A DNA stretch of 64,000 bases. It comes from Okeania sp. SIO2B3 (lineage in GTDB: Bacteria > Cyanobacteriota > Cyanobacteriia > Cyanobacteriales > Microcoleaceae). The notes below the pieces were generated by a model that was given only the letters and a program-made list of their open reading frames with translations, made no database searches and was not told the origin of the DNA. Position 1 is the stretch's first letter. The number at the start of each line of letters is the position of its first letter. Below, piece after piece: positions 1 through 64,000 of the stretch. The stretch is taken from assembly GCF_010672525.1 (NCBI RefSeq), contig NZ_JAAHGH010000024.1:1-64000 (forward strand). The letters are read 5' to 3'. The translations under genes were made by a program, and so were the position numbers.

Positions 1-105
1 CGAGGGATGGCGAGGTCTCGGAGCCATATCCAATCGACCAAGAGAGAAAAATTTTTCCTTTTATTCAATCCTCTTCCTTTTAGGTAGAGGTAATTATAAA
101 TTATC
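1..105 (-). repeat. R3 dispersed repeat, partial copy at the window edge
   Basis: Reverse-complement copy of a long dispersed repeat (here R3). It carries a block reading GGTCGATTGGATATGGCTCC on the minus strand, then a purine/T-rich stretch and GAGAGGTAA at its end. The same block recurs at 1636, 25071, 32185 and 55275. The element continues left of the window. No coding potential is supported. Confidence 0.75.
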
Positions 106-229
106 CATTATCAATTATTGAATAATTGGTGATGGCTTACTACTAATAGTTGAATGCTTAAATTTCCTACTTCCAATTTCTTGCTTAAATCCTTCCTTTT
201 TTTCTTAATTTTAAATTTTGACTTTCTTT

Positions 230-1162
230 ATGAACCCAAATAAAATAGAATCAACAAAAGCTCTTTTATTAATTAATCCCCATGCTAGAAAAGTTACTAA
301 TAATTTACCTTTAGCTTTAAATTATTTACAAGATTTTGGCTTAGAAGTTATTTGTCAAGAAACTCAATCTCCCCAGGATTTTAACCATTTTATTCAAAAC
401 TATAAAAACCAGGTAAATATGGTAATTATTGGTGGTGGAGATGGCACATTAAACTTAGCAGTAGATGCTCTAGTAGAAACAGGTTTACCCTTAGGAATTT
501 TACCATTAGGAACAGCTAACGATCTAGCTAGAACTTTAGGAATTCCTGATTCTTTATTTGAAGCTTGTCGAGCGATCGCTACAGGTAAAAAACGTTATAT
601 AGATTTAGGTGTAGTTAATGGCAAATATTTTTTCAATGTTGCTAGTATCGGATTAAGTGTAGATATTACTAACAATTTAACTAAAGAAGCAAAACGTCGA
701 TGGGGTGTATTAGCTTATGCTATTACTGCAAGTAAAATGATTTTAAAAAGTCGCCCTTTTACTGCAGAAATTCGCTGCAATGGTGAAACAAAAATAGTTA
801 AAACTCTGCAAGTTGCGGTAGGAAATGGCAAACATTATGGAGGTGGTATGACTATTGCTCACGATGCTGTGATTGATGACCAAAGACTAGATTTATACAG
901 TTTAGAAATCAAGTATTGTTGGCAATTTATCGGTATGTTGCCTTCTATATGGCAAGGAAAATATCAAGAAAATTTTGGATTTCGTTTCCTCTCTGGTTCT
1001 GTATTTAATATTTATACTCGCAAACCTCGTCCTATTAATACAGATGGGGAAATTGTTACTTATACTCCAGCACATTTCCAGGTAGTTCCTTTAGCTTTAG
1101 CCGTTATGGTGCCCAGGAAACTAACAACTGAAAAGGAAAAACTTCAACCTATAATTGATTAA
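230..1162 (+). CDS. YegS/BmrU-type lipid kinase (diacylglycerol kinase catalytic domain)
   Basis: Predicted ATP-dependent lipid kinase of the DAGK_cat family, about 310 residues, the usual size for YegS/BmrU proteins. The nucleotide-binding signature GGGDGTLN is near residue 70, followed by LPLGTANDLARTL, the second hallmark block. The C-terminal half is the beta-sandwich lid with NTDGE near the end. The first ATG at 230 is preferred over a TTG at 218 because family members begin a few residues before the first beta strand; no strong ribosome site is visible for either. The lipid substrate cannot be told from sequence. It stands alone, with repeats on both sides, and its stop codon is followed within 5 bases by a purine tandem repeat. 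Confidence 0.88.
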   Translation: MNPNKIESTKALLLINPHARKVTNNLPLALNYLQDFGLEVICQETQSPQDFNHFIQNYKNQVNMVIIGGGDGTLNLAVDALVETGLPLGILPLGTANDLARTLGIPDSLFEACRAIATGKKRYIDLGVVNGKYFFNVASIGLSVDITNNLTKEAKRRWGVLAYAITASKMILKSRPFTAEIRCNGETKIVKTLQVAVGNGKHYGGGMTIAHDAVIDDQRLDLYSLEIKYCWQFIGMLPSIWQGKYQENFGFRFLSGSVFNIYTRKPRPINTDGEIVTYTPAHFQVVPLALAVMVPRKLTTEKEKLQPIID

Positions 1163-1164
1163 AA

Positions 1165-1291
1165 TAAGGAAGAAGGAAGAAGGAAGAAGGAAGAAGGAAG
1201 AAGGAGGAAGGAAGAAGGAAGAAGGAAGAAGGAGGAAGTAAGAAGGAGGAAGTAAAAAGGAAGAAGGAAGAAGGAGGAAGGAAGAAGGAAT
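1165..1291. repeat. Purine tandem repeat (GAAGGAA heptamer type)
   Basis: About 125 bases of imperfect GAAGGAA/GGAGGAA units directly after the lipid kinase stop codon. The same unit occurs at 6538, 11436, 33317, 37255 and 38741. It is a short tandemly repeated sequence of the kind common in filamentous cyanobacteria. Confidence 0.9.
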
Positions 1292-1319
1292 AAAATTAAT
1301 TTAAAAGTTGATAATATAA

Positions 1320-1347
1320 TTTATAACTATTCAACCGGACATGATAT
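1320..1347 (-). repeat. Solitary MITE-1 end
   Basis: The sequence TTCAACCGGACATGATA is the inner plus terminal part of MITE-1 (see 15689-15843). No matching second end was found nearby, so this is a decayed or solo terminus. Confidence 0.6.
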
Positions 1348-1439
1348 ACAGCAGATTGCAGATATATGAGGTACAAATATTTTCAACAATTAATAATTAT
1401 TAATAATTAATTATTAATAATTATTAATTAATAATTAAC

Positions 1440-1809
1440 AATTACCTCTCCTTGGAAAGAAGTGGTGCATCTCATATTTGCCAAAATATTTTTTTCCTAT
1501 TCCCTATTCCCTATTCCCTATTTCTTATTCCCTATTACCTATTCCCTAAAAGCGATAAATTTTTGGCTTTATTCAAAATTGAGATGCACCCGAAAGAAGA
1601 GGATTGACCCTTAAGGAAAATTTTTTCTCTCTTGGTCGATTGGATATGGCTCCGAGACCTCGCCATCCCACCCTACGAGAAGCTACGCTTTTTCCTACGG
1701 AATGCTACGCAAACATGTCGCGTAGCGTTAACGTAAGTTATGCGCCAGCAAAACGACCGCTTGTTTATCCTTTAAAGGAGAGGATTTTTTACCTTAATTA
1801 TTCGGTAAG
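1440..1809 (+). repeat. R3 dispersed repeat interrupted by MITE-5
   Basis: A copy of R3 running from TTACCTCTCC to TTATTCGGTAA, flanked on the left by AATTATTAATAATT-type repeats. The core holds the GGTCGATTGGATATGGCTCC block at 1636. It is split at 1463-1591 by a second element with its own target duplication. An 80-codon open frame across the core is a by-product of the repeat, because related copies break that frame. Confidence 0.75.
1463..1591. mobile_element. MITE-5, 129-bp inverted-repeat element with 8-bp target duplication
   Basis: The ends are TGGTGCATCTCA and, reversed, GGGTGCATCTCAA. The element is flanked by the direct repeat GAAAGAAG at 1455-1462 and 1592-1599. Other R3 copies read continuously through this point (for example TTGAAAAGAAGAGGATTG at 56036), so the empty site is visible in the same window. 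Inside are repeated CTATTCC units. Length and duplication size resemble the Nezha-type MITEs known from Anabaena and Nostoc; that relation is inference. Confidence 0.8.
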
Positions 1810-1929
1810 TTTTAAAAATTACTATATTTTTAATATCCATAATTAAAAATATTTTAGAATAGAAGAAAATATAGGTATAGATAGCAATACCCGACAAAAA
1901 AACACTTTATTTTATCTTGTTAATTTCTG

Positions 1930-2553
1930 ATGACAGAAAAACTAATAATTCCTATACATGAAACTTTCCAAAAAACCATTCAAGGAGAAGGCTATTGGGC
2001 AGGTACACCAGTAGATTTTATTCGTCTTGCTGGTTGCCCGGTAGGCTGTCATTATTGTGATACTGGTTATGCCGATGGAGGAACTAATTTACCAAGGCAA
2101 ATTAAAACATTTGATGAGTTAATTAATGAGTTATTTTCTCCCAGAGTTGTTATTTCTGGTGGTGAACCTTTTATCCATAAACAGTTACCTAATCTAGTGA
2201 ACAAAATAGAAGCTACTGGCAGACAAGTTTCTATAGAAACATCCGGTTGCTATTGGCAAGAAATTTCACCTCAGACTTGGATAACCCTTAGTCCTAAACA
2301 ACATATTAGTCCTAAATATCCAGTTGTAAAACAGATGTGGATGCGGGCATCAGAAATAAAATTAGTAATAGAAACTGGTAAAGAGTTAGAATTTTATAGT
2401 AAAATTTTATTGGCAAATAATAATATTCCTGTTTTTCTCCAGCCAGAATGGTACAGTCGTAATCTTGCCTTACCATTGGTCTTAGAGTTACTTCAAAAAT
2501 ATCCTAATTACCGCCTTTCTGTGCAGTTACATAAATATTTAGGGATACAATAA
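1930..2553 (+). CDS. queE: 7-carboxy-7-deazaguanine synthase (radical SAM)
   Basis: Radical S-adenosylmethionine enzyme of the queuosine and 7-deazaguanine pathway. It converts 6-carboxy-tetrahydropterin into 7-carboxy-7-deazaguanine in the cytosol. The cluster-binding cysteines follow the CX3CX2C pattern typical of QueE at C36, C40 and C43 ([10 protein letters not shown]). The N-terminal [20 protein letters not shown] block and the later SGGEPF block also match the family. At 207 residues it is full length. No other queuosine gene is adjacent, and I saw no preQ1-type aptamer upstream. Confidence 0.93.
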
Positions 2554-3148
2554 TTTATAATAATGAAAGTTAGGAATAAGAACCATATAAAAGGTAAGTT
2601 GAAACCCAATTAAAATTCAAGAAAATTATTTTTTTTAGAGCTTAGAAGATTTGAACCCAATATCTACTCTAAAAATTAAAAAGACCGGATTCAAAGTTTA
2701 GGACTTTAGTTTGATCCTTCCTCCTAATTCCGTCTTTCTTTCCTAGAGAATGCAATGCAAATTAGCAAACCGTCAAACGAAAAAAAGCTGTCTATTTGGA
2801 CAATAAACAGCTAGTTCAGAACTGCAGATGGAGATACACCCTGATAGTTAAATGAAATAGTAGATGCCCCTGATGGATAACTCCTAGATGGACTAATTAC
2901 CTGATGGTTTAACTCCCTAATGGCTTAGTCTCCACATCCCAAATAGCAGGATTGGGGAGAAAATAGTAATAAGACTACTAACACCTCACTTCCGGCTTTT
3001 GTGATCCATCAGGTCGTGCCTATGCTTCTTTTATAATTGCAGACTGATTCATCGGAAGACAAGAGGTCTTTTGCAACAACCCACTTTTTACAGGTTGCAG
3101 AGTATCGCGAGTCTATCTAAAACAACTAAACAGGGTTCATCTACTACT
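2554..3148 (+). other. Structured intergenic region upstream of the small secreted-protein gene
   Basis: About 600 bases without a gene. At 2786-2813 an inverted repeat AGCTGT...ACAGCT could form a hairpin. From 2837 to 2930 a motif close to CCTGATGG(A)TTAACTCC recurs three or four times at 15-45 base spacing. The region does not resemble the dispersed repeats elsewhere in the window. It could be a long leader or an unrecognised small RNA. Confidence 0.35.
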
Positions 3149-3349
3149 ATGAAACAGAATATTATCATTTTTGGGTTAATAGCCTCCGCAGGCTTGACAT
3201 TTTGCCAAGTACCAAAGGCCATAGCTGGGAATTTAAGGCCATCTAATGAGACTAGGATTGAAGAGAGTCAGATAATTAGTTATGAAGCGACTGATGAAGA
3301 TGGCGATAGGGTAGAAGAGAAAACAGGTACAGGTCAAGGTAAGAAATAA
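3149..3349 (+). CDS. Small secreted protein, unknown function
   Basis: A 66-residue protein. Its N-terminus (MKQNIIIFGLIASAGLTFCQ) is a clear signal sequence, with a likely cut near AIAG at residues 24-27. The remaining ~40 residues are hydrophilic and acidic, with no cysteines, ending in a Gly/Lys-rich tail. An open frame extends upstream to a TTG at 3071, but the signal peptide fits only the ATG at 3149. I do not recognise a family. The next gene starts about 160 bases downstream on the same strand. Confidence 0.5.
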   Translation: MKQNIIIFGLIASAGLTFCQVPKAIAGNLRPSNETRIEESQIISYEATDEDGDRVEEKTGTGQGKK

Positions 3350-3511
3350 AGTAAAGACAGGTAGATAAACTATCAAGAAAGCCGAAATAACTTTCTTGAG
3401 ACAGTATAGATAGATTAGACTAGATTTAAAATTGGGCAGAACTCTTTGCTACTGATTAGAGTTCTACCCTGGATTATCCTAGTATTACTTCCTAACTCGT
3501 ATTATCAATTA

Positions 3512-4090
3512 ATGATGGACACAACAACTACTACACGCAGAAAAAGGCTAATTACGAGGACTGCAGAAAGAAGACAAGCAACTCCAAAAGAGAGACAATT
3601 AATTCATCTTTTGGCTAATCTTGGGTGTAGTTGCGCTAGATATGACTTCCAGCACTTCTCTAGTAAAAACCAAATACCTCCCGATGACCGAAAACGTTTA
3701 GCAGAGTGGCACTATCTCCGGTTACAGCAAATTCGCCGGGTAGAAAGGAGTCTAGAACCTGTGGCCCAACTTAAGCGTGTTTACTATCGAAGTCAACTAA
3801 GTCCCAGATCCCTTAAGTCCCTAAAACTCCTATGGGTTGAGGAGGACAAACCAAGAGTGAAGCGGGTTAGTCCTGAATTGGATGAGCTATTAAGTTTAGC
3901 CCTTAATTTAGGAGATACTCTCAAGCAGATATTTCACACTATTGAATCTGGGGAAAGGGCATTTTCTAGAACTCCTATACCAGGGGTAGGAGTAGTGCCA
4001 TTGTGGGTTAACGAGTGGGAAGAGTCTGGCTATGATATTAATTTTTTTCCTCCTTCTTTCCCTGATTGGGCTAATATTGTTGATGACTAA
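3512..4090 (+). CDS. Conserved-looking hypothetical protein
   Basis: A protein of about 192 residues, starting at ATG 3512 (or the adjacent ATG at 3515). The N-terminal 25 residues are Thr/Arg-rich (TTTTTRRKRLITRTAERR). Then follows a mainly helical basic segment with two cysteines close together (GCSCARYDF). The C-terminus is rich in aromatic and acidic residues. An in-frame extension to TTG 3446 would add a short hydrophobic stretch but lacks a better start signal. No domain is recognised. The base content (near 45 percent G+C by eye) is somewhat richer than neighbouring genes. Confidence 0.55.
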   Translation: MMDTTTTTRRKRLITRTAERRQATPKERQLIHLLANLGCSCARYDFQHFSSKNQIPPDDRKRLAEWHYLRLQQIRRVERSLEPVAQLKRVYYRSQLSPRSLKSLKLLWVEEDKPRVKRVSPELDELLSLALNLGDTLKQIFHTIESGERAFSRTPIPGVGVVPLWVNEWEESGYDINFFPPSFPDWANIVDD

Positions 4091-4212
4091 GTTTCTGACA
4101 CAAATTTAAGTCATAAATTCTCATAGTATGTCCTAATCAACTCAATATTTGCTATAGTTTTTGGTCAAACTCTCCCATAAAATTTTTGCTAAATATTATT
4201 TAAATAGGTAAA

Positions 4213-4500
<288 letters not shown>

Positions 4501-4590
4501 AATATTTCGGTGGGGAGAGCTTGCAAATTTCAGTCGGGGATTTGAAAGTTACAAAAATTAATTTTTTTCAATAAAATTTAAAATATAAAG

Positions 4591-4633
<43 letters not shown>

Positions 4634-4652
4634 AGCACCAAAGGAAGAGAGT

Positions 4653-6431
4653 TTAGAAAGATTTGCCAATGAGTATGGAAACAGGATGAGAAACTGCCAC
4701 TCTAAAACCTACTGACTTATACCTACTTCTGGGAGTTTTCCAATTTCTATTTGCACTACGACAACCTTTAGAATAGTTTAAGTATCCTCCTCCTCTCAAC
4801 ATTCTGTAGTTATAATTGCTATCTTTTTCCCACACACTACCATCTGAAGGAGCACCCTGATAATTATTATGCCAGGGGTCGGCGCACCACTCCCAGACAT
4901 TGCCATGAAGATCGTATAATCCAAAAGCATTGGGTGGAAAACTACCTACATCTGTTGTTTGTTCGCGATAATTTTGTTGTAATGAACAGGCATAAGCTTC
5001 TTCGCCATTATAGTTTGCTAGGTCAGTTATCAGACTATTACCAAAGTAAAATAATGTCGTTGTTTCTCCGCGACAAACATATTCCCATTCTGCCTCTGAT
5101 AGTAACCGATAAGTTTTTCCAGTTTGAGCAGATAGCTGGCGACAAAATTCAATTGCATTATACCAAGACACCATTTCTACTGGTCTATTTTCTCCTTTGA
5201 AATAAGCTTGGTTTTTGCCCATCACTGCTTGCCACTGCCCTTGAGTAATGGGATATTTACTAACAAATAAAGGTGGTATTGTAACTGTATGTTGTGGGCT
5301 TTCTGTTTCCCATTTTTCTGCTGTTGTTTTTGGGGAACCCATCAAGAAAGTATTGCCAGGAATAGATACCATTTCTAGGAAAATCTTATTGGCAATATTT
5401 TCAATGAATTGTTGAGTTTCCCGTTGCTCTTTTTGGGTTTCAATTATTTCGCAGTTTGGGCTAATTTTGATTTTTAAATATTCAAATTTAAAAGTTTCCA
5501 ATTCGAGTTCAAGACTAGAATCAACAGTTAATAATTCTGGAGGAGTATCGGTAATTATTGGCAGAGTTGCTGGCACAGTTGAGGGGATATTAGTTATGAT
5601 AAATTCTTTTACTGGTGATAATAAAGTCAACCATTCAACAACAAATTGAGGCCGTTCTTCTGGCTCTAATTTCATGCCTTGAATAATTGCATTATTGACT
5701 CGATCGCTAATTTGAGAATTATATTTTTTTGGTGGAATTAATGGTATTTTTCCTTCTTGTCTGACTTTTGCGGGTGTAGGCATTTCACCTGTCAATAAAA
5801 CATATAGGGTTGCTGCTAGGGCGTATATATCAGTAAAAGCTCCCCGTTTGGCTCGTATTTCGTACTGTTCAATTGGTGCAAAGTACAATGTACTATCTGT
5901 TGTATGAGTTTGTACGCTGCCACTATTAAATTCTCGTGCTAAACCAAAATCAATTAATATTGCTTCTAAAGTATCTCGACGTAGGAGAATATTTTGAGGT
6001 TTAACATCCCGATGTAAAAATCCTTGATTATGTATAAATTTTAGTGCTTCTCCTACTTGTTTAATTAGATGTATTGCTTCACTTTCTGATATAATTCCGT
6101 CTTGTTCTTCACGATAAATTCCTAAGTCATCCCCGTCTATATATTCCATCACCATGCACCATAATTTATTTTCTTTAAAAAGGCGGTGAACTTCTACAAC
6201 ATTGGGATGACTACATTTTGCTAAACATAAGGCTTCATTTAAAAAGTTTTCTTGATATTTGTCAAAGTTTGGTTTACGTTGTACTCGATAATTGAGAGTT
6301 TTAATCGCAACTAATTGATTAGAGTTTTGTTCTAAAGCACGATAAGTAATCCCGAAACCGCCAATACCAAGCAGGTCTTGAATTATATATTTGCCATTTT
6401 GTAATTGTTTACCTGATTTCCAGTATTTCAT
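4653..6431 (-). CDS. Ser/Thr protein kinase with C-terminal FGE/SUMF1-like domain
   Basis: A 592-residue signalling protein. Residues 14-270 form a Hanks-type kinase with glycine loop GIGGFG (22-27), K44 in VAIK, catalytic HRD (140-142), KPQN and DFG (161-163), so all catalytic residues are present. A linker follows, with no membrane segment evident. Residues ~353-585 form a formylglycine-generating-enzyme-like (C-type-lectin fold) domain: MVSIPGNTFLMGSP, ITQGQWQAVMG, WEWCADPW and a closing LRGGG...CRSANRN...GFRV block. Kinase-FGE fusions are typical of filamentous cyanobacteria; the domain usually acts as a binding module rather than an enzyme. Its closing block has ordinary A-rich codons, unlike the gene at 47409. 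Confidence 0.9.
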   Translation of the reverse strand: MKYWKSGKQLQNGKYIIQDLLGIGGFGITYRALEQNSNQLVAIKTLNYRVQRKPNFDKYQENFLNEALCLAKCSHPNVVEVHRLFKENKLWCMVMEYIDGDDLGIYREEQDGIISESEAIHLIKQVGEALKFIHNQGFLHRDVKPQNILLRRDTLEAILIDFGLAREFNSGSVQTHTTDSTLYFAPIEQYEIRAKRGAFTDIYALAATLYVLLTGEMPTPAKVRQEGKIPLIPPKKYNSQISDRVNNAIIQGMKLEPEERPQFVVEWLTLLSPVKEFIITNIPSTVPATLPIITDTPPELLTVDSSLELELETFKFEYLKIKISPNCEIIETQKEQRETQQFIENIANKIFLEMVSIPGNTFLMGSPKTTAEKWETESPQHTVTIPPLFVSKYPITQGQWQAVMGKNQAYFKGENRPVEMVSWYNAIEFCRQLSAQTGKTYRLLSEAEWEYVCRGETTTLFYFGNSLITDLANYNGEEAYACSLQQNYREQTTDVGSFPPNAFGLYDLHGNVWEWCADPWHNNYQGAPSDGSVWEKDSNYNYRMLRGGGYLNYSKGCRSANRNWKTPRSRYKSVGFRVAVSHPVSILIGKSF

Positions 6432-7310
6432 TCTATTAATAGGGGATTCAGAATTTTAAGTTATCCCTGGAATTAGAGCTAAAAATAGGGGCAAATTATA
6501 CCTCATGTTAGAATATAATAACATAATTTTGACTCAGAGGGAAGAAGGAAGAAGTAAGAAGGAAGAAGCAAGAAGTAAGAAGCAAGAAGCAAGAAGTAAG
6601 AAGCAAGAAGTAAGAAGCAAGAAGTAAGAAGCAAGAAGTAAGAAGCAAGAAGCAAGAAAAAATGGATGGGGATAGTCAAGGACCTGCAACTTTGTGTCTA
6701 CAAACCCCAACGATTTGTACACTGTGTAGACGGTGGATTATTCAACCCAAAATAAAAAGATAATGGAGGTTTCAAGTCTCTAATCATCATAGACTCAGAA
6801 GTAAGAAGGAAAAAGAAAAAGTCTGACTTTCTCTAAGTTTTAAACTTTTGAACTGTCAAACACCTTTCTTTCGGCTACTACAACATTTTTTTTAATGGTA
6901 TTATACCATTTTGAAAAAATAATTTTACGAATAATAAGCACCAGAAAAAGACTTTCAAATAAAGTATATTTGACAAAAAATGTGATTTAAAACATCAAAA
7001 ATTGCATTAAATATATCCATTATGCATTCTAAATTCTAAATTCTAAATTAGAATAAACACCCTAAGTATTTGTAGCAAATATTTATCAATTTGGTATTAT
7101 TCCCTTTTTAAGGAGAGAAAAAACCCTAACTAAAACCTAAGACCCAAGACCGTAATAATTTCCTGCAGAATGCTGTGCAAACATAATTTTTCATTTCCCT
7201 TGAATACTAATTCTTTCTTCCAAGATAATGAGTTCATAACTTATAGCTGAATGCTGACTGCTGTTTGCGGAGCATTCCGGTACGGAAAATGCTTACCGCT
7301 GACTGCTATT
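6432..7310. repeat. Repeat-filled intergenic region (tandem repeats and element F)
   Basis: No gene. 6538-6657 is a long AGAAGCA/AGAAGTA tandem repeat. It is followed to about 6765 by a unique block (TGGATGGGGA...CAACCCAAAATAAAAA) that is also found in altered form at the 3' end of the GT2 gene at 33345-33420. 6904-7100 is an element F copy (TATACCATTTTGAAAAA to TTTATCAATTTGGTAT). 7165-7305 holds GCGGAGCATTCCG-type short repeats related to MITE-3 interiors. Confidence 0.7.
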
Positions 7311-8630
7311 TCAATAATTCCATTCAGCAATAGCTGTAGATATTCCTGTTTTTAACTCAGATTTGATATTGGATTTTTGAGATAAATAAATAAGTTGTTG
7401 ATATGCTATTTCTGGATCTAATTGTTTTAATGCTGCTATACAATGAAGCCTGACACTAGCATCGTCTTCTTCTAATAATTGAATGAGATAATCTAGAGCG
7501 CAAATATCTCCCAAATATCCCAATGCTAAAATCAAAGAATTTTTGACACGGACGCTTTCTAACACTGAATTATTACTTCTGAGAAATTCAATCAAAATTT
7601 CTGTAGCTTTTGGCTTTAATTCCTGACGCTCAATTTTACCTAATACTGTAATAATTTCATTCACAATTTGCGGCTGATGTTCTACTGCAACTAAGCAATT
7701 ATCTCCTAGTAAACTTTGTAGATATTCCACAGATACTTGAGTTTCAACCCAACCTAAAGCACGCACCGCATCAAGCTTTAAAAAAACCGGAACAGTAGTT
7801 GTTTTTAACAATTCAAATAAAGCCGTTGCTGCTGTATTTGTACCGATTTTGCCCATAGCGAGCGCCACTTGTTGACAAACTTCAAAATTAATATCCCAAA
7901 GTAAAGGTTGTAACAATTCCACCAAACCCAATTCTTGGTGTAAATTAGCATAAGCACTCAAGCCTATTACTGCTTCTTTTCTAACTTGAGCCACTGTATC
8001 TTTTAAAGCCGAAATTAAGACAAAAAGCAACCGAGAATCATGGTAATTACTCAAGGCAGTAATAGCCGTTTTTCTAACTTCATCATTGCCATCTTTTACT
8101 AAATTTAATAATGGTGTTATAGTGCTAGGAGAATTAATTTTAGCTAAAGCTTTTGTTGCTAATAATCGTGAATCAGGATTGGCCAATAAATCCGTTAAAA
8201 TATCAACTGCTGAATCTCCCAAAACAGCCAAAGTATCTGCTGCTATTTCTTGTAAATCTTCCGTCTCTGAACTAATAATTATATTTTTCAGAACTTCTCG
8301 GACTTCATCACTGTTAAAATCTGCTAATATCCGAGCCACAAACCAACGTTTTTCTAAATCTAAATTTTCATCCTGAATAATTTCAATTAACGGAGCGATC
8401 GCTGGTTTACCAATCTGCTTAAATAGTTTATAAATATCCCATTTTTCTTGAAAATCTCCATTTTTCAGAACTGTTATTGCTAGGTCGAGAGCCACATCTA
8501 AATCGGCATTTTCTAACACATCAACATGAGTATTTTGAGATGCTAAGAAAAATTTCTGTAAATACTGATTAACTAAAGACCAATTTTTTTCTTGGCTGGC
8601 TATTTTTGCTTGTTCAAGTATATTTGACAT
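7311..8630 (-). CDS. HEAT-repeat protein (PBS-lyase-like repeats)
   Basis: A 439-residue all-helical protein made of about ten ~31-residue HEAT/PBS-lyase-type repeats. Examples are ATKALAKINSPSTITPLLNLV, VRKTAITALSNYHDSRLLFVL and VRLHCIAALKQLDPEIAYQQL. Such scaffolds bind proteins, and some cyanobacterial members (CpcE/CpcF family) attach bilins to phycobiliproteins. No lyase-specific feature is evident, and no phycobilisome gene is adjacent, so a general scaffold role is as likely. The start MSNILEQAKIASQEKNW is the only good Met at the beginning of the first helix. Confidence 0.8.
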   Translation of the reverse strand: MSNILEQAKIASQEKNWSLVNQYLQKFFLASQNTHVDVLENADLDVALDLAITVLKNGDFQEKWDIYKLFKQIGKPAIAPLIEIIQDENLDLEKRWFVARILADFNSDEVREVLKNIIISSETEDLQEIAADTLAVLGDSAVDILTDLLANPDSRLLATKALAKINSPSTITPLLNLVKDGNDEVRKTAITALSNYHDSRLLFVLISALKDTVAQVRKEAVIGLSAYANLHQELGLVELLQPLLWDINFEVCQQVALAMGKIGTNTAATALFELLKTTTVPVFLKLDAVRALGWVETQVSVEYLQSLLGDNCLVAVEHQPQIVNEIITVLGKIERQELKPKATEILIEFLRSNNSVLESVRVKNSLILALGYLGDICALDYLIQLLEEDDASVRLHCIAALKQLDPEIAYQQLIYLSQKSNIKSELKTGISTAIAEWNY

Positions 8631-8726
8631 AACTGAATAATTTTTTAGATATTAAGCTTAAGATATAGCAATAGACATCTTCAGAAAAGAGGGAACAGTC
8701 AACAGGCAACAGGGATAAATAATACC

Positions 8727-8945
8727 ATTTCTCAAAAAAATTTCTACATTTTGTTGAGCAGGGGAGTAGAGGAGTGGGGTAGTGAACCCACCCCTAACCC
8801 CTCCCAGGAGGGGAAGTAAACATAAGAATAATTAACATTAACTTAGCTAAAATTAGCAAAAAGATGGTTTAGCTTGTACCGATCAATTGACAACTGAAGT
8901 CTTGCAAAAGTATAGCACTAATGCATGGGAATTGGTATAATTGAT
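8727..8945 (+). repeat. Element E copy, uninterrupted
   Basis: Runs from ATACCATTTCTCAAAAA to GGGAATTGGTAT, with short inverted ends (ATACCATTTC/ATACCAATTCC). It contains a G-rich palindrome at 8787-8815 and a unique tail (AACATTAACTTAGC...AATGCATGGGAATTGG). It aligns with 18674-19106, where a MITE-1 sits inside the palindrome, so this copy is the empty version of that site. Confidence 0.8.
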
Positions 8946-9328
8946 AATTTATAGATAAAAAGGGAAGAGGGAACAGGAAAAAATAATTGATAATTTATAG
9001 ATAAGAATTGATTTGATTTTTAATTCTCACGCCTATGTCTAATCGAAGGAAAGGGCGCGGATATATCAAAAGCTGATATGAAATACTAAAATTTTTGCTA
9101 CAAACTTCCTTCTTCCTTCTGCTATATACAGGTATAGCAATTCCCATCCTGACGAGATACAAAATTTGTTTGTTTTAGGAAGTAGGGAGTAGAGAGTAGG
9201 GAGTAGGGATTAGAAAATAAAAAAAATCACTGTACTTCAGCAACTTGAGAAACGCTATATTAGGTAAAAAGTTCATAGTGCTAGATGAATCACCTTTTTT
9301 TCTATCATTTACTAAAGAATTAAGGTTT

Positions 9329-9406
9329 CAAGCCTCTCCTTTAAAGAAGAAAGAAGAAAAAAATTTCCTTTTAGTCAATTCTCTTCTTTTCAGGGAGAGG
9401 TAATAA
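9329..9406 (-). repeat. R3-type fragment
   Basis: A short R3-related block, rich in CTCTCC and AATTTCCTTTTAGTCAATTC, ending in GAGAGGTAA immediately before MITE-2 begins. Similar short versions are at 27510-27590 and 56023-56125. Confidence 0.55.
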
Positions 9407-9876
9407 TTAGGGTTTGCTTATGGAAGTCTTTTAGTAGAGGTAGGAGACAGGAGACAACCCACCCGCGGGCCCCTCCCCTCCTGGGAGGGGGAGACAGGAG
9501 AAATGGGAATTTACAGGAGGTAGGAGCGGGCGTTTTGTCCCTTAATTTTTCGGCCCAAATCTTGACCAAAATCCCCTCCTAATTGAACAATTACCACTTA
9601 AAACCTCGAACTTTTTGATATTTAAAAAGGCACTTACCTTGTAAGCATTCAGCTATTAGCAATCAGCTCGAGCGCAATGAAAATGAATGAACCAAGTATT
9701 TGTTTAACTTCTACTGCATTTTTGAACAAAGAATTGAAGCACAAGAACAACGAGCTTAAATTGTCCACTAAAGGTAATCAAGCTGACCGCTGACCGCTGT
9801 TAGCTCCGCATTCCGCAGGAAATGCTTACCTTACCTTTATCTATAAAGACTTTTAGATTTAATCAGCAAGCCCTAA
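9407..9876 (+). mobile_element. MITE-2 copy carrying a nested MITE-3
   Basis: Starts TTAGGGTTTGCTT and ends AGCAAGCCCTAA, a near-perfect 12-base inverted repeat. It shares its interior (GGAGGTAGGAGCGGGCGTTTT and ACCTCGAACTTTTTGAT) with 16160-16345. At 9641-9829 it is split by MITE-3. Confidence 0.85.
9641..9829. mobile_element. MITE-3, 189 bp, with 8-bp target duplication
   Basis: The ends are GTAAGCATT and AATGCTTAC. It is flanked by CTTACCTT at 9633-9640 and 9830-9837. The MITE-2 copy at 16160 reads GGCACTTACCTTTATC with no insert (16305-16320), giving a direct empty-site comparison. The interior shares a block (AAAGAATTGAAGCACAAGAA) with 55520-55560, where it is inverted. Confidence 0.9.
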
Positions 9877-9916
9877 TTAATTATTCATTATTAATTATTA
9901 ATTGTTGAACACTTAT

Positions 9917-11341
9917 CTAATCTTTAAAATGTTTGATAATTGCATCAGCAAATTCAGAACATTTCAAAGCTGCCACAGGTGGTTCCATTAACCTTGCCAA
10001 ATCATAAGTTACTTCACCATTAGAAATAGCAGCTCCAATCCCTTTTTTAATTAAATCGGCAGCCTCTTGCCAACCCATATATTCCAACATCATCACACCA
10101 GAAAGAATCAAAGAACCAGGATTAACTCTATCTAAACCTGCGTGTTTTGGAGCTGTGCCGTGAGTAGCTTCAAAAATAGCACATTCATCACCAATATTAG
10201 CACCAGGCCCCATACCTAAACCACCAACAATAGCCGCAGCAGCATCAGATAAATAATCCCCATTCAAATTCATAGTTGCCAGAATAGAATATTCCCCTGG
10301 CCGAGTTTGAATTTGTTGGAAAATACTATCAGCAATACGGTCATTTACCATAATTTTCTCTTTCCATTTTCCATCCCCATGACTATCCCAAATAGCTGCC
10401 AATACATCCTCAACTTCTTGGCAAATTTCAGCTTGTTTTTCTGGTGTTAAAGCATCATAACCAGGGTCAATTTTTCGAGCATTTTCTTCACTACTAATAT
10501 TAGAATTTTCTTCCTTATTAGAAAGTATCCAAGATTCTCTTTCCGTTACACATTCAGTACGAAATTCAGTAGTTGCTAATTCATAACCCCAGTCACGAAA
10601 TGCGCCTTCGGTGTACTTCATAATATTACCTTTATGCACCAAAGTTACCATTTGTTTTGACTTGGGTAAGCGCAAAGCATTTTGGATGGCACGTTTGACT
10701 AACCGTTGCGAACCAGTTTTGCTAATAGGTTTAATACCAATACCCGAGTCGAGGCGAATTTGCTTTTTGCCATGTTCGGGAGTAGCAGGAATTAAGTCTT
10801 TGTTTAAAATGTCAATCAACTTACTAGCAATATCAGTACCCTCACGCCATTCTATTCCTAGATAAATATCTTCAGTATTTTCCCGATAAATAATCACATC
10901 TAATTTTTCTGGACTTTTGTGGGGAGAAGGAGTACCCGCGTAATATCTACAAGGACGAACACAAGCATATAGATCGTTAATTTGACGCAACGCCACATTT
11001 AAAGAGCGAATACCCCCACCAATGGGAGTTGTCAAAGGACCCTTAATAGCAACACCATATTCTTTTATAGCGTTGAGAGTGTCTTCCGGCAAATATTGGA
11101 AAGTGCCATATTTTTCACAAGCTTCATCACCAGCGTAAACCTTAAACCAGTTTATTTTGCGTTTGTCACCGTAGGCAGTGGCGATCGCGGCATCAAACAC
11201 TTTTTGAGAAGCTGGCCATAAATCTACCCCAGTACCATCGCCCCGAATAAATGGGATAATGGGGTCCTCTGGAACATTAGGTTGACCGTTGCTGAAAGTG
11301 ACTTTAGACCCTGTGGTTGGGGGAGTTATTTTTTCGTACAT
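9917..11341 (-). CDS. icd: NADP-dependent isocitrate dehydrogenase
   Basis: Oxidatively decarboxylates isocitrate to 2-oxoglutarate, the carbon skeleton for ammonium assimilation in cyanobacteria, where 2-oxoglutarate is also the nitrogen-status signal. From the Met of [11 protein letters not shown] at 11341 the protein is 474 residues, the usual cyanobacterial length; the open frame extends nine codons further to 11368 (MYCSPNYQG), which I regard as untranslated. Family blocks seen are [44 protein letters not shown] and the nucleotide-side block [11 protein letters not shown]. No neighbour is functionally linked. Confidence 0.96.
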
Positions 11342-11368
11342 ACCTTGATAATTCGGGCTACAATACAT

Positions 11369-12658
11369 TCCTTTGTGTCCAGATTATCAATGTATAATGA
11401 TATATCTTGAAATATATCTATGATTTTTTTAGAATTGGAGAAGGAAGAAGCAAGAAGGAAGAAATGAAGAAGGAGAGAAATAGTTTAATTATTTTTGTAG
11501 TTTTTTGATGGATAACAGTAAGATAAGTAGCAGAATTTTTTCTCTTAGACCATTTCTCAAAAGGAGTATCATATCAAATCCGGTTAAAAAGTTATAGAAT
11601 GCTTAAGTCAGGAGGAGTCAACCCACCCCTCGCCCCTCCACCAGAGGGGGAGGGGAAGTCAGTCGGACCGAGTCAGGAGGAGAGAGAATTACAAAGATTG
11701 AGTAGTTATGACGATTGAAGAATTTTTTATGTCCAATAAAACGGATTTGATATCAGAAATAATTTAGCAGCATCCCTTGATTTGAAATAATTAGCTTAAA
11801 TAATAGACATCTCTTCCAAAAGAGGGAACAGGGAGCAGAGAACAGGGAGAAATAATTGATAATTTATGGATAAGAATTGATTTTATTTTGAATTCTCACG
11901 CCTATGTCTAATGATTATTAGCTCTTACGCACCCGAATCAAGAAACCTGGTTAAGACTAATGATTCTGAGCTGATTATACAGTAACTTTTGTTTAAAAAC
12001 CCCGTTTCTGCATTAAGTTCTGATTATACCAAATTTGCTTTAGTAATATAGAATCTGGTTATCTGGTTATATAGTATATGTTGATAATTCTATAATTACT
12101 TCAATATTTAATCTCCCCTACTCCCCAGGGCTAATTCATTGTCGTCAGAGAATATTGATATGGATATGAAATACATTTAATTGTGCAAATATTAAGAATC
12201 TCTCCCTAACCCCACATTCCCCTCCAGGGAAGGGTTAGGGGTAGGTATCCATCTCCCCCACTCCCCTACTCCCAACTATAGAATAACTATTCAACCGGAC
12301 ATGATATAAGAGGGAACTTGAAAAAGTCGAAGTTTTTGCTATACATGGAATTTGGGGATAGAAAAACCATCCTTATAATAACTGGAATTTGGTATTATAT
12401 CAAGTCTCATTAATTAGCCATAATAAAAATCTTTTCTCTGATAAATTTCTCCCTGTTGCCTGTTGCCTGTTGCCTGTTGCCTCATTTTTTTATTGTGGGT
12501 ATTCAAAGAGACATCATATTAGTTAAATATTTCAACCTTTTTGAATGAGCAAGATGCTTAGACTTTTGCAAACCAAACCCCTACATCTCAACTTTACCTA
12601 CTCTTGACAACGCAATCAAGAATAAATACTATTTGTGTGATTCCTCTGGAAATGACAA
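11369..12658. other. 1.3-kb intergenic region with repeat debris
   Basis: No gene seen. It holds a GAAGAAG purine run (11436-11475), a G-rich palindrome with TCAGGAG units (11607-11680), stretches similar to the AATTGATAATTTATGGATAAGAATTG repeat that recurs at 8975 and 31880 (11838-11900), a solitary MITE-1 end (TTCAACCGGACATGATA, 12288-12308) and four GTTGCCT units (12451-12482). The final ~150 bases before the glycosyltransferase show no repeat and could hold its promoter. Confidence 0.6.
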
Positions 12659-13813
12659 ATGAAAATTTTGCTCTTAAGCAATCATCCTCCTCATGGGGGT
12701 GGCGCAGCTAACTCTAGCCAAGAATTAGCCTGTGAGTTGCGGAGTATCGGTCATAAAGTGCTTCAAATAGCACCTTACTGCATTGCTACAGACCTTGCTG
12801 AGTATCCCGGATTAATCTGGATTCCCATCAACGATCCTTGGGATACCCTGACCATGACTGCGGGGAATAAAGATAGCATCGATCGCCAGGTACTCGAGAT
12901 TTACCGTCAACAGGGGCCTTTTGATTGCGTTATTTTTGGTCGCGAATACTATCTGTGGAATCTCCCCGCTGTAAAGTGCATTCATTCAGGTCCAGTAATT
13001 ACCATTTGTCGCGGGGGTCACATTACGCACCTGGACTCCAACAGACCAGTGGAACCCAAAGTAAGACAAGATTTGATCCAACTTTACCGAGACTGCGACC
13101 TGATAATTTGCATCGCTGGGTATTTAGTGGATATTGTCAGAAAGGTGACCGGAGCAAAGAATCAGATTTTTTGCCCTAACCCGGTTAGTCTTCCCAGATT
13201 AAACTCTCCAGTGATTTATCAACCAACGGCAAAAGACCCGATCCGGTTACTGATGGCGGCTCAAATGAAGTCCCGCAAAAGACCTCTGGATGCAGTGAAA
13301 ATCGTGGGGTTTCTTGAGGAAAGGGGAGTCGATGTCTACTTGACAGTCTGCGGTAGCGGTATGATGATGGCGCAGATGCAGGAGTGCATTCGCAACTATG
13401 GTTTAGAAAAACGGATTGACATGAGGGGTCAAGTCGATCGTCAAGAAGTGTTAGACTTGATGCATCAGGTAGAGACGGTTTTGCTGTGTTCGGAACGGGA
13501 AGGAATTCCCCGGGTGCTGCAAGAAGCGATCGCCTCTGGAAAGGGAGTTGTGGCTTACGATAATCCCGGTTCTCGCGAGGTAGTCAGTCAATGGTTGGGG
13601 GATTCTCCTTTAGGTCGTATTGTTCCCCTTGGCAATTCTGTGGCTGCAAGTCATGCTATATTGGATATCGCCGATTATTGGCGTACTGATTACCAACCGA
13701 TTGTTCCACCTCAATTACCTCAAGATCAGGAAATTATTTATGAGTATGAGTCCATACTCCAAACCTTGATCAGGGAATCATCAAATCCACAAATTATTAA
13801 AGCTCTTGCATAA
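12659..13813 (+). CDS. GT4-family glycosyltransferase
   Basis: A 384-residue GT-B fold enzyme that probably adds a sugar from a nucleotide donor to a surface polysaccharide or lipid. The N-terminus MKILLLSNHPPHGGGAANSS is the usual acceptor-side start with its glycine loop. The C-terminal half holds RLLMAAQMKSRKRPLDAV and the EX7E donor motif in SEREGIPRVLQEAIASGKGVVAYD. Two 60-base lines I counted (12901 and 13321) hold 26 and 32 G+C, clearly richer than most of the window, which hints at transfer. It heads a run of sulfotransferase genes, so its product may be a sulfated glycan. Confidence 0.88.
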   Translation: MKILLLSNHPPHGGGAANSSQELACELRSIGHKVLQIAPYCIATDLAEYPGLIWIPINDPWDTLTMTAGNKDSIDRQVLEIYRQQGPFDCVIFGREYYLWNLPAVKCIHSGPVITICRGGHITHLDSNRPVEPKVRQDLIQLYRDCDLIICIAGYLVDIVRKVTGAKNQIFCPNPVSLPRLNSPVIYQPTAKDPIRLLMAAQMKSRKRPLDAVKIVGFLEERGVDVYLTVCGSGMMMAQMQECIRNYGLEKRIDMRGQVDRQEVLDLMHQVETVLLCSEREGIPRVLQEAIASGKGVVAYDNPGSREVVSQWLGDSPLGRIVPLGNSVAASHAILDIADYWRTDYQPIVPPQLPQDQEIIYEYESILQTLIRESSNPQIIKALA

Positions 13814-13904
13814 GTAGATTTTTATCTAGTGCAGGATGGCAGAAATAACTAACCAGTTACAAAATCCTAAAAGTTTTACCAATCAATACTTTTGACTGTC
13901 AGAT

Positions 13905-13943
13905 GTGCGTCTTACATTCTGAGGAAACCTCAGAATTACGCAC
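13905..13943 (+). terminator. Strong hairpin downstream of the GT4 gene
   Basis: GTGCGT, a 5-base bulge, then ATTCTGAGG, loop AAA, CCTCAGAAT, and ACGCAC forms a long stem. It lies 92 bases after the stop codon and is followed by CGCTTTTAATTT, a weak T-run. It is a likely terminator or transcript-stabilising hairpin. Confidence 0.5.
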
Positions 13944-14049
13944 TCGCTTTTAATTTCCGCGTAGCGGCACTAGGAGCAAAGCATTTGGGCAGTAAATGTT
14001 CTTAAAAATTCGAGGTGTTTTTGTTCAAATGTTTTGCCCCGTCTTTATT

Positions 14050-14264
14050 ATACCAATTTGAAAAAAGAATGCTATACTTAAGTTGTACTTCAATTATTAA
14101 GTAATTAACACAGACTGAATAACTTTTTTAATAATTATTAGCTAGTTATTGTTAATTATTCTTATTTTTACTTCTCCCTGTACGGACGTTGCATAAGGGC
14201 GTCCCTACCCACTACCCTACTCCCCCGCTCAAGAAAATGTAGCAAACATTTATCAAATTGGTAT
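14050..14264 (+). repeat. Element F copy
   Basis: Bounded by ATACCAATTTGAAAAAAG and TTTATCAAATTGGTAT, an 11-base inverted repeat (ATACCAATTTG/ATACCAATTTG allowing one change). TTGTAGCAAA-type sequence precedes the right end, as in the copies at 6904, 37213 and 41391. Confidence 0.7.
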
Positions 14265-14322
14265 TAATGCCACCAGGTCGATGGGATTTTGCTAGTTTGC
14301 TTCTTTGTAAAAACACAGAATA

Positions 14323-14874
14323 ATGACTAATATATCTACTTACTCCCCACAACCTAACCGCAAAAAAATGGTGTTTGGCTGCGGTTTATCCAGAACCGGT
14401 AATAAAAGTCTCGGTCGCGCCCTAAAAATTTTAGGCTACAATCAGATTAAATATCCTGAATCTATCGACGAATTGGGAACGGTGTATGATGCGGCAGTTG
14501 ACATTACCGTAATTGCCTGGTTGGATGAATTAGATACTAAATTTCCCGATGCCAAATGGATTTTAACTGTGCGAGAAATGGAGCAATGGCTGAAATCTTG
14601 CGAAAGTTGGTTTAATCGTTCCTTAGATCACTATTCTCCAGAAAAACAACTTTATATGTTAGAAATACGTCGTCAGGTTTATGGAACGGAACAGTTTTCT
14701 CGTGAAATTTGGCAAGATGTTTATCGATGCAATTTTGACAGAGTTGTGACCAAATTTAGCGGGGGAGAAGACCGACTGTTAATTTTCAATATCTGTCAGG
14801 GAGAATCTTGGAGTAAATTATGTAAGTTTCTGGGGAAAACAATTCCTGACACTCCTTTTCCCAGGATCGTTTAA
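14323..14874 (+). CDS. Sulfotransferase family protein (Sulfotransfer_4 type)
   Basis: A 183-residue P-loop protein. The start FGCGLSRTGNKSLGRALKI (residues ~18-36) is the PAPS-binding loop in the form typical of the Sulfotransfer_4 group, followed by KYPESI and AAVDITVIAWLDELDTKFP. The second nucleotide-binding block is KWILTVREMEQWLKS. It ends with LLIFNICQGESWSKLCKFLG, the same ending as the C-terminal part of the fused protein at 16367. It likely transfers sulfate from PAPS to a hydroxyl of a glycan, lipid or small molecule; the acceptor is unknown. The next sulfotransferase starts 18 bases after its stop. Confidence 0.8.
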   Translation: MTNISTYSPQPNRKKMVFGCGLSRTGNKSLGRALKILGYNQIKYPESIDELGTVYDAAVDITVIAWLDELDTKFPDAKWILTVREMEQWLKSCESWFNRSLDHYSPEKQLYMLEIRRQVYGTEQFSREIWQDVYRCNFDRVVTKFSGGEDRLLIFNICQGESWSKLCKFLGKTIPDTPFPRIV

Positions 14875-14892
14875 GATTTGATTTACAGTACA

Positions 14893-15678
14893 ATGATGCC
14901 AGAGAAAGACAAACGGTTGAAAGCGAAAAATGAGTCAGATTTTTTCCTCATTTCCTTTCCTAAATGCGGTCGGACTTGGTTGCGATTGATGTTAGGAAGA
15001 GTTCTCCAGACTCACTTTAAATTAAAGAATACTAATCTTTTAGAACTAGACAAATTAAGAGAGTTAGATCCTGATATTCCCAAGATTTGGGTATCCCACG
15101 ACGATGAACCACAGTGGAAAAACCCGGAGGAGTTGATAACTTCAAAAGCTGAATATCAAGAAAAACGGGTGATTTTTTTAGTGCGCGACCCCAGAGATGC
15201 GATTGTCTCTAACTATTACCAAAAGACGAAACGTCGCCTAGCTTACAACGGTAGCTTGTCGGAATTTATTCGCGAAGAAAATGGTAGCTTTACCACGCTT
15301 ATTCGTTTCTATAATATCTGGGCAGAAAATCGAAACGTACCCCAAGATTTTTTACTGGTTCGCTATGAAGAGATCCATCGCGATCGCCAAAAAGAATTGC
15401 GTCGAGTGTTGCATTTCTTAGATTTACCAGAAATTGCCGACGCTCTAATTGCAGAAGCAGGAGAATATGCTAGTTTTGAGAATATGCGCAAAATGGAAGT
15501 AGAAAATCAATTTAAATCTCGGCGCATGAGTGCGGTAGATCCTCGATATATCAACTCTTACAAAACTCGCAGAGGTAAAGTCGGTGGATTTAAAAACGAA
15601 TTGAGTACAGCCGATATTGATGATCTCAATCGTATAATGCAAAAAAGTCTGTCAGTTTTTTATGGTTATCAGGTATGA
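14893..15678 (+). CDS. Sulfotransferase (Sulfotransfer_1 type)
   Basis: A protein of about 261 residues from ATG 14893 (a TTG at 14878 would add five residues). The 5'-phosphosulfate loop FPKCGRTWLRLMLG is at residues ~22-35. The 3'-phosphate block is IFLVRDPRDAIVSNYYQ at ~94-110. The closing RRGKVGGFKNELSTADID resembles the RKGxxGDWK region of classical cytosolic-type sulfotransferases. It is predicted to use PAPS as sulfate donor. It sits 18 bases after the preceding sulfotransferase and is probably cotranscribed and translated with it. The 3' side is a complete MITE-1 copy starting 11 bases after the stop. Confidence 0.88.
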   Translation: MMPEKDKRLKAKNESDFFLISFPKCGRTWLRLMLGRVLQTHFKLKNTNLLELDKLRELDPDIPKIWVSHDDEPQWKNPEELITSKAEYQEKRVIFLVRDPRDAIVSNYYQKTKRRLAYNGSLSEFIREENGSFTTLIRFYNIWAENRNVPQDFLLVRYEEIHRDRQKELRRVLHFLDLPEIADALIAEAGEYASFENMRKMEVENQFKSRRMSAVDPRYINSYKTRRGKVGGFKNELSTADIDDLNRIMQKSLSVFYGYQV

Positions 15679-15688
15679 AAGAAAGTAA

Positions 15689-15843
15689 TATCATGTCCGG
15701 TTGAACAGTTATAAATAAACGACGGAGTCCTGAGGAGTCAACCCACCCCTAACCCCTCCCAGGAGGGGAAGTCAGGAGTCAGGAGAAAAAAAGAGGGAAA
15801 AAAAGGAGAAAGTTTTTTCATCACTAATTATCCGGACATGATA
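15689..15843 (+). mobile_element. MITE-1, complete 155-bp copy with TAA duplication
   Basis: Left end TATCATGTCCGG and right end CCGGACATGATA are a perfect 12-base inverted repeat. TAA flanks both sides (15686-15688 and 15844-15846). The interior carries a G-rich palindrome (15738-15769), GTCAGGA units and GGAGAAAGTTTTTTCA near the right end, the standard layout of the family. It lies between a sulfotransferase stop codon and the cut 5' end of a sulfotransferase remnant. Confidence 0.9.
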
Positions 15844-15844
15844 T

Positions 15845-16159
15845 AAGCATTTATTTGTCTCCGGTGCCCCACGATCGGGAACCACCTTACTGGAGCTAGT
15901 TTTGTCTTCACATTCCCAGATTACTGTAACGCCAGAGAGCCATTTTATTCAGCAATTATTTATCAAAGATTTTGCGGCCCAACCGTTAAATCGAGAACAG
16001 AAAGAAGAGGCGATCGCCTTAATGCGGGCGGACAAAAAACTCAACAGTTGGCCCAATTTTCACCTAGAGCAATTTATCGCCACCATTTCCTGGGAAACCG
16101 ACTTAACCATAAGCAAGCTTCTAGACAGTCTCTTTAACTTTTTCGCTTTGAAAAACAAT
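15845..16159 (+). pseudogene. Sulfotransferase remnant, cut at both ends by repeats
   Basis: Reading the frame upstream of the TTG at 15902 gives KHLFVSGAPRSGTTLLELV, an N-terminal PAPS loop of the Sulfotransfer_3 type, followed by SSHSQITVTPESHFIQQLF. The frame has no ATG before the loop: immediately upstream is the end of MITE-1, whose TGA closes the frame. After about 105 codons the frame runs into MITE-2 sequence (GGAGGTAGGAGACAGGAGG) from 16160 and stops at 16201. So only the first third of a sulfotransferase survives. A short peptide from TTG 15902 remains possible, but a working enzyme is not. Confidence 0.78.
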
Positions 16160-16345
16160 GGAGGTAGGAGACAGGAGGAACGGGGAATTTACAGGAGGTA
16201 GGAGCGGGCGTTTTTTCCCTTAATTTTTCTGCCCAAATCTTGACCAAAATCCGCTCCTAATTGAACAATTACCACTTAAAACCTCGAACTTTTTGATACT
16301 TAAAAAGGCACTTACCTTTATCTATAAAGACTTTTAGATTTAATC
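16160..16345 (+). mobile_element. MITE-2 copy, left end missing, no nested element
   Basis: Matches 9500-9870 from GGAGGTAGGAGACAGGAG through GCGGGCGTTTTTTCCC and ACCTCGAACTTTTTGATA to TTTAATCAGCA. It lacks the MITE-3 insert present at 9641-9829. Its left side joins the sulfotransferase remnant; its right side abuts TAATTAGGGTTTTAAG at the 3' end of the next gene. Confidence 0.75.
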
Positions 16346-16366
16346 AGCACAGTAATAATTAGGGTT

Positions 16367-17755
16367 TTAAGATTCTAATTGTTTTTTATTGTTGTTGTGA
16401 GGGAATGGTTCGTCTCGAACTGGTAAATCAAAGAAGGAACATAACTTTTCCCATCCTTCCCCTTGACAAATATTCAGAACTAACAAAGATTCCGGACGAT
16501 CGCGAAAATATTCCAGCACATTTTGACAATGGAGGTCGTAAACATAGGACAATCTTTCAGTATTAAACTGATAAGTTCCATAAACTGCACTCCGTAAGAA
16601 TCTTCTCAACTCCATTTTCTTTTGCTTTTCTGGTCTCTCGTCAAAGACCACTTTCTTACTCCAATGTGCTTCCATTGATTTGAGCCAAGATTCTTTTTCC
16701 CGCACCGTCAAAATAAACTTACTATCGGGATAAATTTTATCTAATTGAGCATAATAAGAAGCCACTGTAATATCGGTAATGCCATCAAAATTATTCAACA
16801 AGGAAAACTCGAAATTTCCCTCTATCAATTCTTGCAGTGTTGTTTCATCCTGTGGATAATGCACAACATTTATACCCAGAATATTCAATGCTCCCGTTAA
16901 GCTTTTTGTTCCCGTGCGACTTAAACCAATTCCAAATACTTTCATCCGCTTGCTTCGCTGCCATTTTTGCGGATTAATCTTAGCAGATAATTCCCAAACC
17001 TGCTCTAAAGTCAATGCTTCTTTTTCGGCAATATTTAACTTTTCTAACTCGCTCATTGCTATCTGCGGTAAATAGGCAATAAATTTCTCTATTTCTTCGA
17101 GAGTTGCTTTTTCTTGAATTAATTCTCGACTATAGTTAACCCCATAGTTAGCCACTAGAAAATCTTTATCCTTACTGTCCTCGCTTTGCTTGATCCAATC
17201 ATCTTGATTAACGTTTAATTTCTTTTGCCAATAATCTTGACGACTTCTTAGTTCTCTAATAGCATATTTAACAAATATATCTAGGTAATACTGAAAAAAG
17301 TCATGAAAGATTTTAAAATGCTGAAAAACTTTGCTTTGATTTAGTTTACTTAGAGCTAACTCACGAGTCCTTGACTCGGGACGCAGCACATACTTGCGAT
17401 CGCCTTTGGGAATTTCCACTTTTTGCATCAATTGCACTACGTCCATTCTAGTAATATGAACCCCACAATGGATGTAACCTCGGAATTTATCGAGAACATA
17501 ACAGTCCACATAAGGAAAGCTATTGTACTGAAGAAATGGTGTCATATCCTCACAAATCAAACAATCAGCATCCGCAAATACCACAAAATCGCAATTGTAA
17601 TTTATTGCCAACATTTGCTTCACAGCCAGGGAAAATGGTTTAACATTTTCTATAATATGCACCTCCTGTGGCTGAATGTTGTTCACCGCCAATTCTAGTG
17701 CTGCATCCGAAGTTCGTTCTCCGACAGTTCTAAATACTAAGTCTATTTTTTTCAT
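16367..17755 (-). CDS. Glycosyltransferase-like plus sulfotransferase fusion protein
   Basis: A 462-residue two-part protein. Residues 1-~230 look like a GT-A fold: KKIDLVFRTVGERTSDAALE, then VVFADADCLI with a DxD-like DAD that would bind a metal and a nucleotide sugar. From ~275 a Sulfotransfer_4 domain begins with KVFGIGLSRTGTKSLTGAL and continues through KFILTVREKESWLKSM to LLVLNICQGEGWEKLCSFFD. The second half resembles the 183-residue protein at 14323 along its whole length. Fusion suggests consecutive sugar addition and sulfation. Its start lies 3 bases after the stop of the upstream sulfotransferase (17759), so the two form an operon, convergent with the forward pair. Confidence 0.8.
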   Translation of the reverse strand: MKKIDLVFRTVGERTSDAALELAVNNIQPQEVHIIENVKPFSLAVKQMLAINYNCDFVVFADADCLICEDMTPFLQYNSFPYVDCYVLDKFRGYIHCGVHITRMDVVQLMQKVEIPKGDRKYVLRPESRTRELALSKLNQSKVFQHFKIFHDFFQYYLDIFVKYAIRELRSRQDYWQKKLNVNQDDWIKQSEDSKDKDFLVANYGVNYSRELIQEKATLEEIEKFIAYLPQIAMSELEKLNIAEKEALTLEQVWELSAKINPQKWQRSKRMKVFGIGLSRTGTKSLTGALNILGINVVHYPQDETTLQELIEGNFEFSLLNNFDGITDITVASYYAQLDKIYPDSKFILTVREKESWLKSMEAHWSKKVVFDERPEKQKKMELRRFLRSAVYGTYQFNTERLSYVYDLHCQNVLEYFRDRPESLLVLNICQGEGWEKLCSFFDLPVRDEPFPHNNNKKQLES

Positions 17756-17758
17756 CTA

Positions 17759-18598
17759 CTACGCTTCCCACTTAAATTCTTCATTAATTTCCCCAGCAAT
17801 TTCCACAAATAAACGCTCTGTGCTAGGGTCTAGTTCTTCTCGCCAGCGCAAATCTAAGCTAATTCCCAAATCGTGATTCTGGTAATAATCCCGGCTATTT
17901 TCAGAAATTTTTACAACAGATTCATCTAAGTTTTTCTTTTGTGCTTTTGCTATCAAGAACTGAGTACCGCTGTTACCACCAAGGGGATGATGTTCGTGGC
18001 GATAATATTCGACCATTTCCGGTTGATATTCTATCTCTAAAAAATCGCACAATCTTCTGGTTACTGCTGCGGGGTTACTAGCTAATTTTTCATATTTAAC
18101 TTTGATTTTTTTCCCACTAAAGTCTTCGTATAATTTTTGGGTTTGTTGAATTTTATTGACCCAGTTATTAATTATTTTATCGACATCTTCTTCGGGATAT
18201 TTTCTCAGTCGAGAATTAATAACTGCTCGACCATCTCTTTGAATAAAAAGCAGAAACATCTGAGTATTTGTATTTTCAATTGCGGCGATCTTTTCTGTTA
18301 TCCACTTAATTTCTTTGGTCGAATCAATAACGATCGCCTTTCCGGTTTGGCGCGATAATTGTTCGTAGAGGTCGAGGCGATCGCTAACCACAAAATCTCC
18401 CCAAACCGGACAGTTTCTACCACAAATTTTACAAGTTCTTTTGATCTCTGGTTTCTGTAAATCTTGAAAAAATCTGGTTTTATTCGCCTCTCCACAATAA
18501 AAGCAATCCTGATGACTTCCCAAAATCATCCCCAAAAGCGTCGAGCCAGAATGACCAGCTCCACAGATAAAAACTGCTTTTTTATTAATTCTTGTCAA
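17759..18598 (-). CDS. Sulfotransferase (Sulfotransfer_3 type)
   Basis: A 279-residue protein, first gene of a two-gene minus-strand operon. The loop FICGAGHSGSTLLGMILGSH is the 5'-phosphosulfate site (residues ~10-29). FIQRDGRAVINSRLR gives the 3'-phosphate Arg/Ser pair. Between them is a small four-cysteine segment, CKICGRNCPVWGDF plus CGEANK, of a kind seen in several bacterial members. KVKYEKLASNPAAVTRRLCDFL is the usual helical block after the core. PAPS-dependent sulfate transfer is expected; the acceptor is unknown. No membrane segment is seen. Confidence 0.85.
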   Translation of the reverse strand: MTRINKKAVFICGAGHSGSTLLGMILGSHQDCFYCGEANKTRFFQDLQKPEIKRTCKICGRNCPVWGDFVVSDRLDLYEQLSRQTGKAIVIDSTKEIKWITEKIAAIENTNTQMFLLFIQRDGRAVINSRLRKYPEEDVDKIINNWVNKIQQTQKLYEDFSGKKIKVKYEKLASNPAAVTRRLCDFLEIEYQPEMVEYYRHEHHPLGGNSGTQFLIAKAQKKNLDESVVKISENSRDYYQNHDLGISLDLRWREELDPSTERLFVEIAGEINEEFKWEA

Positions 18599-18673
18599 AT
18601 TATTTTACCTCAATTATGTAAGCATTTCCTGCGGAATGCTGCGCAAACAGCTATTAGCCGTTAGCTGTCAGCA

Positions 18674-19106
18674 ATAATACCATTTCTCAAAAACTTTTCT
18701 ACACTTTGTTGAGCAGGGGACTCACCCCTAATATCATGTTCGGTTGAATACTTACACTTTGGAGGAAGGAAGGCAGAAGGCAGCGGGAGCTGGAGGCAGA
18801 AGCGGTGCGACCCCGCGTCGGCGTCAGACGCAAGGGAATGCGCACCAAGAGAGGGAAGAAAGGGTTAAAAGGGATAAAGTTTTTTTATAACTGATTATCC
18901 GAACATGATATAACCCCTCCCAGGAGGGGAAATAGGGGAGTGGGTAGGGATGTTACATACAACGTCCGTACATGGAGAAGCAAACATAAGAATAATTAAC
19001 ATTAACGCAAGCTGAAATTAGCATGCAAAGTAATTTTGCTTGTGCTGATTAATTAACAACTGAAGTACTGCCCAAGTATAGCAATAATGCATGGGAATTG
19101 GTATAA
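18674..19106 (+). repeat. Element E copy interrupted by MITE-1
   Basis: Begins ATACCATTTCTCAAAAA and ends GGGAATTGGTATAA like the copy at 8727-8945. Its G-rich palindrome is split at 18732-18910 by MITE-1. It also has about 30 extra bases (GGGATGTTACATACAACGTC) after the palindrome. Confidence 0.8.
18732..18910 (+). mobile_element. MITE-1, 179-bp copy with TAA duplication and known empty site
   Basis: Ends TATCATGTTCGG and CCGAACATGATA. TAA is duplicated at 18729-18731 and 18911-18913. Removing the element and one TAA restores CACCCCTAACCCCTCCCAGG, exactly the uninterrupted sequence at 8789-8808. The interior has GAAGGCAG units and a GC-rich stretch (GCGACCCCGCGTCGGCGTC). Confidence 0.92.
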
Positions 19107-19271
19107 TATCATGTCCTGATAATTAGTTATAAAAAAACTTTCTCCTTCAACTCCAGTTCTTCCTCTTCCTTCTCCTTTCTTCCCTCCTGACTCCTGACTC
19201 CTGAGGACTCACAACAGTTATTTATAAGTATTCAACCGTTAGCGTAGCTCCCCCGGAGAGGGCACATGAGA
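19107..19271 (-). mobile_element. MITE-1 copy in reverse orientation, right arm altered
   Basis: Left end TATCATGTCCTGATAATTAG is the CCGGATAATTAG arm of the family. The right end is degenerate (CATGAGA), with a 20-odd-base insert (AGCGTAGCTCCCCCGGAGAG) in the arm. TAA flanks both sides (19104-19106, 19272-19274). It lies directly against the end of element E. Confidence 0.75.
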
Positions 19272-19274
19272 TAA

Positions 19275-19587
19275 GATTTTTCGCTTCTCAATTAATAAAC
19301 CTTTTATCTAATACCAGTTTAATATGGGGTTGTATAGAATTATGAAATTCATTAATCGCTCTATGTTTATCTGTGGTCAATTATGCTTGAAATATTATTC
19401 TATACAGCTTCATTTCAATTTGGTATACAACTAAAAGCTTTACTAATTGAGTCAGAGTTAAATCTTACTACAAAAACTGCCTAAAATAGTCTATTTTCAT
19501 TAAAAACCCGTTATGATAGCTGATAGCTGATAGCTGATAGCTAAATGCTTACGATTTCATTGTCACAATATTTTTTTGAAATTCATC
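19275..19587. other. Intergenic, MITE-3-like right arm
   Basis: No gene. The stretch 19440-19550 contains GCTTTTAGTTG-like and GATAGCTGATAGCTGATAGC blocks and ends AAATGCTTAC at 19541-19550, the right arm of MITE-3, without a left end. A paired pattern, AATATGGGGTTGTATAGAAT (19321) with TATTCTATACAGC (19395), could form a stem and also occurs at 55665-55765. Confidence 0.5.
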
Positions 19588-20079
19588 TTATTTACTCCAT
19601 TCAACAAAAGTTGTTTCTACTTTAGCTCCCGGGGCAACATTACCTTTAAACGATGCTACTTTTCCTGGTTCAACTGTACTAGGTTCAGCATAAATAAAGC
19701 CATTATCAATAATATTTCCAGCATCATCTAATACCTGATAATTTACTTTAATTTGTTTCACAGTTTGACAGCTTTTATTTGCAATTTTGCCCGTTAAAAA
19801 ATTACCATCATAGTTAACATTACTCATCGGTATATCTGTAGGTTTAACTTCTTCTGAATTTGATTTACAACTATTTTTTTTACTTTCATTAATAGCTTCT
19901 CGATCGCCACAGAGATTAACTAAATTAATAAATTTCCCCTCCGTAGTTTCCATATAACAAATTGGGTTATCAAACTCAGATTTTTGAGCAAATATATTCA
20001 CCTTATGACTCTGTAATAATTGATGATAAACTCCCCCGTTTAACAATGGTATTAATATAGTAAAATAGAAGTATTTCAT
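19588..20079 (-). CDS. Secreted FxLYD-domain protein
   Basis: A 163-residue protein with an N-terminal hydrophobic segment (FTILIPLLNGGVY), likely a signal peptide. The last ~75 residues match the FxLYD pattern: YDGNFLTGKIANKSCQTVKQ, then KVNYQVLDDAGNIIDNGFIY and VEPGKVASFKGNV, an extracytoplasmic immunoglobulin-like fold. The mid-region holds CYMETTEGKFINLVNLCG, a short motif often seen near the N-terminus of small cyanobacterial secreted proteins. Function is unknown. It is transcribed in the same direction as the amine oxidases upstream but is separated from them by a MITE-1-like repeat. Confidence 0.75.
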   Translation of the reverse strand: MKYFYFTILIPLLNGGVYHQLLQSHKVNIFAQKSEFDNPICYMETTEGKFINLVNLCGDREAINESKKNSCKSNSEEVKPTDIPMSNVNYDGNFLTGKIANKSCQTVKQIKVNYQVLDDAGNIIDNGFIYAEPSTVEPGKVASFKGNVAPGAKVETTFVEWSK

Positions 20080-20141
20080 AGTAACTATTAATCACTGGTA
20101 AATTTATTTTTGCACTTTTAAGCTAGTTTTGAACCACTAAT

Positions 20142-20330
20142 AATATCATGTCCGGATAATTAGTGATGAAAAAACTTTCTCCTGTTCTTCCCTCTTTGTT
20201 TCCTCCTGACTTCTGACTTCCCCTCCCCTCCTGGGAGGGGTTAGGGGTGGGTTGGGAGGGGTTAGGGGTGGGTTGGGAGGGGTTAGGGGTGGGGTGGGTT
20301 GACTCCTGACTCCTCTCTCATTTTTTTCAG
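20142..20330 (-). repeat. One-ended MITE-1 with triplicated G-rich palindrome
   Basis: Begins TATCATGTCCGGATAATTAG preceded by TAA, but no opposite end is seen. Inside, GGGAGGGGTTAGGGGTGGGTT is repeated about three times (20233-20300), an expansion of the palindrome other copies have once. Confidence 0.7.
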
Positions 20331-20348
20331 CTAATAGCTGATAGCTAG

Positions 20349-22001
20349 TTAATACTTTCTCAGACTCTTAGCTCGCTGACTTATCATTGCTTCAACACTA
20401 CCTTCTAAACCTAAATCTTGTAAAATTTCCATAGCAGCTATTTCACCTGTCTGACAACCACCTTCCATATAACCTTGATTTTCAAGAATAGATGTATGCT
20501 CCCCGGCAAAAAATATATTACCCACTCGCTCTCTTTCTACACCATAAAACTTTGTCCACTCCCCCGGTTTGTAACATAAATAAGAACCGCGAACATAAAC
20601 TTCTCCTGGCCAATAACTACGAATTGTCCGATCTGGCATTGAGATATTACTAATACCAGGAAAAACCTGTTCTAGTTGGGAATTCAATTTTTGAGCATGA
20701 ATTTCCGGACTACCAGTTCCTATTGCTACACCTTCAGTACCCCCAACAAATTGTGTAATCAAACCCATACCTGGATGATAACGACTTTCAGAAGTTTCCC
20801 AAGTGTTTTGAAACCCTAAATCTAAATAGACATTAGCTGTAGAGTTGTAGCGAGTACGCCAAATTTTCTCTTGATAAGTAGTAATTAACTTAGAGTTCGT
20901 TCCGTAGCTAGCAGTATCTATAGATAACTTTTTCAAAGGTGGCAAATCTACATTAAGCTGAACTTGTCGTAACAAAGTTAAAGGTAATGTTAGCAAAATT
21001 CTCTCATAAGTACGCTCAAAAGTACTGTTCCCCGACCTTAATACCACTCGATACCGACCATCAGAAAGAGAGTTGATCGCTTCTAATATTGTTCCCGTCT
21101 CAATAGAATTGGAGACTAAATTTGCCAACTTTTGGGGTATCAGTTCATTACCTCCCTGTACATAAAAAAGTTGCTCGATCGCACCAATAATACCAAACTT
21201 ACCTACTTGAGCACCTATTATATAGATTAAATTGAGACTAGACTGCTCTTCCATATTTAGACCGTAGTAAGTTTCATAAGCAGCTTTGACTAGCTGGCGA
21301 ATTGCTGGTGTAGTTTGAGGAATTTGGTCTAAATATTCGGCAATTGAGATATTATCTAGTTCTACTGCTGCTGGGATTTTTGTGGTATAGTCCTTAAAAT
21401 TAGCGATCGCCTCAAAATCTCTATTAATCTGCTCTGCAATTGGTGCAAAGTCTGTGGTAATTTCTGCTAATGAAACCTTGCGACCTTCAAAAAAGTAAGT
21501 CTCTTGTGTTTCCAAATTTTCATCGACTGCCTGCAGATCTACAAGACGCAATCCTAATTCCTCAACCAAACTGCGCAGATAAATATGCTCGGTGTAGATA
21601 AATTCCCCACCAAGTTCAACAGCAAATGGAGTACCTAATGCTTTTTGGCGAGTTCGGATTCTACCTCCTACCCGATTACTAGCTTCAATGACGTTTACTG
21701 GAACTCCTGCTTGAGTTAGACGATAGGCAGCAGTTAATCCGGCAATTCCTGCTCCTACTATTAATACTGGAGTTGTTTGAGCCATTACCCTTTCTCCACT
21801 CTTGGACAAAAGGGAAACTTTAAATTTTTGAGCTAAGTCTAAACCACCTTTTAATAAGGGACTGCAAGCATTCGGAAATTTCCTAGCTTTAGCTTCTTTT
21901 ACTATTCCTAATAATTCATCACTAGGGATACCAGTTTCTGTTGACATTCTGGCAATAGTATGAGCACGACCTAGTATTGTCATCACGGGAGATTTAGTCA
22001 T
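20349..22001 (-). CDS. Flavin-containing amine oxidase, paralogue without intact Tat signal
   Basis: A 550-residue FAD-dependent amine oxidase (L-amino-acid or monoamine oxidase family). The dinucleotide fold VLIVGAGIAGLTAAYRL begins near residue 79, followed by GGRIRTR. The C-terminal FAD block is GNIFFAGEHTS...GYMEGGCQTGEIAAMEIL. Predicted to deaminate an amino acid or amine to an oxo acid or aldehyde, releasing ammonia and hydrogen peroxide. It closely resembles the next gene upstream, but where that protein has RRRLLQGG, this one has SPLLKGG, so the twin-arginine export motif is lost. It may be cytosolic, or the signal is decaying. The gap to the upstream paralogue is 226 bases and contains half a MITE-1. 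Confidence 0.88.
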   Translation of the reverse strand: MTKSPVMTILGRAHTIARMSTETGIPSDELLGIVKEAKARKFPNACSPLLKGGLDLAQKFKVSLLSKSGERVMAQTTPVLIVGAGIAGLTAAYRLTQAGVPVNVIEASNRVGGRIRTRQKALGTPFAVELGGEFIYTEHIYLRSLVEELGLRLVDLQAVDENLETQETYFFEGRKVSLAEITTDFAPIAEQINRDFEAIANFKDYTTKIPAAVELDNISIAEYLDQIPQTTPAIRQLVKAAYETYYGLNMEEQSSLNLIYIIGAQVGKFGIIGAIEQLFYVQGGNELIPQKLANLVSNSIETGTILEAINSLSDGRYRVVLRSGNSTFERTYERILLTLPLTLLRQVQLNVDLPPLKKLSIDTASYGTNSKLITTYQEKIWRTRYNSTANVYLDLGFQNTWETSESRYHPGMGLITQFVGGTEGVAIGTGSPEIHAQKLNSQLEQVFPGISNISMPDRTIRSYWPGEVYVRGSYLCYKPGEWTKFYGVERERVGNIFFAGEHTSILENQGYMEGGCQTGEIAAMEILQDLGLEGSVEAMISQRAKSLRKY

Positions 22002-22028
22002 TTTTGAGGTCTCATTATCACAGGACTT

Positions 22029-22125
22029 ATATCATGTCCGGTTGAATAGTTATAAATAGTAAGGGAGGAGTCAGGAGTCAGGAGGGAAAAAAGAAGGAAG
22101 AAGAGGAAAAAGTTTTTTCATAGAT
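22029..22125 (+). repeat. MITE-1 half copy between the amine oxidase genes
   Basis: TATCATGTCCGGTTGAATAG followed by GTCAGGA units and GGAAAAAGTTTTTTCATAG. The terminal CCGGACATGATA is absent, so the right end has been lost. Confidence 0.7.
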
Positions 22126-22227
22126 ATTTAAGACAAAAGCATTATGCATTCACTAACGCCAAAATTTACATCGCAGCAATTTCACCACTATTACAACTAC
22201 CTTCCATCTAACCTTGATATTAATCAA

Positions 22228-23940
22228 CTAGAAATTCTTGGGCCTTAGTGGTAAACCCCGCCTTCCGCGAACAACATTACCTCTAGGTCCCTGTCTTCGG
22301 CCACTACGACGACTTACTTGTAAAGACTGTTTAACCCTAAGCGCCTCAACAGCAGGAGCTAAACCTAAATCTTCTAGAATTTCCATTGCGACTATTTCAC
22401 CACTCTCACAACCACCCTCCATTAAACCAGAGAAATCTAAAGAAGTATGTTCGCCAGCAAAAAATAAATTGCCCACTCTCTCCCCTTCAACACCAAAAAA
22501 TTGAACATATTGTCCTGGTCGATAACAAGTATATGAACCCTGAGTATATAATTCTCCTGGCCAATAAGTCCGGACAGCGCGACCGATGCGAGCGCTACTA
22601 ATTCCTGGATATACCAAATCAAGCTCTGGCAAAAAGCGTTGTGCGTGGTCTTCTGGAGTTCCGCTACCTAAAACTACTCCTAAATTTCCGCCAGGCAAAA
22701 ATTCCAGCACTCCCTCCGTAGTCGGACTTGTTGGAGCAACTTCTCGGGTATTTTGAAACCCTAAATCTACATAAGTTTCCCCACTTGAACCAAACCGAGT
22801 GCGCCAAACTGGGTTATTAAAAGCTATATGTAACTTAGAATTTGTACCAAAACCGTAATTATCAATAGCAAATCTTTTGACTGGTGGTAGATCGACATTG
22901 AGTTGCACTTGACTGAGTACCGGAAAAGGTATGGTTAAAACAATTCTTTCATAAGTACGGTCAAAAGTTCTTTCTCCAGACCTCAAGCTCACTCTATAAC
23001 TACCATCTGATAAAGTTGTTATTGCCTCTAGAACCGTGCTAGTTTCAATGGAACCTTGTACAAGATTAGCAAGATTATTAATAATTTGACTATTACCACC
23101 AATAATTCGATAACGTTCGTCAGCAGAACCATATAATTCAAATATGTCGGGTTCAGTGCCAATAATATATATTAGATTCAGACTCGACTGTTCGTTAGCA
23201 TCCAAACCATAGAAAGAATTGTAAGCTACTTCCAGCATTTGTCGCAAAGTAGTGCTAGTGGGAATAGTTTCTAGATATTCGGTAATTGAGAGATTATCTA
23301 TATCTGCGGTAGGTTGGTCAAAAGTCGTATAATCTTCAAAATTATCAATTGCTATCAGAGTCTCATCTATTCTTTCGGCAACAGGAGCAAAATCATTAAT
23401 AATTTCTTCTATGGGAATAATTCTACCCTCAGCAAAGTAAATTTCTGGCGTTAACCCCTCCTCACCAGCTACCAGATCGAATTCTGTTAATCCCAGTTCT
23501 GCTGCTAAGTCACGAATGCAAACGTGTTCAGAGTCAATATAAGCTGCCCCTAATTCAGCATCAATAGTTGTTCCGGCTATTTTCGAGATACTTCTAATAC
23601 GACCTCCCACTCTATTTCTAGCTTCAATTACATTTACTGGTACTCCTGCCTGAGTTAGACGGTAAGCTGCAGTTAATCCCGCAATTCCAGCTCCTACTAT
23701 TAATACTGGTGTTTGTTGAGCCATTGCTCGTTGTCCACCCTTGAAGAAATTAGAAGCTGCCATTGCTCCAGCAAATCCTAAACCACCTTGTAATAAACGA
23801 CGACGAGTAGTCCGAAAGTTTCTACTTTGAGTTTCTCTGACCATTCCTAATAATTCATCGGTGGGAATGCCTGTTTTTCGCGACGTATTGGCAATGCTAT
23901 AAGCGCGACGTAGGATTTTCATTAAAGAAGATTTACTCAT
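22228..23940 (-). CDS. Tat-exported flavin-containing amine oxidase
   Basis: A 570-residue FAD amine oxidase. The N-terminus has a conserved leader (KTGIPTDELLGMVRE) then RRRLLQGGLGFAGAMAAS at 46-63, a twin-arginine signal with hydrophobic core, and AMAQ before the mature part. The fold starts at VLIVGAGIAGLTAAYRL (80-96). The C-terminal FAD-contact block is NLFFAGEHTSLDFSGLMEGG. The tail after ~545 is rich in Arg and Gly (RRSGRRQGPRG), unlike the paralogue. It probably acts in the periplasm, scavenging nitrogen from amino acids or amines and making peroxide; the substrate is not decided by sequence. It is divergent from 24064. Confidence 0.9.
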   Translation of the reverse strand: MSKSSLMKILRRAYSIANTSRKTGIPTDELLGMVRETQSRNFRTTRRRLLQGGLGFAGAMAASNFFKGGQRAMAQQTPVLIVGAGIAGLTAAYRLTQAGVPVNVIEARNRVGGRIRSISKIAGTTIDAELGAAYIDSEHVCIRDLAAELGLTEFDLVAGEEGLTPEIYFAEGRIIPIEEIINDFAPVAERIDETLIAIDNFEDYTTFDQPTADIDNLSITEYLETIPTSTTLRQMLEVAYNSFYGLDANEQSSLNLIYIIGTEPDIFELYGSADERYRIIGGNSQIINNLANLVQGSIETSTVLEAITTLSDGSYRVSLRSGERTFDRTYERIVLTIPFPVLSQVQLNVDLPPVKRFAIDNYGFGTNSKLHIAFNNPVWRTRFGSSGETYVDLGFQNTREVAPTSPTTEGVLEFLPGGNLGVVLGSGTPEDHAQRFLPELDLVYPGISSARIGRAVRTYWPGELYTQGSYTCYRPGQYVQFFGVEGERVGNLFFAGEHTSLDFSGLMEGGCESGEIVAMEILEDLGLAPAVEALRVKQSLQVSRRSGRRQGPRGNVVRGRRGLPLRPKNF

Positions 23941-24063
23941 AATAATTAATGTCCCTTAATTTTTAAGTATAAATTTTGAATTTAAAGCATACAGAAATGA
24001 ACGATTGTAGTAAGATAACATTGCTTAGGTTGCAATGTAAACTCAAACATAAACTTTTAAGAA
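23941..24063. promoter_or_regulatory. Divergent promoter region (123 bases)
   Basis: AT-rich spacer between the start codons of the Tat-exported amine oxidase and the repeat/PPC protein. Both promoters must lie here. No operator palindrome stands out, and it is one of the few gaps free of dispersed repeats. Confidence 0.45.
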
Positions 24064-24954
24064 ATGTTAACTATTGAAACTCTGTTTGATGAAGGATTTT
24101 ATTTATTTCAAAACCCTGATGTTGTAGATGAAATTGCTGCGGGTAATTTCAGTAGTGGTTTGGAACATTTTGTGAATGTGGGTCAATTTGAAAATCGCGA
24201 CCCCAATGCTTTATTTGATACTAGCTTTTATCTGGAAATTAATACTGATATAGCTGCTGCTATTGAGGAAGGTGTACTAACAGCAGTGGAACATTTTCTT
24301 AGGTTTGGTCAATTTGAACCTCGCGACCCTAGTCCTTTCTTCCAGAATCTTTTTTATATCTCAGATCCTGAGTTTGCTACAACATTAGAATCAGCAGGAT
24401 TAACACCTTTTGAACATTATGTTAGGTTTGGTCAATTTGAAAATCGCGACTCTAGTTTTTTGTTTGATACAGATTTTTATCTTGCTCAAAATCAGGATGT
24501 AGTGGAGTTACTAAATAATGGTAGTTTTAGTAGTGCAATTCAACATTATATTTTAGTTGGTTTGTTAGAAAATCGTTTGAGTACACCTCCAGATTTTAGA
24601 GATGATTTATTAAATGTTAATGCTGATTTTGGTGTTTTGGGAACTGCAGAATTTAACAATTTTATTGGAGATGGAAATCCGGTTGATGTTTATAGTTTTA
24701 TGTTGAATACTCCTAGTAGTTTAGATGTTGTATTAACTGGTTTGGTTGGGGATGCAGATGTGGAGTTAATTGAGGATATTAATAATAATGGAGTGGCAGA
24801 AATTTTAGAGGTTTTTGCTGAGTCAAGAAATGAGGGTACTTTTGATGAAATAATAGATATTGATTTCTTACCAGAGGGTAATTACTTTGTCCGAGTTTCT
24901 GAGTTTAGTGGTCATACAAATTATTCTTTGTTTTTAGAAGCTAGTCCAATTTAG
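24064..24954 (+). CDS. Secretable repeat protein with C-terminal PPC domain
   Basis: A 296-residue acidic protein. Four ~42-residue repeats of the form LFDxxFYLxxNPDVxx...HFxxxGQFExRDP cover residues ~7-175; the third is degenerate. Such repeats occur in cyanobacterial extracellular and S-layer-like proteins. Residues ~185-290 form a bacterial pre-peptidase C-terminal (PPC) beta-sandwich: DVYSFMLNTPSSLDVVLTGL, then ADVELIEDINNNGVAE with calcium-binding-type Asp/Asn, and FLPEGNYFVRVSEFSG. There is no N-terminal signal peptide, so export, if any, would be by a type I or unknown route. The divergent amine oxidase may share regulation. Confidence 0.72.
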   Translation: MLTIETLFDEGFYLFQNPDVVDEIAAGNFSSGLEHFVNVGQFENRDPNALFDTSFYLEINTDIAAAIEEGVLTAVEHFLRFGQFEPRDPSPFFQNLFYISDPEFATTLESAGLTPFEHYVRFGQFENRDSSFLFDTDFYLAQNQDVVELLNNGSFSSAIQHYILVGLLENRLSTPPDFRDDLLNVNADFGVLGTAEFNNFIGDGNPVDVYSFMLNTPSSLDVVLTGLVGDADVELIEDINNNGVAEILEVFAESRNEGTFDEIIDIDFLPEGNYFVRVSEFSGHTNYSLFLEASPI

Positions 24955-25010
24955 AGTAGTTAATAATAGTAGGGTGGTTCAACAATTAATTATTAATAAT
25001 TAATAATTAA

Positions 25011-25232
25011 TAATTACCTCTCCTTGAAAACGGATAGGATTGACGAACAGGAAAATTTTTTCTTCTCTTGGTCGATTGGATATGGCTCCGAGACCTAGCC
25101 ATCCCACCCTACCGGAAGCTCCGAAGATAGAACTCCGTTCCGTTGTCGCGTTTCGCGTCAGCGTTGCGAAGCAAACGACCGCTTTTTTCTCCTTTAAAGG
25201 AGAGGCTTTAAACCTTAATTATTCGGTAAATT
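25011..25232 (+). repeat. R3 dispersed repeat copy
   Basis: From ATTACCTCTCCTTG to TTATTCGGTAAATT, including the GGTCGATTGGATATGGCTCC block at 25071 and a GC-rich insert (CGCGTTTCGCGTCAGCGTTG). The gap 24955-25010 is AATTATTAATAATT repeats. The open frame across the copy is not supported as a gene. Confidence 0.7.
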
Positions 25233-25467
25233 TTGAATTATCATCAAGCAACTATAAACTTTTCCTCTTTCTTGCCTGCCCTAAATTAAATTATCAGTTA
25301 TCAGTTGACGAAGGAAACCCAACAAAAATATCTTTGGAAAAGTTTCCAAACTGTTCCCCTAGATAAATTAATATCCTTAGATACTCTGCTTTATCCCCTA
25401 AAAATAAACCCAAAATTGGGAATCATATTAGTTGCTCATAACTTATTTAATCAAACCAATTATACTG

Positions 25468-26172
25468 TCAATTTTCAGGTAATTCTCCAAAGCGATCGCG
25501 ATAACGAGACAGTAAAGATTCTAATTTTTCGGTTCGTTTTTCTGCTTCTTGCCGTGCCAAAATTTCCTGATTCAAAACTTCTCGTAATTCATCAGAAATT
25601 ACCAATTTTTCTCCCGTATCTTCCCGATAAAATCTTATCAATTTATCCTCAACCTCTAAACGTAATCCTAAAGGTTCGCTCCGACCATCTGTAATTAATT
25701 TATAATTTGTTTCTCCCAGACAATACCCTTGCAATTTTTCTTTTATCCATTCACCTTTAGGGTCAAATAACCAACATTCCTTTACTTTTAATTGTTCGTA
25801 AAATACTTTTTTATAACCTTCATCGTCTCTGAGGGTGTTTTTAGTAGTTACCTCAAAAATAACTGCCGTAATTTTACGTTATTCCCAAAGTTTATAACTA
25901 TCTCTTCCCCCTGGTTCTACACCAAAAATAACCATTACATCAGGAACAGTTAGTAGTTTAGGAAAACCCCTAGAAAAATATAAAAATTGTTTGCTGAATA
26001 CATTGGCTTTTTGACCTTTTAAATATTCTTTCAAGACTTCAAAAATATTTAAAACAGCGTATAAATGATCGTAATTTTCACCAACAGTTGTTTCATCCTC
26101 ATTAGGATAAAATACTTCTTTTTTGGTAGTTGCGGGTTGATTTTATGGAGTTGTTTGGTTTTCTGATGTCAT
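25468..26172 (-). pseudogene. Uma2-family endonuclease pseudogene with two in-frame TAA codons
   Basis: Translating from ATG 26172 gives TSENQTTP, stop, then NQPATTKKEVFYPNEDE, YDHLYAVLNIFEVLKEY, KLLTVPDVMVIFGVEPGG, KLWE, stop, then RKITAVIFEVTTKNTL and KECWLFDPKGEWIKEKL, and finally an 88-codon coiled tail (RQEAEKRTEKLESLLSRYRD) ending at 25468. All of it is in one frame; the stops are TAA at 26143-26145 and 25879-25881, each explicable by a single change from CAA or GAA. Uma2 (DUF820) proteins are PD-(D/E)XK-fold nucleases, widespread and multi-copy in cyanobacteria. An intact relative follows at 26569. Confidence 0.85.
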
Positions 26173-26283
26173 AGTTTTAGATGAGATTTGTAACAAACGT
26201 TTATGAAATAATAGCAATATTTTTTCGATTTTGTTAGAATTGGAACTTACGCAAAGAAACCTGGTTTCTACGGTAAATTATTG

Positions 26284-26487
26284 GTAAGCATTTCCTGCGG
26301 AATGTTGCGCAAACAGCTATTAGCTGTCAGCTTTTCCTGCGGAATGTTGCGCAAACAGCAAAAGAAGGGGATTTTAATAAATATAGACTGTTTCAGCCAG
26401 CTTTTATAGTCTGACTCAATTAGTAAAGCTTTTATCACAAACTAAAAGCAATAGCTGATAGCTGATAGCTGACGGCTGAATGCTTAC
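26284..26487. mobile_element. MITE-3, 204 bp, with 8-bp target duplication
   Basis: The ends are GTAAGCATTT and AATGCTTAC. AATTATTG is duplicated at 26276-26283 and 26488-26495. The interior holds two copies of TTTCCTGCGGAATGTTGCGC, GCTATTAGCTGTCAGC and GATAGCTGATAGCTGACGGC blocks. This confirms the termini and duplication size seen at 9641. Confidence 0.9.
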
Positions 26488-26568
26488 AATTATTGTGTTT
26501 GATAATCAACATCTACGAGAAACTGGGTTTATGGACTCGATCATTATCTTCAGCAAAGGTAAAAAATT

Positions 26569-27168
26569 ATGGTAACAACTAATTTAATTAAGACAATAGC
26601 AGTTAATATTCCCAAAGAAATTAACCTGAAAATTACTCACGAACAATTTATGGAGTTAGCACTGGTTAACCGAGATTTACAGTTAGAAAGAACAGCTACA
26701 GGAGAGTTAATTATTATGGCACCGACAGGAAGTGATACTGGCAGACAAAATTTAGGAATTGAAGCCCTATTATGGTTATGGAACCGTCGCACAAAGTTAG
26801 GAGTAGCTTTTAATTCTTCTAGTGGTTTTCATCTGCCTAATGGTAGCGATCGCTCTCCTGATGCTGCCTGGGTAAAACAGGAAAGATGGGATAGTTTAAC
26901 TAGGGAAGAACAGGAAACTTTTGCACCTTTATGTCCCGATTTTGTAGTAGAGTTACGTTCTAAAAATGATACTATTTTAGAGTTACAAAAAAAGATGAAA
27001 GAGTATCATTCAAATGGTGCAAGATTAGGTTGGTTAATTGATAGTAAAAACCGAAAAGTAGAGATTTATCGGCAAGATCGGGAAGTGGAAATTTTGGAAA
27101 ATCCTAATAGTTTATCTGGAGAAGATGTGTTGCCTGGATTTGTTTTAGATTTAACAGAAGTTTGGTAA
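26569..27168 (+). CDS. Uma2 family endonuclease
   Basis: A 199-residue intact member of the Uma2/DUF820 family (restriction-endonuclease-like fold). Blocks seen: ITHEQFMELALVNRDLQLER, IIMAPTGSDTGRQN, the catalytic-type PDAAWVK...W and PDFVVELRSKND, then LGWLIDSKNRKVEIYR and PGFVLDLTEVW. The Asp and the E of VELRSK are placed as in the PD-(D/E)XK core. The biological role of the family is not settled; cyanobacteria carry dozens, often beside repeats as here. Confidence 0.85.
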   Translation: MVTTNLIKTIAVNIPKEINLKITHEQFMELALVNRDLQLERTATGELIIMAPTGSDTGRQNLGIEALLWLWNRRTKLGVAFNSSSGFHLPNGSDRSPDAAWVKQERWDSLTREEQETFAPLCPDFVVELRSKNDTILELQKKMKEYHSNGARLGWLIDSKNRKVEIYRQDREVEILENPNSLSGEDVLPGFVLDLTEVW

Positions 27169-27625
27169 TGGAGTGCTAAATAAACATTTGTTGCTGAGAG
27201 GATATCTGAAAAGTTTTTTGATACTGAATTTTGCCCCCCGAGCAAGCCAACTTTGGGGGGAACAAGAGTTAATTTGCTTCTAAAAGTCCCCCAAAATTGG
27301 GGGATTTAGGGGGCTTGAATTTTGAAAACGCTTTCTTTTTACAAATCATTTAGGATTGCTATATTATATTTTTATTAAGCAAAGGACACAGATATTGCTC
27401 AATGTTTTTCGTGCAATATTTGGACATTGAAAGCTCAGTCATAGATTGCTTCTGACTTCTCATTTCTCATTTCTCTAATAATGCACCATTTACCAAAAAA
27501 TTATGGTTTAAAGTCTCCCCCCTTTTAAGGAGATAATAAAGAAAAGTTTTCCTTTGAGTCAATCCTCTCCTTTAAAAGAAGAGATAATTATTAATTATTA
27601 ATTATTAATTGTTGAACAACTTGTT
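27169..27625. repeat. Intergenic with CCCCCAAAATTGGGGG palindrome and R3 fragment
   Basis: At 27285-27320 an inverted repeat around CCCCCAAAATTGGGGG, with GGGGGCTT beside it, could act as a terminator-like hairpin for the Uma2 gene. At 27510-27590 an R3-type fragment and AATTATTAATTATT repeats precede the kinase gene. Confidence 0.6.
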
Positions 27626-29122
27626 ATGAGTTATTGTATAAATCCTCAATGTTCTAATCCTCAAAATAGTGGCACTCCTTTATTTTGTAAAAGTTGTGGT
27701 TCCCAACTGTTGCTGCAAGACATTTATCGAGTCATTCGACCCCTGGGTGGTGGTGGTTTTGGTAAAACATTTGAAGTGGAAGATTGTGGCACTCCCAAAG
27801 TATTAAAAGTTCTGCATAATAATCATCCGAAAGCGGTTGAATTATTTCGACAAGAAGCTGAGGTTTTAAGTAGTTTAAATCATCCTGGTATTCCTAGAGT
27901 TGAAGCTGACAGTTATTTCACTTTTCAACCTAGAAATAATCAAGAATATTTGCATTGTTTGGTGATGGAAAAAATTGAAGGGATGGATTTAGAAAAATAT
28001 ATGCAGCAACGCAACTTTGAACCTATTTCTCAAAAGGCAGCATTTAGATGGTTGAAACAGTTGGTGGAAATTTTGGATGAAGTTCATCAACAGGAATATT
28101 TTCATAGAGATATTAAGCCGTCGAATATTATGATTAGAGAAAATGGTCAGTTAGTATTAATTGATTTTGGTACAGCTAGAGAAGTTACTCAAAGTTATCT
28201 ACAACAATTAGCAGGGCAACAAGTAACAGGAGTTATTTCTCCTGGTTATACACCTTTGGAACAAGTGAATGGAAAAGCTGTGCAGCAATCTGATTTTTTT
28301 GCTCTGGGGAGAACTTTTGTTTATTTATTAACAGGTAAGCATCCTAATAGTTTTTCTGAAGACTCTAACACGGGAGATTTAATTTGGCGAAATAGTGTTG
28401 AAGTATCAAATGATTTGGGTGATTTTATAGATTATTTAATGAAGCCTTTTCCAGGGCATAGACCTCAAAATACACAAGATATTTTTAACTATTTAAACAA
28501 TATAAATGAAGCAAAACAGAGTTCTGGTTTGCCTAAAAATAATCAGAAACAAGAACAATCAACAGTTGTTTCCTCTACTCCTGAATATGCAGGATTTTTT
28601 AGGCGTTTTTTCGCTTGGATTGTCGATAATATTATTCTGATAATCGTAATGGGATTATTAGGCAAAATCATTTTAAATAATAAATTTTTGTCTGATTACA
28701 TAATCAATTCAATAGGTACTTTTGGATGGTCGATAGGTTGGGGGTCTTTCAGTATAACCACAGGAATTATAGGTATTATTTTTATCATTTTAATAGGATT
28801 AAAGGAAGGATTATTTGGCGATTCATCATATATAGTGACTCTAATGTTTGTCTTATTCACTACTATATTAAAATGGTTTTATTTGACGCGACTTGAAAGT
28901 TTACCAATAAAAGCAACTATTGGGAAAAAAATAATGGGAATTATCGTCACAGACTTAAATGGAAATCCCATATCATTTGGTCGTGCTAATGGAAGGTATT
29001 TCGCCAAAACAATTTCGTCAATAATTCTGCTAATTGGGTTTATTATGGCAGCTTTTACCAAAAAAAAGCAAGCATTGCATGACAAGATAGCTGGTACTTT
29101 AGTTGTTAGAAAAAAGCCATAA
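27626..29122 (+). CDS. Zinc-ribbon Ser/Thr kinase with C-terminal RDD membrane domain
   Basis: A 498-residue protein in three parts. Residues 1-30 form a zinc ribbon (C4, C9, C21, C24). Residues ~34-290 are a Hanks kinase: GGGGFG loop 41-46, K61, HRDIKPSN from H160, DFG 180-182; complete. Residues ~320-498 are an RDD domain with R326 and D334, three to four membrane spans and a long central loop, probably placing the kinase at the plasma or thylakoid membrane. RDD proteins are membrane modules of mostly unknown function, some linked to ion or osmotic stress. It stands alone between repeats. Confidence 0.9.
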   Translation: MSYCINPQCSNPQNSGTPLFCKSCGSQLLLQDIYRVIRPLGGGGFGKTFEVEDCGTPKVLKVLHNNHPKAVELFRQEAEVLSSLNHPGIPRVEADSYFTFQPRNNQEYLHCLVMEKIEGMDLEKYMQQRNFEPISQKAAFRWLKQLVEILDEVHQQEYFHRDIKPSNIMIRENGQLVLIDFGTAREVTQSYLQQLAGQQVTGVISPGYTPLEQVNGKAVQQSDFFALGRTFVYLLTGKHPNSFSEDSNTGDLIWRNSVEVSNDLGDFIDYLMKPFPGHRPQNTQDIFNYLNNINEAKQSSGLPKNNQKQEQSTVVSSTPEYAGFFRRFFAWIVDNIILIIVMGLLGKIILNNKFLSDYIINSIGTFGWSIGWGSFSITTGIIGIIFIILIGLKEGLFGDSSYIVTLMFVLFTTILKWFYLTRLESLPIKATIGKKIMGIIVTDLNGNPISFGRANGRYFAKTISSIILLIGFIMAAFTKKKQALHDKIAGTLVVRKKP

Positions 29123-29250
29123 TTTCAAAATTAAAACCCACATTCCGCACTTCAATAATGAATGTAGTTAATGTAGTTAATGTAGGTTGGGTTGAGGAAC
29201 GTTAGCGGAGCTTATCCGAAGGATAAACCCAACATTATTTAGATATTTTA

Positions 29251-30368
29251 TAGATATTTGTTGGGTTGCGCGTTGGCGGAGCAAGTGCGGTAGCTATATC
29301 GCTTAACCCAACAAAGCCCAAAAAATTATTCCTGTAGAAATGAAAATATATCCCTACAGGCACTAATTAAAGTTAAAAAATCACCTATCTATTAACCTCG
29401 AAGTAGTTAATGTAGTTAGGGTTGAGGCAGGTTAGCGCAGCCTATCCTTGGGATCTACCCAACATTATTTAGATATTTACAAGACTTACGCAAAGGCACT
29501 ATTTATAGACTCCAAAACTATTGTCCAATAGTTGTAAACACTATATATAGAGTATTTCCTTTTGTCCTAATTTATAGATATTTGTTGGGTTGCGCGTTGG
29601 CGGAGCAAGTGCGGTAGCTATATCGCTTAACCCAACAAAGCCCAAAAAATTATTCCTGTAGAAATGAAAATATATCCCTACAGGCACTAATTAAAGTTAA
29701 AAAATCACCTATCTATTAACCTCGAAGTAGTTAATGTAGTTAGGGTTGAGGCAGGTTAGCGCAGCCTATCCTTGGGATCTACCCAACATTATTTAGATAT
29801 TTACAAGACTTACGCAAAGGCACTATTTATAGACTCCAAAACTATTGTCCAATAGTTGTAAACACTATATATAGAGTATTTCCTTTTGTCCTAATTTATA
29901 GATATTTGTTGGGTTGCGCGTTGGCGGAGCAAGTGCGGTAGCTATATCGCTTAACCCAACAAAGCCCAAAAAATTATTCCTGTAGAAATGAAAATATATC
30001 CCTACAGGCACTAATTAAAGTTAAAAAATCACCTATCTATTAACCTCGAAGTAGTTAATGTAGTTAGGGTTGAGGCAGGTTAGCGCAGCCTATCCTTGGG
30101 ATCTACCCAACATTATTTAGATATTTACAAGACTTACGCAAAGACACTATTTATAGACTCCAAAACTATTGTCCAATAGTTGTAAACGCTATATATAGAA
30201 TATTTCCTTTTGTCCTAGTTTATAGATATTTGTTGGGTTGCCCGTTGGTGGAGCAAGTGCGGCAGCTATATCCCTTAACTCAACAAAGCCCAAAAAATTA
30301 TTCCTGTAGAAATGAAAATATATCCCTACAGGAACTAATTAAAGTTAAAAAATCACCTATCTATTAAC
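29251..30368. repeat. Tandem array, three 324-bp units plus a partial fourth ending in argG
   Basis: Units start with TAGATATTTGTTGGGTTG at 29251, 29575, 29899 and 30223; the period is 324 each time. Each holds a long TTGGGTT...AACCCAA inverted repeat, the CCTGTAG/CTACAGG terminator hairpin, the bases TTAACCTC that match the end of argG, and a MITE-4-like block starting AAGACTTACGCAAAGGCAC. The fourth, partial unit differs at several bases and runs into the real argG stop codon. Confidence 0.92.
30291..30332 (-). terminator. Intrinsic terminator of argG
   Basis: On the minus strand CCTGTAG, a 16-base loop and CTACAGG are followed by AATAATTTTTTGGG. It lies 32 bases after the argG stop. The same hairpin is copied in each tandem unit upstream in coordinates, so readthrough would meet it up to four times. 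Confidence 0.7.
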
Positions 30369-31566
30369 CTCTAAGCTTCTCCGACCAAACACGAGTAGGC
30401 AAACCCCAAACATAAATAAACCCTTCCGCCGCTTTATGGTCAAACTCATCCTCCGCACCATAAGTTGCTAAATCAAAACTATATAAAGAATTGCCAGACT
30501 GACGACCGACAACCATCGCATTACCCTTAAACAATTTCACTCGCACAACACCAGTCACCCTTTCCTGAGTCTGCTGAATAAAAGCATCCAACGCACCCTT
30601 CAACGGACTAAACCACAAACCGTTATAAACCAACTGACTGTAAGTTTCCTCAATACCACGCTTATAACGAGTCACATCAGCAGTCAAAGTTAAACTTTCC
30701 AAGTCGCGATGCGCTTGAATAAGCACCCACATTGCTGGAGACTCATAAATTTCTCGTGACTTAATTCCCACAAGACGGTTTTCAATCATGTCAATACGAC
30801 CGACACCATGACCTCCCGCGATCTGATTAAGTTGAGTAATTAACTCAATACCACCCATTCCTTGACCGTTGAGACTAACAGGAATACCTCCCTCAAAACC
30901 AATTTCCACATATTCCGGTTCATTCGGAGTATCAGCGATCGCTTTAGTCATATTATAAACTTCCTCTGGTGCCTCCACCCAAGGGTCTTCCAACTCCCCT
31001 GCTTCGATCGCCATCCCCAATAAATTTTTATCAATACTATAAGGAGAAGACTTTTTCACTGGAGCAGGAATACCATACTTTTCACCATAAGCAATAGTCT
31101 CCTCCCGACTCATTCCCCACTCCCGCGCTGGTGCAAGAATTTTGATTTTCGGGTTAAGTGCAGCAATAGCAACATCAAACCTTACTTGGTCATTACCCTT
31201 TCCAGTACAACCATGGGCGATCGCATCAGCACCATATTTTTCTGCTGCGTCTACTAAAATTTTAGCAATTAAAGGGCGAGCTAATGCTGTAGCTAAAGGA
31301 TAACGATTTTCATATAGAGCATTTGCTTGAATAGCAGGAAAAGCATATTCTTGAATCAAAGGTTCGATAACATCTATAACCAAAGATTCTACTGCACCCG
31401 AATCTAATGCTTTTTTGCGGACTCCTTCTAACTCATCTCCCTGTCCTAGATCTGCAGCAAGAGTAATTACTTCTTTGACACCCCACTCATTTTTTAAGTA
31501 GGGAATGCAAACGGAGGTATCCACTCCACCAGAATAAGCTAATACAACTTTAGTGGCACGACTCAT
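30364..31566 (-). CDS. argG: Argininosuccinate synthase
   Basis: Condenses citrulline and aspartate with ATP to argininosuccinate, the penultimate arginine step. With the start at [14 protein letters not shown] (31566) it is 400 residues, the family length; eight more codons upstream to 31590 are probably untranslated. Motifs: [11 protein letters not shown] (PP-loop ATP site), [31 protein letters not shown] and the C-terminal [20 protein letters not shown]. It stands alone, followed by a strong terminator inside a tandem array. Confidence 0.97.
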
Positions 31567-31590
31567 AGATTCTTCTCTAGAAATTAACAA

Positions 31591-32286
31591 CTGGGTTTTT
31601 ATTATCGGACTTAGCCTGTAAAATTATTGTCAGGCAAAGTACAGATTCTAGAGTGTATCCTAATTTTCAGAGGAATGAAAAGTGGGTAATAGGGTGTAAG
31701 ACCCACAGAGGAAAAATACCACATCAAAACTTTTCTGTTTCTTCTGTTGTGCCTACTCCTGCCTTGTTTACCTTCTTTAACTTTTATTCCATTAGACATT
31801 TTCTCCAAAAGAGGCAACAGGCAACAGGCAACAGGCAACAGGCAACCCACCCCTCGCCCCTCCCCCTCCCAGGAGGGGAATAATTGATAATTTATGGATC
31901 AGAATTGATTTTATTTTGGATTTTTGGAGATGTTTATTAGACATTTCCTCCAAAAGAGGGAGTAGGGAGTAGGGAGTAGAGGGAAATAATTGATAATTTA
32001 TAGATAAGAATTGATTTTATTTTGGATTTTTGGATATTTCCATTTAGCGAATAATTAATAATTAATAATTAAATAATTCGCGCCTTGAAGCCTCCCCTTT
32101 TAAGGGGAAAAAGCGGTCGTTTTGCTACGCAACATGTAAAGCGTAGCTTCCCGTAGGGTGGGATGGATGGGTTTCCTAACCATATCCAATTGACTAAGAT
32201 AAAAGAAAATATTCCTTATATTCAATTCCGTAACGGTTAAAACCAGAGGTAATTATCAATTATCAATTATCCATTATCAATTAATG
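31591..32286. repeat. Repeat-filled region upstream of argG and GT2
   Basis: No gene. 31808-31845: five GCAACAG units. 31846-31880: G-rich palindrome. 31880-32040: two copies of an AATTGATAATTTATRGAT repeat separated by GGGAGTA units. 32075-32255: R3 in reverse, containing CATATCCAATTGACTAAG. The argG promoter should be within 31570-31680, where I see no clear operator. Confidence 0.65.
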
Positions 32287-32287
32287 A

Positions 32288-32378
32288 AAGGACTTACGCA
32301 TTTTCCCGACAAAAACGCCATATATGCCATAGTGCTATAGTTTTTATCTACTATATGTAGTGCCTTTGCGTAAGTCTC
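32288..32378 (+). mobile_element. MITE-4 hairpin element next to the GT2 ribosome site
   Basis: AGGACTTACGCA at the left and TGCGTAAGTCT at the right, ~91 bases, mostly self-complementary (CATATATGCC...CACTATATG arms). It ends 10 bases before the AGGAG of the glycosyltransferase gene. Confidence 0.75.
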
Positions 32379-32398
32379 CAATTTAGTCAGGAGAAAAA

Positions 32399-33424
32399 AT
32401 GTTTTTCAGTGTAGTTATCCCCACTTATAATCGCAAACTTATTTTAGAAAAATGTCTTCGCGCTCTGGAAAATCAGGATTATGACCGCCCAATTTTAGAT
32501 TATGAAGTAATAGTTGTCGATGATGGCTCGACGGATGACACTATCCCCTGGTTAGAAACAGAGGCCAAAGAATTTCCCCATGTCCAACTATTTTCTCAGT
32601 CGCACCAAGGGCCAGCAGCAGCTAGGAATTTGGGTGTTGAGCAGGCCAAAGGAGATTTTATTATATTTATTGATAGTGACCTGGTGGTAACAGATTCTTT
32701 TCTACAGTCACACGCAAATAGTTTGATTTCTCAAAAGTCAGATAATGTATTTACTTATGGCAGAGTTATTAATACTTGTAATTTTGATTTTCCCACTTCG
32801 GAACCTTATAAATTGACTGATTTTTCGGCAGCTTTTTTTGCGACGGGAAATGTGGCGATCGCTCGTCATTTTTTAATTGAAGCTGGGTTATTTGATACTC
32901 GTTTTGAACAGTATGGTTGGGAAGATTTGGAGTTAGGAGTTAGGTTAAAAAAATTGGGTTTGAAATTGATTAAGTGTCCTGATGCTGTTGGTTATCATTG
33001 GCATCCACCTTTTGCTTTGGAGCAATTAGAAGGAATGATTGAGCGAGAAATTCAAAGGGGAAAAATGGGAGTTTTGTTTTATCAAAAACATCCGACTTGG
33101 GAAGTTAAAATGATGATTCAAATGACTTGGCTACACAAATTATTATGGGGAGTTTTATCATTAGGTGGAAGATTAAATGAAAAGACAATGGCTGTTTTTT
33201 TGCAATGGTTAATTGACCGAGGTAAGTCACAGTTGGCTTTAGAAATTTCTCGGATATTTTTGAATTGGTATAATGTAAAAGCTGTTTATACTAATGATGT
33301 AAATATTGAGTTTGAAGAAGGAAGAAGGAAGAAGGAAGAAAAAGTGGATGGGGACTCAAACCCCAACAAGCTTGTAAACACCTCGGGTGAAGGCGGGGTA
33401 TTAAACCCAAAAGAAAAAAAATAA
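32399..33424 (+). CDS. GT2-family glycosyltransferase with repeat-derived C-terminal tail
   Basis: A 341-residue GT-A enzyme. It starts FFSVVIPTYNRKLILEKCLR with VVDDGSTDDT for the nucleotide sugar and FIIFIDSDLVV as the DxD metal site. EQYGWEDLELGVRLKKLG is the acceptor-side ED block. A good ribosome site (AGGAG) lies six bases before ATG. After the natural fold (~residue 305, NVNIEF) the last ~36 residues (EEGRRKKEEKVDGDSNPNK and on) are encoded by a GAAGGAA tandem repeat plus a dispersed block, so the tail was acquired by repeat insertion. The stop overlaps the next start as TAATG. Confidence 0.9.
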   Translation: MFFSVVIPTYNRKLILEKCLRALENQDYDRPILDYEVIVVDDGSTDDTIPWLETEAKEFPHVQLFSQSHQGPAAARNLGVEQAKGDFIIFIDSDLVVTDSFLQSHANSLISQKSDNVFTYGRVINTCNFDFPTSEPYKLTDFSAAFFATGNVAIARHFLIEAGLFDTRFEQYGWEDLELGVRLKKLGLKLIKCPDAVGYHWHPPFALEQLEGMIEREIQRGKMGVLFYQKHPTWEVKMMIQMTWLHKLLWGVLSLGGRLNEKTMAVFLQWLIDRGKSQLALEISRIFLNWYNVKAVYTNDVNIEFEEGRRKKEEKVDGDSNPNKLVNTSGEGGVLNPKEKK

Positions 33425-33672
33425 TGATTGAACCTGATTTTCCTCATATTGTACTGGCCTTTAACTACAAAGGTTGGAAAGTTGAAATTGACCAAGGTGA
33501 AATGGACGGATATGCTACTTATGCGGCTTGGGCTAACTATCAGTTAGGTTGTGTTGTGGCAGTACCTTATGCTTCTTCTCGACAAGAGGTAGTTAGACGT
33601 GCCAAACAATGGATTGATGCTCGAATTGACATCCTCCCGGCGCTGCTCTACGAGACAGCAAGAGATTCCTAA
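33424..33672 (+). CDS. Small hypothetical protein, 3' end replaced by IS remnant
   Basis: An 82-residue protein whose ATG overlaps the stop of the glycosyltransferase (TAATG), so translation is probably coupled. Residues 1-68 (PHIVLAFNYKGWKVEIDQGE, VVRRAKQWIDARID) look like a compact alpha/beta protein I cannot name. The last ~14 residues (ILPALLYETARDS) are read from the terminal sequence of an IS200/IS605-like remnant, so the original C-terminus may be slightly different. The overlap with GT2 seems recent, since the GT2 tail itself comes from a repeat. Confidence 0.6.
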   Translation: MIEPDFPHIVLAFNYKGWKVEIDQGEMDGYATYAAWANYQLGCVVAVPYASSRQEVVRRAKQWIDARIDILPALLYETARDS

Positions 33673-33915
33673 CCATCACTGATTAGGTCTTTCTGCTGCC
33701 TCTTGCAGAGGAGCTGCGCTAACAATGCACCAGCCTCCAAGGTCAAGCCTCTTTTCGGTCTTACGGTCGCTCCACAGACTGACACTGCTAGTCCAGCAGC
33801 CAGATTTTAAGTCTAACACACTATTGGCAAAACCGTAAAATTGATTGGTTTTTCCTCCGGAATGCCCTCGCATTCATCCCGACGCTCCCCTTCGGGAGAG
33901 CGCGGGTCTTCAACC
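33627..33915 (-). mobile_element. IS200/IS605-like remnant or non-autonomous derivative
   Basis: On the minus strand the element ends GGGAGGATGTCA at 33627, like GGGAGTATGTCA beyond the tnpB at 52508. At the other end a hairpin CTCTCCCGAAGGGGAG sits by AAGACCCGCG. In between a 65-codon minus-strand frame (33676-33873, SLWSDRKTEKRLDLGGW and SAAPLQEAAERPNQ) has no RuvC or zinc-finger motif. Its base content is far richer than its surroundings. It may be the end of a tnpB plus its guide-RNA region left after internal deletion; I am not sure of the exact limits. Confidence 0.5.
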
Positions 33916-33996
33916 AACGTTGAGATAATCAGAATATAACTTTAAAGTGAAGAATTACTATATAATAGAAGATGATTTATAATATCAGGCATTCTA

Positions 33997-34317
33997 ATGA
34001 GTACAGCAACTTACATAAATGACAGTGAATTTAATGCACTTTTAACTTCTGAAACAATCTTTGTCGTAGATTGTACAGCGTCATGGTGTGGTCCATGTAA
34101 AAAAATTAGTCCTTATATTGACCAGTTAGCTGAAGAATATGAAGGTCGTGCGAAAGTAGTGAAACTTGATATTTCTGAAAATAAGGAAACTGCCAATAAA
34201 TTCAGTATTCGTAGTATTCCAGCTGTAATGTTTTTTAAAAGTGGCGAACTTGTAGAAAATATAGTTGGTGTTTCTCCTTATGAAACTTTCAAAGCAGCAC
34301 TTGATAAGTTACTTTAA
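33997..34317 (+). CDS. trxA: Thioredoxin
   Basis: A 106-residue thioredoxin that reduces protein disulfides in the cytosol, with electrons from ferredoxin- or NADPH-thioredoxin reductase. Active site ASWCGPCKKISP near residues 29-40, then VVKLDISENKETANKFSIRSIPAVMFFKSGE, which contains the cis-proline SIPA. Whole length matches the family. The N-terminus (STATYINDSEFNALL) is without signal peptide. It is preceded by AGG five bases before ATTCTAATG. Type (m, x or y) cannot be assigned with certainty; cyanobacterial genomes carry several. Confidence 0.92.
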   Translation: MSTATYINDSEFNALLTSETIFVVDCTASWCGPCKKISPYIDQLAEEYEGRAKVVKLDISENKETANKFSIRSIPAVMFFKSGELVENIVGVSPYETFKAALDKLL

Positions 34318-34776
34318 GTTTTATAGAAGATAGAAGTAGGTAGATGTTAAAAATAATTGTTTTTTTGAGTATTTAGAGCAACTTAATTTTATTTATTCCT
34401 TCTTTTTGATAGTTGAAGTAGTTATCAAATAAAATCATGTTCGGATGAAAACCTTATAAATATCATTCTTTATGTTATAGATGTATAGCCGTTACATCAA
34501 ACTTCTACTTTCTGTCACTTTTTACATATCAATTATAACTATTCAACCTAACATAATTAAAGTATTAATATTTGAGAAATAGTATGGCGCTACGCATTAA
34601 GGTGTTTGACATGAATAAAAGCTGAAACCCTTTTGTATTTCACTATTGCCTGTTCCCTGTTCCCTGTTGCCTTCCACGTAGCGCTATATTAAGTGAAATG
34701 AAATATAAATTAGTAAAAAATATAAATTATTGTAGAAAACAACAATAACTTAAATAATCGGTAATTTAGTCATTAT
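34318..34776. repeat. Intergenic with degenerate MITE-1
   Basis: 34436-34560 looks like a worn MITE-1: ATCATGTTCGGATGAAAACC at the left, TATAACTATTCAACCTAACAT at the right, interior AT-rich without the usual palindrome. 34640-34670 has CTGTTCC/CTGTTGCC units. Confidence 0.5.
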
Positions 34777-35586
34777 TTATTCAATATTACCTTTCTTAAA
34801 AGCCATAATCCTAATTCGCTTATAATCAACCGTCCACCTACCCTTCTTATATAGATGAGGACGTAATCTATTTTCAATATCATCAATAATAATGCTTTGC
34901 TTTTTTTCAGGAATTCCTTCAAAGAAACAAGTTGCAAACATCTTCAGCCAATTACGCAAACCATATTCTCCATCTTCAAGTTTAGTAGGTCTTTCTAATA
35001 AACTAGCAAAAGTCAACACAAAACCTTCTGATTCTAAGAGAGTAGCATATTCTCCAATACTAGGAAAATACCAAGGATTAAGTTGTTTATTACTACTATA
35101 ACCAGCCGCATCTAAGGCTTCATAAATACTTTTAATAATTGTTTTAATATTACCTTTGCCACCAAATTCACTAACGAAACGACCTCCAGGTTTCAGTATG
35201 CGCCAAATATTACGGATAACTTTTTTCTGCTCTTTAATCCAATGAAGTACTGCATTAGAAAACACAGCATCAAATGTTTCTTTTAAATCTATATTAACTC
35301 CATCTCCTACTAAAAATTTAATATCTGGATAACAACGATGTGCTTGTTCAATCATAGTCGGGGCATTATCAATTCCTACAACTTTTGCCCCTTTTGTAGT
35401 GATTTTATAGGTCAGATGACCTGTACCACAACCAAGGTCAAGAATTTTTTCTCCACTCTGAGGACTGAGCAATTCTAATAAATCTATTGCCAAATTAGAA
35501 ACAAAAGAATGTTTACTTTCATACAGTTCTGCATTCCACTCATTGAAAGATATATTTGGGGAGTTGTTAGTTGTATTATTTTCCAT
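34777..35586 (-). CDS. Class I SAM-dependent methyltransferase
   Basis: A 269-residue Rossmann-fold methyltransferase. Motif I is KILDLGCGTGHLTYKI (~residues 46-61), motif II acidic residue in VVGIDNAPTMIEQA, post-II FLVGDGVNIDLKETFDAVFSNAVLHWI and motif III LKPGGRFVSEFGGKGN. The overall pattern, including HWIKEQ after motif II, resembles the trans-aconitate methyltransferase/UbiE-like group. The C-terminal ~100 residues would define the acceptor, which I cannot assign. No linked neighbour; a decayed tnpB lies next to its start. Confidence 0.82.
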   Translation of the reverse strand: MENNTTNNSPNISFNEWNAELYESKHSFVSNLAIDLLELLSPQSGEKILDLGCGTGHLTYKITTKGAKVVGIDNAPTMIEQAHRCYPDIKFLVGDGVNIDLKETFDAVFSNAVLHWIKEQKKVIRNIWRILKPGGRFVSEFGGKGNIKTIIKSIYEALDAAGYSSNKQLNPWYFPSIGEYATLLESEGFVLTFASLLERPTKLEDGEYGLRNWLKMFATCFFEGIPEKKQSIIIDDIENRLRPHLYKKGRWTVDYKRIRIMAFKKGNIE

Positions 35587-35706
35587 AGCACTATGAAGAG
35601 TAACTTATTCATTGACACTCGCCCGTTAAATCGGAGATTATAACAGGTGATTTTTGCTTTGCTGGCGCAACGCTACGGGAACAAGAACTCTTAACTAGAT
35701 AACAAA

Positions 35707-37047
35707 TCAAACAAGTTGAGTTGTACCCCTGAGAGACAATTGACCCAAGCTTTCTTGCTCCGTCTTTACGCCCTCGGAAACCGTTGACTCGCAGGCGGTG
35801 CGCTTTTCTTTAACGGTATGCCCTACCGCTATCAATCTTCACCCACCCCTCTTGCTCCCCTCCCGGGAGGGGATGGGGGTGGATGCAGCAGCTACATCGC
35901 GATTTTCTTGATAATTACAATGGCTGCAATTATGCTTTCTATTCCTGCGGAATGCTACGCAAACAGAAAGTTTTTTCTTTTCTATCTGCCCGCATTTAGG
36001 ACATTCTTGAGAAGTATAATTTTTGTCAACTTTGGCGTAATACTTACCTCTTTCCCAGCATATATAAGGAAGTATTTCATTGATAAATTGACCTATACCA
36101 GAATCTAAAGACTGTTTTCTAACTATACCTCTAGACCAAGATTTGAAGTTAATATCTTCAACAAAAATATTATCTGTTAAATCGCAAAGTTGATGGGCTA
36201 GTTTGAAATGCCAATCACGTCTAGCATCAGCTATTTTTTCATGTAGCCTAGCTATTTTGTTCTGAAGTTTTAACCAATTACTTGACTCCTTCTTTTTTTT
36301 CTTAAGTCTTCTTTGCAGCAATTGTAGGGGCGAATGGCCATTCGCCCCTACCGCAGTTGACAAGAGCAAAAACTTAGGAGATTTGATTAACTTTCCTGTT
36401 GAAGTAGCGACAAAACTTTCGATTCCGGCATCAATGCCTAATGACCTTTTACCTACTGGATTTTCTGGAACTGACTCTGATGAAGAAAAGATAATCATCA
36501 AATAATAACCAGTAGCTTTTCTAACTATCCTAGCTTGTTTAGCTTGAAAACCCTCTGGATATTGCCTACTTTGTTTGATTTTAATCCAACCTAGCTGAGG
36601 GAGTTTAAATCTACTATTACCTAGACAGTTTTTCAGCATAGCAGGAAAAACAAAGCTTCTCAACTTTTTCTTAAATCTAGGGAAGCCTTTACCAAGAGAT
36701 TTCATTTCAGAAAATGCTCTGTCTAAAGTCTTTAAAGTTTGTTGTAAAACTTGAGCATTTTCATGTCGGCTCTTAGCCGAAACTGACTTTAATCTGGGAT
36801 TAGTCTTCTTAGCTATTGTTAGGTTTTTGGCTTGATAATTGTAATTAGGATAAGCTGCATCAGCCGGGATAATATATTCAGTTATAATTGAGCAACTATT
36901 AATTTCTATTTTCCTTGAACTTAACCAATCTTTACGCTCTCTCAGAGCATAATTATACACAGTTCTACAAACATCAAGAATCTGGTTTATTTCAGTTTCT
37001 TGTCGTTTGTTTGGCTTAAGTTTATATTGGTAAGTTAAAGTAATCAA
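35707..37047 (-). pseudogene. tnpB: tnpB (IS200/IS605) with three short palindromic inserts
   Basis: RNA-guided nuclease of IS605-type elements. N-terminus ITLTYQYKLKPNKRQETEI, RuvC-I RSLGIDAGIESFVATS, RuvC-II NIFVEDINF and the zinc finger CPKCG...CSHC are present. Three small repeats interrupt it: a 28-bp perfect palindrome in frame (36324-36351, giving TAVGANGHSP); a 24-bp GCGGAATGCTACGC repeat in frame in the zinc finger (35941-35964, giving VCVAFRRN); and a G-rich palindrome (35840-35884) right after RuvC-III NRDVAAA that ends the protein at 35839. The displaced true tail, AVGHTVKEKRTACE...GTTQLV, is still readable down to the TGA at 35707-35709. The shortened 402-residue frame could still be translated. 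No tnpA is present. Confidence 0.85.
36324..36351. repeat. 28-bp perfect palindrome inside tnpB
   Basis: GTAGGGGCGAATGG followed by its exact reverse complement. Worn relatives are at 45747-45777 and 52153-52182, both intergenic. Here it adds about ten codons without shifting the frame. Confidence 0.9.
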
Positions 37048-37787
37048 AGGTTAATAGCTATCTATATTATAACTAATACTATATACTATATTGATTAGCT
37101 ACTGCTCAATTAATTTGCTGGTTGAAATTCATCTCACCGCTAAATTAAAAATTATAGCTGCTCGAACTCTTTCAAGATTCTCTGATAGATTATACTTGAA
37201 TGCAACCTAATAATACCAAATTGATAAATGGTTGCTACAAATAGTAGAAGCAAGAAAGAAGGAAGAGGGAAGAAGGAAGAAGGGGTAAATATGGGAAAAA
37301 AGGGGGAAATGATAGAAATCACTATCTAAAATGAACTGAAGCAGTTATTTTAAGCATATCCGATCAATATCTATCTCTTTATAACATTCTTTTTTCAAAT
37401 TGGTATAACCTATCCAGTCAAAAGTTAAAAGTGCCGATCCCCTATTTCACGAGTAAAGGGATGCAGAGATTTTATCCCTAATTAACAGATCAAATCAACC
37501 AATAGAAAGGAAGAGCGGCAAGACAGTCAAAAGTAAGACTTAACTGATTAATTTAGATAGTTTTAATTAGGAAAATAATTAAGAAAAGTTGTTCTTGCTC
37601 TTGAAGCGATTGAGTAAAATTACTCTAATCATCGGGATAAAATTTTAGATCATTTAAATAATAATAGCTGTAAAACTTCAGATTTGTATTCAGTATAGTT
37701 GGAATCTAAAACCATTTTGTGCTAAGAAGTATATCCTGTCCCAATATTGAGTATTGAGATAAAGTATTTCATTCAGGAGTATGGCTT
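37048..37787. other. Intergenic upstream of spermidine synthase, with element F
   Basis: 37213-37405 is an element F copy (ATACCAAATTGATAAATGGT to TTTTTTCAAATTGGTAT) holding a GAAGGAAGA run. 37430-37787 has no repeat and could be a long leader of the next gene; nothing further is recognised. Confidence 0.55.
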
Positions 37788-38732
37788 ATGGCAGGTAGTG
37801 AAGTTGGTGCAGATTTATGGTTGAGTGAGTATATCACACCTTGGGATATTTATGTTCATGGTATTACCAAGGTACTTGCCTACAAAAAAACTGCCTATCA
37901 GGATATGTATATTATAGACACAGGTATTTATGGTAAAGCACTGGTTCTTGATGGTAAATGGCAATCTTCTACAGGAGACGAATTTTTGTACCATGAACCC
38001 CTGGTACATCCTGCCATGATTTTTCATGGATCTCCTAGTAAAGTTCTTGTTCTTGGTGGTGGTGAAGGAGCAACTATTCGAGAGGTCTTACGTTGGCAAA
38101 CAGTAGAACAAGTGGCCATGATTGACATTGATGAAGAAGTGGTTGAAGCTTGTCGTCAACATTTACCTGAGATGCACGCTAATGCTTTTGATGACCCTCG
38201 CCTCAAATTGGTCATTGGTGATGCTTTAGAATTTTTGGAGACTTCTGGTGAAATTTGGGATGTAGTTATTTCTGACCTTTCTGACCCTATTGAAGAGGGA
38301 CCTTCATTTCAGTTGTTTACAAAGGAATACTTTGAAAAGATTCTACAGGTGCTTACTCCTGGAGGGTTTTTTGTTGTGCAAGCTGGCCCTGTTTCCTCAG
38401 GAGAAATGAAGCTTCATACTCGAATTGTGAATACAATGAAAGAAGTTTTTCCTTATGTCCAATCTTATAGTAGTTATGTTCCTACTTATGGCCAACCTTG
38501 GGGTTTTGTACTTGGTTCAACAGAAATGATTAATAGTCGTCCTGACCCTGAAACAGTTAATCAACTTCTGAGAGAAAAAACTACTGGTGGGTTTCGGATG
38601 TTGGATGGGACTACCTTATTGGGGATATTACAAGTACCTAAACATTTGCGGGAAGCGATCGCTACTGAGACGGAGGTATATACTTTAGCAAAACCTCCAA
38701 AATTTTTCGGAAAAGGTTCTACTAAAAGTTGA
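37788..38732 (+). CDS. speE: Polyamine aminopropyltransferase (spermidine synthase family)
   Basis: Transfers the aminopropyl group of decarboxylated SAM to a polyamine, releasing methylthioadenosine. Length is 314 residues. N-terminal beta domain then KVLVLGGGEGATIREVLRW (SAM-type loop), MIDIDEEVVEACRQHLPEM, GDALEFLE and VISDLSDPIEEGPS with the catalytic-type Asp. The variant around the active site (SDPIEEGPSFQLFTKEYF) is of the kind found in thermospermine or longer-chain polyamine synthases as well as SpeE, so the product is uncertain. AGGAG lies nine bases before ATG 37788. Its by-product feeds the salvage pathway of MtnA (61282), though they are not linked. Confidence 0.88.
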   Translation: MAGSEVGADLWLSEYITPWDIYVHGITKVLAYKKTAYQDMYIIDTGIYGKALVLDGKWQSSTGDEFLYHEPLVHPAMIFHGSPSKVLVLGGGEGATIREVLRWQTVEQVAMIDIDEEVVEACRQHLPEMHANAFDDPRLKLVIGDALEFLETSGEIWDVVISDLSDPIEEGPSFQLFTKEYFEKILQVLTPGGFFVVQAGPVSSGEMKLHTRIVNTMKEVFPYVQSYSSYVPTYGQPWGFVLGSTEMINSRPDPETVNQLLREKTTGGFRMLDGTTLLGILQVPKHLREAIATETEVYTLAKPPKFFGKGSTKS

Positions 38733-38884
38733 AGCTATATGAAGAAGGAAGAAGGAAGAAGGAAGAAGGAAGAAGATTAACTATATAAAATTCCTTTGTT
38801 TCGGCTATTCTATAATTCCTGGCCTTTGTGGCAACTGCCACATATTGAAAGAACAATAGTTTAAAAATTACAAGAGTAACTAAA

Positions 38885-39052
38885 ATGACTATACTACGAA
38901 TTCTAGCTGCTATATTCTTACCACCTTTAGGTGTTTTCTTGACCGTTGGTCTAGGCGGTGCTTTTTGGATTAATCTTCTCTTAACTATTTTTGGTTTTTA
39001 TATTGGTGGTATTGTTCATGCTATTTGGGTTATTGCCAAGCATGATCAATAA
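38885..39052 (+). CDS. YqaE/Pmp3 family small membrane protein
   Basis: A 55-residue protein, too short for most gene finders: MTILRILAAIFLPPLGVFLT followed by a second hydrophobic helix LLLTIFGFYIGGIVHAIWV and KHDQ. The PPLGVFL motif, two helices and the HAIW ending are diagnostic of the UPF0057/Pmp3 family, proteolipids that affect membrane potential under salt or cold stress. It lies 152 bases after speE and 205 before the aminotransferase, all on the same strand, but a GAAGGAAGA run at 38741-38775 separates it from speE, so cotranscription is uncertain. Confidence 0.88.
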   Translation: MTILRILAAIFLPPLGVFLTVGLGGAFWINLLLTIFGFYIGGIVHAIWVIAKHDQ

Positions 39053-39257
39053 TTTTTAAGCCTAATAATTTAGGTGTAGAGTTAGGAGTAGGTTTTTTGA
39101 TTATTTCTGAAGTTAGAGCCAATCATAATATTAGCCTAAACCTATCTCTACTAAAATACGACTCATTTTTCTACTTTCAATTCTCTAATTACTGGCAATT
39201 CATAACTGATAAATGGTATTATAGAGAAACTACATTTACTAGACAAGCCAGGTAATA

Positions 39258-40325
39258 ATGACAACACTAAACCTTCAAATATCTATAGAAAAAACTAGCC
39301 ACTCTCGCATTAAAGAACAGGATATTAATAATAGTTCGTTTGGCAAAGTATTTAGCGATCATATGTTAGTTGTTGACTACAGAGATGGTAATTGGCAAGA
39401 GGTGAAAATAGTTCCTTATGGCAATATTTCAATGGCTCCTTCTCTGTCAGTTTTGCATTATGGTCAAGCGGTTTTTGAAGGTTTAAAAGCTTATAGAAGT
39501 CCAACTGGAAAACCTTTACTATTTCGCCCACAAGCTAATTATAAACGGATAAACGAATCAGCTTTTCGATTATGTATGCCACCTATTCCTGAAGATATTT
39601 TTCTGGATGGTTTGAAAGAATTAATTAGAGTAGATTCTGACTGGATTCCTACTCAGTCAGGTAGTGTATTATATATTCGACCTATTTATTTTGCTACAGA
39701 TGAATCTGTTGGTATTAAACCAGCAAATAGTTATAAATTTATTATTATTTCTTCCCCTGTAGGTGCTTATTATTCAGAACCAGTTAAGTTGATTGTTACA
39801 GACAAATATATACGAGCTGCTGAAGGTGGAACAGGTGCGGCTAAATGTGCTGGTAATTATGGTGGTAGTTTATTAGCAGATAAAGAGGCTAAACAACAGG
39901 GTTATGATAATGTTTTATGGTTGGATGGGAAGGAAAAAAAATATATTGAAGAATGTGGCACAATGAATGTGGCTTTTGTCATTAATGATGTTGTGATTAC
40001 TCCTAAATTGACTGGCACTATTTTAGCTGGAATTACTAGAGATAGTGCCTTAACTTTATTGAGAGATATGGGTGTTAAAGTTGAGGAAAGATTAATTTCT
40101 ATTGATGAAGTGGCAAAGGCTTATGAAGAGGGTAATCTTTCTGAAGCATTTGGTATGGGAACGGCTGCTACAATTGCTAATATTTCTACTATTAATTATC
40201 AAGGTAAAGATATGATTTTACCTCCTGTTTATGAACGAAAATATGCTCCTCAAGTGTTGCAAAAATTAGAAGATATTAAAACGGCTAAAGTGACTGATCC
40301 TTACGGTTGGGTTTATCCACTGTAA
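39258..40325 (+). CDS. ilvE: Branched-chain amino-acid aminotransferase
   Basis: A PLP enzyme of fold type IV, 355 residues, the length of the BCAT-II group. It interconverts Leu, Ile and Val with their oxo acids using 2-oxoglutarate. Blocks: LHYGQAVFEGLKAYRSPTG, the PLP lysine in GAAKCAGNYGGSLLAD, EECGTMNVAFV and TGTILAGITRDSALTLLRDMG, FGMGTAATIANISTI for phosphate binding. Start ATG 39258 follows AGGTAAT (weak site). No neighbour of branched-chain synthesis is present, which is usual in cyanobacteria. Confidence 0.94.
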   Translation: MTTLNLQISIEKTSHSRIKEQDINNSSFGKVFSDHMLVVDYRDGNWQEVKIVPYGNISMAPSLSVLHYGQAVFEGLKAYRSPTGKPLLFRPQANYKRINESAFRLCMPPIPEDIFLDGLKELIRVDSDWIPTQSGSVLYIRPIYFATDESVGIKPANSYKFIIISSPVGAYYSEPVKLIVTDKYIRAAEGGTGAAKCAGNYGGSLLADKEAKQQGYDNVLWLDGKEKKYIEECGTMNVAFVINDVVITPKLTGTILAGITRDSALTLLRDMGVKVEERLISIDEVAKAYEEGNLSEAFGMGTAATIANISTINYQGKDMILPPVYERKYAPQVLQKLEDIKTAKVTDPYGWVYPL

Positions 40326-40836
40326 ACTATAGGTTAATATAATTGGTCTTGGGATGAGATGAAAACTAAAAATTATTGGTTGATTCACTAAGTAGTCATG
40401 CAAAATTAATTACACATACTCTAAAGCGAAAAAGCTGATGCTGTAAAAATTACAGAGAATAAAATTAGGTAATTAATTTTGCTTAAGCACTTAATACAAA
40501 TCTTCTATCATCCCACAATTTTTGTATGTTAAATATAGCTAATATCATGTTTCTTTAAATACCCATAATAAAAATTTTAGGGAATGGGGAACAGGCAACA
40601 GGGAACAGGGAACAGGGAAAATGGAGAAATTTATCAGAGAAAAAATTTTTCTTATGGCTAATTAATGAGCCTTAATATAACTTTCTATTGTAGTTAGTAT
40701 CAAAAATATTCTGGAGATAATTGAAAGATAGATAAGCTAAATATAAATATGTATAACAATCTGATTTTCTACAAATAATTTAATACTTCTATAGATTAGG
40801 AATTTTTCCTCTAAAAAAAATCTGAATCTCCACTCA
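40326..40836. other. Intergenic after the aminotransferase
   Basis: AT-rich, without a gene. 40575-40620 has GGGAACA units. The rest shows no motif I recognise. Confidence 0.5.
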
Positions 40837-40995
40837 TATCATGTCCGGATAAGAGCGTGATAAAAAAACTTTCTCCTTCTTATCCTGTTCTTTTTCTTCC
40901 TCCTTCTTTCTTCCCTCCTGGGAGGAGTTAGGGGTGGGTTGACTCGTGAGGACTCCGTCGTTATTTATTTTATAACTGTTCAACCGGACATGATA
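40837..40995 (-). mobile_element. MITE-1, 159 bp, with TCA duplication
   Basis: TATCATGTCCGGATAAGAGC at one end and TATAACTGTTCAACCGGACATGATA at the other (12-base perfect inverted repeat). TCA is duplicated at 40834-40836 and 40996-40998. Because the target here is TCA and not TAA, the duplication is not a feature of the element itself but of the site (TNA). Confidence 0.9.
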
Positions 40996-40998
40996 TCA

Positions 40999-41795
40999 CT
41001 CATTAAAAAACTGTTTGTCAAATAAATGTTAAATCATGTATGGTGCGAATTGATTATGTAATGCACTATTCCACGGCACACGGTGCGTGACAGAAAAACC
41101 GACCATTATTCCAGAAATGGTCAGGGTATCGTCACACACCCTACTGGATTGTTTCACCTAAAATAGTGCATTAGCTTTTTTCGTCACCCCATCCCCCCAT
41201 CACCCCATCCCCCATTTTCTATTGCAACATTTTAGATGAAACAGTCCACTACTTAATTTCACTCTTCATTCTATCTCATAATTACTAATATGAAATAGGT
41301 TAATGTTTGCTATCAAAGATTGATGGGGAGATGGGGAGATGGGGATATGAGTAGATTCGTATATTTGCACAATTTTTTGTATTTCATATAATACCAATTT
41401 CAAAAAATAATGTTACGAATAGTAAGAGGAATAAAAAGACAAATGCAGGATATGTACTTTGACAAAAAAGATGATTTACGACCTAAAAAATCGTATTGAA
41501 ACCATTCCCGTGTGACTCGGTCCTCCTGACTTCCCCTCCCCTCCTGGGAGAGCTGTCAGCTTTCAGCTCTCAGCTCTAGGGTTTAAATGAATATAGACTG
41601 TTTCAGCTAGCTTTTAGACGTAAGTATAAATTCTGGTTCAATTAGTAAAGTTTTTATCTAAAACTAAAAGCAATAGCTGATGGCTGATAGCTGACGGCTG
41701 ATAGCTTACTTTAGGGGTGGGTTGACTCCTAAGAAACATCCTAGCTATTTGTAGCAAAAATTTATCAATTTGCTATAACTACTCTCAATTAACTC
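40999..41795. repeat. Intergenic with inverted repeat, element F and MITE-3 arm
   Basis: 41079-41145: GGTGCGTGAC...GTCACACACC and GACCATT...AATGGTC arms that could fold. 41391-41778 is bounded like element F (ATACCAATTTCAAAAAATAA to TTTATCAATTTGCTAT) but is longer because it carries a MITE-3-type block (AATAGCTGATGGCTGATAGC ... TAGCTTAC, 41566-41707). No gene. Confidence 0.55.
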
Positions 41796-42653
41796 ATGGT
41801 AAAACAAAAAAAAATTAAGTCAATATTATCTATATTTGAGGCTCCTATCGGATTATTCGCAGGGGCAACTTACCATTTTCGTGCTTTAATGATATTTGTC
41901 AAAAATCCAAAATTAATAGGTTATATAGTTGTTCCAATTTTGATTAATATCGTTGTAGGTATTCTTCTTTATATTAGTTTACTTCTACCAGGAATTGATT
42001 TAATTAATACTATTTTTAATAACTTATCTTTACGCTTTGATGCTTTGATTGCTCAATTACCAAAATGGTTAAACTTCTTAAGTTATATAGATAATGTTTT
42101 ATATAAACTTGTACAAGTAATTCTCTTACCAATATTATTGCTGATAATTGGATTTTTGTTAGTACAATTTGGAGCTATTCTAGGTTCACCTTTTTATGGT
42201 CAACTTTCTGAGCAATTAGAAAAAATTATAACTGGCACATTGCCTGAAGCTCCACCAAGCTTATTAGGCTCTCTCAGAGATATTTGGCGAGCCATACTTT
42301 TTGAGTTAAAAAAAATTGGATTACTCTTAGTAATAGGTTTGCCTATGTTGCTACTCAACTTTCTCCCTGGAGGCTCTTTAATCGTAACTATTGGTGGCAT
42401 AGTTCTAACAACTTCCATTGTTTGTCTTGACTTTTTTGATGGGTTTTTGGAGAGAAGAAAATTAAAATTTCGAGAGAAGTTAACAGTAGTGCGTCGTAGC
42501 TTACCAGCAAGTGCCACTTTTGGGTTAATTTGTCAAGCTTTAATTACCATTCCCATAGTTAACTTCTTAGGTATTCCACTATGTGTCGCGGCAGGGACTT
42601 TATTTTGTTGCGATCGCGTCTTACCAAACTTACTGCCAGATCATCAAGCTTAA
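41796..42653 (+). CDS. EI24-domain membrane protein
   Basis: A 285-residue integral membrane protein of the EI24/CysZ-like family. It begins with a polar stretch then GLFAGATYHFRALMIFVKNPKLIGYIVVPI, followed by about four to five hydrophobic segments: IVVGILLYISLLLPG, VILLPILLLIIGFLLVQFGA, LVIGLPMLLLNFLPGG and a C-terminal LICQALITIPIVNFLGIPLCVAAGTLFC. The LFCDR-like ending (CCDRVLPN) is typical. CysZ itself is a sulfate channel; whether this paralogue carries sulfate is not shown by the sequence. Single gene, convergent with frp. Confidence 0.85.
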   Translation: MVKQKKIKSILSIFEAPIGLFAGATYHFRALMIFVKNPKLIGYIVVPILINIVVGILLYISLLLPGIDLINTIFNNLSLRFDALIAQLPKWLNFLSYIDNVLYKLVQVILLPILLLIIGFLLVQFGAILGSPFYGQLSEQLEKIITGTLPEAPPSLLGSLRDIWRAILFELKKIGLLLVIGLPMLLLNFLPGGSLIVTIGGIVLTTSIVCLDFFDGFLERRKLKFREKLTVVRRSLPASATFGLICQALITIPIVNFLGIPLCVAAGTLFCCDRVLPNLLPDHQA

Positions 42654-42727
42654 ATAGTGCGGGCTTAGATAGAATCGAAGTTCATTTCACAACCCGCTCT
42701 TGACTTAGATTTATAGTTCAGATGATA

Positions 42728-43060
42728 TTAGATAATACGAGTCATGGCAGATACTTTTGTGAGCTTTTCTTTATCCAAGCCTTCTAGCTCATCTATCTTC
42801 AACCATCCCTCTTTTACTAAGCCAGCTAGAGCAAAAATCACAGTTGCATTTCTGGAGTCATACTTGCCATCTAGATCGTATCTTCTGGCACTGAGGAAAT
42901 CATGTAGATACCATAAATCATCAAATTCTTGAATTCCACTTGCTTGTTGGCGCACTGTTGTGACTAAAGCATTGATTTCTCGTTCCTTAGCTTTGGACAA
43001 AGCTGCTTGTGCAATCTTTTCTTCTGTTATAGACCACTGAGTATCAGTAAGTTGCATCAT
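42728..43060 (-). CDS. frp: Fluorescence recovery protein
   Basis: Accelerates return of the red, quenching OCP to its orange form and detaches it from the phycobilisome. A 110-residue helical protein with two adjacent Met codons at the start. The functional block EFDDLWYLHDFLSARRYDLD gives W50, H53, D54 and R60 at the same numbers as in the Synechocystis protein. KEGWLKIDELEGLDKEKLTKVSAM is the conserved C-terminal head. It lies downstream of ocp on the same strand, 223 bases away, with an intrinsic terminator between, so it most likely has its own promoter in 43061-43190. Confidence 0.96.
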   Translation of the reverse strand: MMQLTDTQWSITEEKIAQAALSKAKEREINALVTTVRQQASGIQEFDDLWYLHDFLSARRYDLDGKYDSRNATVIFALAGLVKEGWLKIDELEGLDKEKLTKVSAMTRII

Positions 43061-43193
43061 CTTTCTTATTTCTTAAAATCTATGGTGTGATTATGATTTT
43101 TTATGTAATTGCTAATCGTAGCATATATAACCTAATTCAGTAGCTAGGTAAAATAAAATTTATATTAATTTACTCATCTATATTCCTTGCCAT

Positions 43194-43228
43194 AACAAAA
43201 AAAAAGAGTGTTCTATCTAAAGACACTC
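43194..43228 (-). terminator. Intrinsic terminator between ocp and frp
   Basis: On the minus strand GAGTGT, an 11-base loop and ACACTC are followed by nine or more T. It sits 56 bases after the ocp stop. This would separate ocp from frp transcription. Confidence 0.85.
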
Positions 43229-43283
43229 ACTAAAATTTATTTTTGTATAGTTAAATATTTTTGGTAAAGTTACCTATTTCTTT

Positions 43284-44243
43284 CTACCTGGCCAAATTTA
43301 ACAACTCTTTAGCAGAGGCCAATAAGTCGATCGCCACAAAGAAAATTTTACCTTCAGCATTGAGCAAAAATCTCCAAGCAATATTCATACCTACACCAGC
43401 TCCAAACCAAGGAGTTTGGCATTTACCAGTAACCTTAATCTGAGTATAACCATCCTCAACAGGTTCAGAAATTCCTTGCTCTGGGATTAACTTCAGATTC
43501 TGACATTCTTCTTGAAAGAATCGCAAAATGGCATCTTTGCCCACAATTGGTCTACGGAAAGGAGGTTGTAGGCCGCCATCTGGAGTGAATAACTCAATCA
43601 GTGCATTAAAGTCATTGGCATTCAAGTTATTCATGTAATTCAAGATAGTAGGATTATCAACACCTTGAATCGTAACTTTACTTCGCTCTGCCATATTCTG
43701 TGGAGCAACAACAGGCTCAGAAACTCGGGTATAGTTGCCCAAATTTTTAACATCAAAACCCATATCAATCACAGAATTTCTCAAAACAGTGATTTGCTGA
43801 CCAGAATCTAATCCTTGAATAGTTCCCAAAACGGCTGAAGCATTAGCAGAAAGCTGATAACCCTCTGGTATAGGAGCAACAAGTCCCTGATTCATCCATT
43901 CTCCAAGTTGATACCAAAAGCCCAACTTAATGTTTGGAGTCCAAGTACCGTAGGTGCGACATATTGGTGTATCGGCGCGGTTAGCCAAGTCACACATTAC
44001 TTGGGTTTGCTCCTGAAAGTTCATTTGCTTAATTTCATTCATAGTTCTTTCTGCAAGCTGCATATTGGCAGCTCCTGGAGCAGCAATTGTGATTGTTTTG
44101 CCCATTTCTAAGTAAGCGAACCAAATGAGAGCTAGTTGGTCTTCTGCGCTTAGTTGAGTGAAGCGAGCGATGGTAGCTGGCACTGCATCAGCGGATAAGG
44201 TGCTGGGAAAGATATTACGAGCTGTATCAATTGAAAATGGCAT
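43284..44243 (-). CDS. ocp: Orange carotenoid protein
   Basis: Blue-light photoreceptor that binds a ketocarotenoid and quenches excess phycobilisome energy. From MPFSIDTARNIFP (44243) it is 319 residues; an 11-codon extension to 44276 is unlikely. The helical N-domain (~18-165) and the NTF2-like C-domain (~195-315) are both present. Counting from this start, Y44, W110 and R155 in the N-domain, Y203 and W290 for hydrogen bonds to the carotenoid keto group, and E246 as salt-bridge partner of R155 are all in place. An frp gene downstream marks it as the classical OCP1 type. Confidence 0.97.
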   Translation of the reverse strand: MPFSIDTARNIFPSTLSADAVPATIARFTQLSAEDQLALIWFAYLEMGKTITIAAPGAANMQLAERTMNEIKQMNFQEQTQVMCDLANRADTPICRTYGTWTPNIKLGFWYQLGEWMNQGLVAPIPEGYQLSANASAVLGTIQGLDSGQQITVLRNSVIDMGFDVKNLGNYTRVSEPVVAPQNMAERSKVTIQGVDNPTILNYMNNLNANDFNALIELFTPDGGLQPPFRRPIVGKDAILRFFQEECQNLKLIPEQGISEPVEDGYTQIKVTGKCQTPWFGAGVGMNIAWRFLLNAEGKIFFVAIDLLASAKELLNLAR

Positions 44244-44467
44244 AGGTTTATCTTGATAAAGGAATCCAAAATTCAAAATTCAGAAATACCCACACTTTTC
44301 ATTTCAATATGGGGTGGGTGGGGATTATCGGAAAATGATAAATACCCACACTTTTGATTTAAACTAGGGTAGGTGGAGATTATTAGGAAAAGCTTTCCTT
44401 GTTAACCACTATTTCATCGTAACATTACTTTACATTTTTCATACACATAGGAATATCTTAGAAAACT

Positions 44468-44926
44468 ATGCTCAATAGAATTGCTAATCAGATTAGAAAG
44501 TCCTTCCCTGCACCAGAAGTTAGCGCTCACTGCGATGGCCCTTGTGGTGTGTACGACCCTGCTTCTGCTCGTATTTACGCTGAAGCTGTATTGTCTATGA
44601 CTAAGAAAATCCTAGAGCTTGACCCAAAAGCTGGAGATCATAAGACTGCTAATACTCTTTCTCGTTATATTGCAATTAAGGAAGAGCAAGCTCAGAAGAC
44701 TAAGGAAGATTTACTCGTTCTTTGGACTGATTATTTTAAGCCTGTACATTTAGAAAAGTATCCAGACCTCCACGATACTTTCTGGAAGGCTGCCAAGTTA
44801 TGCTCTGCTTGTAAAGTAGAAGTTAGTTTGGAGCATGCTACTGAGTTACTAGCTGCTGTGGAGAAAATCCACGGTATGTTCTGGGCTACTAAGGAACGTG
44901 ATGTAGCTTGGGTAAAGGCTAGCTAA
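44468..44926 (+). CDS. sodN: Nickel superoxide dismutase
   Basis: Dismutates superoxide using Ni. A 152-residue precursor with a 20-residue propeptide (MLNRIANQIRKSFPAPEVSA) ending just before the nickel hook HCDGPCGVYDP, in which H21, C22 and C26 supply the ligands after cleavage. The rest is the four-helix bundle (YAEAVLSMTKKILELD, WTDYFKPVHLEKYPDL). AGGAAT precedes ATG by about ten bases. sodX follows 15 bases downstream, so the pair is an operon. NiSOD spares iron, which suits a marine cyanobacterium. Confidence 0.97.
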   Translation: MLNRIANQIRKSFPAPEVSAHCDGPCGVYDPASARIYAEAVLSMTKKILELDPKAGDHKTANTLSRYIAIKEEQAQKTKEDLLVLWTDYFKPVHLEKYPDLHDTFWKAAKLCSACKVEVSLEHATELLAAVEKIHGMFWATKERDVAWVKAS

Positions 44927-44941
44927 TTTTTTTCGTTTGAG

Positions 44942-45316
44942 GTGGTAGGTAAAAAGTTGATACAGGAAAGTAGTAATAAAGAGTTATTACTTTGGTTATT
45001 AAGGTTGCGTCAACGGTTTTGTGTCACTGGATTTTCTATGTTTCCTCTACTTAAGCCTGGGGAGGAAATTCTTGTGGATACAAGAGCCTACCGCCACTTT
45101 TTACCAGAAATTGGTGATCTGGTGGTGGCTGAACATCCCTATCGTCAAGATTTGAAAATAATTAAATGGGTTGCCTTTGTTGATGAAAAAGGTGACTGTT
45201 TTTTGATGGGAGAAAATAAGGAAGAAAGTAATGATAGTCGTTCTTTTGGTTGTGTGAGTTGGCAACAAATTATTGGTAGGGTTACTAGCAAGTTTCCTGT
45301 AATAATTAATAATTAG
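44942..45316 (+). CDS. sodX: Nickel-type superoxide dismutase maturation protease
   Basis: Signal-peptidase-like S26 enzyme that removes the NiSOD propeptide. A 124-residue protein from GTG 44942. The catalytic Ser is in TGFSMFPLLKPGEEIL and the Lys in LKIIKWVAFV; LMGENKEESNDSRSFG is the family box. The stop codon TAG (45314-45316) is the first part of a MITE-2 (TTAGGG...), and the last codons (IINN) come from an AATTATTAATAATT stretch, so the natural C-terminus has probably been replaced. Cotranscribed with sodN. Confidence 0.93.
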   Translation: MVGKKLIQESSNKELLLWLLRLRQRFCVTGFSMFPLLKPGEEILVDTRAYRHFLPEIGDLVVAEHPYRQDLKIIKWVAFVDEKGDCFLMGENKEESNDSRSFGCVSWQQIIGRVTSKFPVIINN

Positions 45317-45580
45317 GGTTTGCGTATGGAAAGTCTTTTTGCTCGGATAGGAGACAGGAGACAGGAGACAACCCACCCCTAACCCCTCCCAGGAGGGGAG
45401 AAATGGATCGGGAGCGAGGAGGTAGGAGCTGGCGTTTTGTCTCTCAATTTTTCTGCCATAATCATCCCAAAATACCTGGACTTTTGAGCTTTTTCCACCG
45501 AAAAGCTGCTACTTTTTTCAAGTCTAAAACGCTAAAACTAATATCAGTCAATACTTTTAGAATTAATCAGCAAGCCCTAA
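45313..45580 (+). mobile_element. MITE-2 copy fused to the sodX 3' end
   Basis: From TTAGGGTTTGCG to GCAAGCCCTAA, 268 bases. If the element is taken as TAGGG...CCCTA, ATTAATAAT is present on both sides, a possible 9-bp duplication, but the local sequence is low in complexity so the size is uncertain. The interior has GGAGACA units and a G-rich palindrome (45371-45400). Confidence 0.8.
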
Positions 45581-46440
45581 TTAATAATTAATTGTTCGGT
45601 AAATTTTAGGGAGTAGGAAATAGGGTGAAATAATTGGTGGTTTCTGTACGATAATTTATTTTATTTTTTATTGTTTGGAGATGTCTAATATCAAATCTGG
45701 TAGCATCGGTATATTTGGAAAGTTAATCTAGGAGTCAGGAGTTGTAGGGGCGAATGGCAATTCCCCTGTACAGGAGTCAGAAGGGAAGAGAATTTAGAAA
45801 GATTTCCTCTTTGATGAAGATGTAAAATTTTTTTATACCTAATTAAGCGGATTTGATACAATTTTTAGGGGTAAATACAGAAAGCAAAAACTTCTCTAAA
45901 GTTCATCAAACTTACTCATAACTATAGCTGTCAAACTAAAATGAGTAAGTTTATTCAGTTGTCTATCCATTGAGTCGTTATCAGGTGAAGTTAAACGGTG
46001 GATAAGAGAATTATTGTTCTTATTCTCGGTCTATTTCATTAATTATTTTTTTTGCTTACCATATATTTATAAGCAGGTCAAACTACTATGAGAGTAACTG
46101 ACAAAAATTAGTTCATCATCGTTGAATCAATGTTTGGCGATCGCTTACTTAAAGAACGAAATAATTAGGGTTTTGGGCTGAAAATTTCCATTGGGTAATA
46201 ATTACCCTTTGATTATAATTTCTTTATTTTATCACAAAAAGGCTGAAACTATTGAAACTCCGTGAGCTAATTTAGGCTTTTTTTGATGTTTTTTGTCAGA
46301 GATTGATGACAAAATTTAAAATTTTAAAAGTATAATCTGATATTGATAATTAAAACTTTTAACTTAAGCGATCGCTAAGGTCAAGGATGAGGATTTAATA
46401 AGATACAGAATTTAAAGGGCAAAGATTGAAAAATTTGAAA
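45581..46440. other. Intergenic, no gene recognised
   Basis: 45610-45700 holds an AATTGATAATTT-like repeat. 45747-45777 is a worn copy of the GTAGGGGCGAATGG palindrome, flanked by GTCAGGA units. 46180-46440 is AT-rich with one HIP1 site (46367). No credible open frame. Confidence 0.5.
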
Positions 46441-46594
46441 TGACTTTTTCAGTTGTGGGGTATTTTTTGTGTTGAATAAAAAGTCATACTTGGGGGGGGA
46501 CGAACCACCCCTAATGACTAAATCGTATCAGAAATTTTTTGCCGATGCAAGGGGAATATCCTTTTCTCGCCGATTTTTTTGGTAGCTTCACAGA

Positions 46595-46729
46595 ATGCAG
46601 ATTAGTCATCCGTATATCCGTGGCAATCCTTGTCTTGCCCTGACTTCTCTGAGAGTTGTTTGGGATTTAGGTAATGCAGAAGTTTTAAGGATTCTATGGA
46701 ATCAGGCGATCGCTACTGTTAAGGAATGA
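46595..46729 (+). CDS. Possible 44-residue peptide in tandem unit 1
   Basis: MQISHPYIRGNPCLALTSLR followed by VVWDLGNAEVLRILWNQAIA and TVKE. The same frame is kept in unit 2, while unit 3 is broken. There is no clear ribosome site before the ATG, so this is either a very small gene or the copied tail of a larger lost gene. I recognise no family. Confidence 0.3.
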   Translation: MQISHPYIRGNPCLALTSLRVVWDLGNAEVLRILWNQAIATVKE

Positions 46730-46917
46730 GGATAAAAAATACAGAGATTCAAGAGGGAAGATTTCAAACTCGGATATGACTCATTCAGTTGTGGATATTG
46801 TGTTGAATAAAAAAATCATACGCAGGGGCGAACAACCCCCAATGATTAAATTGTATCAGAAATTTTTTCTGCTGGCAAGGGGAATATCCTTGCGGATTTT
46901 TTAGGTAGCTTCACAGA

Positions 46918-47055
46918 ATGCAAGGTTCAGAAGATTTGCATCTGTGGCAAAATCCTTATCTTGCTCTGACTTGTCTGAGAGTTGTTTGGGATTTAGGCAA
47001 TGCGGAAGTTGTCAGGATTCTATGGAATCAGGCGATCGCTACTGTTAAGGAATGA
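46918..47055 (+). CDS. Possible 45-residue peptide in tandem unit 2
   Basis: MQGSEDLHLWQNPYLALTCL followed by RVVWDLGNAEVVRILWNQAI and ATVKE. Compared with unit 1 the first ten residues differ and the last 32 are nearly identical. Most nucleotide differences in the shared part are few, so the array is recent and selection on the peptide cannot be judged. Confidence 0.3.
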   Translation: MQGSEDLHLWQNPYLALTCLRVVWDLGNAEVVRILWNQAIATVKE

Positions 47056-47408
47056 GGATAAAAAAATACAGAGATTAAAGAGGGAAGATTTCAAACTTCG
47101 ATATGACTCATTCAGTTGTGGGGTATTTTTTGCGTTGAATAAAAAGTCATGCGTAGGGGCGAACGACACCCAATGACTAAATTGTATCAGAAATTTTTTC
47201 TGCTGGCAAGGGGAATATCCTTGCGGATTTTTTAGGTAGCTTCACAGAATGCAAATCTTCTGATCCGTGCATCCGTGGCAAAATCCTTGTCTTGCCCTGA
47301 GTTCTAAGCTCACACGGATTATGGCACGGATGTACGGATTAATTCGCGGGAGGGAAAGAAAAAGAGGGAAAAAGGGAAAAGAGGGAAAAGGGGAAAAGAG
47401 GAAGAATT

Positions 47409-49589
47409 CTAGGAACCAAAGGCAGAAACCACCGGAACAGACCAGACAATCCGAAAACCTCTATTGTTGAAGAGGGCGACGGCATAGTAGTAGCCACGCC
47501 AGGCACACCGGCAAACCCAAGAATAGTCGTCCCAGCCACCACCACGGAGCAGTCTGATATTACTATCACCTCCAGTTTCCCAAGCACTACCATCAGTAGG
47601 CGCTCCATTATAGTTATCATGCCAAACATCCTGACACCATTCCCAGACATTTCCATGCATATCGTACAAACCAAAACTATTGGGTGGAAAAATTCCCACA
47701 TCTGTAGTTTCTTCACAACATATTCCTCTCAGTTCATCAGCATAAATCTTTCTGTAATCATAATAGTTAGCTAACTCAGACGTTATAGTTTCGCCAAAAT
47801 AGAAAGGCGTTGTTGTTCCTGCTCGACAAGCATATTCCCACTGACTCTCACTGGGTAAACTATATTTTTTACCTGTTATGCCTGAGAGTTCCTGACAAAA
47901 CTTTGTAGCCCAATTCCAGCTTACTTGTTCTACAGGGCGGTTTGCACCTTTAAAGTAAGAAGGATTATTTCCCATAACTGCTGACCACTGCGCTTGAGTG
48001 ACTGGATACTTTCCCATGAAAAATTCTGGCACATCTACATAATTTTGCGGACTTTCACTATCTCTTCTTCCTTCTTCCGTCTCTGGAGACCCCATGAAAA
48101 ATCTACCTGCGGGAATTTTTACCATTTCTAGGGAAATTCCATTGCCGAGGTTTTCTCTCATTACTTCTGCTTTACCTGGAAGGCGACTTATTACTTCTCC
48201 TTTCCTGTTAACTATGACGGTAGTAAATGTCTGAATGGAAAATTTGGGTTGTGGTGGAGGGGTAGGTTTTGGTGTTGGTTCTGGTTGAGGGGGAGGTTCT
48301 GGTATTGGTTCTGAAGTAGAAATATTTTCTAGAGGTGTTCTACTCCACAAATATTTAGTTAACATTGCTGCGACAAACCCACCTACTGCCAAACCTCCTA
48401 ATGTTAATAGTGGAAGGGGAGTTTCTGTTGTTGGTTCGGGAGGATAAATATTTTCTGGAGGTGTTTCTAGTGTTGGTTGGGAAGTAGAAATATTTTCTGG
48501 AGATGGTTTATTCCCAAAACCTCTACTTAATATTGCTGCGACAAACCCACTTCCTGCTAAACCTCCTAATATCAATATTTGTCTTCTAGTTTTATTCGTT
48601 TTATTAGGTTGGGGTTGGGGTTTTGCTACTACTGTTTCTGTTTGAGTAGGTAGGGGGACTGGTGTTGGTTCTGGTGGAGGGGGTGGTGGAGTTTGAAAAT
48701 TTAATACTTTTAATACTTCTAATACTTTCATGGCATTTTCATAACGCTGTGAAAAATATTCCCGCACCATGCTATCTAATATATTTGCCAGGTCGTCACT
48801 CACTTGTGCTTCATTTCGCCAGATAATATTTCCTGTCTTTGAGTCTGTTGGTAAGTTTTTTGGTTCTTTTCCTGTGAGTGCTTTTATTCCAACCATTCCC
48901 ACTGCATAAATATCGCTACTCAATTTTGGTTTGCCGTTACTTTGTTCGCTTGGCATATACCCAGGTGTTCCGACTGCTACTGTTAAAGTAGTGGTTCCTG
49001 GTTGGTTAGTTGTAGTTAATACACTTATTTCTTTTACCGCACCAAAATCTATCAATACTATTTTGTTATCCGACTTTCGACGCATCAAATTTTGTGGCTT
49101 AATGTCTCGATGAATAATATTATTTTGATGAGCTACTGCTAATGCTTCTAATATTCCTATGAGTAAGGCAATAGTATAAGACTCGCTTAATTTTCTCCCC
49201 GACGTAAGTTCCCTACTAATATCGTGCCCTTCTATATATTCTTGTACTAGGTAAAATTCTGTTCCTTCCTGAAAATGTGCAAATAATTTTGGTATTCGGT
49301 CTGAGTCTTTGCCTAATTTGTAGAGAGTCTTTGCTTCTCTCTCAAATAACTTTTGGGCAATAGCTAAAACTTCTGGGTCTGAACTTTTATTGTTGCTGAA
49401 CCAAGGGATGAATCTTTGCAGAAAAGGTAAATCCCATTTTTTACTTCCTTTAGGCTTAAGATGCTTAAGGACACATTTGGGTTTTCCTGGTAAGTCTAAA
49501 TCTTGAGCTAAGTAGGTATCTCCAAATCCTCCACTTCCCAGAGAGTCAATAATTTTATAGTGGTTTCTCAGGATTTTTCCAGACTGCAT
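47409..49589 (-). CDS. Ser/Thr kinase, membrane-linked, with C-terminal FGE/C-lectin domain (candidate DGR target)
   Basis: A 726-residue protein. Kinase at ~8-290 with GSGGFG (18-23), K42, HRDIKPQN (H160) and DFG (181-183). A Pro-rich linker holds two similar hydrophobic stretches (LILGGLAGSGFVAAIL near 340 and LTLGGLAVGGFVAAML near 400), one or both probably membrane spans. The FGE/SUMF1 domain spans ~505-715. Its end, LLRGGGWDDYSWV, CRCAWR, GYYYAVALFNN, RGFRIV, is the position of variable regions in diversity-generating retroelement targets. Codons 699-709 are GGC TAC TAC TAT GCC GTC then GCC CTC TTC AAC AAT, all NNC or NNT. One 60-base line here (47461) holds 34 G+C against 24 at 47821. 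No reverse transcriptase is in the window. Confidence 0.9.
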   Translation of the reverse strand: MQSGKILRNHYKIIDSLGSGGFGDTYLAQDLDLPGKPKCVLKHLKPKGSKKWDLPFLQRFIPWFSNNKSSDPEVLAIAQKLFEREAKTLYKLGKDSDRIPKLFAHFQEGTEFYLVQEYIEGHDISRELTSGRKLSESYTIALLIGILEALAVAHQNNIIHRDIKPQNLMRRKSDNKIVLIDFGAVKEISVLTTTNQPGTTTLTVAVGTPGYMPSEQSNGKPKLSSDIYAVGMVGIKALTGKEPKNLPTDSKTGNIIWRNEAQVSDDLANILDSMVREYFSQRYENAMKVLEVLKVLNFQTPPPPPPEPTPVPLPTQTETVVAKPQPQPNKTNKTRRQILILGGLAGSGFVAAILSRGFGNKPSPENISTSQPTLETPPENIYPPEPTTETPLPLLTLGGLAVGGFVAAMLTKYLWSRTPLENISTSEPIPEPPPQPEPTPKPTPPPQPKFSIQTFTTVIVNRKGEVISRLPGKAEVMRENLGNGISLEMVKIPAGRFFMGSPETEEGRRDSESPQNYVDVPEFFMGKYPVTQAQWSAVMGNNPSYFKGANRPVEQVSWNWATKFCQELSGITGKKYSLPSESQWEYACRAGTTTPFYFGETITSELANYYDYRKIYADELRGICCEETTDVGIFPPNSFGLYDMHGNVWEWCQDVWHDNYNGAPTDGSAWETGGDSNIRLLRGGGWDDYSWVCRCAWRGYYYAVALFNNRGFRIVWSVPVVSAFGS

Positions 49590-50535
49590 GATTTTTTCAG
49601 TTATCAGACTTTCCTTTACCTGGGAAATATGCTGTTTTTGGCCTAATCAATTTGAGTATATATGAGCGCACCTTCTCCATTATACTTACATAATCATGTC
49701 AAGTTTTTATTTGTCAACCATAGTCTAATATAGTCAGGATTGCTTCGGTTGACTTTAGTATTTTTGATTCAGTTTGAGTATTAATATTGTCGTCTTGTTT
49801 GCAGGGGGCGACGGAATTTTTTCTACATGAATAATCCCTATTTAGTATTTGATTAAGTTGCAAATTCCCGTCAACGTCAAATAGTCTATTTATGGTCTTT
49901 TAAAATTGAGTATATATGAGCGCACCTTCTCCATTATGATTACAATATCATGTCAAATTTTTATTTGTCAACCATAGTCTAAGATAGTCAGGATTGCTTC
50001 GGTTGGCTTTAGTATTTCTGATGTAGTTTGAGTATTAATATTGTTCTCTTACTTGGGGGGCAACGGAATTTTTTCTACAGGAATAATAGCTATTTAGTAT
50101 TTGATTAAGCTACAAATTCCCGTCAACGTTAAATAGTCTATTTATGGTCTTTTGAAGTTGAGTATATATGAGCGCACCTTTTCTATTATGATTATAATAT
50201 CATGTCAAGTTTTTGTTTGTCAACCATAGTTTAATATAGTCAGGATTGCTTCGGTTGGCTTTAGTATTTCTGATGTAGTTTGAGTATTAATATTGTTCTC
50301 TTACTTGGGTGGGCGACGGAATTTTTTCTACAGGAATAATCGCTATTTGATATTTGATTAAGCTGCAAATTCCCGTCAACGTTAAATAGTCTATATTACG
50401 GTCTTTTGAAGTTGAGTATATATGAGCGCACCTTTTCCATTATGATTATAATATCATGTCAAATTTGTGTTTGTCAACCAATATTCTATAATTCTGAAAA
50501 TTGAAAATTATAGAATATTTAACTTAAATAACTAA
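49590..50535. repeat. Divergent promoter region built of ~250-bp direct repeats
   Basis: GAGTATATATGAGCGCACCTT occurs at 49654, 49918, 50160 and 50414 (periods 264, 242, 254). Each unit goes on with ATTATGATTATAATATCATGTCAA, CAACCATAGTCTAATATAGT, GGATTGCTTCGGTTG and TTCCCGTCAACGT. The fourth is partial and ends about 65 bases before the Hsp70-family start codon. Both the kinase (minus) and the Hsp70 gene (plus) must be driven from here. Confidence 0.88.
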
Positions 50536-52128
50536 ATGACTATAGCAATAGACTTCGGAACAAGTAATACGGTAATTTCCCGTTGGAATCAAACAACTCA
50601 ACAGCCTGAAATTGTTAAATTACCAGGTTTGTCAATTATTTCTGGACAAAATCCACCTCTAATTCCGAGTTTGGTTTATGTAGAGAATGTTGCTGAAAAT
50701 AAAATAGTAATAGGTCAGCAAGTTAGAGATAGGGGTTACGATGTGAATACAGATTCTCGTTTCTTTCGGAATTTTAAGCGGGGTATTGGCTCAGATATTA
50801 AAGGATTTTTGCCTGAGCTTGATGGTCAGGTGGTCTCTTTTGAACAAGTGGGAAAGTTATTTTTACAACAAGTTGTGGCTGGTATTCGGAATGTTCCTTT
50901 GCCTGTAGAATCTTTAATTTTTACTGTTCCAGTTGATAGTTTTGAAGCTTATCGTAATTGGTTGGGGGAGGTTTGTCAGTCTTTAGAAGTTGAACAAGTA
51001 CGAATGATTGATGAACCTACTGCCGCAGCTTTAGGTTATGGAATGAAAGAGGCAGAAATTTTATTGGTGGTTGATTTTGGTGGGGGAACATTAGATTTAT
51101 CTTTGGTAAGGTTGGATAATTCGATACAAAAACAACCTTTGGGTTTTATTCTGAAATGGGGTGAAAAATCTTTTGGTAAAAGTTCAAATCAAAAGCCAAA
51201 AATTGCCAGAGTTTTAGCAAAAGCAGGACAGAATTTAGGGGGGTCAGATATTGATAATTGGTTAGTGGATTATTTTGTCAAAAATCAAGGTCTTGAAAAG
51301 ACTCCTTTAACTACTCGTTTGGCAGAAAAGTTGAAGATTCAATTGTCTTTACAGCAGCAGGCAGCAGAGGTTTATTTTGATGATGAAAGTTTAGAAAGTT
51401 ATGAGTTGGAATTAGGGCGAGATGGCTTTGAGGAGATTCTCAGAGAAAAGGGATTTTTTGTCAGTCTTGATGAATCGATGAATCAGGTTTTAATGCAGGC
51501 AAAAAGACAAGGAATAGAGTTATCGGAAATTGATGCAGTTTTATTGGTGGGAGGAACAGTACAAATACCAGCAGTTCAGAGGTGGGTAAAAGAATATTTT
51601 GATGCTGGAAAAATTCGTTGTGAAAAACCTTTTGAAGCAATTTCTCAGGGAGCATTGCAATTAACTCAAGGAGTAGAGATTAAAGACTTTTTGTATCACA
51701 GTTATGGTATCCGCTATTGGGATAGAAGGAAAAACGTTCATAGTTGGCATCCTTTGATTAAATCTGGTCAACCATATCCAATGAGTAATTCTGTGGAGTT
51801 GGTTTTGGGTGCTTCGGTGAATAGTCAACCAAGTATTGAATTAATTTTGGGAGAATTGGGTGCTGAGTCTGGTGGGACAGAAGTTTATTTCGATGGCGAT
51901 CGCCTAATTACTCGCAAAATATCTGGAGAACAAACTTTAGTAAAACCTTTAAATGACCGAGAGGGAGGTCGTAGTATTGCTCAATTAAGTCCTCCTGGAA
52001 ATCCTGGAAGGGATCGAATTAAAGTATTGTTTTGGGTGGATGAATCTAGATTTCTCAGAATAACGGTGGAGGATTTATTGACAAATGAAACTTTGTTAAA
52101 TGAGCAAGCTGTTGTGCAATTGAGTTAG
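50536..52128 (+). CDS. Hsp70-family protein (DnaK-like ATPase, short C-terminus)
   Basis: A 530-residue Hsp70 homologue. The ATPase domain covers ~1-385: phosphate-1 TIAIDFGTSNTVISRW, connect-1 IDEPTAAALGYG, phosphate-2 LLVVDFGGGTLDLSLV, adenosine site VLLVGGTVQIPAVQRWV. A shortened substrate-binding beta domain follows (LVLGASVNSQPSIELILGEL, FLRITVEDLL) with no helical lid and no EEVD end. Such Hsp70-like proteins are found near kinases in cyanobacteria and may sense or remodel specific partners rather than act as the general chaperone. Divergent from the kinase-FGE gene across a repeat array. Confidence 0.9.
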   Translation: MTIAIDFGTSNTVISRWNQTTQQPEIVKLPGLSIISGQNPPLIPSLVYVENVAENKIVIGQQVRDRGYDVNTDSRFFRNFKRGIGSDIKGFLPELDGQVVSFEQVGKLFLQQVVAGIRNVPLPVESLIFTVPVDSFEAYRNWLGEVCQSLEVEQVRMIDEPTAAALGYGMKEAEILLVVDFGGGTLDLSLVRLDNSIQKQPLGFILKWGEKSFGKSSNQKPKIARVLAKAGQNLGGSDIDNWLVDYFVKNQGLEKTPLTTRLAEKLKIQLSLQQQAAEVYFDDESLESYELELGRDGFEEILREKGFFVSLDESMNQVLMQAKRQGIELSEIDAVLLVGGTVQIPAVQRWVKEYFDAGKIRCEKPFEAISQGALQLTQGVEIKDFLYHSYGIRYWDRRKNVHSWHPLIKSGQPYPMSNSVELVLGASVNSQPSIELILGELGAESGGTEVYFDGDRLITRKISGEQTLVKPLNDREGGRSIAQLSPPGNPGRDRIKVLFWVDESRFLRITVEDLLTNETLLNEQAVVQLS

Positions 52129-52507
52129 CGCCGCTACGCAGAAGTTAAAAGTCGTAGGGGCGAATGGCATTCGCCCATACAAAAGTCAATCATTTTTGAT
52201 TTGTAATTGTTTTAGGATTTTGTAACCAGTTAATTCCGCCATCCTGCATTAGTATGGTTTTAGACAATAGATATCTCTATAAAAGAGGGAGTAGGGAGTA
52301 GGAGAAAATAATTGATAATTTCTGCAGGATAATTGCTTTAATTTTTAATTTTTGGAGATGTCTAATATATATATGTAATTTTTGAGTAGGAAATAAGAAA
52401 AATTAATTATATATTATTAATGAAAGTAATTTTATCGAAGTTAATGGTATTAGCTTTGAAATTCTAGTGCCAAAACAGGTATTAGTGCTTCGTGACATAC
52501 TCCCACA
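52129..52507. other. Intergenic with worn palindrome and IS end
   Basis: 52153-52182: GTAGGGGCGAATGG...CATTCGCCCATAC, a worn copy of the palindrome seen inside tnpB. 52285-52360: GGGAGTA units and AATTGATAATTT-type repeat. No gene. Confidence 0.6.
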
Positions 52508-52530
52508 CTAAGCTAACGCTATAGTGTGGG
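52494..52530 (-). mobile_element. IS200/IS605-type end hairpin after tnpB
   Basis: On the minus strand CCCACACTATAGCGTTAGC and TTAGTGTGGG form a subterminal hairpin followed by AGTATGTCAC, the typical right-end layout of an IS605-type element, directly after the tnpB C-terminus. Confidence 0.7.
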
Positions 52531-53682
52531 CTTCTCGTTTCGCTGCCCTGCTATTGCATGGGGCTCCACGAGCTTTAAGGACGGAATGCCCTACCGCCCT
52601 ATTTTTTATATTCATCGCCGCGTTTACATCGCGGTCTATTACAATGCCGCAGTGCGGGCAAGAATGAGTTCGTATGTTTAATTCTTTATTGACTTTTTCA
52701 CCACAATTTGAGCAATCTTGGCTAGTATTTCTGGGGTTCACTGCTATGGTTTTCTGTCCAGCATTTTCAGCTTTGACAGTCAAAATAGACAGGAATTGTC
52801 CCCATCCAGCATCGTTAATTGATTTACTCAAACGGGTCAATGCTTGCCCTTTAATGTTTAAGTTTGCCTCCGGCACGCCGCTCCGCGTCTACATGGGCAA
52901 TAATATCCGCTTTTGATAACAATTCATTGGCTGTTTTAAAATGAAAATATTTACGCTTGTCGGCTACCTTTTTTATGTTGTTTGGCTACTGCTTTTATAG
53001 CTTTTAACCATCTTTTACTACCTTTTTTCTTTTTAGATAAACGTTTTTGTAACGTCTTTAATCGCTGCTGATATTTTCGATAGTATTGAGGAATTGGAAC
53101 TAATTCTCCTGAGCTTGTCGTCAAGAATTCCTTCAGTCCCATATCTATTCCCAGAGTATTTTCTGATGTAGGTTTTACTTCAGAATTTAATGAGGGAACT
53201 GATTTATCCTCTAAGGATAAAGTTACATAATAGCCATCCGCTTTACGGCTAATTATGACTGTTTTAATTTGAAAACCTTCTGGCAACGGCCGATGTTGAA
53301 TCAACTTTACATTACCAATTTTGGGAAGATTAATTCTTTGATTGACAATACACTCCTGTTTTATTTGAGGATAAGTGAAACTACGATAACGACTTTTTTT
53401 CTTGAATCTTGGCTTCCCTAATCTCTGCCCGTTTTTATTTGCTTTAAACCACCTATCAAAGGCTAGTTTTACCCGTTTAATGCAATCTTGCAATACTTGA
53501 GAATGAATTAATTTGTACTCCCGAAATTTGTCTTTGGTATTTACCAAATCCTTTTTCTGGGAGTAATAATCTGGATTATCTCTGAGTTGAATTTCGCCAT
53601 GAAAATCAGATTTTATTTTAGCTATACCGGGAGAAAGTATCAGATTTTTTATTGATGCAAAAATATATCCGCTTTGTAGCAA
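52508..53682 (-). pseudogene. tnpB: tnpB (IS200/IS605) broken by a frameshift and a repeat insert
   Basis: The N-terminal part (53682-52951) reads FKKKSRYRSFTYPQIKQE, NTLGIDMGLKEFLTTSSGEL (RuvC-I) and LQKRLSKKKKGSKRWLKAI. One extra G after AAAAAA near 52966 turns [18 protein letters not shown] into a stop. About 85 bases on, a GC-rich insert (GACGCGGAGCGGCGTGCCGG, about 52868-52892) breaks the frame again within IIAH...NLNIKG. The C-terminal part (52876-52508) has [23 protein letters not shown] and [19 protein letters not shown], so zinc finger and RuvC-III survive. The N-terminus does not show the usual TnpB start. No tnpA. Confidence 0.88.
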
Positions 53683-53887
53683 AAATTATTTATATAATTA
53701 GCATTTATTTCTGAAATTATAGAAATACCTATTGGCATTTTGTAAATTTACTTGATGTTCACGAAACCAGACAACAAGCTTATTCTGTAGGTTTGTGTTA
53801 CTGCTTAATCAAACCTACAATTATACTCAAATACCGTAAACTGGATTTAGTATAATATTATTGATTAGTCAAAAAAAATACATTTTC

Positions 53888-54301
53888 ATGAGTTATTGTC
53901 TCAATCCTAATTGTACTAAACCCAATCAGCAAAATTCCATCAGTTTTTGTATTAATTGCGGTACAAAACTTCTCCTTAAGGAAAGATATCGTCCGATAAA
54001 GTTTTTAGGTGCTGGTGGGATGGGGAGAAATTTTTTAGCAATAGATGAAGATACTCCATTAAAAAGAAAATGTTTAATTAAACAATTTTTTCCTGCTCCT
54101 AATATTGCTAATAGTCAAGCAGCTTTTCAGAAAGCAGTTGAACTGTTTAATAGAGAGGCAGAATATCTAGATAAGCTAAATGTAACAGCAAAAGATAAAG
54201 GTAGTGGCAAAGAAGCGTCAATTACTATTAATAATGATTGGATATTGTCTGAAAAAAGCATTGAAGAAGAACGACCATTTTTACTTTCAAATACTGATTG
54301 A
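53888..54301 (+). pseudogene. Truncated zinc-ribbon Ser/Thr kinase
   Basis: A 137-residue frame from ATG 53888 (nine more codons are open upstream). The zinc ribbon (C4, C9, C21, C24), glycine loop GAGGMG (41-46) and K65 (CLIKQFF) align with the proteins at 56813 and 59123. The alpha-C Glu is in VELFNREAEYLDKLN. Then the frame changes to unrelated sequence (VTAKDKGSGKEASITINNDW) and stops, without catalytic loop or DFG. It is therefore a dead kinase start. Its tail, SEKSIEEERPFLLSNTD, recurs in worn form within the tandem array that follows. Confidence 0.8.
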
Positions 54302-54920
54302 TTAAAGAAAATTGACCTTCAGAAAAACTCTCTCTGTAAAAATTCTATCTATAGCAATAGACTTCTCCAGAAAAAAGAGAACAGATAAAATAAATCATCT
54401 ACTATCATTTTTCCTTTCAGATACTGATTGATTAAATAGGATTGACCTGCAAAAAAACTCTGTAAAAATTCTATCTATGGCCATAGAATTCTCCAGAAAA
54501 AAGAGAGCAGATAAAATAAATCATCTACTATAATTTTCACTTCAGATACTGCTTGATTAAATAAAATTGACCTGCAAAAAAACTCTGTAAAAATTCTATC
54601 TATGGCCATAGAATTCTCCAGAAAAAATAGAACAGATAAAATAAATCATCTACTATCAATACTGATTCAATATTGTCTGAAGACGAAATTGAAAAACCAC
54701 CACCATTTTTACTTTCAAATGCTAATTGATTAAATAAAATTGACCTGCAAAAAAACTCTGTAAAAATTCTATCTATAGCCATAAAATTCTCCAGAAAAAA
54801 GAGAAAAGGGTAAATAAATTATCTACTATCAATACTCATTCAATATTGTCTGAATAAGAAATGGAAAAACAACGACCATTTTTACTTTCAAATATCTATG
54901 AAATATCGACAGAAAACTAG
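54270..54920 (+). repeat. Worn tandem array, units of about 120 bp
   Basis: TGATTAAATAAAATTGACCTGC-type starts occur near 54297, 54424, 54546 and 54720. Each is followed by AAAACTCTGTAAAAATTCTATC, a CCAGAAAAAAGAGA stretch and AATAAATYATCTACTATCA. Two later units also contain ATTGTCTGAA...CCATTTTTACTTTCAAAT, the tail of the truncated kinase. Confidence 0.8.
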
Positions 54921-55049
54921 ATATTAAAATACTCAAAATCACACTTTTGCTCTTAACAATAATAAATCAAATCTCAAATTCTCATAATTTTGTTCAACCA
55001 ACCAACTCCGACTTAAGCAGTCAGCTATTAGCTATACAGCTTTATTACC

Positions 55050-55345
55050 GAATAATTAATAATTAATAATTAATAATTAAATAGTTCGCGCCTTGAAGCC
55101 TCCCCTTTTAAAGGGAAAAAAGCGGTCGAGGGATGGCGAGGTCTCCTCGCCATATCCATGAGACCAAGACAGCGGTCGTTTCGGCTATCGCCGACATGAA
55201 AAGCGGAGCTTCCCGTAGGGTGGGATGGCGCAATTCGGAGCGGGTCTGCAAGAACTGGTCTCCTTGCCATATCCAATCGACCAAGAGAAGAAATAATATT
55301 TCCTTATATTCAATCAAGAAAGGTTTTAACCAGAGGTAATTATCA
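55050..55345 (-). repeat. R3 dispersed repeat, long copy
   Basis: From AATTATTAATAATTAATAAT and AGGGAAAAAAGCGGTCG through two GCCATATCC blocks to GAGGTAATTATCAATTATCC. It includes a partial duplication of the GAGGTCTCC...CCATATCCA core (55137 and 55257). Short open frames here are repeat by-products. Confidence 0.75.
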
Positions 55346-55496
55346 ATTATCCATTATCAATTAATTAACAAGAAATACCTCCCCTTTCAAGGGGATAAAA
55401 AAAGAGAATATTCCTGATTTCAAGCCTCTTGCTTTCCTAGGTCATGCTGCGCAAACAGCGAGAGGTGCTGATAACTGATAACTGATAACTGAAATG

Positions 55497-55650
55497 ACCT
55501 TTAGTAGAAAATTTAAGCTTGTTTTTCTTGTGCTTCAATTCTTTGTTTAAAAATATAGTAGAAGTGAAGCAAATACTTGGTTAATTTATTAGAAAGCTGT
55601 TTGCGAAGCATTCCGCAGGAAGAGCTCACCGCTAATAGCTGAATGCTTAT
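55497..55650 (-). repeat. MITE-3-related arm, inverted
   Basis: TTTAAGCTTGTTTTTCTTGTGCTTCAATTC at 55513 onward is the reverse complement of the interior of the MITE-3 at 9690-9775. It continues through GCGAAGCATTCCGCAGGAAG to GCTGAATGCTTA. The left GTAAGCATT end is not seen. Confidence 0.6.
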
Positions 55651-55889
55651 ACCAAATTGAAATGAAGCTGCATAGAATAATATTTAAAGCATAATTTACT
55701 AGATATAGGTGTAGATAGAGATAGATTGGTCTAATGAATTTCATCATTCTATACAACCTCATATAAAAATGGTATTAGACTCTGACAGTGCTTATCAACA
55801 GAAAAATCAATTCATAAACTCACAAATTAATTGTATAAAGTAAATTTTACCTTTTATATAAATCTTAGTTATTATACAGAAACTTATAT

Positions 55890-56292
55890 TTAGGGTTTGC
55901 TGAAAAAGTTTTTTAGTAGGGGTAGAAGACAACCCACCCCTCACTCCTCCCAGGAGGGGAAGTCAGTCGGACTCAGACAGGAGAAATGTTCAAGAATGCG
56001 CGAATTTAGAATGCGCGAATTTAGAATTACCTCTCATTGAAAAGAAGAGGATTGGGTTAAAAGGAATTTTTTTCTTTTTTCTCCATCAATGGAGAGATTT
56101 TATACCTTAATTTTTCGGTAATTTAGAGGAGGTAGGAGTAAGAATTTTAAGAATGATTTTTCTGCCCAACTATGAGCCTAAAATACGCTCCTTTTTGAGC
56201 GTGAAGAGCTGAAAACTAGGCACTTTTTTTGACCCCAAAAAGGTACTTGTATTTATATGTCAATGCTTTTAGATTAGATCGGTAAGCCTTAT
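55890..56292 (+). mobile_element. MITE-2 copy with nested R3 fragment
   Basis: TTAGGGTTTGCTGAAAAAG at the left; GATCGGTAAGCCTTAT at the right, diverged from AATCAGCAAGCCCTAA. A TTACCTCTCATTG...TTTTTCGGTAA fragment of R3 lies inside at 56031-56122. A G-rich palindrome is at 55933-55962. Confidence 0.7.
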
Positions 56293-56812
56293 TTAGATTA
56301 AATTGTAATCTCACCATAAAAAACTTACTAAATAATTCTATAGCCATAATATTTGAGTTGTGAGATATTGAAAACTTTTAGGGAGCAAGGAACAGGGAAA
56401 AGAGAAGAATAAAAAAACGTATTATATGAATATAATAATTGCTATATTCTATACTTTTAAGGAACATCTAAATTCTCACAACTAATTCCTGATTGCTATA
56501 TATACCACCAAATATATACTAGCTAAAAAAAGACTTCCTATTAATTATTCTAAAAAAGAGAATCATGTGCCTAGTAAAGCAGTCGGGAAAATTATTGCCA
56601 CTCCATCACAAAACCCAAAAAATTAATTTATGCTTAATTTAAGCTAATCCTGACAAAAACAATAATATGATTTATCATAAAAACATTAAAATTGATCAAG
56701 GCTATTCCTAAAAAATCAAAATATAAATATATAGAGAAATCTTACTATTAACTTCAATCAAAAATTCCTCAGCAAAATATAATCAATATTATCGTTAGCT
56801 CAAAATATCGGC
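56293..56812. other. Intergenic upstream of the first kinase-WD40 gene
   Basis: AT-rich, largely free of the dispersed repeats. Contains GGGAACAG-like bases near 56383 but nothing recognisable as an operator. The promoter of the downstream gene is expected in the last 200 bases. Confidence 0.45.
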
Positions 56813-58714
56813 ATGAGTCATTGCCTCAACCCCAACTGTCAAATTCCCCAAAACCCAGACTGGAACATATACTGTCAAAACTGTGGCTCAAAACTACTAC
56901 TCAAAGACCGCTATCGTCCCCTTAACTTAATTGGACAAGGAGGTTTTGGCAGAACATTCTTAGCTATCGACGAAGACAAACCCTCCAAACCCTATTGTGT
57001 AATTAAACAGTTTTTTCCAGCATCCCAAGGCACAAACAATATCAGCAAAGCTGCCGAACTCTTTGAAAAAGAAGCTACAAGATTAGACGAACTGGGCAGA
57101 CATTCCCAAATCCCCGAACTAATGGCCCACTTCATCCAGGATGGGCGACAATACTTAGTGCAAGAATTCATTGCCGGACAAAATTTAGGCCAAGCTCTGG
57201 CGGTTGAAGGACCTTACAATGAAGAGAAAATAAAAGCTTTACTCAATAATTTACTGCCAGTCCTGCAATTTATCCACTCTCACAACGTTATTCACCGCGA
57301 CATCAAACCAGACAATATTATTCGTCGTCAAAACAGTGACAGTCAATTAGTATTAGTAGATTTTGGTGCTGCCAAATATGCTCTCGGTACGGCACTGTTG
57401 AAAACAGGTACCACTATTGGCACTCCTGAATATACTCCCCCCGAACAAAACCGAGGCAAAGCAGTATTTGCCAGTGACTTATATAGTTTGGGAGTAACTT
57501 GCTTACATCTTTTGACCAACGTTTCCCCATTTGAATTATTTGATGTGGGTGAAGGTACTTGGGTATGGCGACGTTATTTAAAGAGTAATTCTGTGAGCGA
57601 ACAGTTGGGTTATGTTTTAGATAAACTGGTGGAAAATGCTATTAACCGTCGCTATCAGTCTGTTTATGAAGTCATCAAAACTTTAAATGTTAATACTCAA
57701 GTCAACTTGACTCGTATTCAAGATCAAACTGCTATCCAAACTCCGGAGGTTACACCTGAACCCCCACCGACTCAAACCTGGAAATGTCTACATACTCTGA
57801 CTGGTCATCAAAAATGGGTTTGCTCCGTTGCTTTTAGTCCTGATGACAATATTGTGGCGAGTGGGAGTGAGGATGAAACTGTTAAGTTGTGGGAAGTAGA
57901 TAGTGGCAAAGAAATATTGACTATATTTGGGCATTCGGGTTATGTCAACTCTGTTGCTTTTAGTCCTGATGGCAATATTGTGGCGAGTGGGAGTGATGAC
58001 AAAACTATTAGACTTTGGGAAGTTAAGAGGGAGAGACTTCTTTGTATTCTTGGTGACTGGAGTCAGGGAGAATATTTTGGTCATTCTGGAGGAGTAACGG
58101 CGATCGCTTTCAGTCCCGATGGCAAAATTTTGGCTAGTGCAAGTAAGGATAAAGATATCAAAATTTGGCGACTTGGGGACGACCTTTATGAACCTAGCTA
58201 TGGGAAAGTGATAATGACTTTGACTGGGCACTCACGACCAGTGCGTGCGATCGCTTTTAGTCCTGATGGTAAAACTTTGGCAAGTGGAAGTGAAGATAAT
58301 ACGATTAAATTATGGGATATAAATTTAGGTAATGCTGTTCAGACTCTATGCAATTATTATCAGGGAGTACATTATATTTATGCAGTTGCTTTTAGCTGTG
58401 ATGGTAAAACTTTAGTTAGTGGTGGTCGCGATCGCAATATTAAAATTTGGCAAATAGATAAAGGTGAAATATTAAAGACTTTGGAGGGACATTCAAGAGA
58501 TATTTGTGCCATAGCTTTTAGTCCTCAAGGAGATATTATTGCTAGTGGTAGTGAGGATGAAACTATTAAGATTTGGCATTGGGAAACTTGTCAGCAAATA
58601 GCTAATTTAGAAGGTCATTCAAAATATGTTAATTCTGTTACTTTTTCTCAGGACGGAAAGAGTTTAGCTAGTGGTAGTAGTGATAATACAATTAAAATTT
58701 GGCAACAGGAGTGA
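56813..58714 (+). CDS. Zinc-ribbon Ser/Thr kinase with WD40 propeller
   Basis: A 633-residue protein. Zinc ribbon 1-30 (C4, C9, C21, C24). Kinase ~34-305 with GQGGFG (41-46), K65, HRDIKPDN (H161) and DFG (183-185), complete. From ~325 to the end come about seven WD40 repeats of the type GHSGYVNSVAFSPDGNIVAS...TIRLWEV, enough for one propeller. No membrane segment. Kinase-WD40 proteins are a cyanobacterial speciality, presumed to read a partner through the propeller. It is followed 400 bases downstream by a paralogue with altered catalytic motifs. Confidence 0.94.
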   Translation: MSHCLNPNCQIPQNPDWNIYCQNCGSKLLLKDRYRPLNLIGQGGFGRTFLAIDEDKPSKPYCVIKQFFPASQGTNNISKAAELFEKEATRLDELGRHSQIPELMAHFIQDGRQYLVQEFIAGQNLGQALAVEGPYNEEKIKALLNNLLPVLQFIHSHNVIHRDIKPDNIIRRQNSDSQLVLVDFGAAKYALGTALLKTGTTIGTPEYTPPEQNRGKAVFASDLYSLGVTCLHLLTNVSPFELFDVGEGTWVWRRYLKSNSVSEQLGYVLDKLVENAINRRYQSVYEVIKTLNVNTQVNLTRIQDQTAIQTPEVTPEPPPTQTWKCLHTLTGHQKWVCSVAFSPDDNIVASGSEDETVKLWEVDSGKEILTIFGHSGYVNSVAFSPDGNIVASGSDDKTIRLWEVKRERLLCILGDWSQGEYFGHSGGVTAIAFSPDGKILASASKDKDIKIWRLGDDLYEPSYGKVIMTLTGHSRPVRAIAFSPDGKTLASGSEDNTIKLWDINLGNAVQTLCNYYQGVHYIYAVAFSCDGKTLVSGGRDRNIKIWQIDKGEILKTLEGHSRDICAIAFSPQGDIIASGSEDETIKIWHWETCQQIANLEGHSKYVNSVTFSQDGKSLASGSSDNTIKIWQQE

Positions 58715-58890
58715 TTAAGTCAAAAATCAAAAGTCAAAAGTCAAAAAAATATAAAGTCAAAAGTCAAAAGTCAAAAGTCAAAAAATTATAAAGTCAAAGG
58801 TCAAAAGTCAAAAATTATTATTATGCCTAAGCTCTTCTAAAGCACCTTTTTTAAGTCAAAAGTCAAAAGTTAAAAGTTAAAAGTTATATG
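58715..58890. repeat. AAAAGTC heptamer tandem repeat
   Basis: Twenty or so AAAAGTC/AAAAGTTA units starting ten bases after the kinase stop, interrupted by TAAGCTCTTCTAAAGCACCTT, which occurs twice (58828 and 58899). Confidence 0.9.
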
Positions 58891-59122
58891 TCGATTAAGC
58901 TCTTCTAAAGCACCTTTTTATAGTACTACGCAAATAGGTTATATAGTGTCCATATAATCTGTTATAAAAAAAACCTTATTCTTTTGAACCTTTCTTTTCC
59001 TTCTGCCTTCTGCCCTCTGCCTTCTGCCTTTAAGCCAAAATCTATGTATTTTATGTTAATGAAAACTGCTATAAATTATCGGGTGTGCTGACTAAATTTT
59101 ATCGTTAGGAGAGTAGAAAAAT

Positions 59123-61006
59123 ATGAATTATTGTCTTAAAGAAGATTGCAAAAATCCTAATTCTCCACCAGAAGCTAGAATCTGTTTAACTTGTGGTTCT
59201 ATGTTACTTCTAAAAGACCGTTATCGGGCAATTAAAATGATTGGCCAAGGAGGCTTCAGTAAAACTTATTTAGCAGTAGATCAAGATAAACCTTCTAAAC
59301 CACCATGTGTAATTAAACAATTTTATTTTATCTCACAAAATGAAGTAGATATAAAAAGAGCGATCGCTTTGTTTGAAGAAGAAGCAGAAAAACTAGATAC
59401 TTTAGGAACACATCCTCAAATAGCTGAATTATTAGCCAATTTACACGATGATTATTGTCAATATTTAGTCCAAGAATTTATACCTGGAAAAAATTTAGCT
59501 CAAGTTTTAGAAACAGAAGGAATATTTTCCGAATATCAAATTCGAGAACTATTAAATAGTCTTCTGCCAGTGCTAGAATTTATTCACTCTCACAAGATTA
59601 TTCATCAAGATATTAAACCTGAAAATATAATTCGTCGTTTACTATCAAATTCTGCTTATCAAGGCGGAATAAAAGGTCAATTTGTATTAGTAGATTTTGA
59701 TCTAGCAAAACAATTAACTGGAACTCCAATATTTAAACCAGGAACAATTGTATGTACTCCCGAATATGTAGCTCCAGAACAACTCAAAGGTAGAGTAAAC
59801 TTTGCCAGTGACCTATATAGTTTAGGCGTAACCTGTATCAATTTACTAACCAATATTTCTCCATTTAAACTATTTGATACTGGAGAAAATAAATGGGTAT
59901 GGCGAGATTATTTAATCGATAATCCGATTAGCGAAGAATTGGGAAATATTCTCGATAAATTAATTACTGAAGCTACAAACAAACGTTATAAATCTGCTAC
60001 AGATGTCTTAAAAGATTTGAATCATGGTAAATTACCACCCCCACCTACACCATCTTTACTCAAACTTTCATTCCCAAAAATTTCTCTCAAAGATACAAAT
60101 TATGTACCAGGATTACATCTTTATTCTTGGGGAAAACCTCAAACTATTTCCGGTCATTTAAGTTCAGTTTCATCAGTTGCTATTAGCCCCGATAATCAAA
60201 TGATTGCTAGTGGTAGTTTTGACCGGACTATTAAATTATGGAAATTATCTACAGGAGAATTATTAGACTCTTTTATAGCTTCTAATATAGTTTTATCAAT
60301 TGCTTTTAATCCTAAAAGTAATATCCTAGCTATTGGTAATGTTGGTGGAATTATTAATATTTGGGATTTAGCTACAGGTACAATAAGTTGCAGTTTATCC
60401 AGACATTCTGATTCTATTGTTTCAATGCCAGTAGTATTTAGCCCAAATGGAGATTTTATTGCTAGTGGCAGCGACGACCGGACTATTAAAATTTGGCATC
60501 AAGAAACTTGTCAACTTTTGTACAGCATCAAAAATTCTCGTGGCATTAATGTAGTTGCTTTTAGCCCCGATGCCAAAATTCTAGCTAGTGGTAGTAGCGA
60601 TAATGTGATTAAATTATGGGAAGTAGAAACAGGTAATCTTATAGATAAATTAATCGGACATACTAGAGATATTAATACAATTGCTTTTAGTCCTGATGGT
60701 AAAGTTTTAGTCAGTGGTAGTAGTGACAAAACAATTAAATTATGGTCTGTAGAAACAGGTAAATTAATCAAAACAATTACAGGACATTCTGATTGGGTTA
60801 GGTCTGTAATTTGTTTAGATAAAAAAACAATAATTAGTGGTAGTGCAGATAAAACTATTAAGATTTGGCAGATGGAAACTGGAGAAGTTATTAAGAGTTT
60901 AAACGGGCATTCTAAGGATGTAAATTCTGTGGCAATTAGCAGTTATGATAATACAATTGTGAGTGGAAGTAGTGACAATACCGTAAAAATTTGGCGTTGT
61001 GAATAA
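59123..61006 (+). CDS. Zinc-ribbon Ser/Thr kinase-like protein with WD40 propeller, altered HRD and DFG
   Basis: A 627-residue paralogue of the preceding gene. Zinc ribbon (C4, C9, C21, C24), loop GQGGFS (41-46), K65. The catalytic loop is HQDIKPEN (161-168, Arg replaced by Gln) and the magnesium motif is DFD (191-193, Gly replaced by Asp), with an eight- to ten-residue insert (LLSNSAYQGG) between them. The catalytic Asp, Lys and Asn remain, so weak activity is possible, but activation-loop control must differ. From ~345 about seven WD40 repeats follow (GHSDWVRSVICLDKK...TIKIWQM). A good ribosome site, GGAGAG, is about ten bases before ATG. Could be a pseudokinase partner of the upstream protein. 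Confidence 0.93.
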   Translation: MNYCLKEDCKNPNSPPEARICLTCGSMLLLKDRYRAIKMIGQGGFSKTYLAVDQDKPSKPPCVIKQFYFISQNEVDIKRAIALFEEEAEKLDTLGTHPQIAELLANLHDDYCQYLVQEFIPGKNLAQVLETEGIFSEYQIRELLNSLLPVLEFIHSHKIIHQDIKPENIIRRLLSNSAYQGGIKGQFVLVDFDLAKQLTGTPIFKPGTIVCTPEYVAPEQLKGRVNFASDLYSLGVTCINLLTNISPFKLFDTGENKWVWRDYLIDNPISEELGNILDKLITEATNKRYKSATDVLKDLNHGKLPPPPTPSLLKLSFPKISLKDTNYVPGLHLYSWGKPQTISGHLSSVSSVAISPDNQMIASGSFDRTIKLWKLSTGELLDSFIASNIVLSIAFNPKSNILAIGNVGGIINIWDLATGTISCSLSRHSDSIVSMPVVFSPNGDFIASGSDDRTIKIWHQETCQLLYSIKNSRGINVVAFSPDAKILASGSSDNVIKLWEVETGNLIDKLIGHTRDINTIAFSPDGKVLVSGSSDKTIKLWSVETGKLIKTITGHSDWVRSVICLDKKTIISGSADKTIKIWQMETGEVIKSLNGHSKDVNSVAISSYDNTIVSGSSDNTVKIWRCE

Positions 61007-61281
61007 GAGAAAGAAAGGCAGAGGGCAGGAGGCAGATGGCAGATGGCAGATGGCAGAAGGGAAAGAAAGGTTCAGAGGGATAAGGTTTTTGCAGTCGTGT
61101 AAGTGGAACGGAATTCTATAGCAGATTATCCGGACATGATATTATAGAGTAATCACAAAATTACTTGATCTTAATAGATACAGGAGTTACCCACTGACAA
61201 TAGATATAGGATGTGCTCAGTTACGCTACCGCTAACACACCCTACTGGATCTCTTCCCTGTCTTCTTCCTTCTTCCTTCTG
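61007..61281. repeat. Intergenic with GGCAGAT tandem repeat and MITE-1 end
   Basis: 61020-61058: AGATGGC units. 61124-61138: TATCCGGACATGATA, the right end of MITE-1; the left end is not seen. 61215-61255: a CACACCCTACTGGAT block shared with 41140. Confidence 0.7.
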
Positions 61282-62319
61282 CTATAGAAACTGTCCTAAT
61301 TCTCCTGGCGCAACTGTACCATATTCTGTCATAATTCCTGCAATTAATTCCGCAGGGGTAACATCAAATGCAGGATTATAAAATTCTACTCCTTCCGGAC
61401 AAATGCGTGTTTCTCCTATTTGATATATTTCCACTGCATCTCTCTCTTCAATTGGTATTTGACTACCATCAGATATTTTGAAGTCTATTGTTGATAGAGG
61501 TGCTGCCACAAAAAAAGGAATATTATGTGCTTTAGCAACGATCGCTAAACTATAAGTACCAATTTTATTAGCAGTATCTCCGTTAGCAGCAATTCTATCA
61601 GCTCCAACTACTACAGCATGAATTAAACCTTGTTTCATACAATGAGCAGCCATATTATCGCTTATTAAAGTAACAGGAATACCTTCTTGTACGCATTCCC
61701 AAGTCGTGAGTTTTGCACCTTGGAGACGAGGACGAGTTTCATCCGCATAGACTTTCCCTAGTCTACCCCCTCGCCACGCTGAACTAAAGACATTTAAGAC
61801 TGCAGTACCCGCCAAAGCACCAGCATTACAGTGAGTTAAAATGTTTAATTTTTCTGGAGAAGTCGGTAAAACTTCTATTGCGCGATCGCCAATATTTTTA
61901 CAAGTTTGTAAATTGTCTGCTTGAATATTTTTAGCAGTTTCTAATAAAGCTGTTTGAATTTCTTCTACAGAACTATTAGTTTCATTTGCTACTTTCAACA
62001 TTCGTTCAATTGCCCAAAATAAATTAACAGCAGTTGGGCGAGTTTGTCGTAACATGACAGCCACTTCTTCTAACTGTTTTAAGAACTCATTTCTATCAGT
62101 TATAGAAATTTCTTTTGCCCCTAAATACATTCCATAAGCTGCTGATACACCAATAGCTGGTGCCCCACGAACTATCATTGTTTTAATAGCTCTTGCCATC
62201 TCCGTAGAGTTATTAATTTCTACAGTTTTATATTCTCCTGGTAGGCAAGTTTGGTCAATTAATAAAACACGGTCATTTTGCCAGATAATAGGATTAACTT
62301 CTGTGATTTTAGACATCAT
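61282..62319 (-). CDS. mtnA: S-methyl-5-thioribose-1-phosphate isomerase
   Basis: Methionine salvage enzyme converting methylthioribose-1-phosphate to methylthioribulose-1-phosphate. From the double Met at 62319 ([13 protein letters not shown]) it is 345 residues, the family length; ATG 62316 is equally good. A frame open to 62421 adds 34 residues that come partly from a hairpin repeat and is rejected. Motifs: [25 protein letters not shown] with the catalytic Cys, [35 protein letters not shown] with the catalytic Asp, and the closing [16 protein letters not shown] lies seven bases upstream. Its substrate comes from polyamine synthesis. Confidence 0.96.
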
Positions 62320-62370
62320 AATTTTTCCCCATACATATATTATAAATAATATCAAATTCAGATAAATAGT

Positions 62371-62402
62371 AGGTTGGGTTAGGCGACAGCGCAACCCAAC
62401 AA
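62371..62402. repeat. TTGGGTTA-GCGACAGC hairpin repeat, upstream of mtnA
   Basis: GTTGGGTTAGGCG and GCGCAACCCAAC arms around ACA. The same hairpin, with one change, is at 63055-63086, each followed by AATTATAGTAATTTTAAA. The related longer version is in the 29251 array. Confidence 0.8.
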
Positions 62403-62707
62403 TTATAGTAATTTTAAACAAGCAGTCAGCGGTCAGCGATCAGTAGATTTTTTTTGACAAGACTTACGCAGAGACTCTACATATAGCGATATAGCGAGAA
62501 AGAATACTATTGACCCCTACAAATGGTGCTTTAAAAGTTGTTAGTCCTGCATAGTAATAGTATACAAGTAACAAAGAATAGTTGGCACGGGAGCAAGATG
62601 CTCCCACTACCGTACCTCCTAACAAAAATAATGCAATGCACGACCATTACAATGCACCACCACCTAAAAGTTAATTTGCGTAGTATCAAATCCGGTTAAT
62701 TACACAC

Positions 62708-62795
62708 AGGACTTACGCAAAGGCACTATTTATAGAGTCAATAACTATTGAACAATAGTTGTAAACACTATATATAGCGTATCTGCGTAAATCCT
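62708..62795. mobile_element. MITE-4 hairpin element
   Basis: AGGACTTACGCAAAGGC to TGCGTAAATCCT, 88 bases, with an inner AACTATTGAACAATAGTT inverted repeat and ACTATATATAGCG. Very similar to the next copy. Confidence 0.85.
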
Positions 62796-62819
62796 AACAC
62801 ATAGAATCTGATTATATAC

Positions 62820-62908
62820 AGGACTTACGCAAAGACACTGTGTATAGAGTCCAGTAACTATTGGACAACAGTTATGAGTACTATATATAGCGTATCTGCG
62901 TAAGTCCT
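62820..62908. mobile_element. MITE-4 hairpin element, second copy
   Basis: AGGACTTACGCAAAGAC to TGCGTAAGTCCT, 89 bases; the terminal inverted repeat is 12 of 12. The inner inverted repeat is retained with paired changes (GTTATGAGTACT side differs). A left end only, GACTTACGCAGAGAC, lies at 62461. Confidence 0.85.
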
Positions 62909-63240
62909 AATATAATATCTATTTACACTTCTATAATTACTTCAATATTTAATCTCCCCTATTCCCTACTCCCTACTCCCTATGGGTGGAGGAGATATCT
63001 AATTCTTTCTGCCAAAATAATGAGTTAATAACTCATCGCTGATAGTATAGTAGGTTGGGTTAAGCGACAGCGCAACCCAACAATTATAGTAATTTTAAAT
63101 AGACATCTCCAATGATAAAAAATCCAATCAATTATCTCACTATTATTCATCAATTATTTCTCCCTGCTCCCGACTCCCTATTTTCTAGAGATGTTTAATG
63201 ATAATGAAACACTTTGTTGGGTTTCCCATGTCTACCCAGC
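62909..63240. other. Intergenic after the flavoprotein gene
   Basis: Contains CCCTACT units (62960-62985), the second hairpin repeat (63055-63086) and ATTTCTCCCTGCTCC-like debris. No gene. Confidence 0.55.
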
Positions 63241-64000
63241 CTACAAAATGAAAAAATTCCTAATTTGTTCCCAACCTAACTTAATTTTACGTTGTAAATA
63301 CTTACCCAATCCTTTATACAACTTTTGAAAATTGTATGCAAATAAAATATTCATCATATCCTCTACTGTCAAAGATTTTAAATAATTCACCCCTTTATCA
63401 ATCAATTCATCACTATCTTGCATATATCTCCTGCGCCCCATTTGTTCAGAAATATTCCATTTAATAGCATATCGTCTCTGCATTTCTCTTTGATAAGAAC
63501 GAAAACTAGATAAGCGTTTATCAAGATATTTTTCTATATATTTACTAGCAATTTCTGCATTATCCATACCATGTCTAATTCCTTCCCCACCCAACATATT
63601 AATAGTAGAAACAGCATCACCAATACCAACAATATTATCTTGGTAATAAATATCCTTTAATCCCACAGAATATCTAACAGTTGAACCATGAGAATCAATT
63701 AATTCATACTCCTCAAGTTTCATATAATCTTGAATCAATAGTTCTAGATACCACCTCATAGATTTTGTTTCAACTATTTGTTTATGTTCTAAATTAAACC
63801 GCGCCACACCTATTTTTAATCTGTGCTTTTCTGCCTCCATAGGAAAAATCCAAGAATAACCTTTTGGCATCCATTTATGACCTAAGAAAAAAATTAAATC
63901 CTTAGCGTATTTATCATATTCTCTTGGTTCAACTTCGATTAAATATTCAATTCCCGCAGCAGTTAAAAATTGAGGTTGCCTACTTTTTTTGTCATACATT
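63241..64000 (-). CDS. FAD-dependent oxidoreductase of the geranylgeranyl-reductase-like family, C-terminal part
   Basis: 252 codons to the window edge; the N-terminal FAD fold lies beyond it, and the Met at 63999 is internal. VGIGDAVSTINMLGGEGIRHGMDNAEIASKYI is the second FAD-contact block (GD and GEGI). WMPKGYSWIFPMEAEKHRLKIGV precedes it, the pattern of geranylgeranyl reductases and related flavin carotenoid enzymes. A helical tail (RSYQREMQRRYAIKWNISEQMG) follows. The exact substrate, a prenyl chain, lipid or carotenoid, cannot be settled without the first half. Confidence 0.75.
   Translation of the reverse strand, partial: MYDKKSRQPQFLTAAGIEYLIEVEPREYDKYAKDLIFFLGHKWMPKGYSWIFPMEAEKHRLKIGVARFNLEHKQIVETKSMRWYLELLIQDYMKLEEYELIDSHGSTVRYSVGLKDIYYQDNIVGIGDAVSTINMLGGEGIRHGMDNAEIASKYIEKYLDKRLSSFRSYQREMQRRYAIKWNISEQMGRRRYMQDSDELIDKGVNYLKSLTVEDMMNILFAYNFQKLYKGLGKYLQRKIKLGWEQIRNFFIL

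Follow-up and report, generated by a model that had tools for sequence, protein, structure and literature searches.

Okeania is a filamentous marine cyanobacterium. The draft genome of Okeania sp. SIO2B3 comprises 10.0 Mb in 249 contigs and is 99.85% complete, and the window that we analysed is the first 64,000 bases of its contig C157. An open reading frame on the minus strand of the window (47409..49589, 726 amino acids) encodes a kinase-FGE protein with Pkinase and FGE-sulfatase matches above Pfam cut-offs and with syntenic orthologs in two sister genomes, SIO2C9 and SIO1I7. The protein kinase domain spans residues 72-283 (48741..49376, minus strand; PF00069, E = 2e-29). The FGE-sulfatase or C-type-lectin-like domain spans residues 488-716 (47442..48128, minus strand; PF03781, E = 4.3e-48). 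A structural model of this domain, built with 59 sequences, has a mean pLDDT of 88.1, and it matches PvdO, Treponema variable protein 1 (2y3c, rank 3, E = 1.2e-19) and formylglycine-generating enzymes.

Two hydrophobic segments, both on the same strand as the gene, fall between the kinase and FGE domains: residues 337-355 (48525..48581; Kyte-Doolittle mean 1.81 over 19 residues) and residues 392-410 (48360..48416; mean 1.97 over 19 residues). The preliminary description had called the protein a membrane kinase, and on simple hydropathy the two segments are consistent with this. As the number of segments is even, the FGE domain would return to the kinase's side of the membrane. Both segments are contained in a 121-nt duplication (48289-48409 and 48457-48577, 80% identical), the first in one copy and the second mostly in the other. 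Further repeats flank the gene. Just 5′ of it, tandem repeats of about 252 bases occupy 49550-50480, with three copies of 252 nt and four copies of an 85-nt part, and 3′ of it repeats with spacings of 326, 331 and 663 bases occupy 46396-47254.

The variable region and its template

The preliminary description proposed that the 3′ end of this gene is the variable region (VR) of a diversity-generating retroelement (DGR). In part it pointed to a run of NNC or NNT codons at codons 699-709. The run is there, and its true length is 12 codons (698-709). Runs of at least 12 such codons also arise in 2.8% of 20,000 shuffles of the gene's own codons, so the run is weak evidence taken alone, and we set it aside as stand-alone proof of a DGR. 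The stretch was also described correctly as GC-rich: positions 47461-47520 hold 34 G+C among 60 bases, a count attained by 9 of 425 sliding 60-mers of the gene, which is 40.2% G+C overall. For the sister gene at 4653, a comparison of its last 400 bases with the template core described below yielded nothing significant (best E = 0.18, nine bases).

The evidence that carries the case comes from a comparison of five Okeania genomes, namely SIO2B3, SIO2C9 (G003), SIO1I7 (G004), SIO3B5 (G001) and G002. When the reverse transcriptase (RT) of phage BPP-1 was used as a query against 148 genomes, strong DGR-type matches were obtained in several families, and among the five Okeania genomes in SIO2C9 alone (E = 9.4e-34). 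There the RT belongs to a complete DGR with RT, Avd, template repeat (TR) and VR, arranged at locus L104 in the order TPR-FGE target gene, TR1, avd, RT and TR2. PHROGs and Pfam support both avd and the RT, and NCBIfam supports avd as well; no NCBIfam DGR RT model matched the RT, for which the best NCBIfam model, one for group II introns, stayed below its cut-off.

TR2 of SIO2C9 aligns to the window without gaps over 142 bases, from 47550 to the stop codon at 47409. In the core of the alignment (47454..47550, minus strand; 97 gap-free columns) 18 of 29 template adenines are changed, as are 3 of the 68 other bases. For the first 95 columns the corresponding counts are 18/29 and 3/66 (Fisher p = 2.7e-9), while the last 47 columns are changed at 0/2 adenines and 5/45 other bases. 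The changed adenines span 47470..47537 (minus strand) in the positional comparison with TR2, slightly past the end of the region first proposed (47463-47531), which does lie within the VR. They touch 14 codons within 685-707, namely 685, 687, 688, 689, 691, 692, 695, 697, 699, 701, 702, 704, 705 and 707. Adenine-directed mutagenesis had been suggested for AAC and AAT codons; the changes are indeed concentrated at template adenines, but template codons AGC, AGG and AGT are affected too. The tail (47409..47453, minus strand) aligns to the end of TR2, is copied along with the template in SIO2C9 and is predicted to hold the initiation-of-homing (IMH) element.

Two of the three non-adenine differences in the core recur in other VRs of the genome. 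Position 47496 is T in all four of the main SIO2B3 VRs compared and 47490 is C in two of the four, which suggests that the lost template of SIO2B3 itself may have differed from TR2 there. The remaining difference, at 47460, is an ordinary change. The hallmark of a DGR, a near-repeat differing at template adenines, is found here with the template of a sister genome, not with the genome's own. The VR lies in the C-terminal C-type-lectin-fold (FGE) domain, as in DGR targets. Together, the template comparison and the domain matches bear out the proposal that the C-terminal FGE domain of this kinase protein holds a DGR variable region, one that lies far from any cassette, and a DGR origin for this VR is close to certain.

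The machinery is not found in SIO2B3

The preliminary description called for a search of the genome for a DGR RT and a template, and neither was found in the SIO2B3 draft of 249 contigs. PF00078 gave 16 matches, and inspection of their translations by eye revealed none that is DGR-like and none with the motif of the SIO2C9 RT. Judged by eye, these genes resemble the group II intron and RT-Cas1 types, together with fragments and one unclassified RT on contig C186. The latter has a YMDD motif in a 392-aa frame and lies near the contig end (C186:57495-58070). With the SIO2C9 RT as query, the best match in the SIO2B3 draft was an RT-Cas1-like gene (32% identity, E = 3.2e-29), and the best matches in the other Okeania genomes were similarly remote from the self-match of 4.7e-238 (SIO1I7, E = 1.1e-14; SIO3B5, 5.7e-11; G002, 4.0e-7). 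Avd scored above cut-off in SIO2C9 only, one genome of five; the best match in SIO2B3 (E = 8e-6) is below the bAvd cut-off. There was no template among the ten TR2 matches in the SIO2B3 draft, nine of which are in FGE genes and one of which is a 17-base match.

In a draft of 249 contigs the absence of an RT is not proof of its loss. The interval from TR1 to TR2 is only about 2.2 kb and is flanked by repeats, and is easily lost in assembly. The four Okeania genomes without a DGR RT do include one assembled in about 110 contigs. The absence of an RT or template had been named beforehand as grounds for rejecting a DGR. This absence was largely what we obtained, yet the SIO2C9 template still identifies the region as DGR-made. 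The statement that fares worse is that the organism varies the sensor end of the kinase at present, since the draft yields no DGR RT or template and the site of the cassette is rearranged.

This site adjoins menD in SIO2C9. In SIO2B3 it lies inside a contig of 528,760 bases, where the target-gene portion corresponding to L104:4024-5515 is followed by about 1.9 kb with a TnpB-related gene and then by menD. The TnpB-related gene matches TIGR01766 just above its cut-off and NF040570 below its cut-off, and has no Pfam match. The TnpB-type element (L258:6593-8553, on contig C228) occupies the position of the cassette, and its DNA is multi-copy, with 13 genome matches including itself. SIO3B5 keeps scraps of the TR1-avd stretch at this site and no RT. 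In G002 and SIO1I7 the 3′ part of the target runs into shared downstream sequence without a cassette.

Another genus of the family has an RT that is 88% identical to that of SIO2C9 over 196 amino acids, and a FastTree tree joins the pair with a support of 1.0. Together with the scraps in SIO3B5, this favours an older presence of the cassette and later losses, and disfavours a gain by SIO2C9 only. The latter possibility survives because, at the right edge of the menD site, G002 and SIO1I7 have letters in common that are missing in SIO2C9; a gain in some lineages is possible and the direction of change at this site is unsettled. The menD genes of the five genomes are 96.0-97.2% identical, and so resolve the branching order poorly. 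The RT of the other genus (G021:C1341:2762-3783) is apparently split into two separate open frames, and is perhaps decaying too.

The timing of the last rewriting

Much of the window from 41.7 to 58 kb aligns in order with SIO2C9 and SIO1I7, and 5′ of the VR both orthologs are 93% identical to the window gene. In that part of the gene there is no adenine bias, with changes at 32/762 adenines against 115/1325 other sites for SIO2C9, and at 42/745 adenines against 100/1296 other sites for SIO1I7. In the VR, the SIO2C9 ortholog agrees with the window at 14 of 29 adenine columns and 65 of 68 non-adenine columns (p = 2.4e-7), and the SIO1I7 ortholog at 11 of 29 and 61 of 68 (p = 3.5e-7). As the non-adenine columns agree while the adenine columns mostly differ, the window VR was rewritten after the species separated. 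Compared with TR2 of its own genome, the SIO2C9 ortholog is changed at 14 of 29 adenines and at none of the 68 other bases, and its tail is identical; judged by its letters, this VR is a fresh copy of TR2. A more distant copy in SIO3B5 (contig C379), for which synteny with the window is confined to the repeats around the gene, is 85% identical upstream and agrees with the window at 5 of 29 adenine and 60 of 68 other columns.

The genome of SIO2B3 has 27 PF03781 matches, and we scored six VR copies against TR2 as changed adenines and changed other bases. The window copy (C157), at 18/29 and 3/68, is accompanied by those on C169 (15/29; 4/68), C35 (16/29; 6/68) and C82 (13/29; 5/68). The copies on C2 (13/29; 13/68) and C112 (11/29; 16/68) show little or no adenine excess in count, and are older copies or not targets. 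The FGE copies beyond these six fit the template poorly. The C35 VR is identical to a copy in SIO3B5 at all 29 adenine columns and at 65 of the 68 others, with 95.2% identity over 646 bases. Since it shares every adenine-column letter with a different sister species, this VR looks frozen, and on these comparisons it would have been either unaltered since the split from SIO3B5 or transferred.

Competing explanations

We consider it probable that the window gene is a remote (trans) DGR target that was recently rewritten and is now orphaned, the cassette having apparently been lost from SIO2B3. While the machinery was present, a template RNA would have been copied by an Avd-RT complex that placed random bases at adenines. 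The 3′ end of the gene would then have been overwritten by the cDNA, with 14 codons altered in what is presumably the binding region of the FGE domain. The rewriting dates to after the lineage split from its sister species, and the subsequent loss of the cassette would have left the last-written sensor variant fixed. Retrohoming in trans, a true loss as opposed to an assembly gap, and a ligand-sensing role are all inferred. That the window VR is inactive today through loss of the cassette is likely on the basis of the draft genomes.

The most serious competitor accepts that the VR is DGR-made and holds that it is still active, with the RT and template on a plasmid or on short contigs missing from the draft. 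We think this unlikely. It is true that DGR RTs occur on cyanobacterial plasmids, as six of 30 matching plasmid records show 62-67% identity to the SIO2C9 RT (Microcystis, twice, Fischerella, Nostoc, Anabaena and Acaryochloris), and that a VR rewritten after the species split implies an RT not long ago. Viral contigs compared with the DGR RT gave three distant RTs, 33-40% identical. Set against continued activity are a draft that is 99.85% complete and has no such RT, its absence from four of the five genomes in the genus, the rearranged menD site and the frozen appearance of the C35 VR.

A further explanation is that the VR was written in another gene or organism and arrived by recombination between paralogs or by transfer, in which case this gene has been no target since the split. 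FGE paralogs are indeed numerous, and over the 300 bases that precede the VR the identity to the orthologs is 84-89%, compared with 93% for the rest of the upstream sequence, a hint that exchange between paralogs is possible as well. Among the loci compared, which held 64 distinct VR-like copies counting the templates, no donor was found, and the closest copy agrees at 15 of 29 adenine columns. We regard this origin as improbable. A last explanation dispenses with a retroelement and invokes ordinary divergence, or selection at binding residues, the codon run being a product of chance or codon preference. It can point to the shuffles that attain such a run, but is strongly disfavoured and hardly credible: a matching template with RT and Avd exists in the same genus, the differences are concentrated at the adenines of that template, and elsewhere in the gene adenines are not favoured.

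Relation to known systems

Cyanobacteria were already known to have remote targets of this kind. Vallota-Eastman et al. (2020, PMC7517822) describe kinase-CLec targets among cyanobacterial DGRs and count 76 remote targets in 21 genomes. The gene studied here resembles theirs in having the VR at the 3′ end of a CLec/FGE domain on a Ser/Thr kinase, in being remote and in having IS200/IS605-type elements nearby. The RT group is also the same, with the SIO2C9 RT 57-68% identical to all full-length relatives tested. Unlike SIO2B3, where we found no RT or template, their genomes were chosen for having an RT. The nearest case in that paper is Nostoc all3226, where remnant TR-VR homology stands without an RT close by; the genome holds two DGRs.

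Trichodesmium erythraeum is likewise a marine filamentous relative with remote targets. According to Paul and Eren (2022, PMC8867640) TR/VR homology is present at 18 of its loci, no fewer than 11 of them hypervariable in metagenomes, and the species differs from SIO2B3 in having two DGR RTs. The same source mentions crAss-like phage targets, where, as here, the target gene is kept in genomes without a DGR; those are phage tail proteins, whereas the SIO2B3 target is a cellular kinase with several dispersed paralogs. Treponema denticola TvpA (2y3c) and Thermus TaqVP are single-domain proteins, unlike our target with its kinase fused upstream (PMC6328139). The VRs of TaqVP, Mtd and TvpA are at the C terminus, and their variable residues are solvent exposed and form a potential binding site (PMC6328139). 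By analogy, the window VR residues are presumed to lie on the ligand face of the FGE fold, as the preliminary description had it. Most cyanobacterial DGR targets of clade 5E have been proposed to be antigen sensors (PMC10907252).

The apparent loss of the machinery and the orphaned, recently rewritten target are the interesting part of this work. Within the open-licence library that we searched, we found no paper on Okeania and diversity-generating retroelements. What is new is the comparison of five species. One has intact machinery, which we did not find in the other four; one target has been rewritten since the split, and another looks frozen across species. This contrast makes the fate of hypervariable sensors after their mutator disappears directly testable. 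Surveys that begin with the RT would miss targets such as this one. One published survey notes that remote targets would have escaped it (PMC8144416). As a more tentative suggestion, which we hold to be less likely than not, Okeania species may repeatedly lose (or briefly gain and lose) DGR machinery and keep many sensors with a VR, leaving each species with a private frozen repertoire of kinase sensors that were once hypervariable. If true, there would be a diversify-then-fix cycle, and a sensor repertoire would become heritable through the loss of its mutator.

FGE domains also occur in tandem in the SIO2B3 genome. Five PF03781 matches fall in a single open frame of 2418 amino acids (C228:409134-413582), and three in another of 1285 amino acids (C112:352985-355672).
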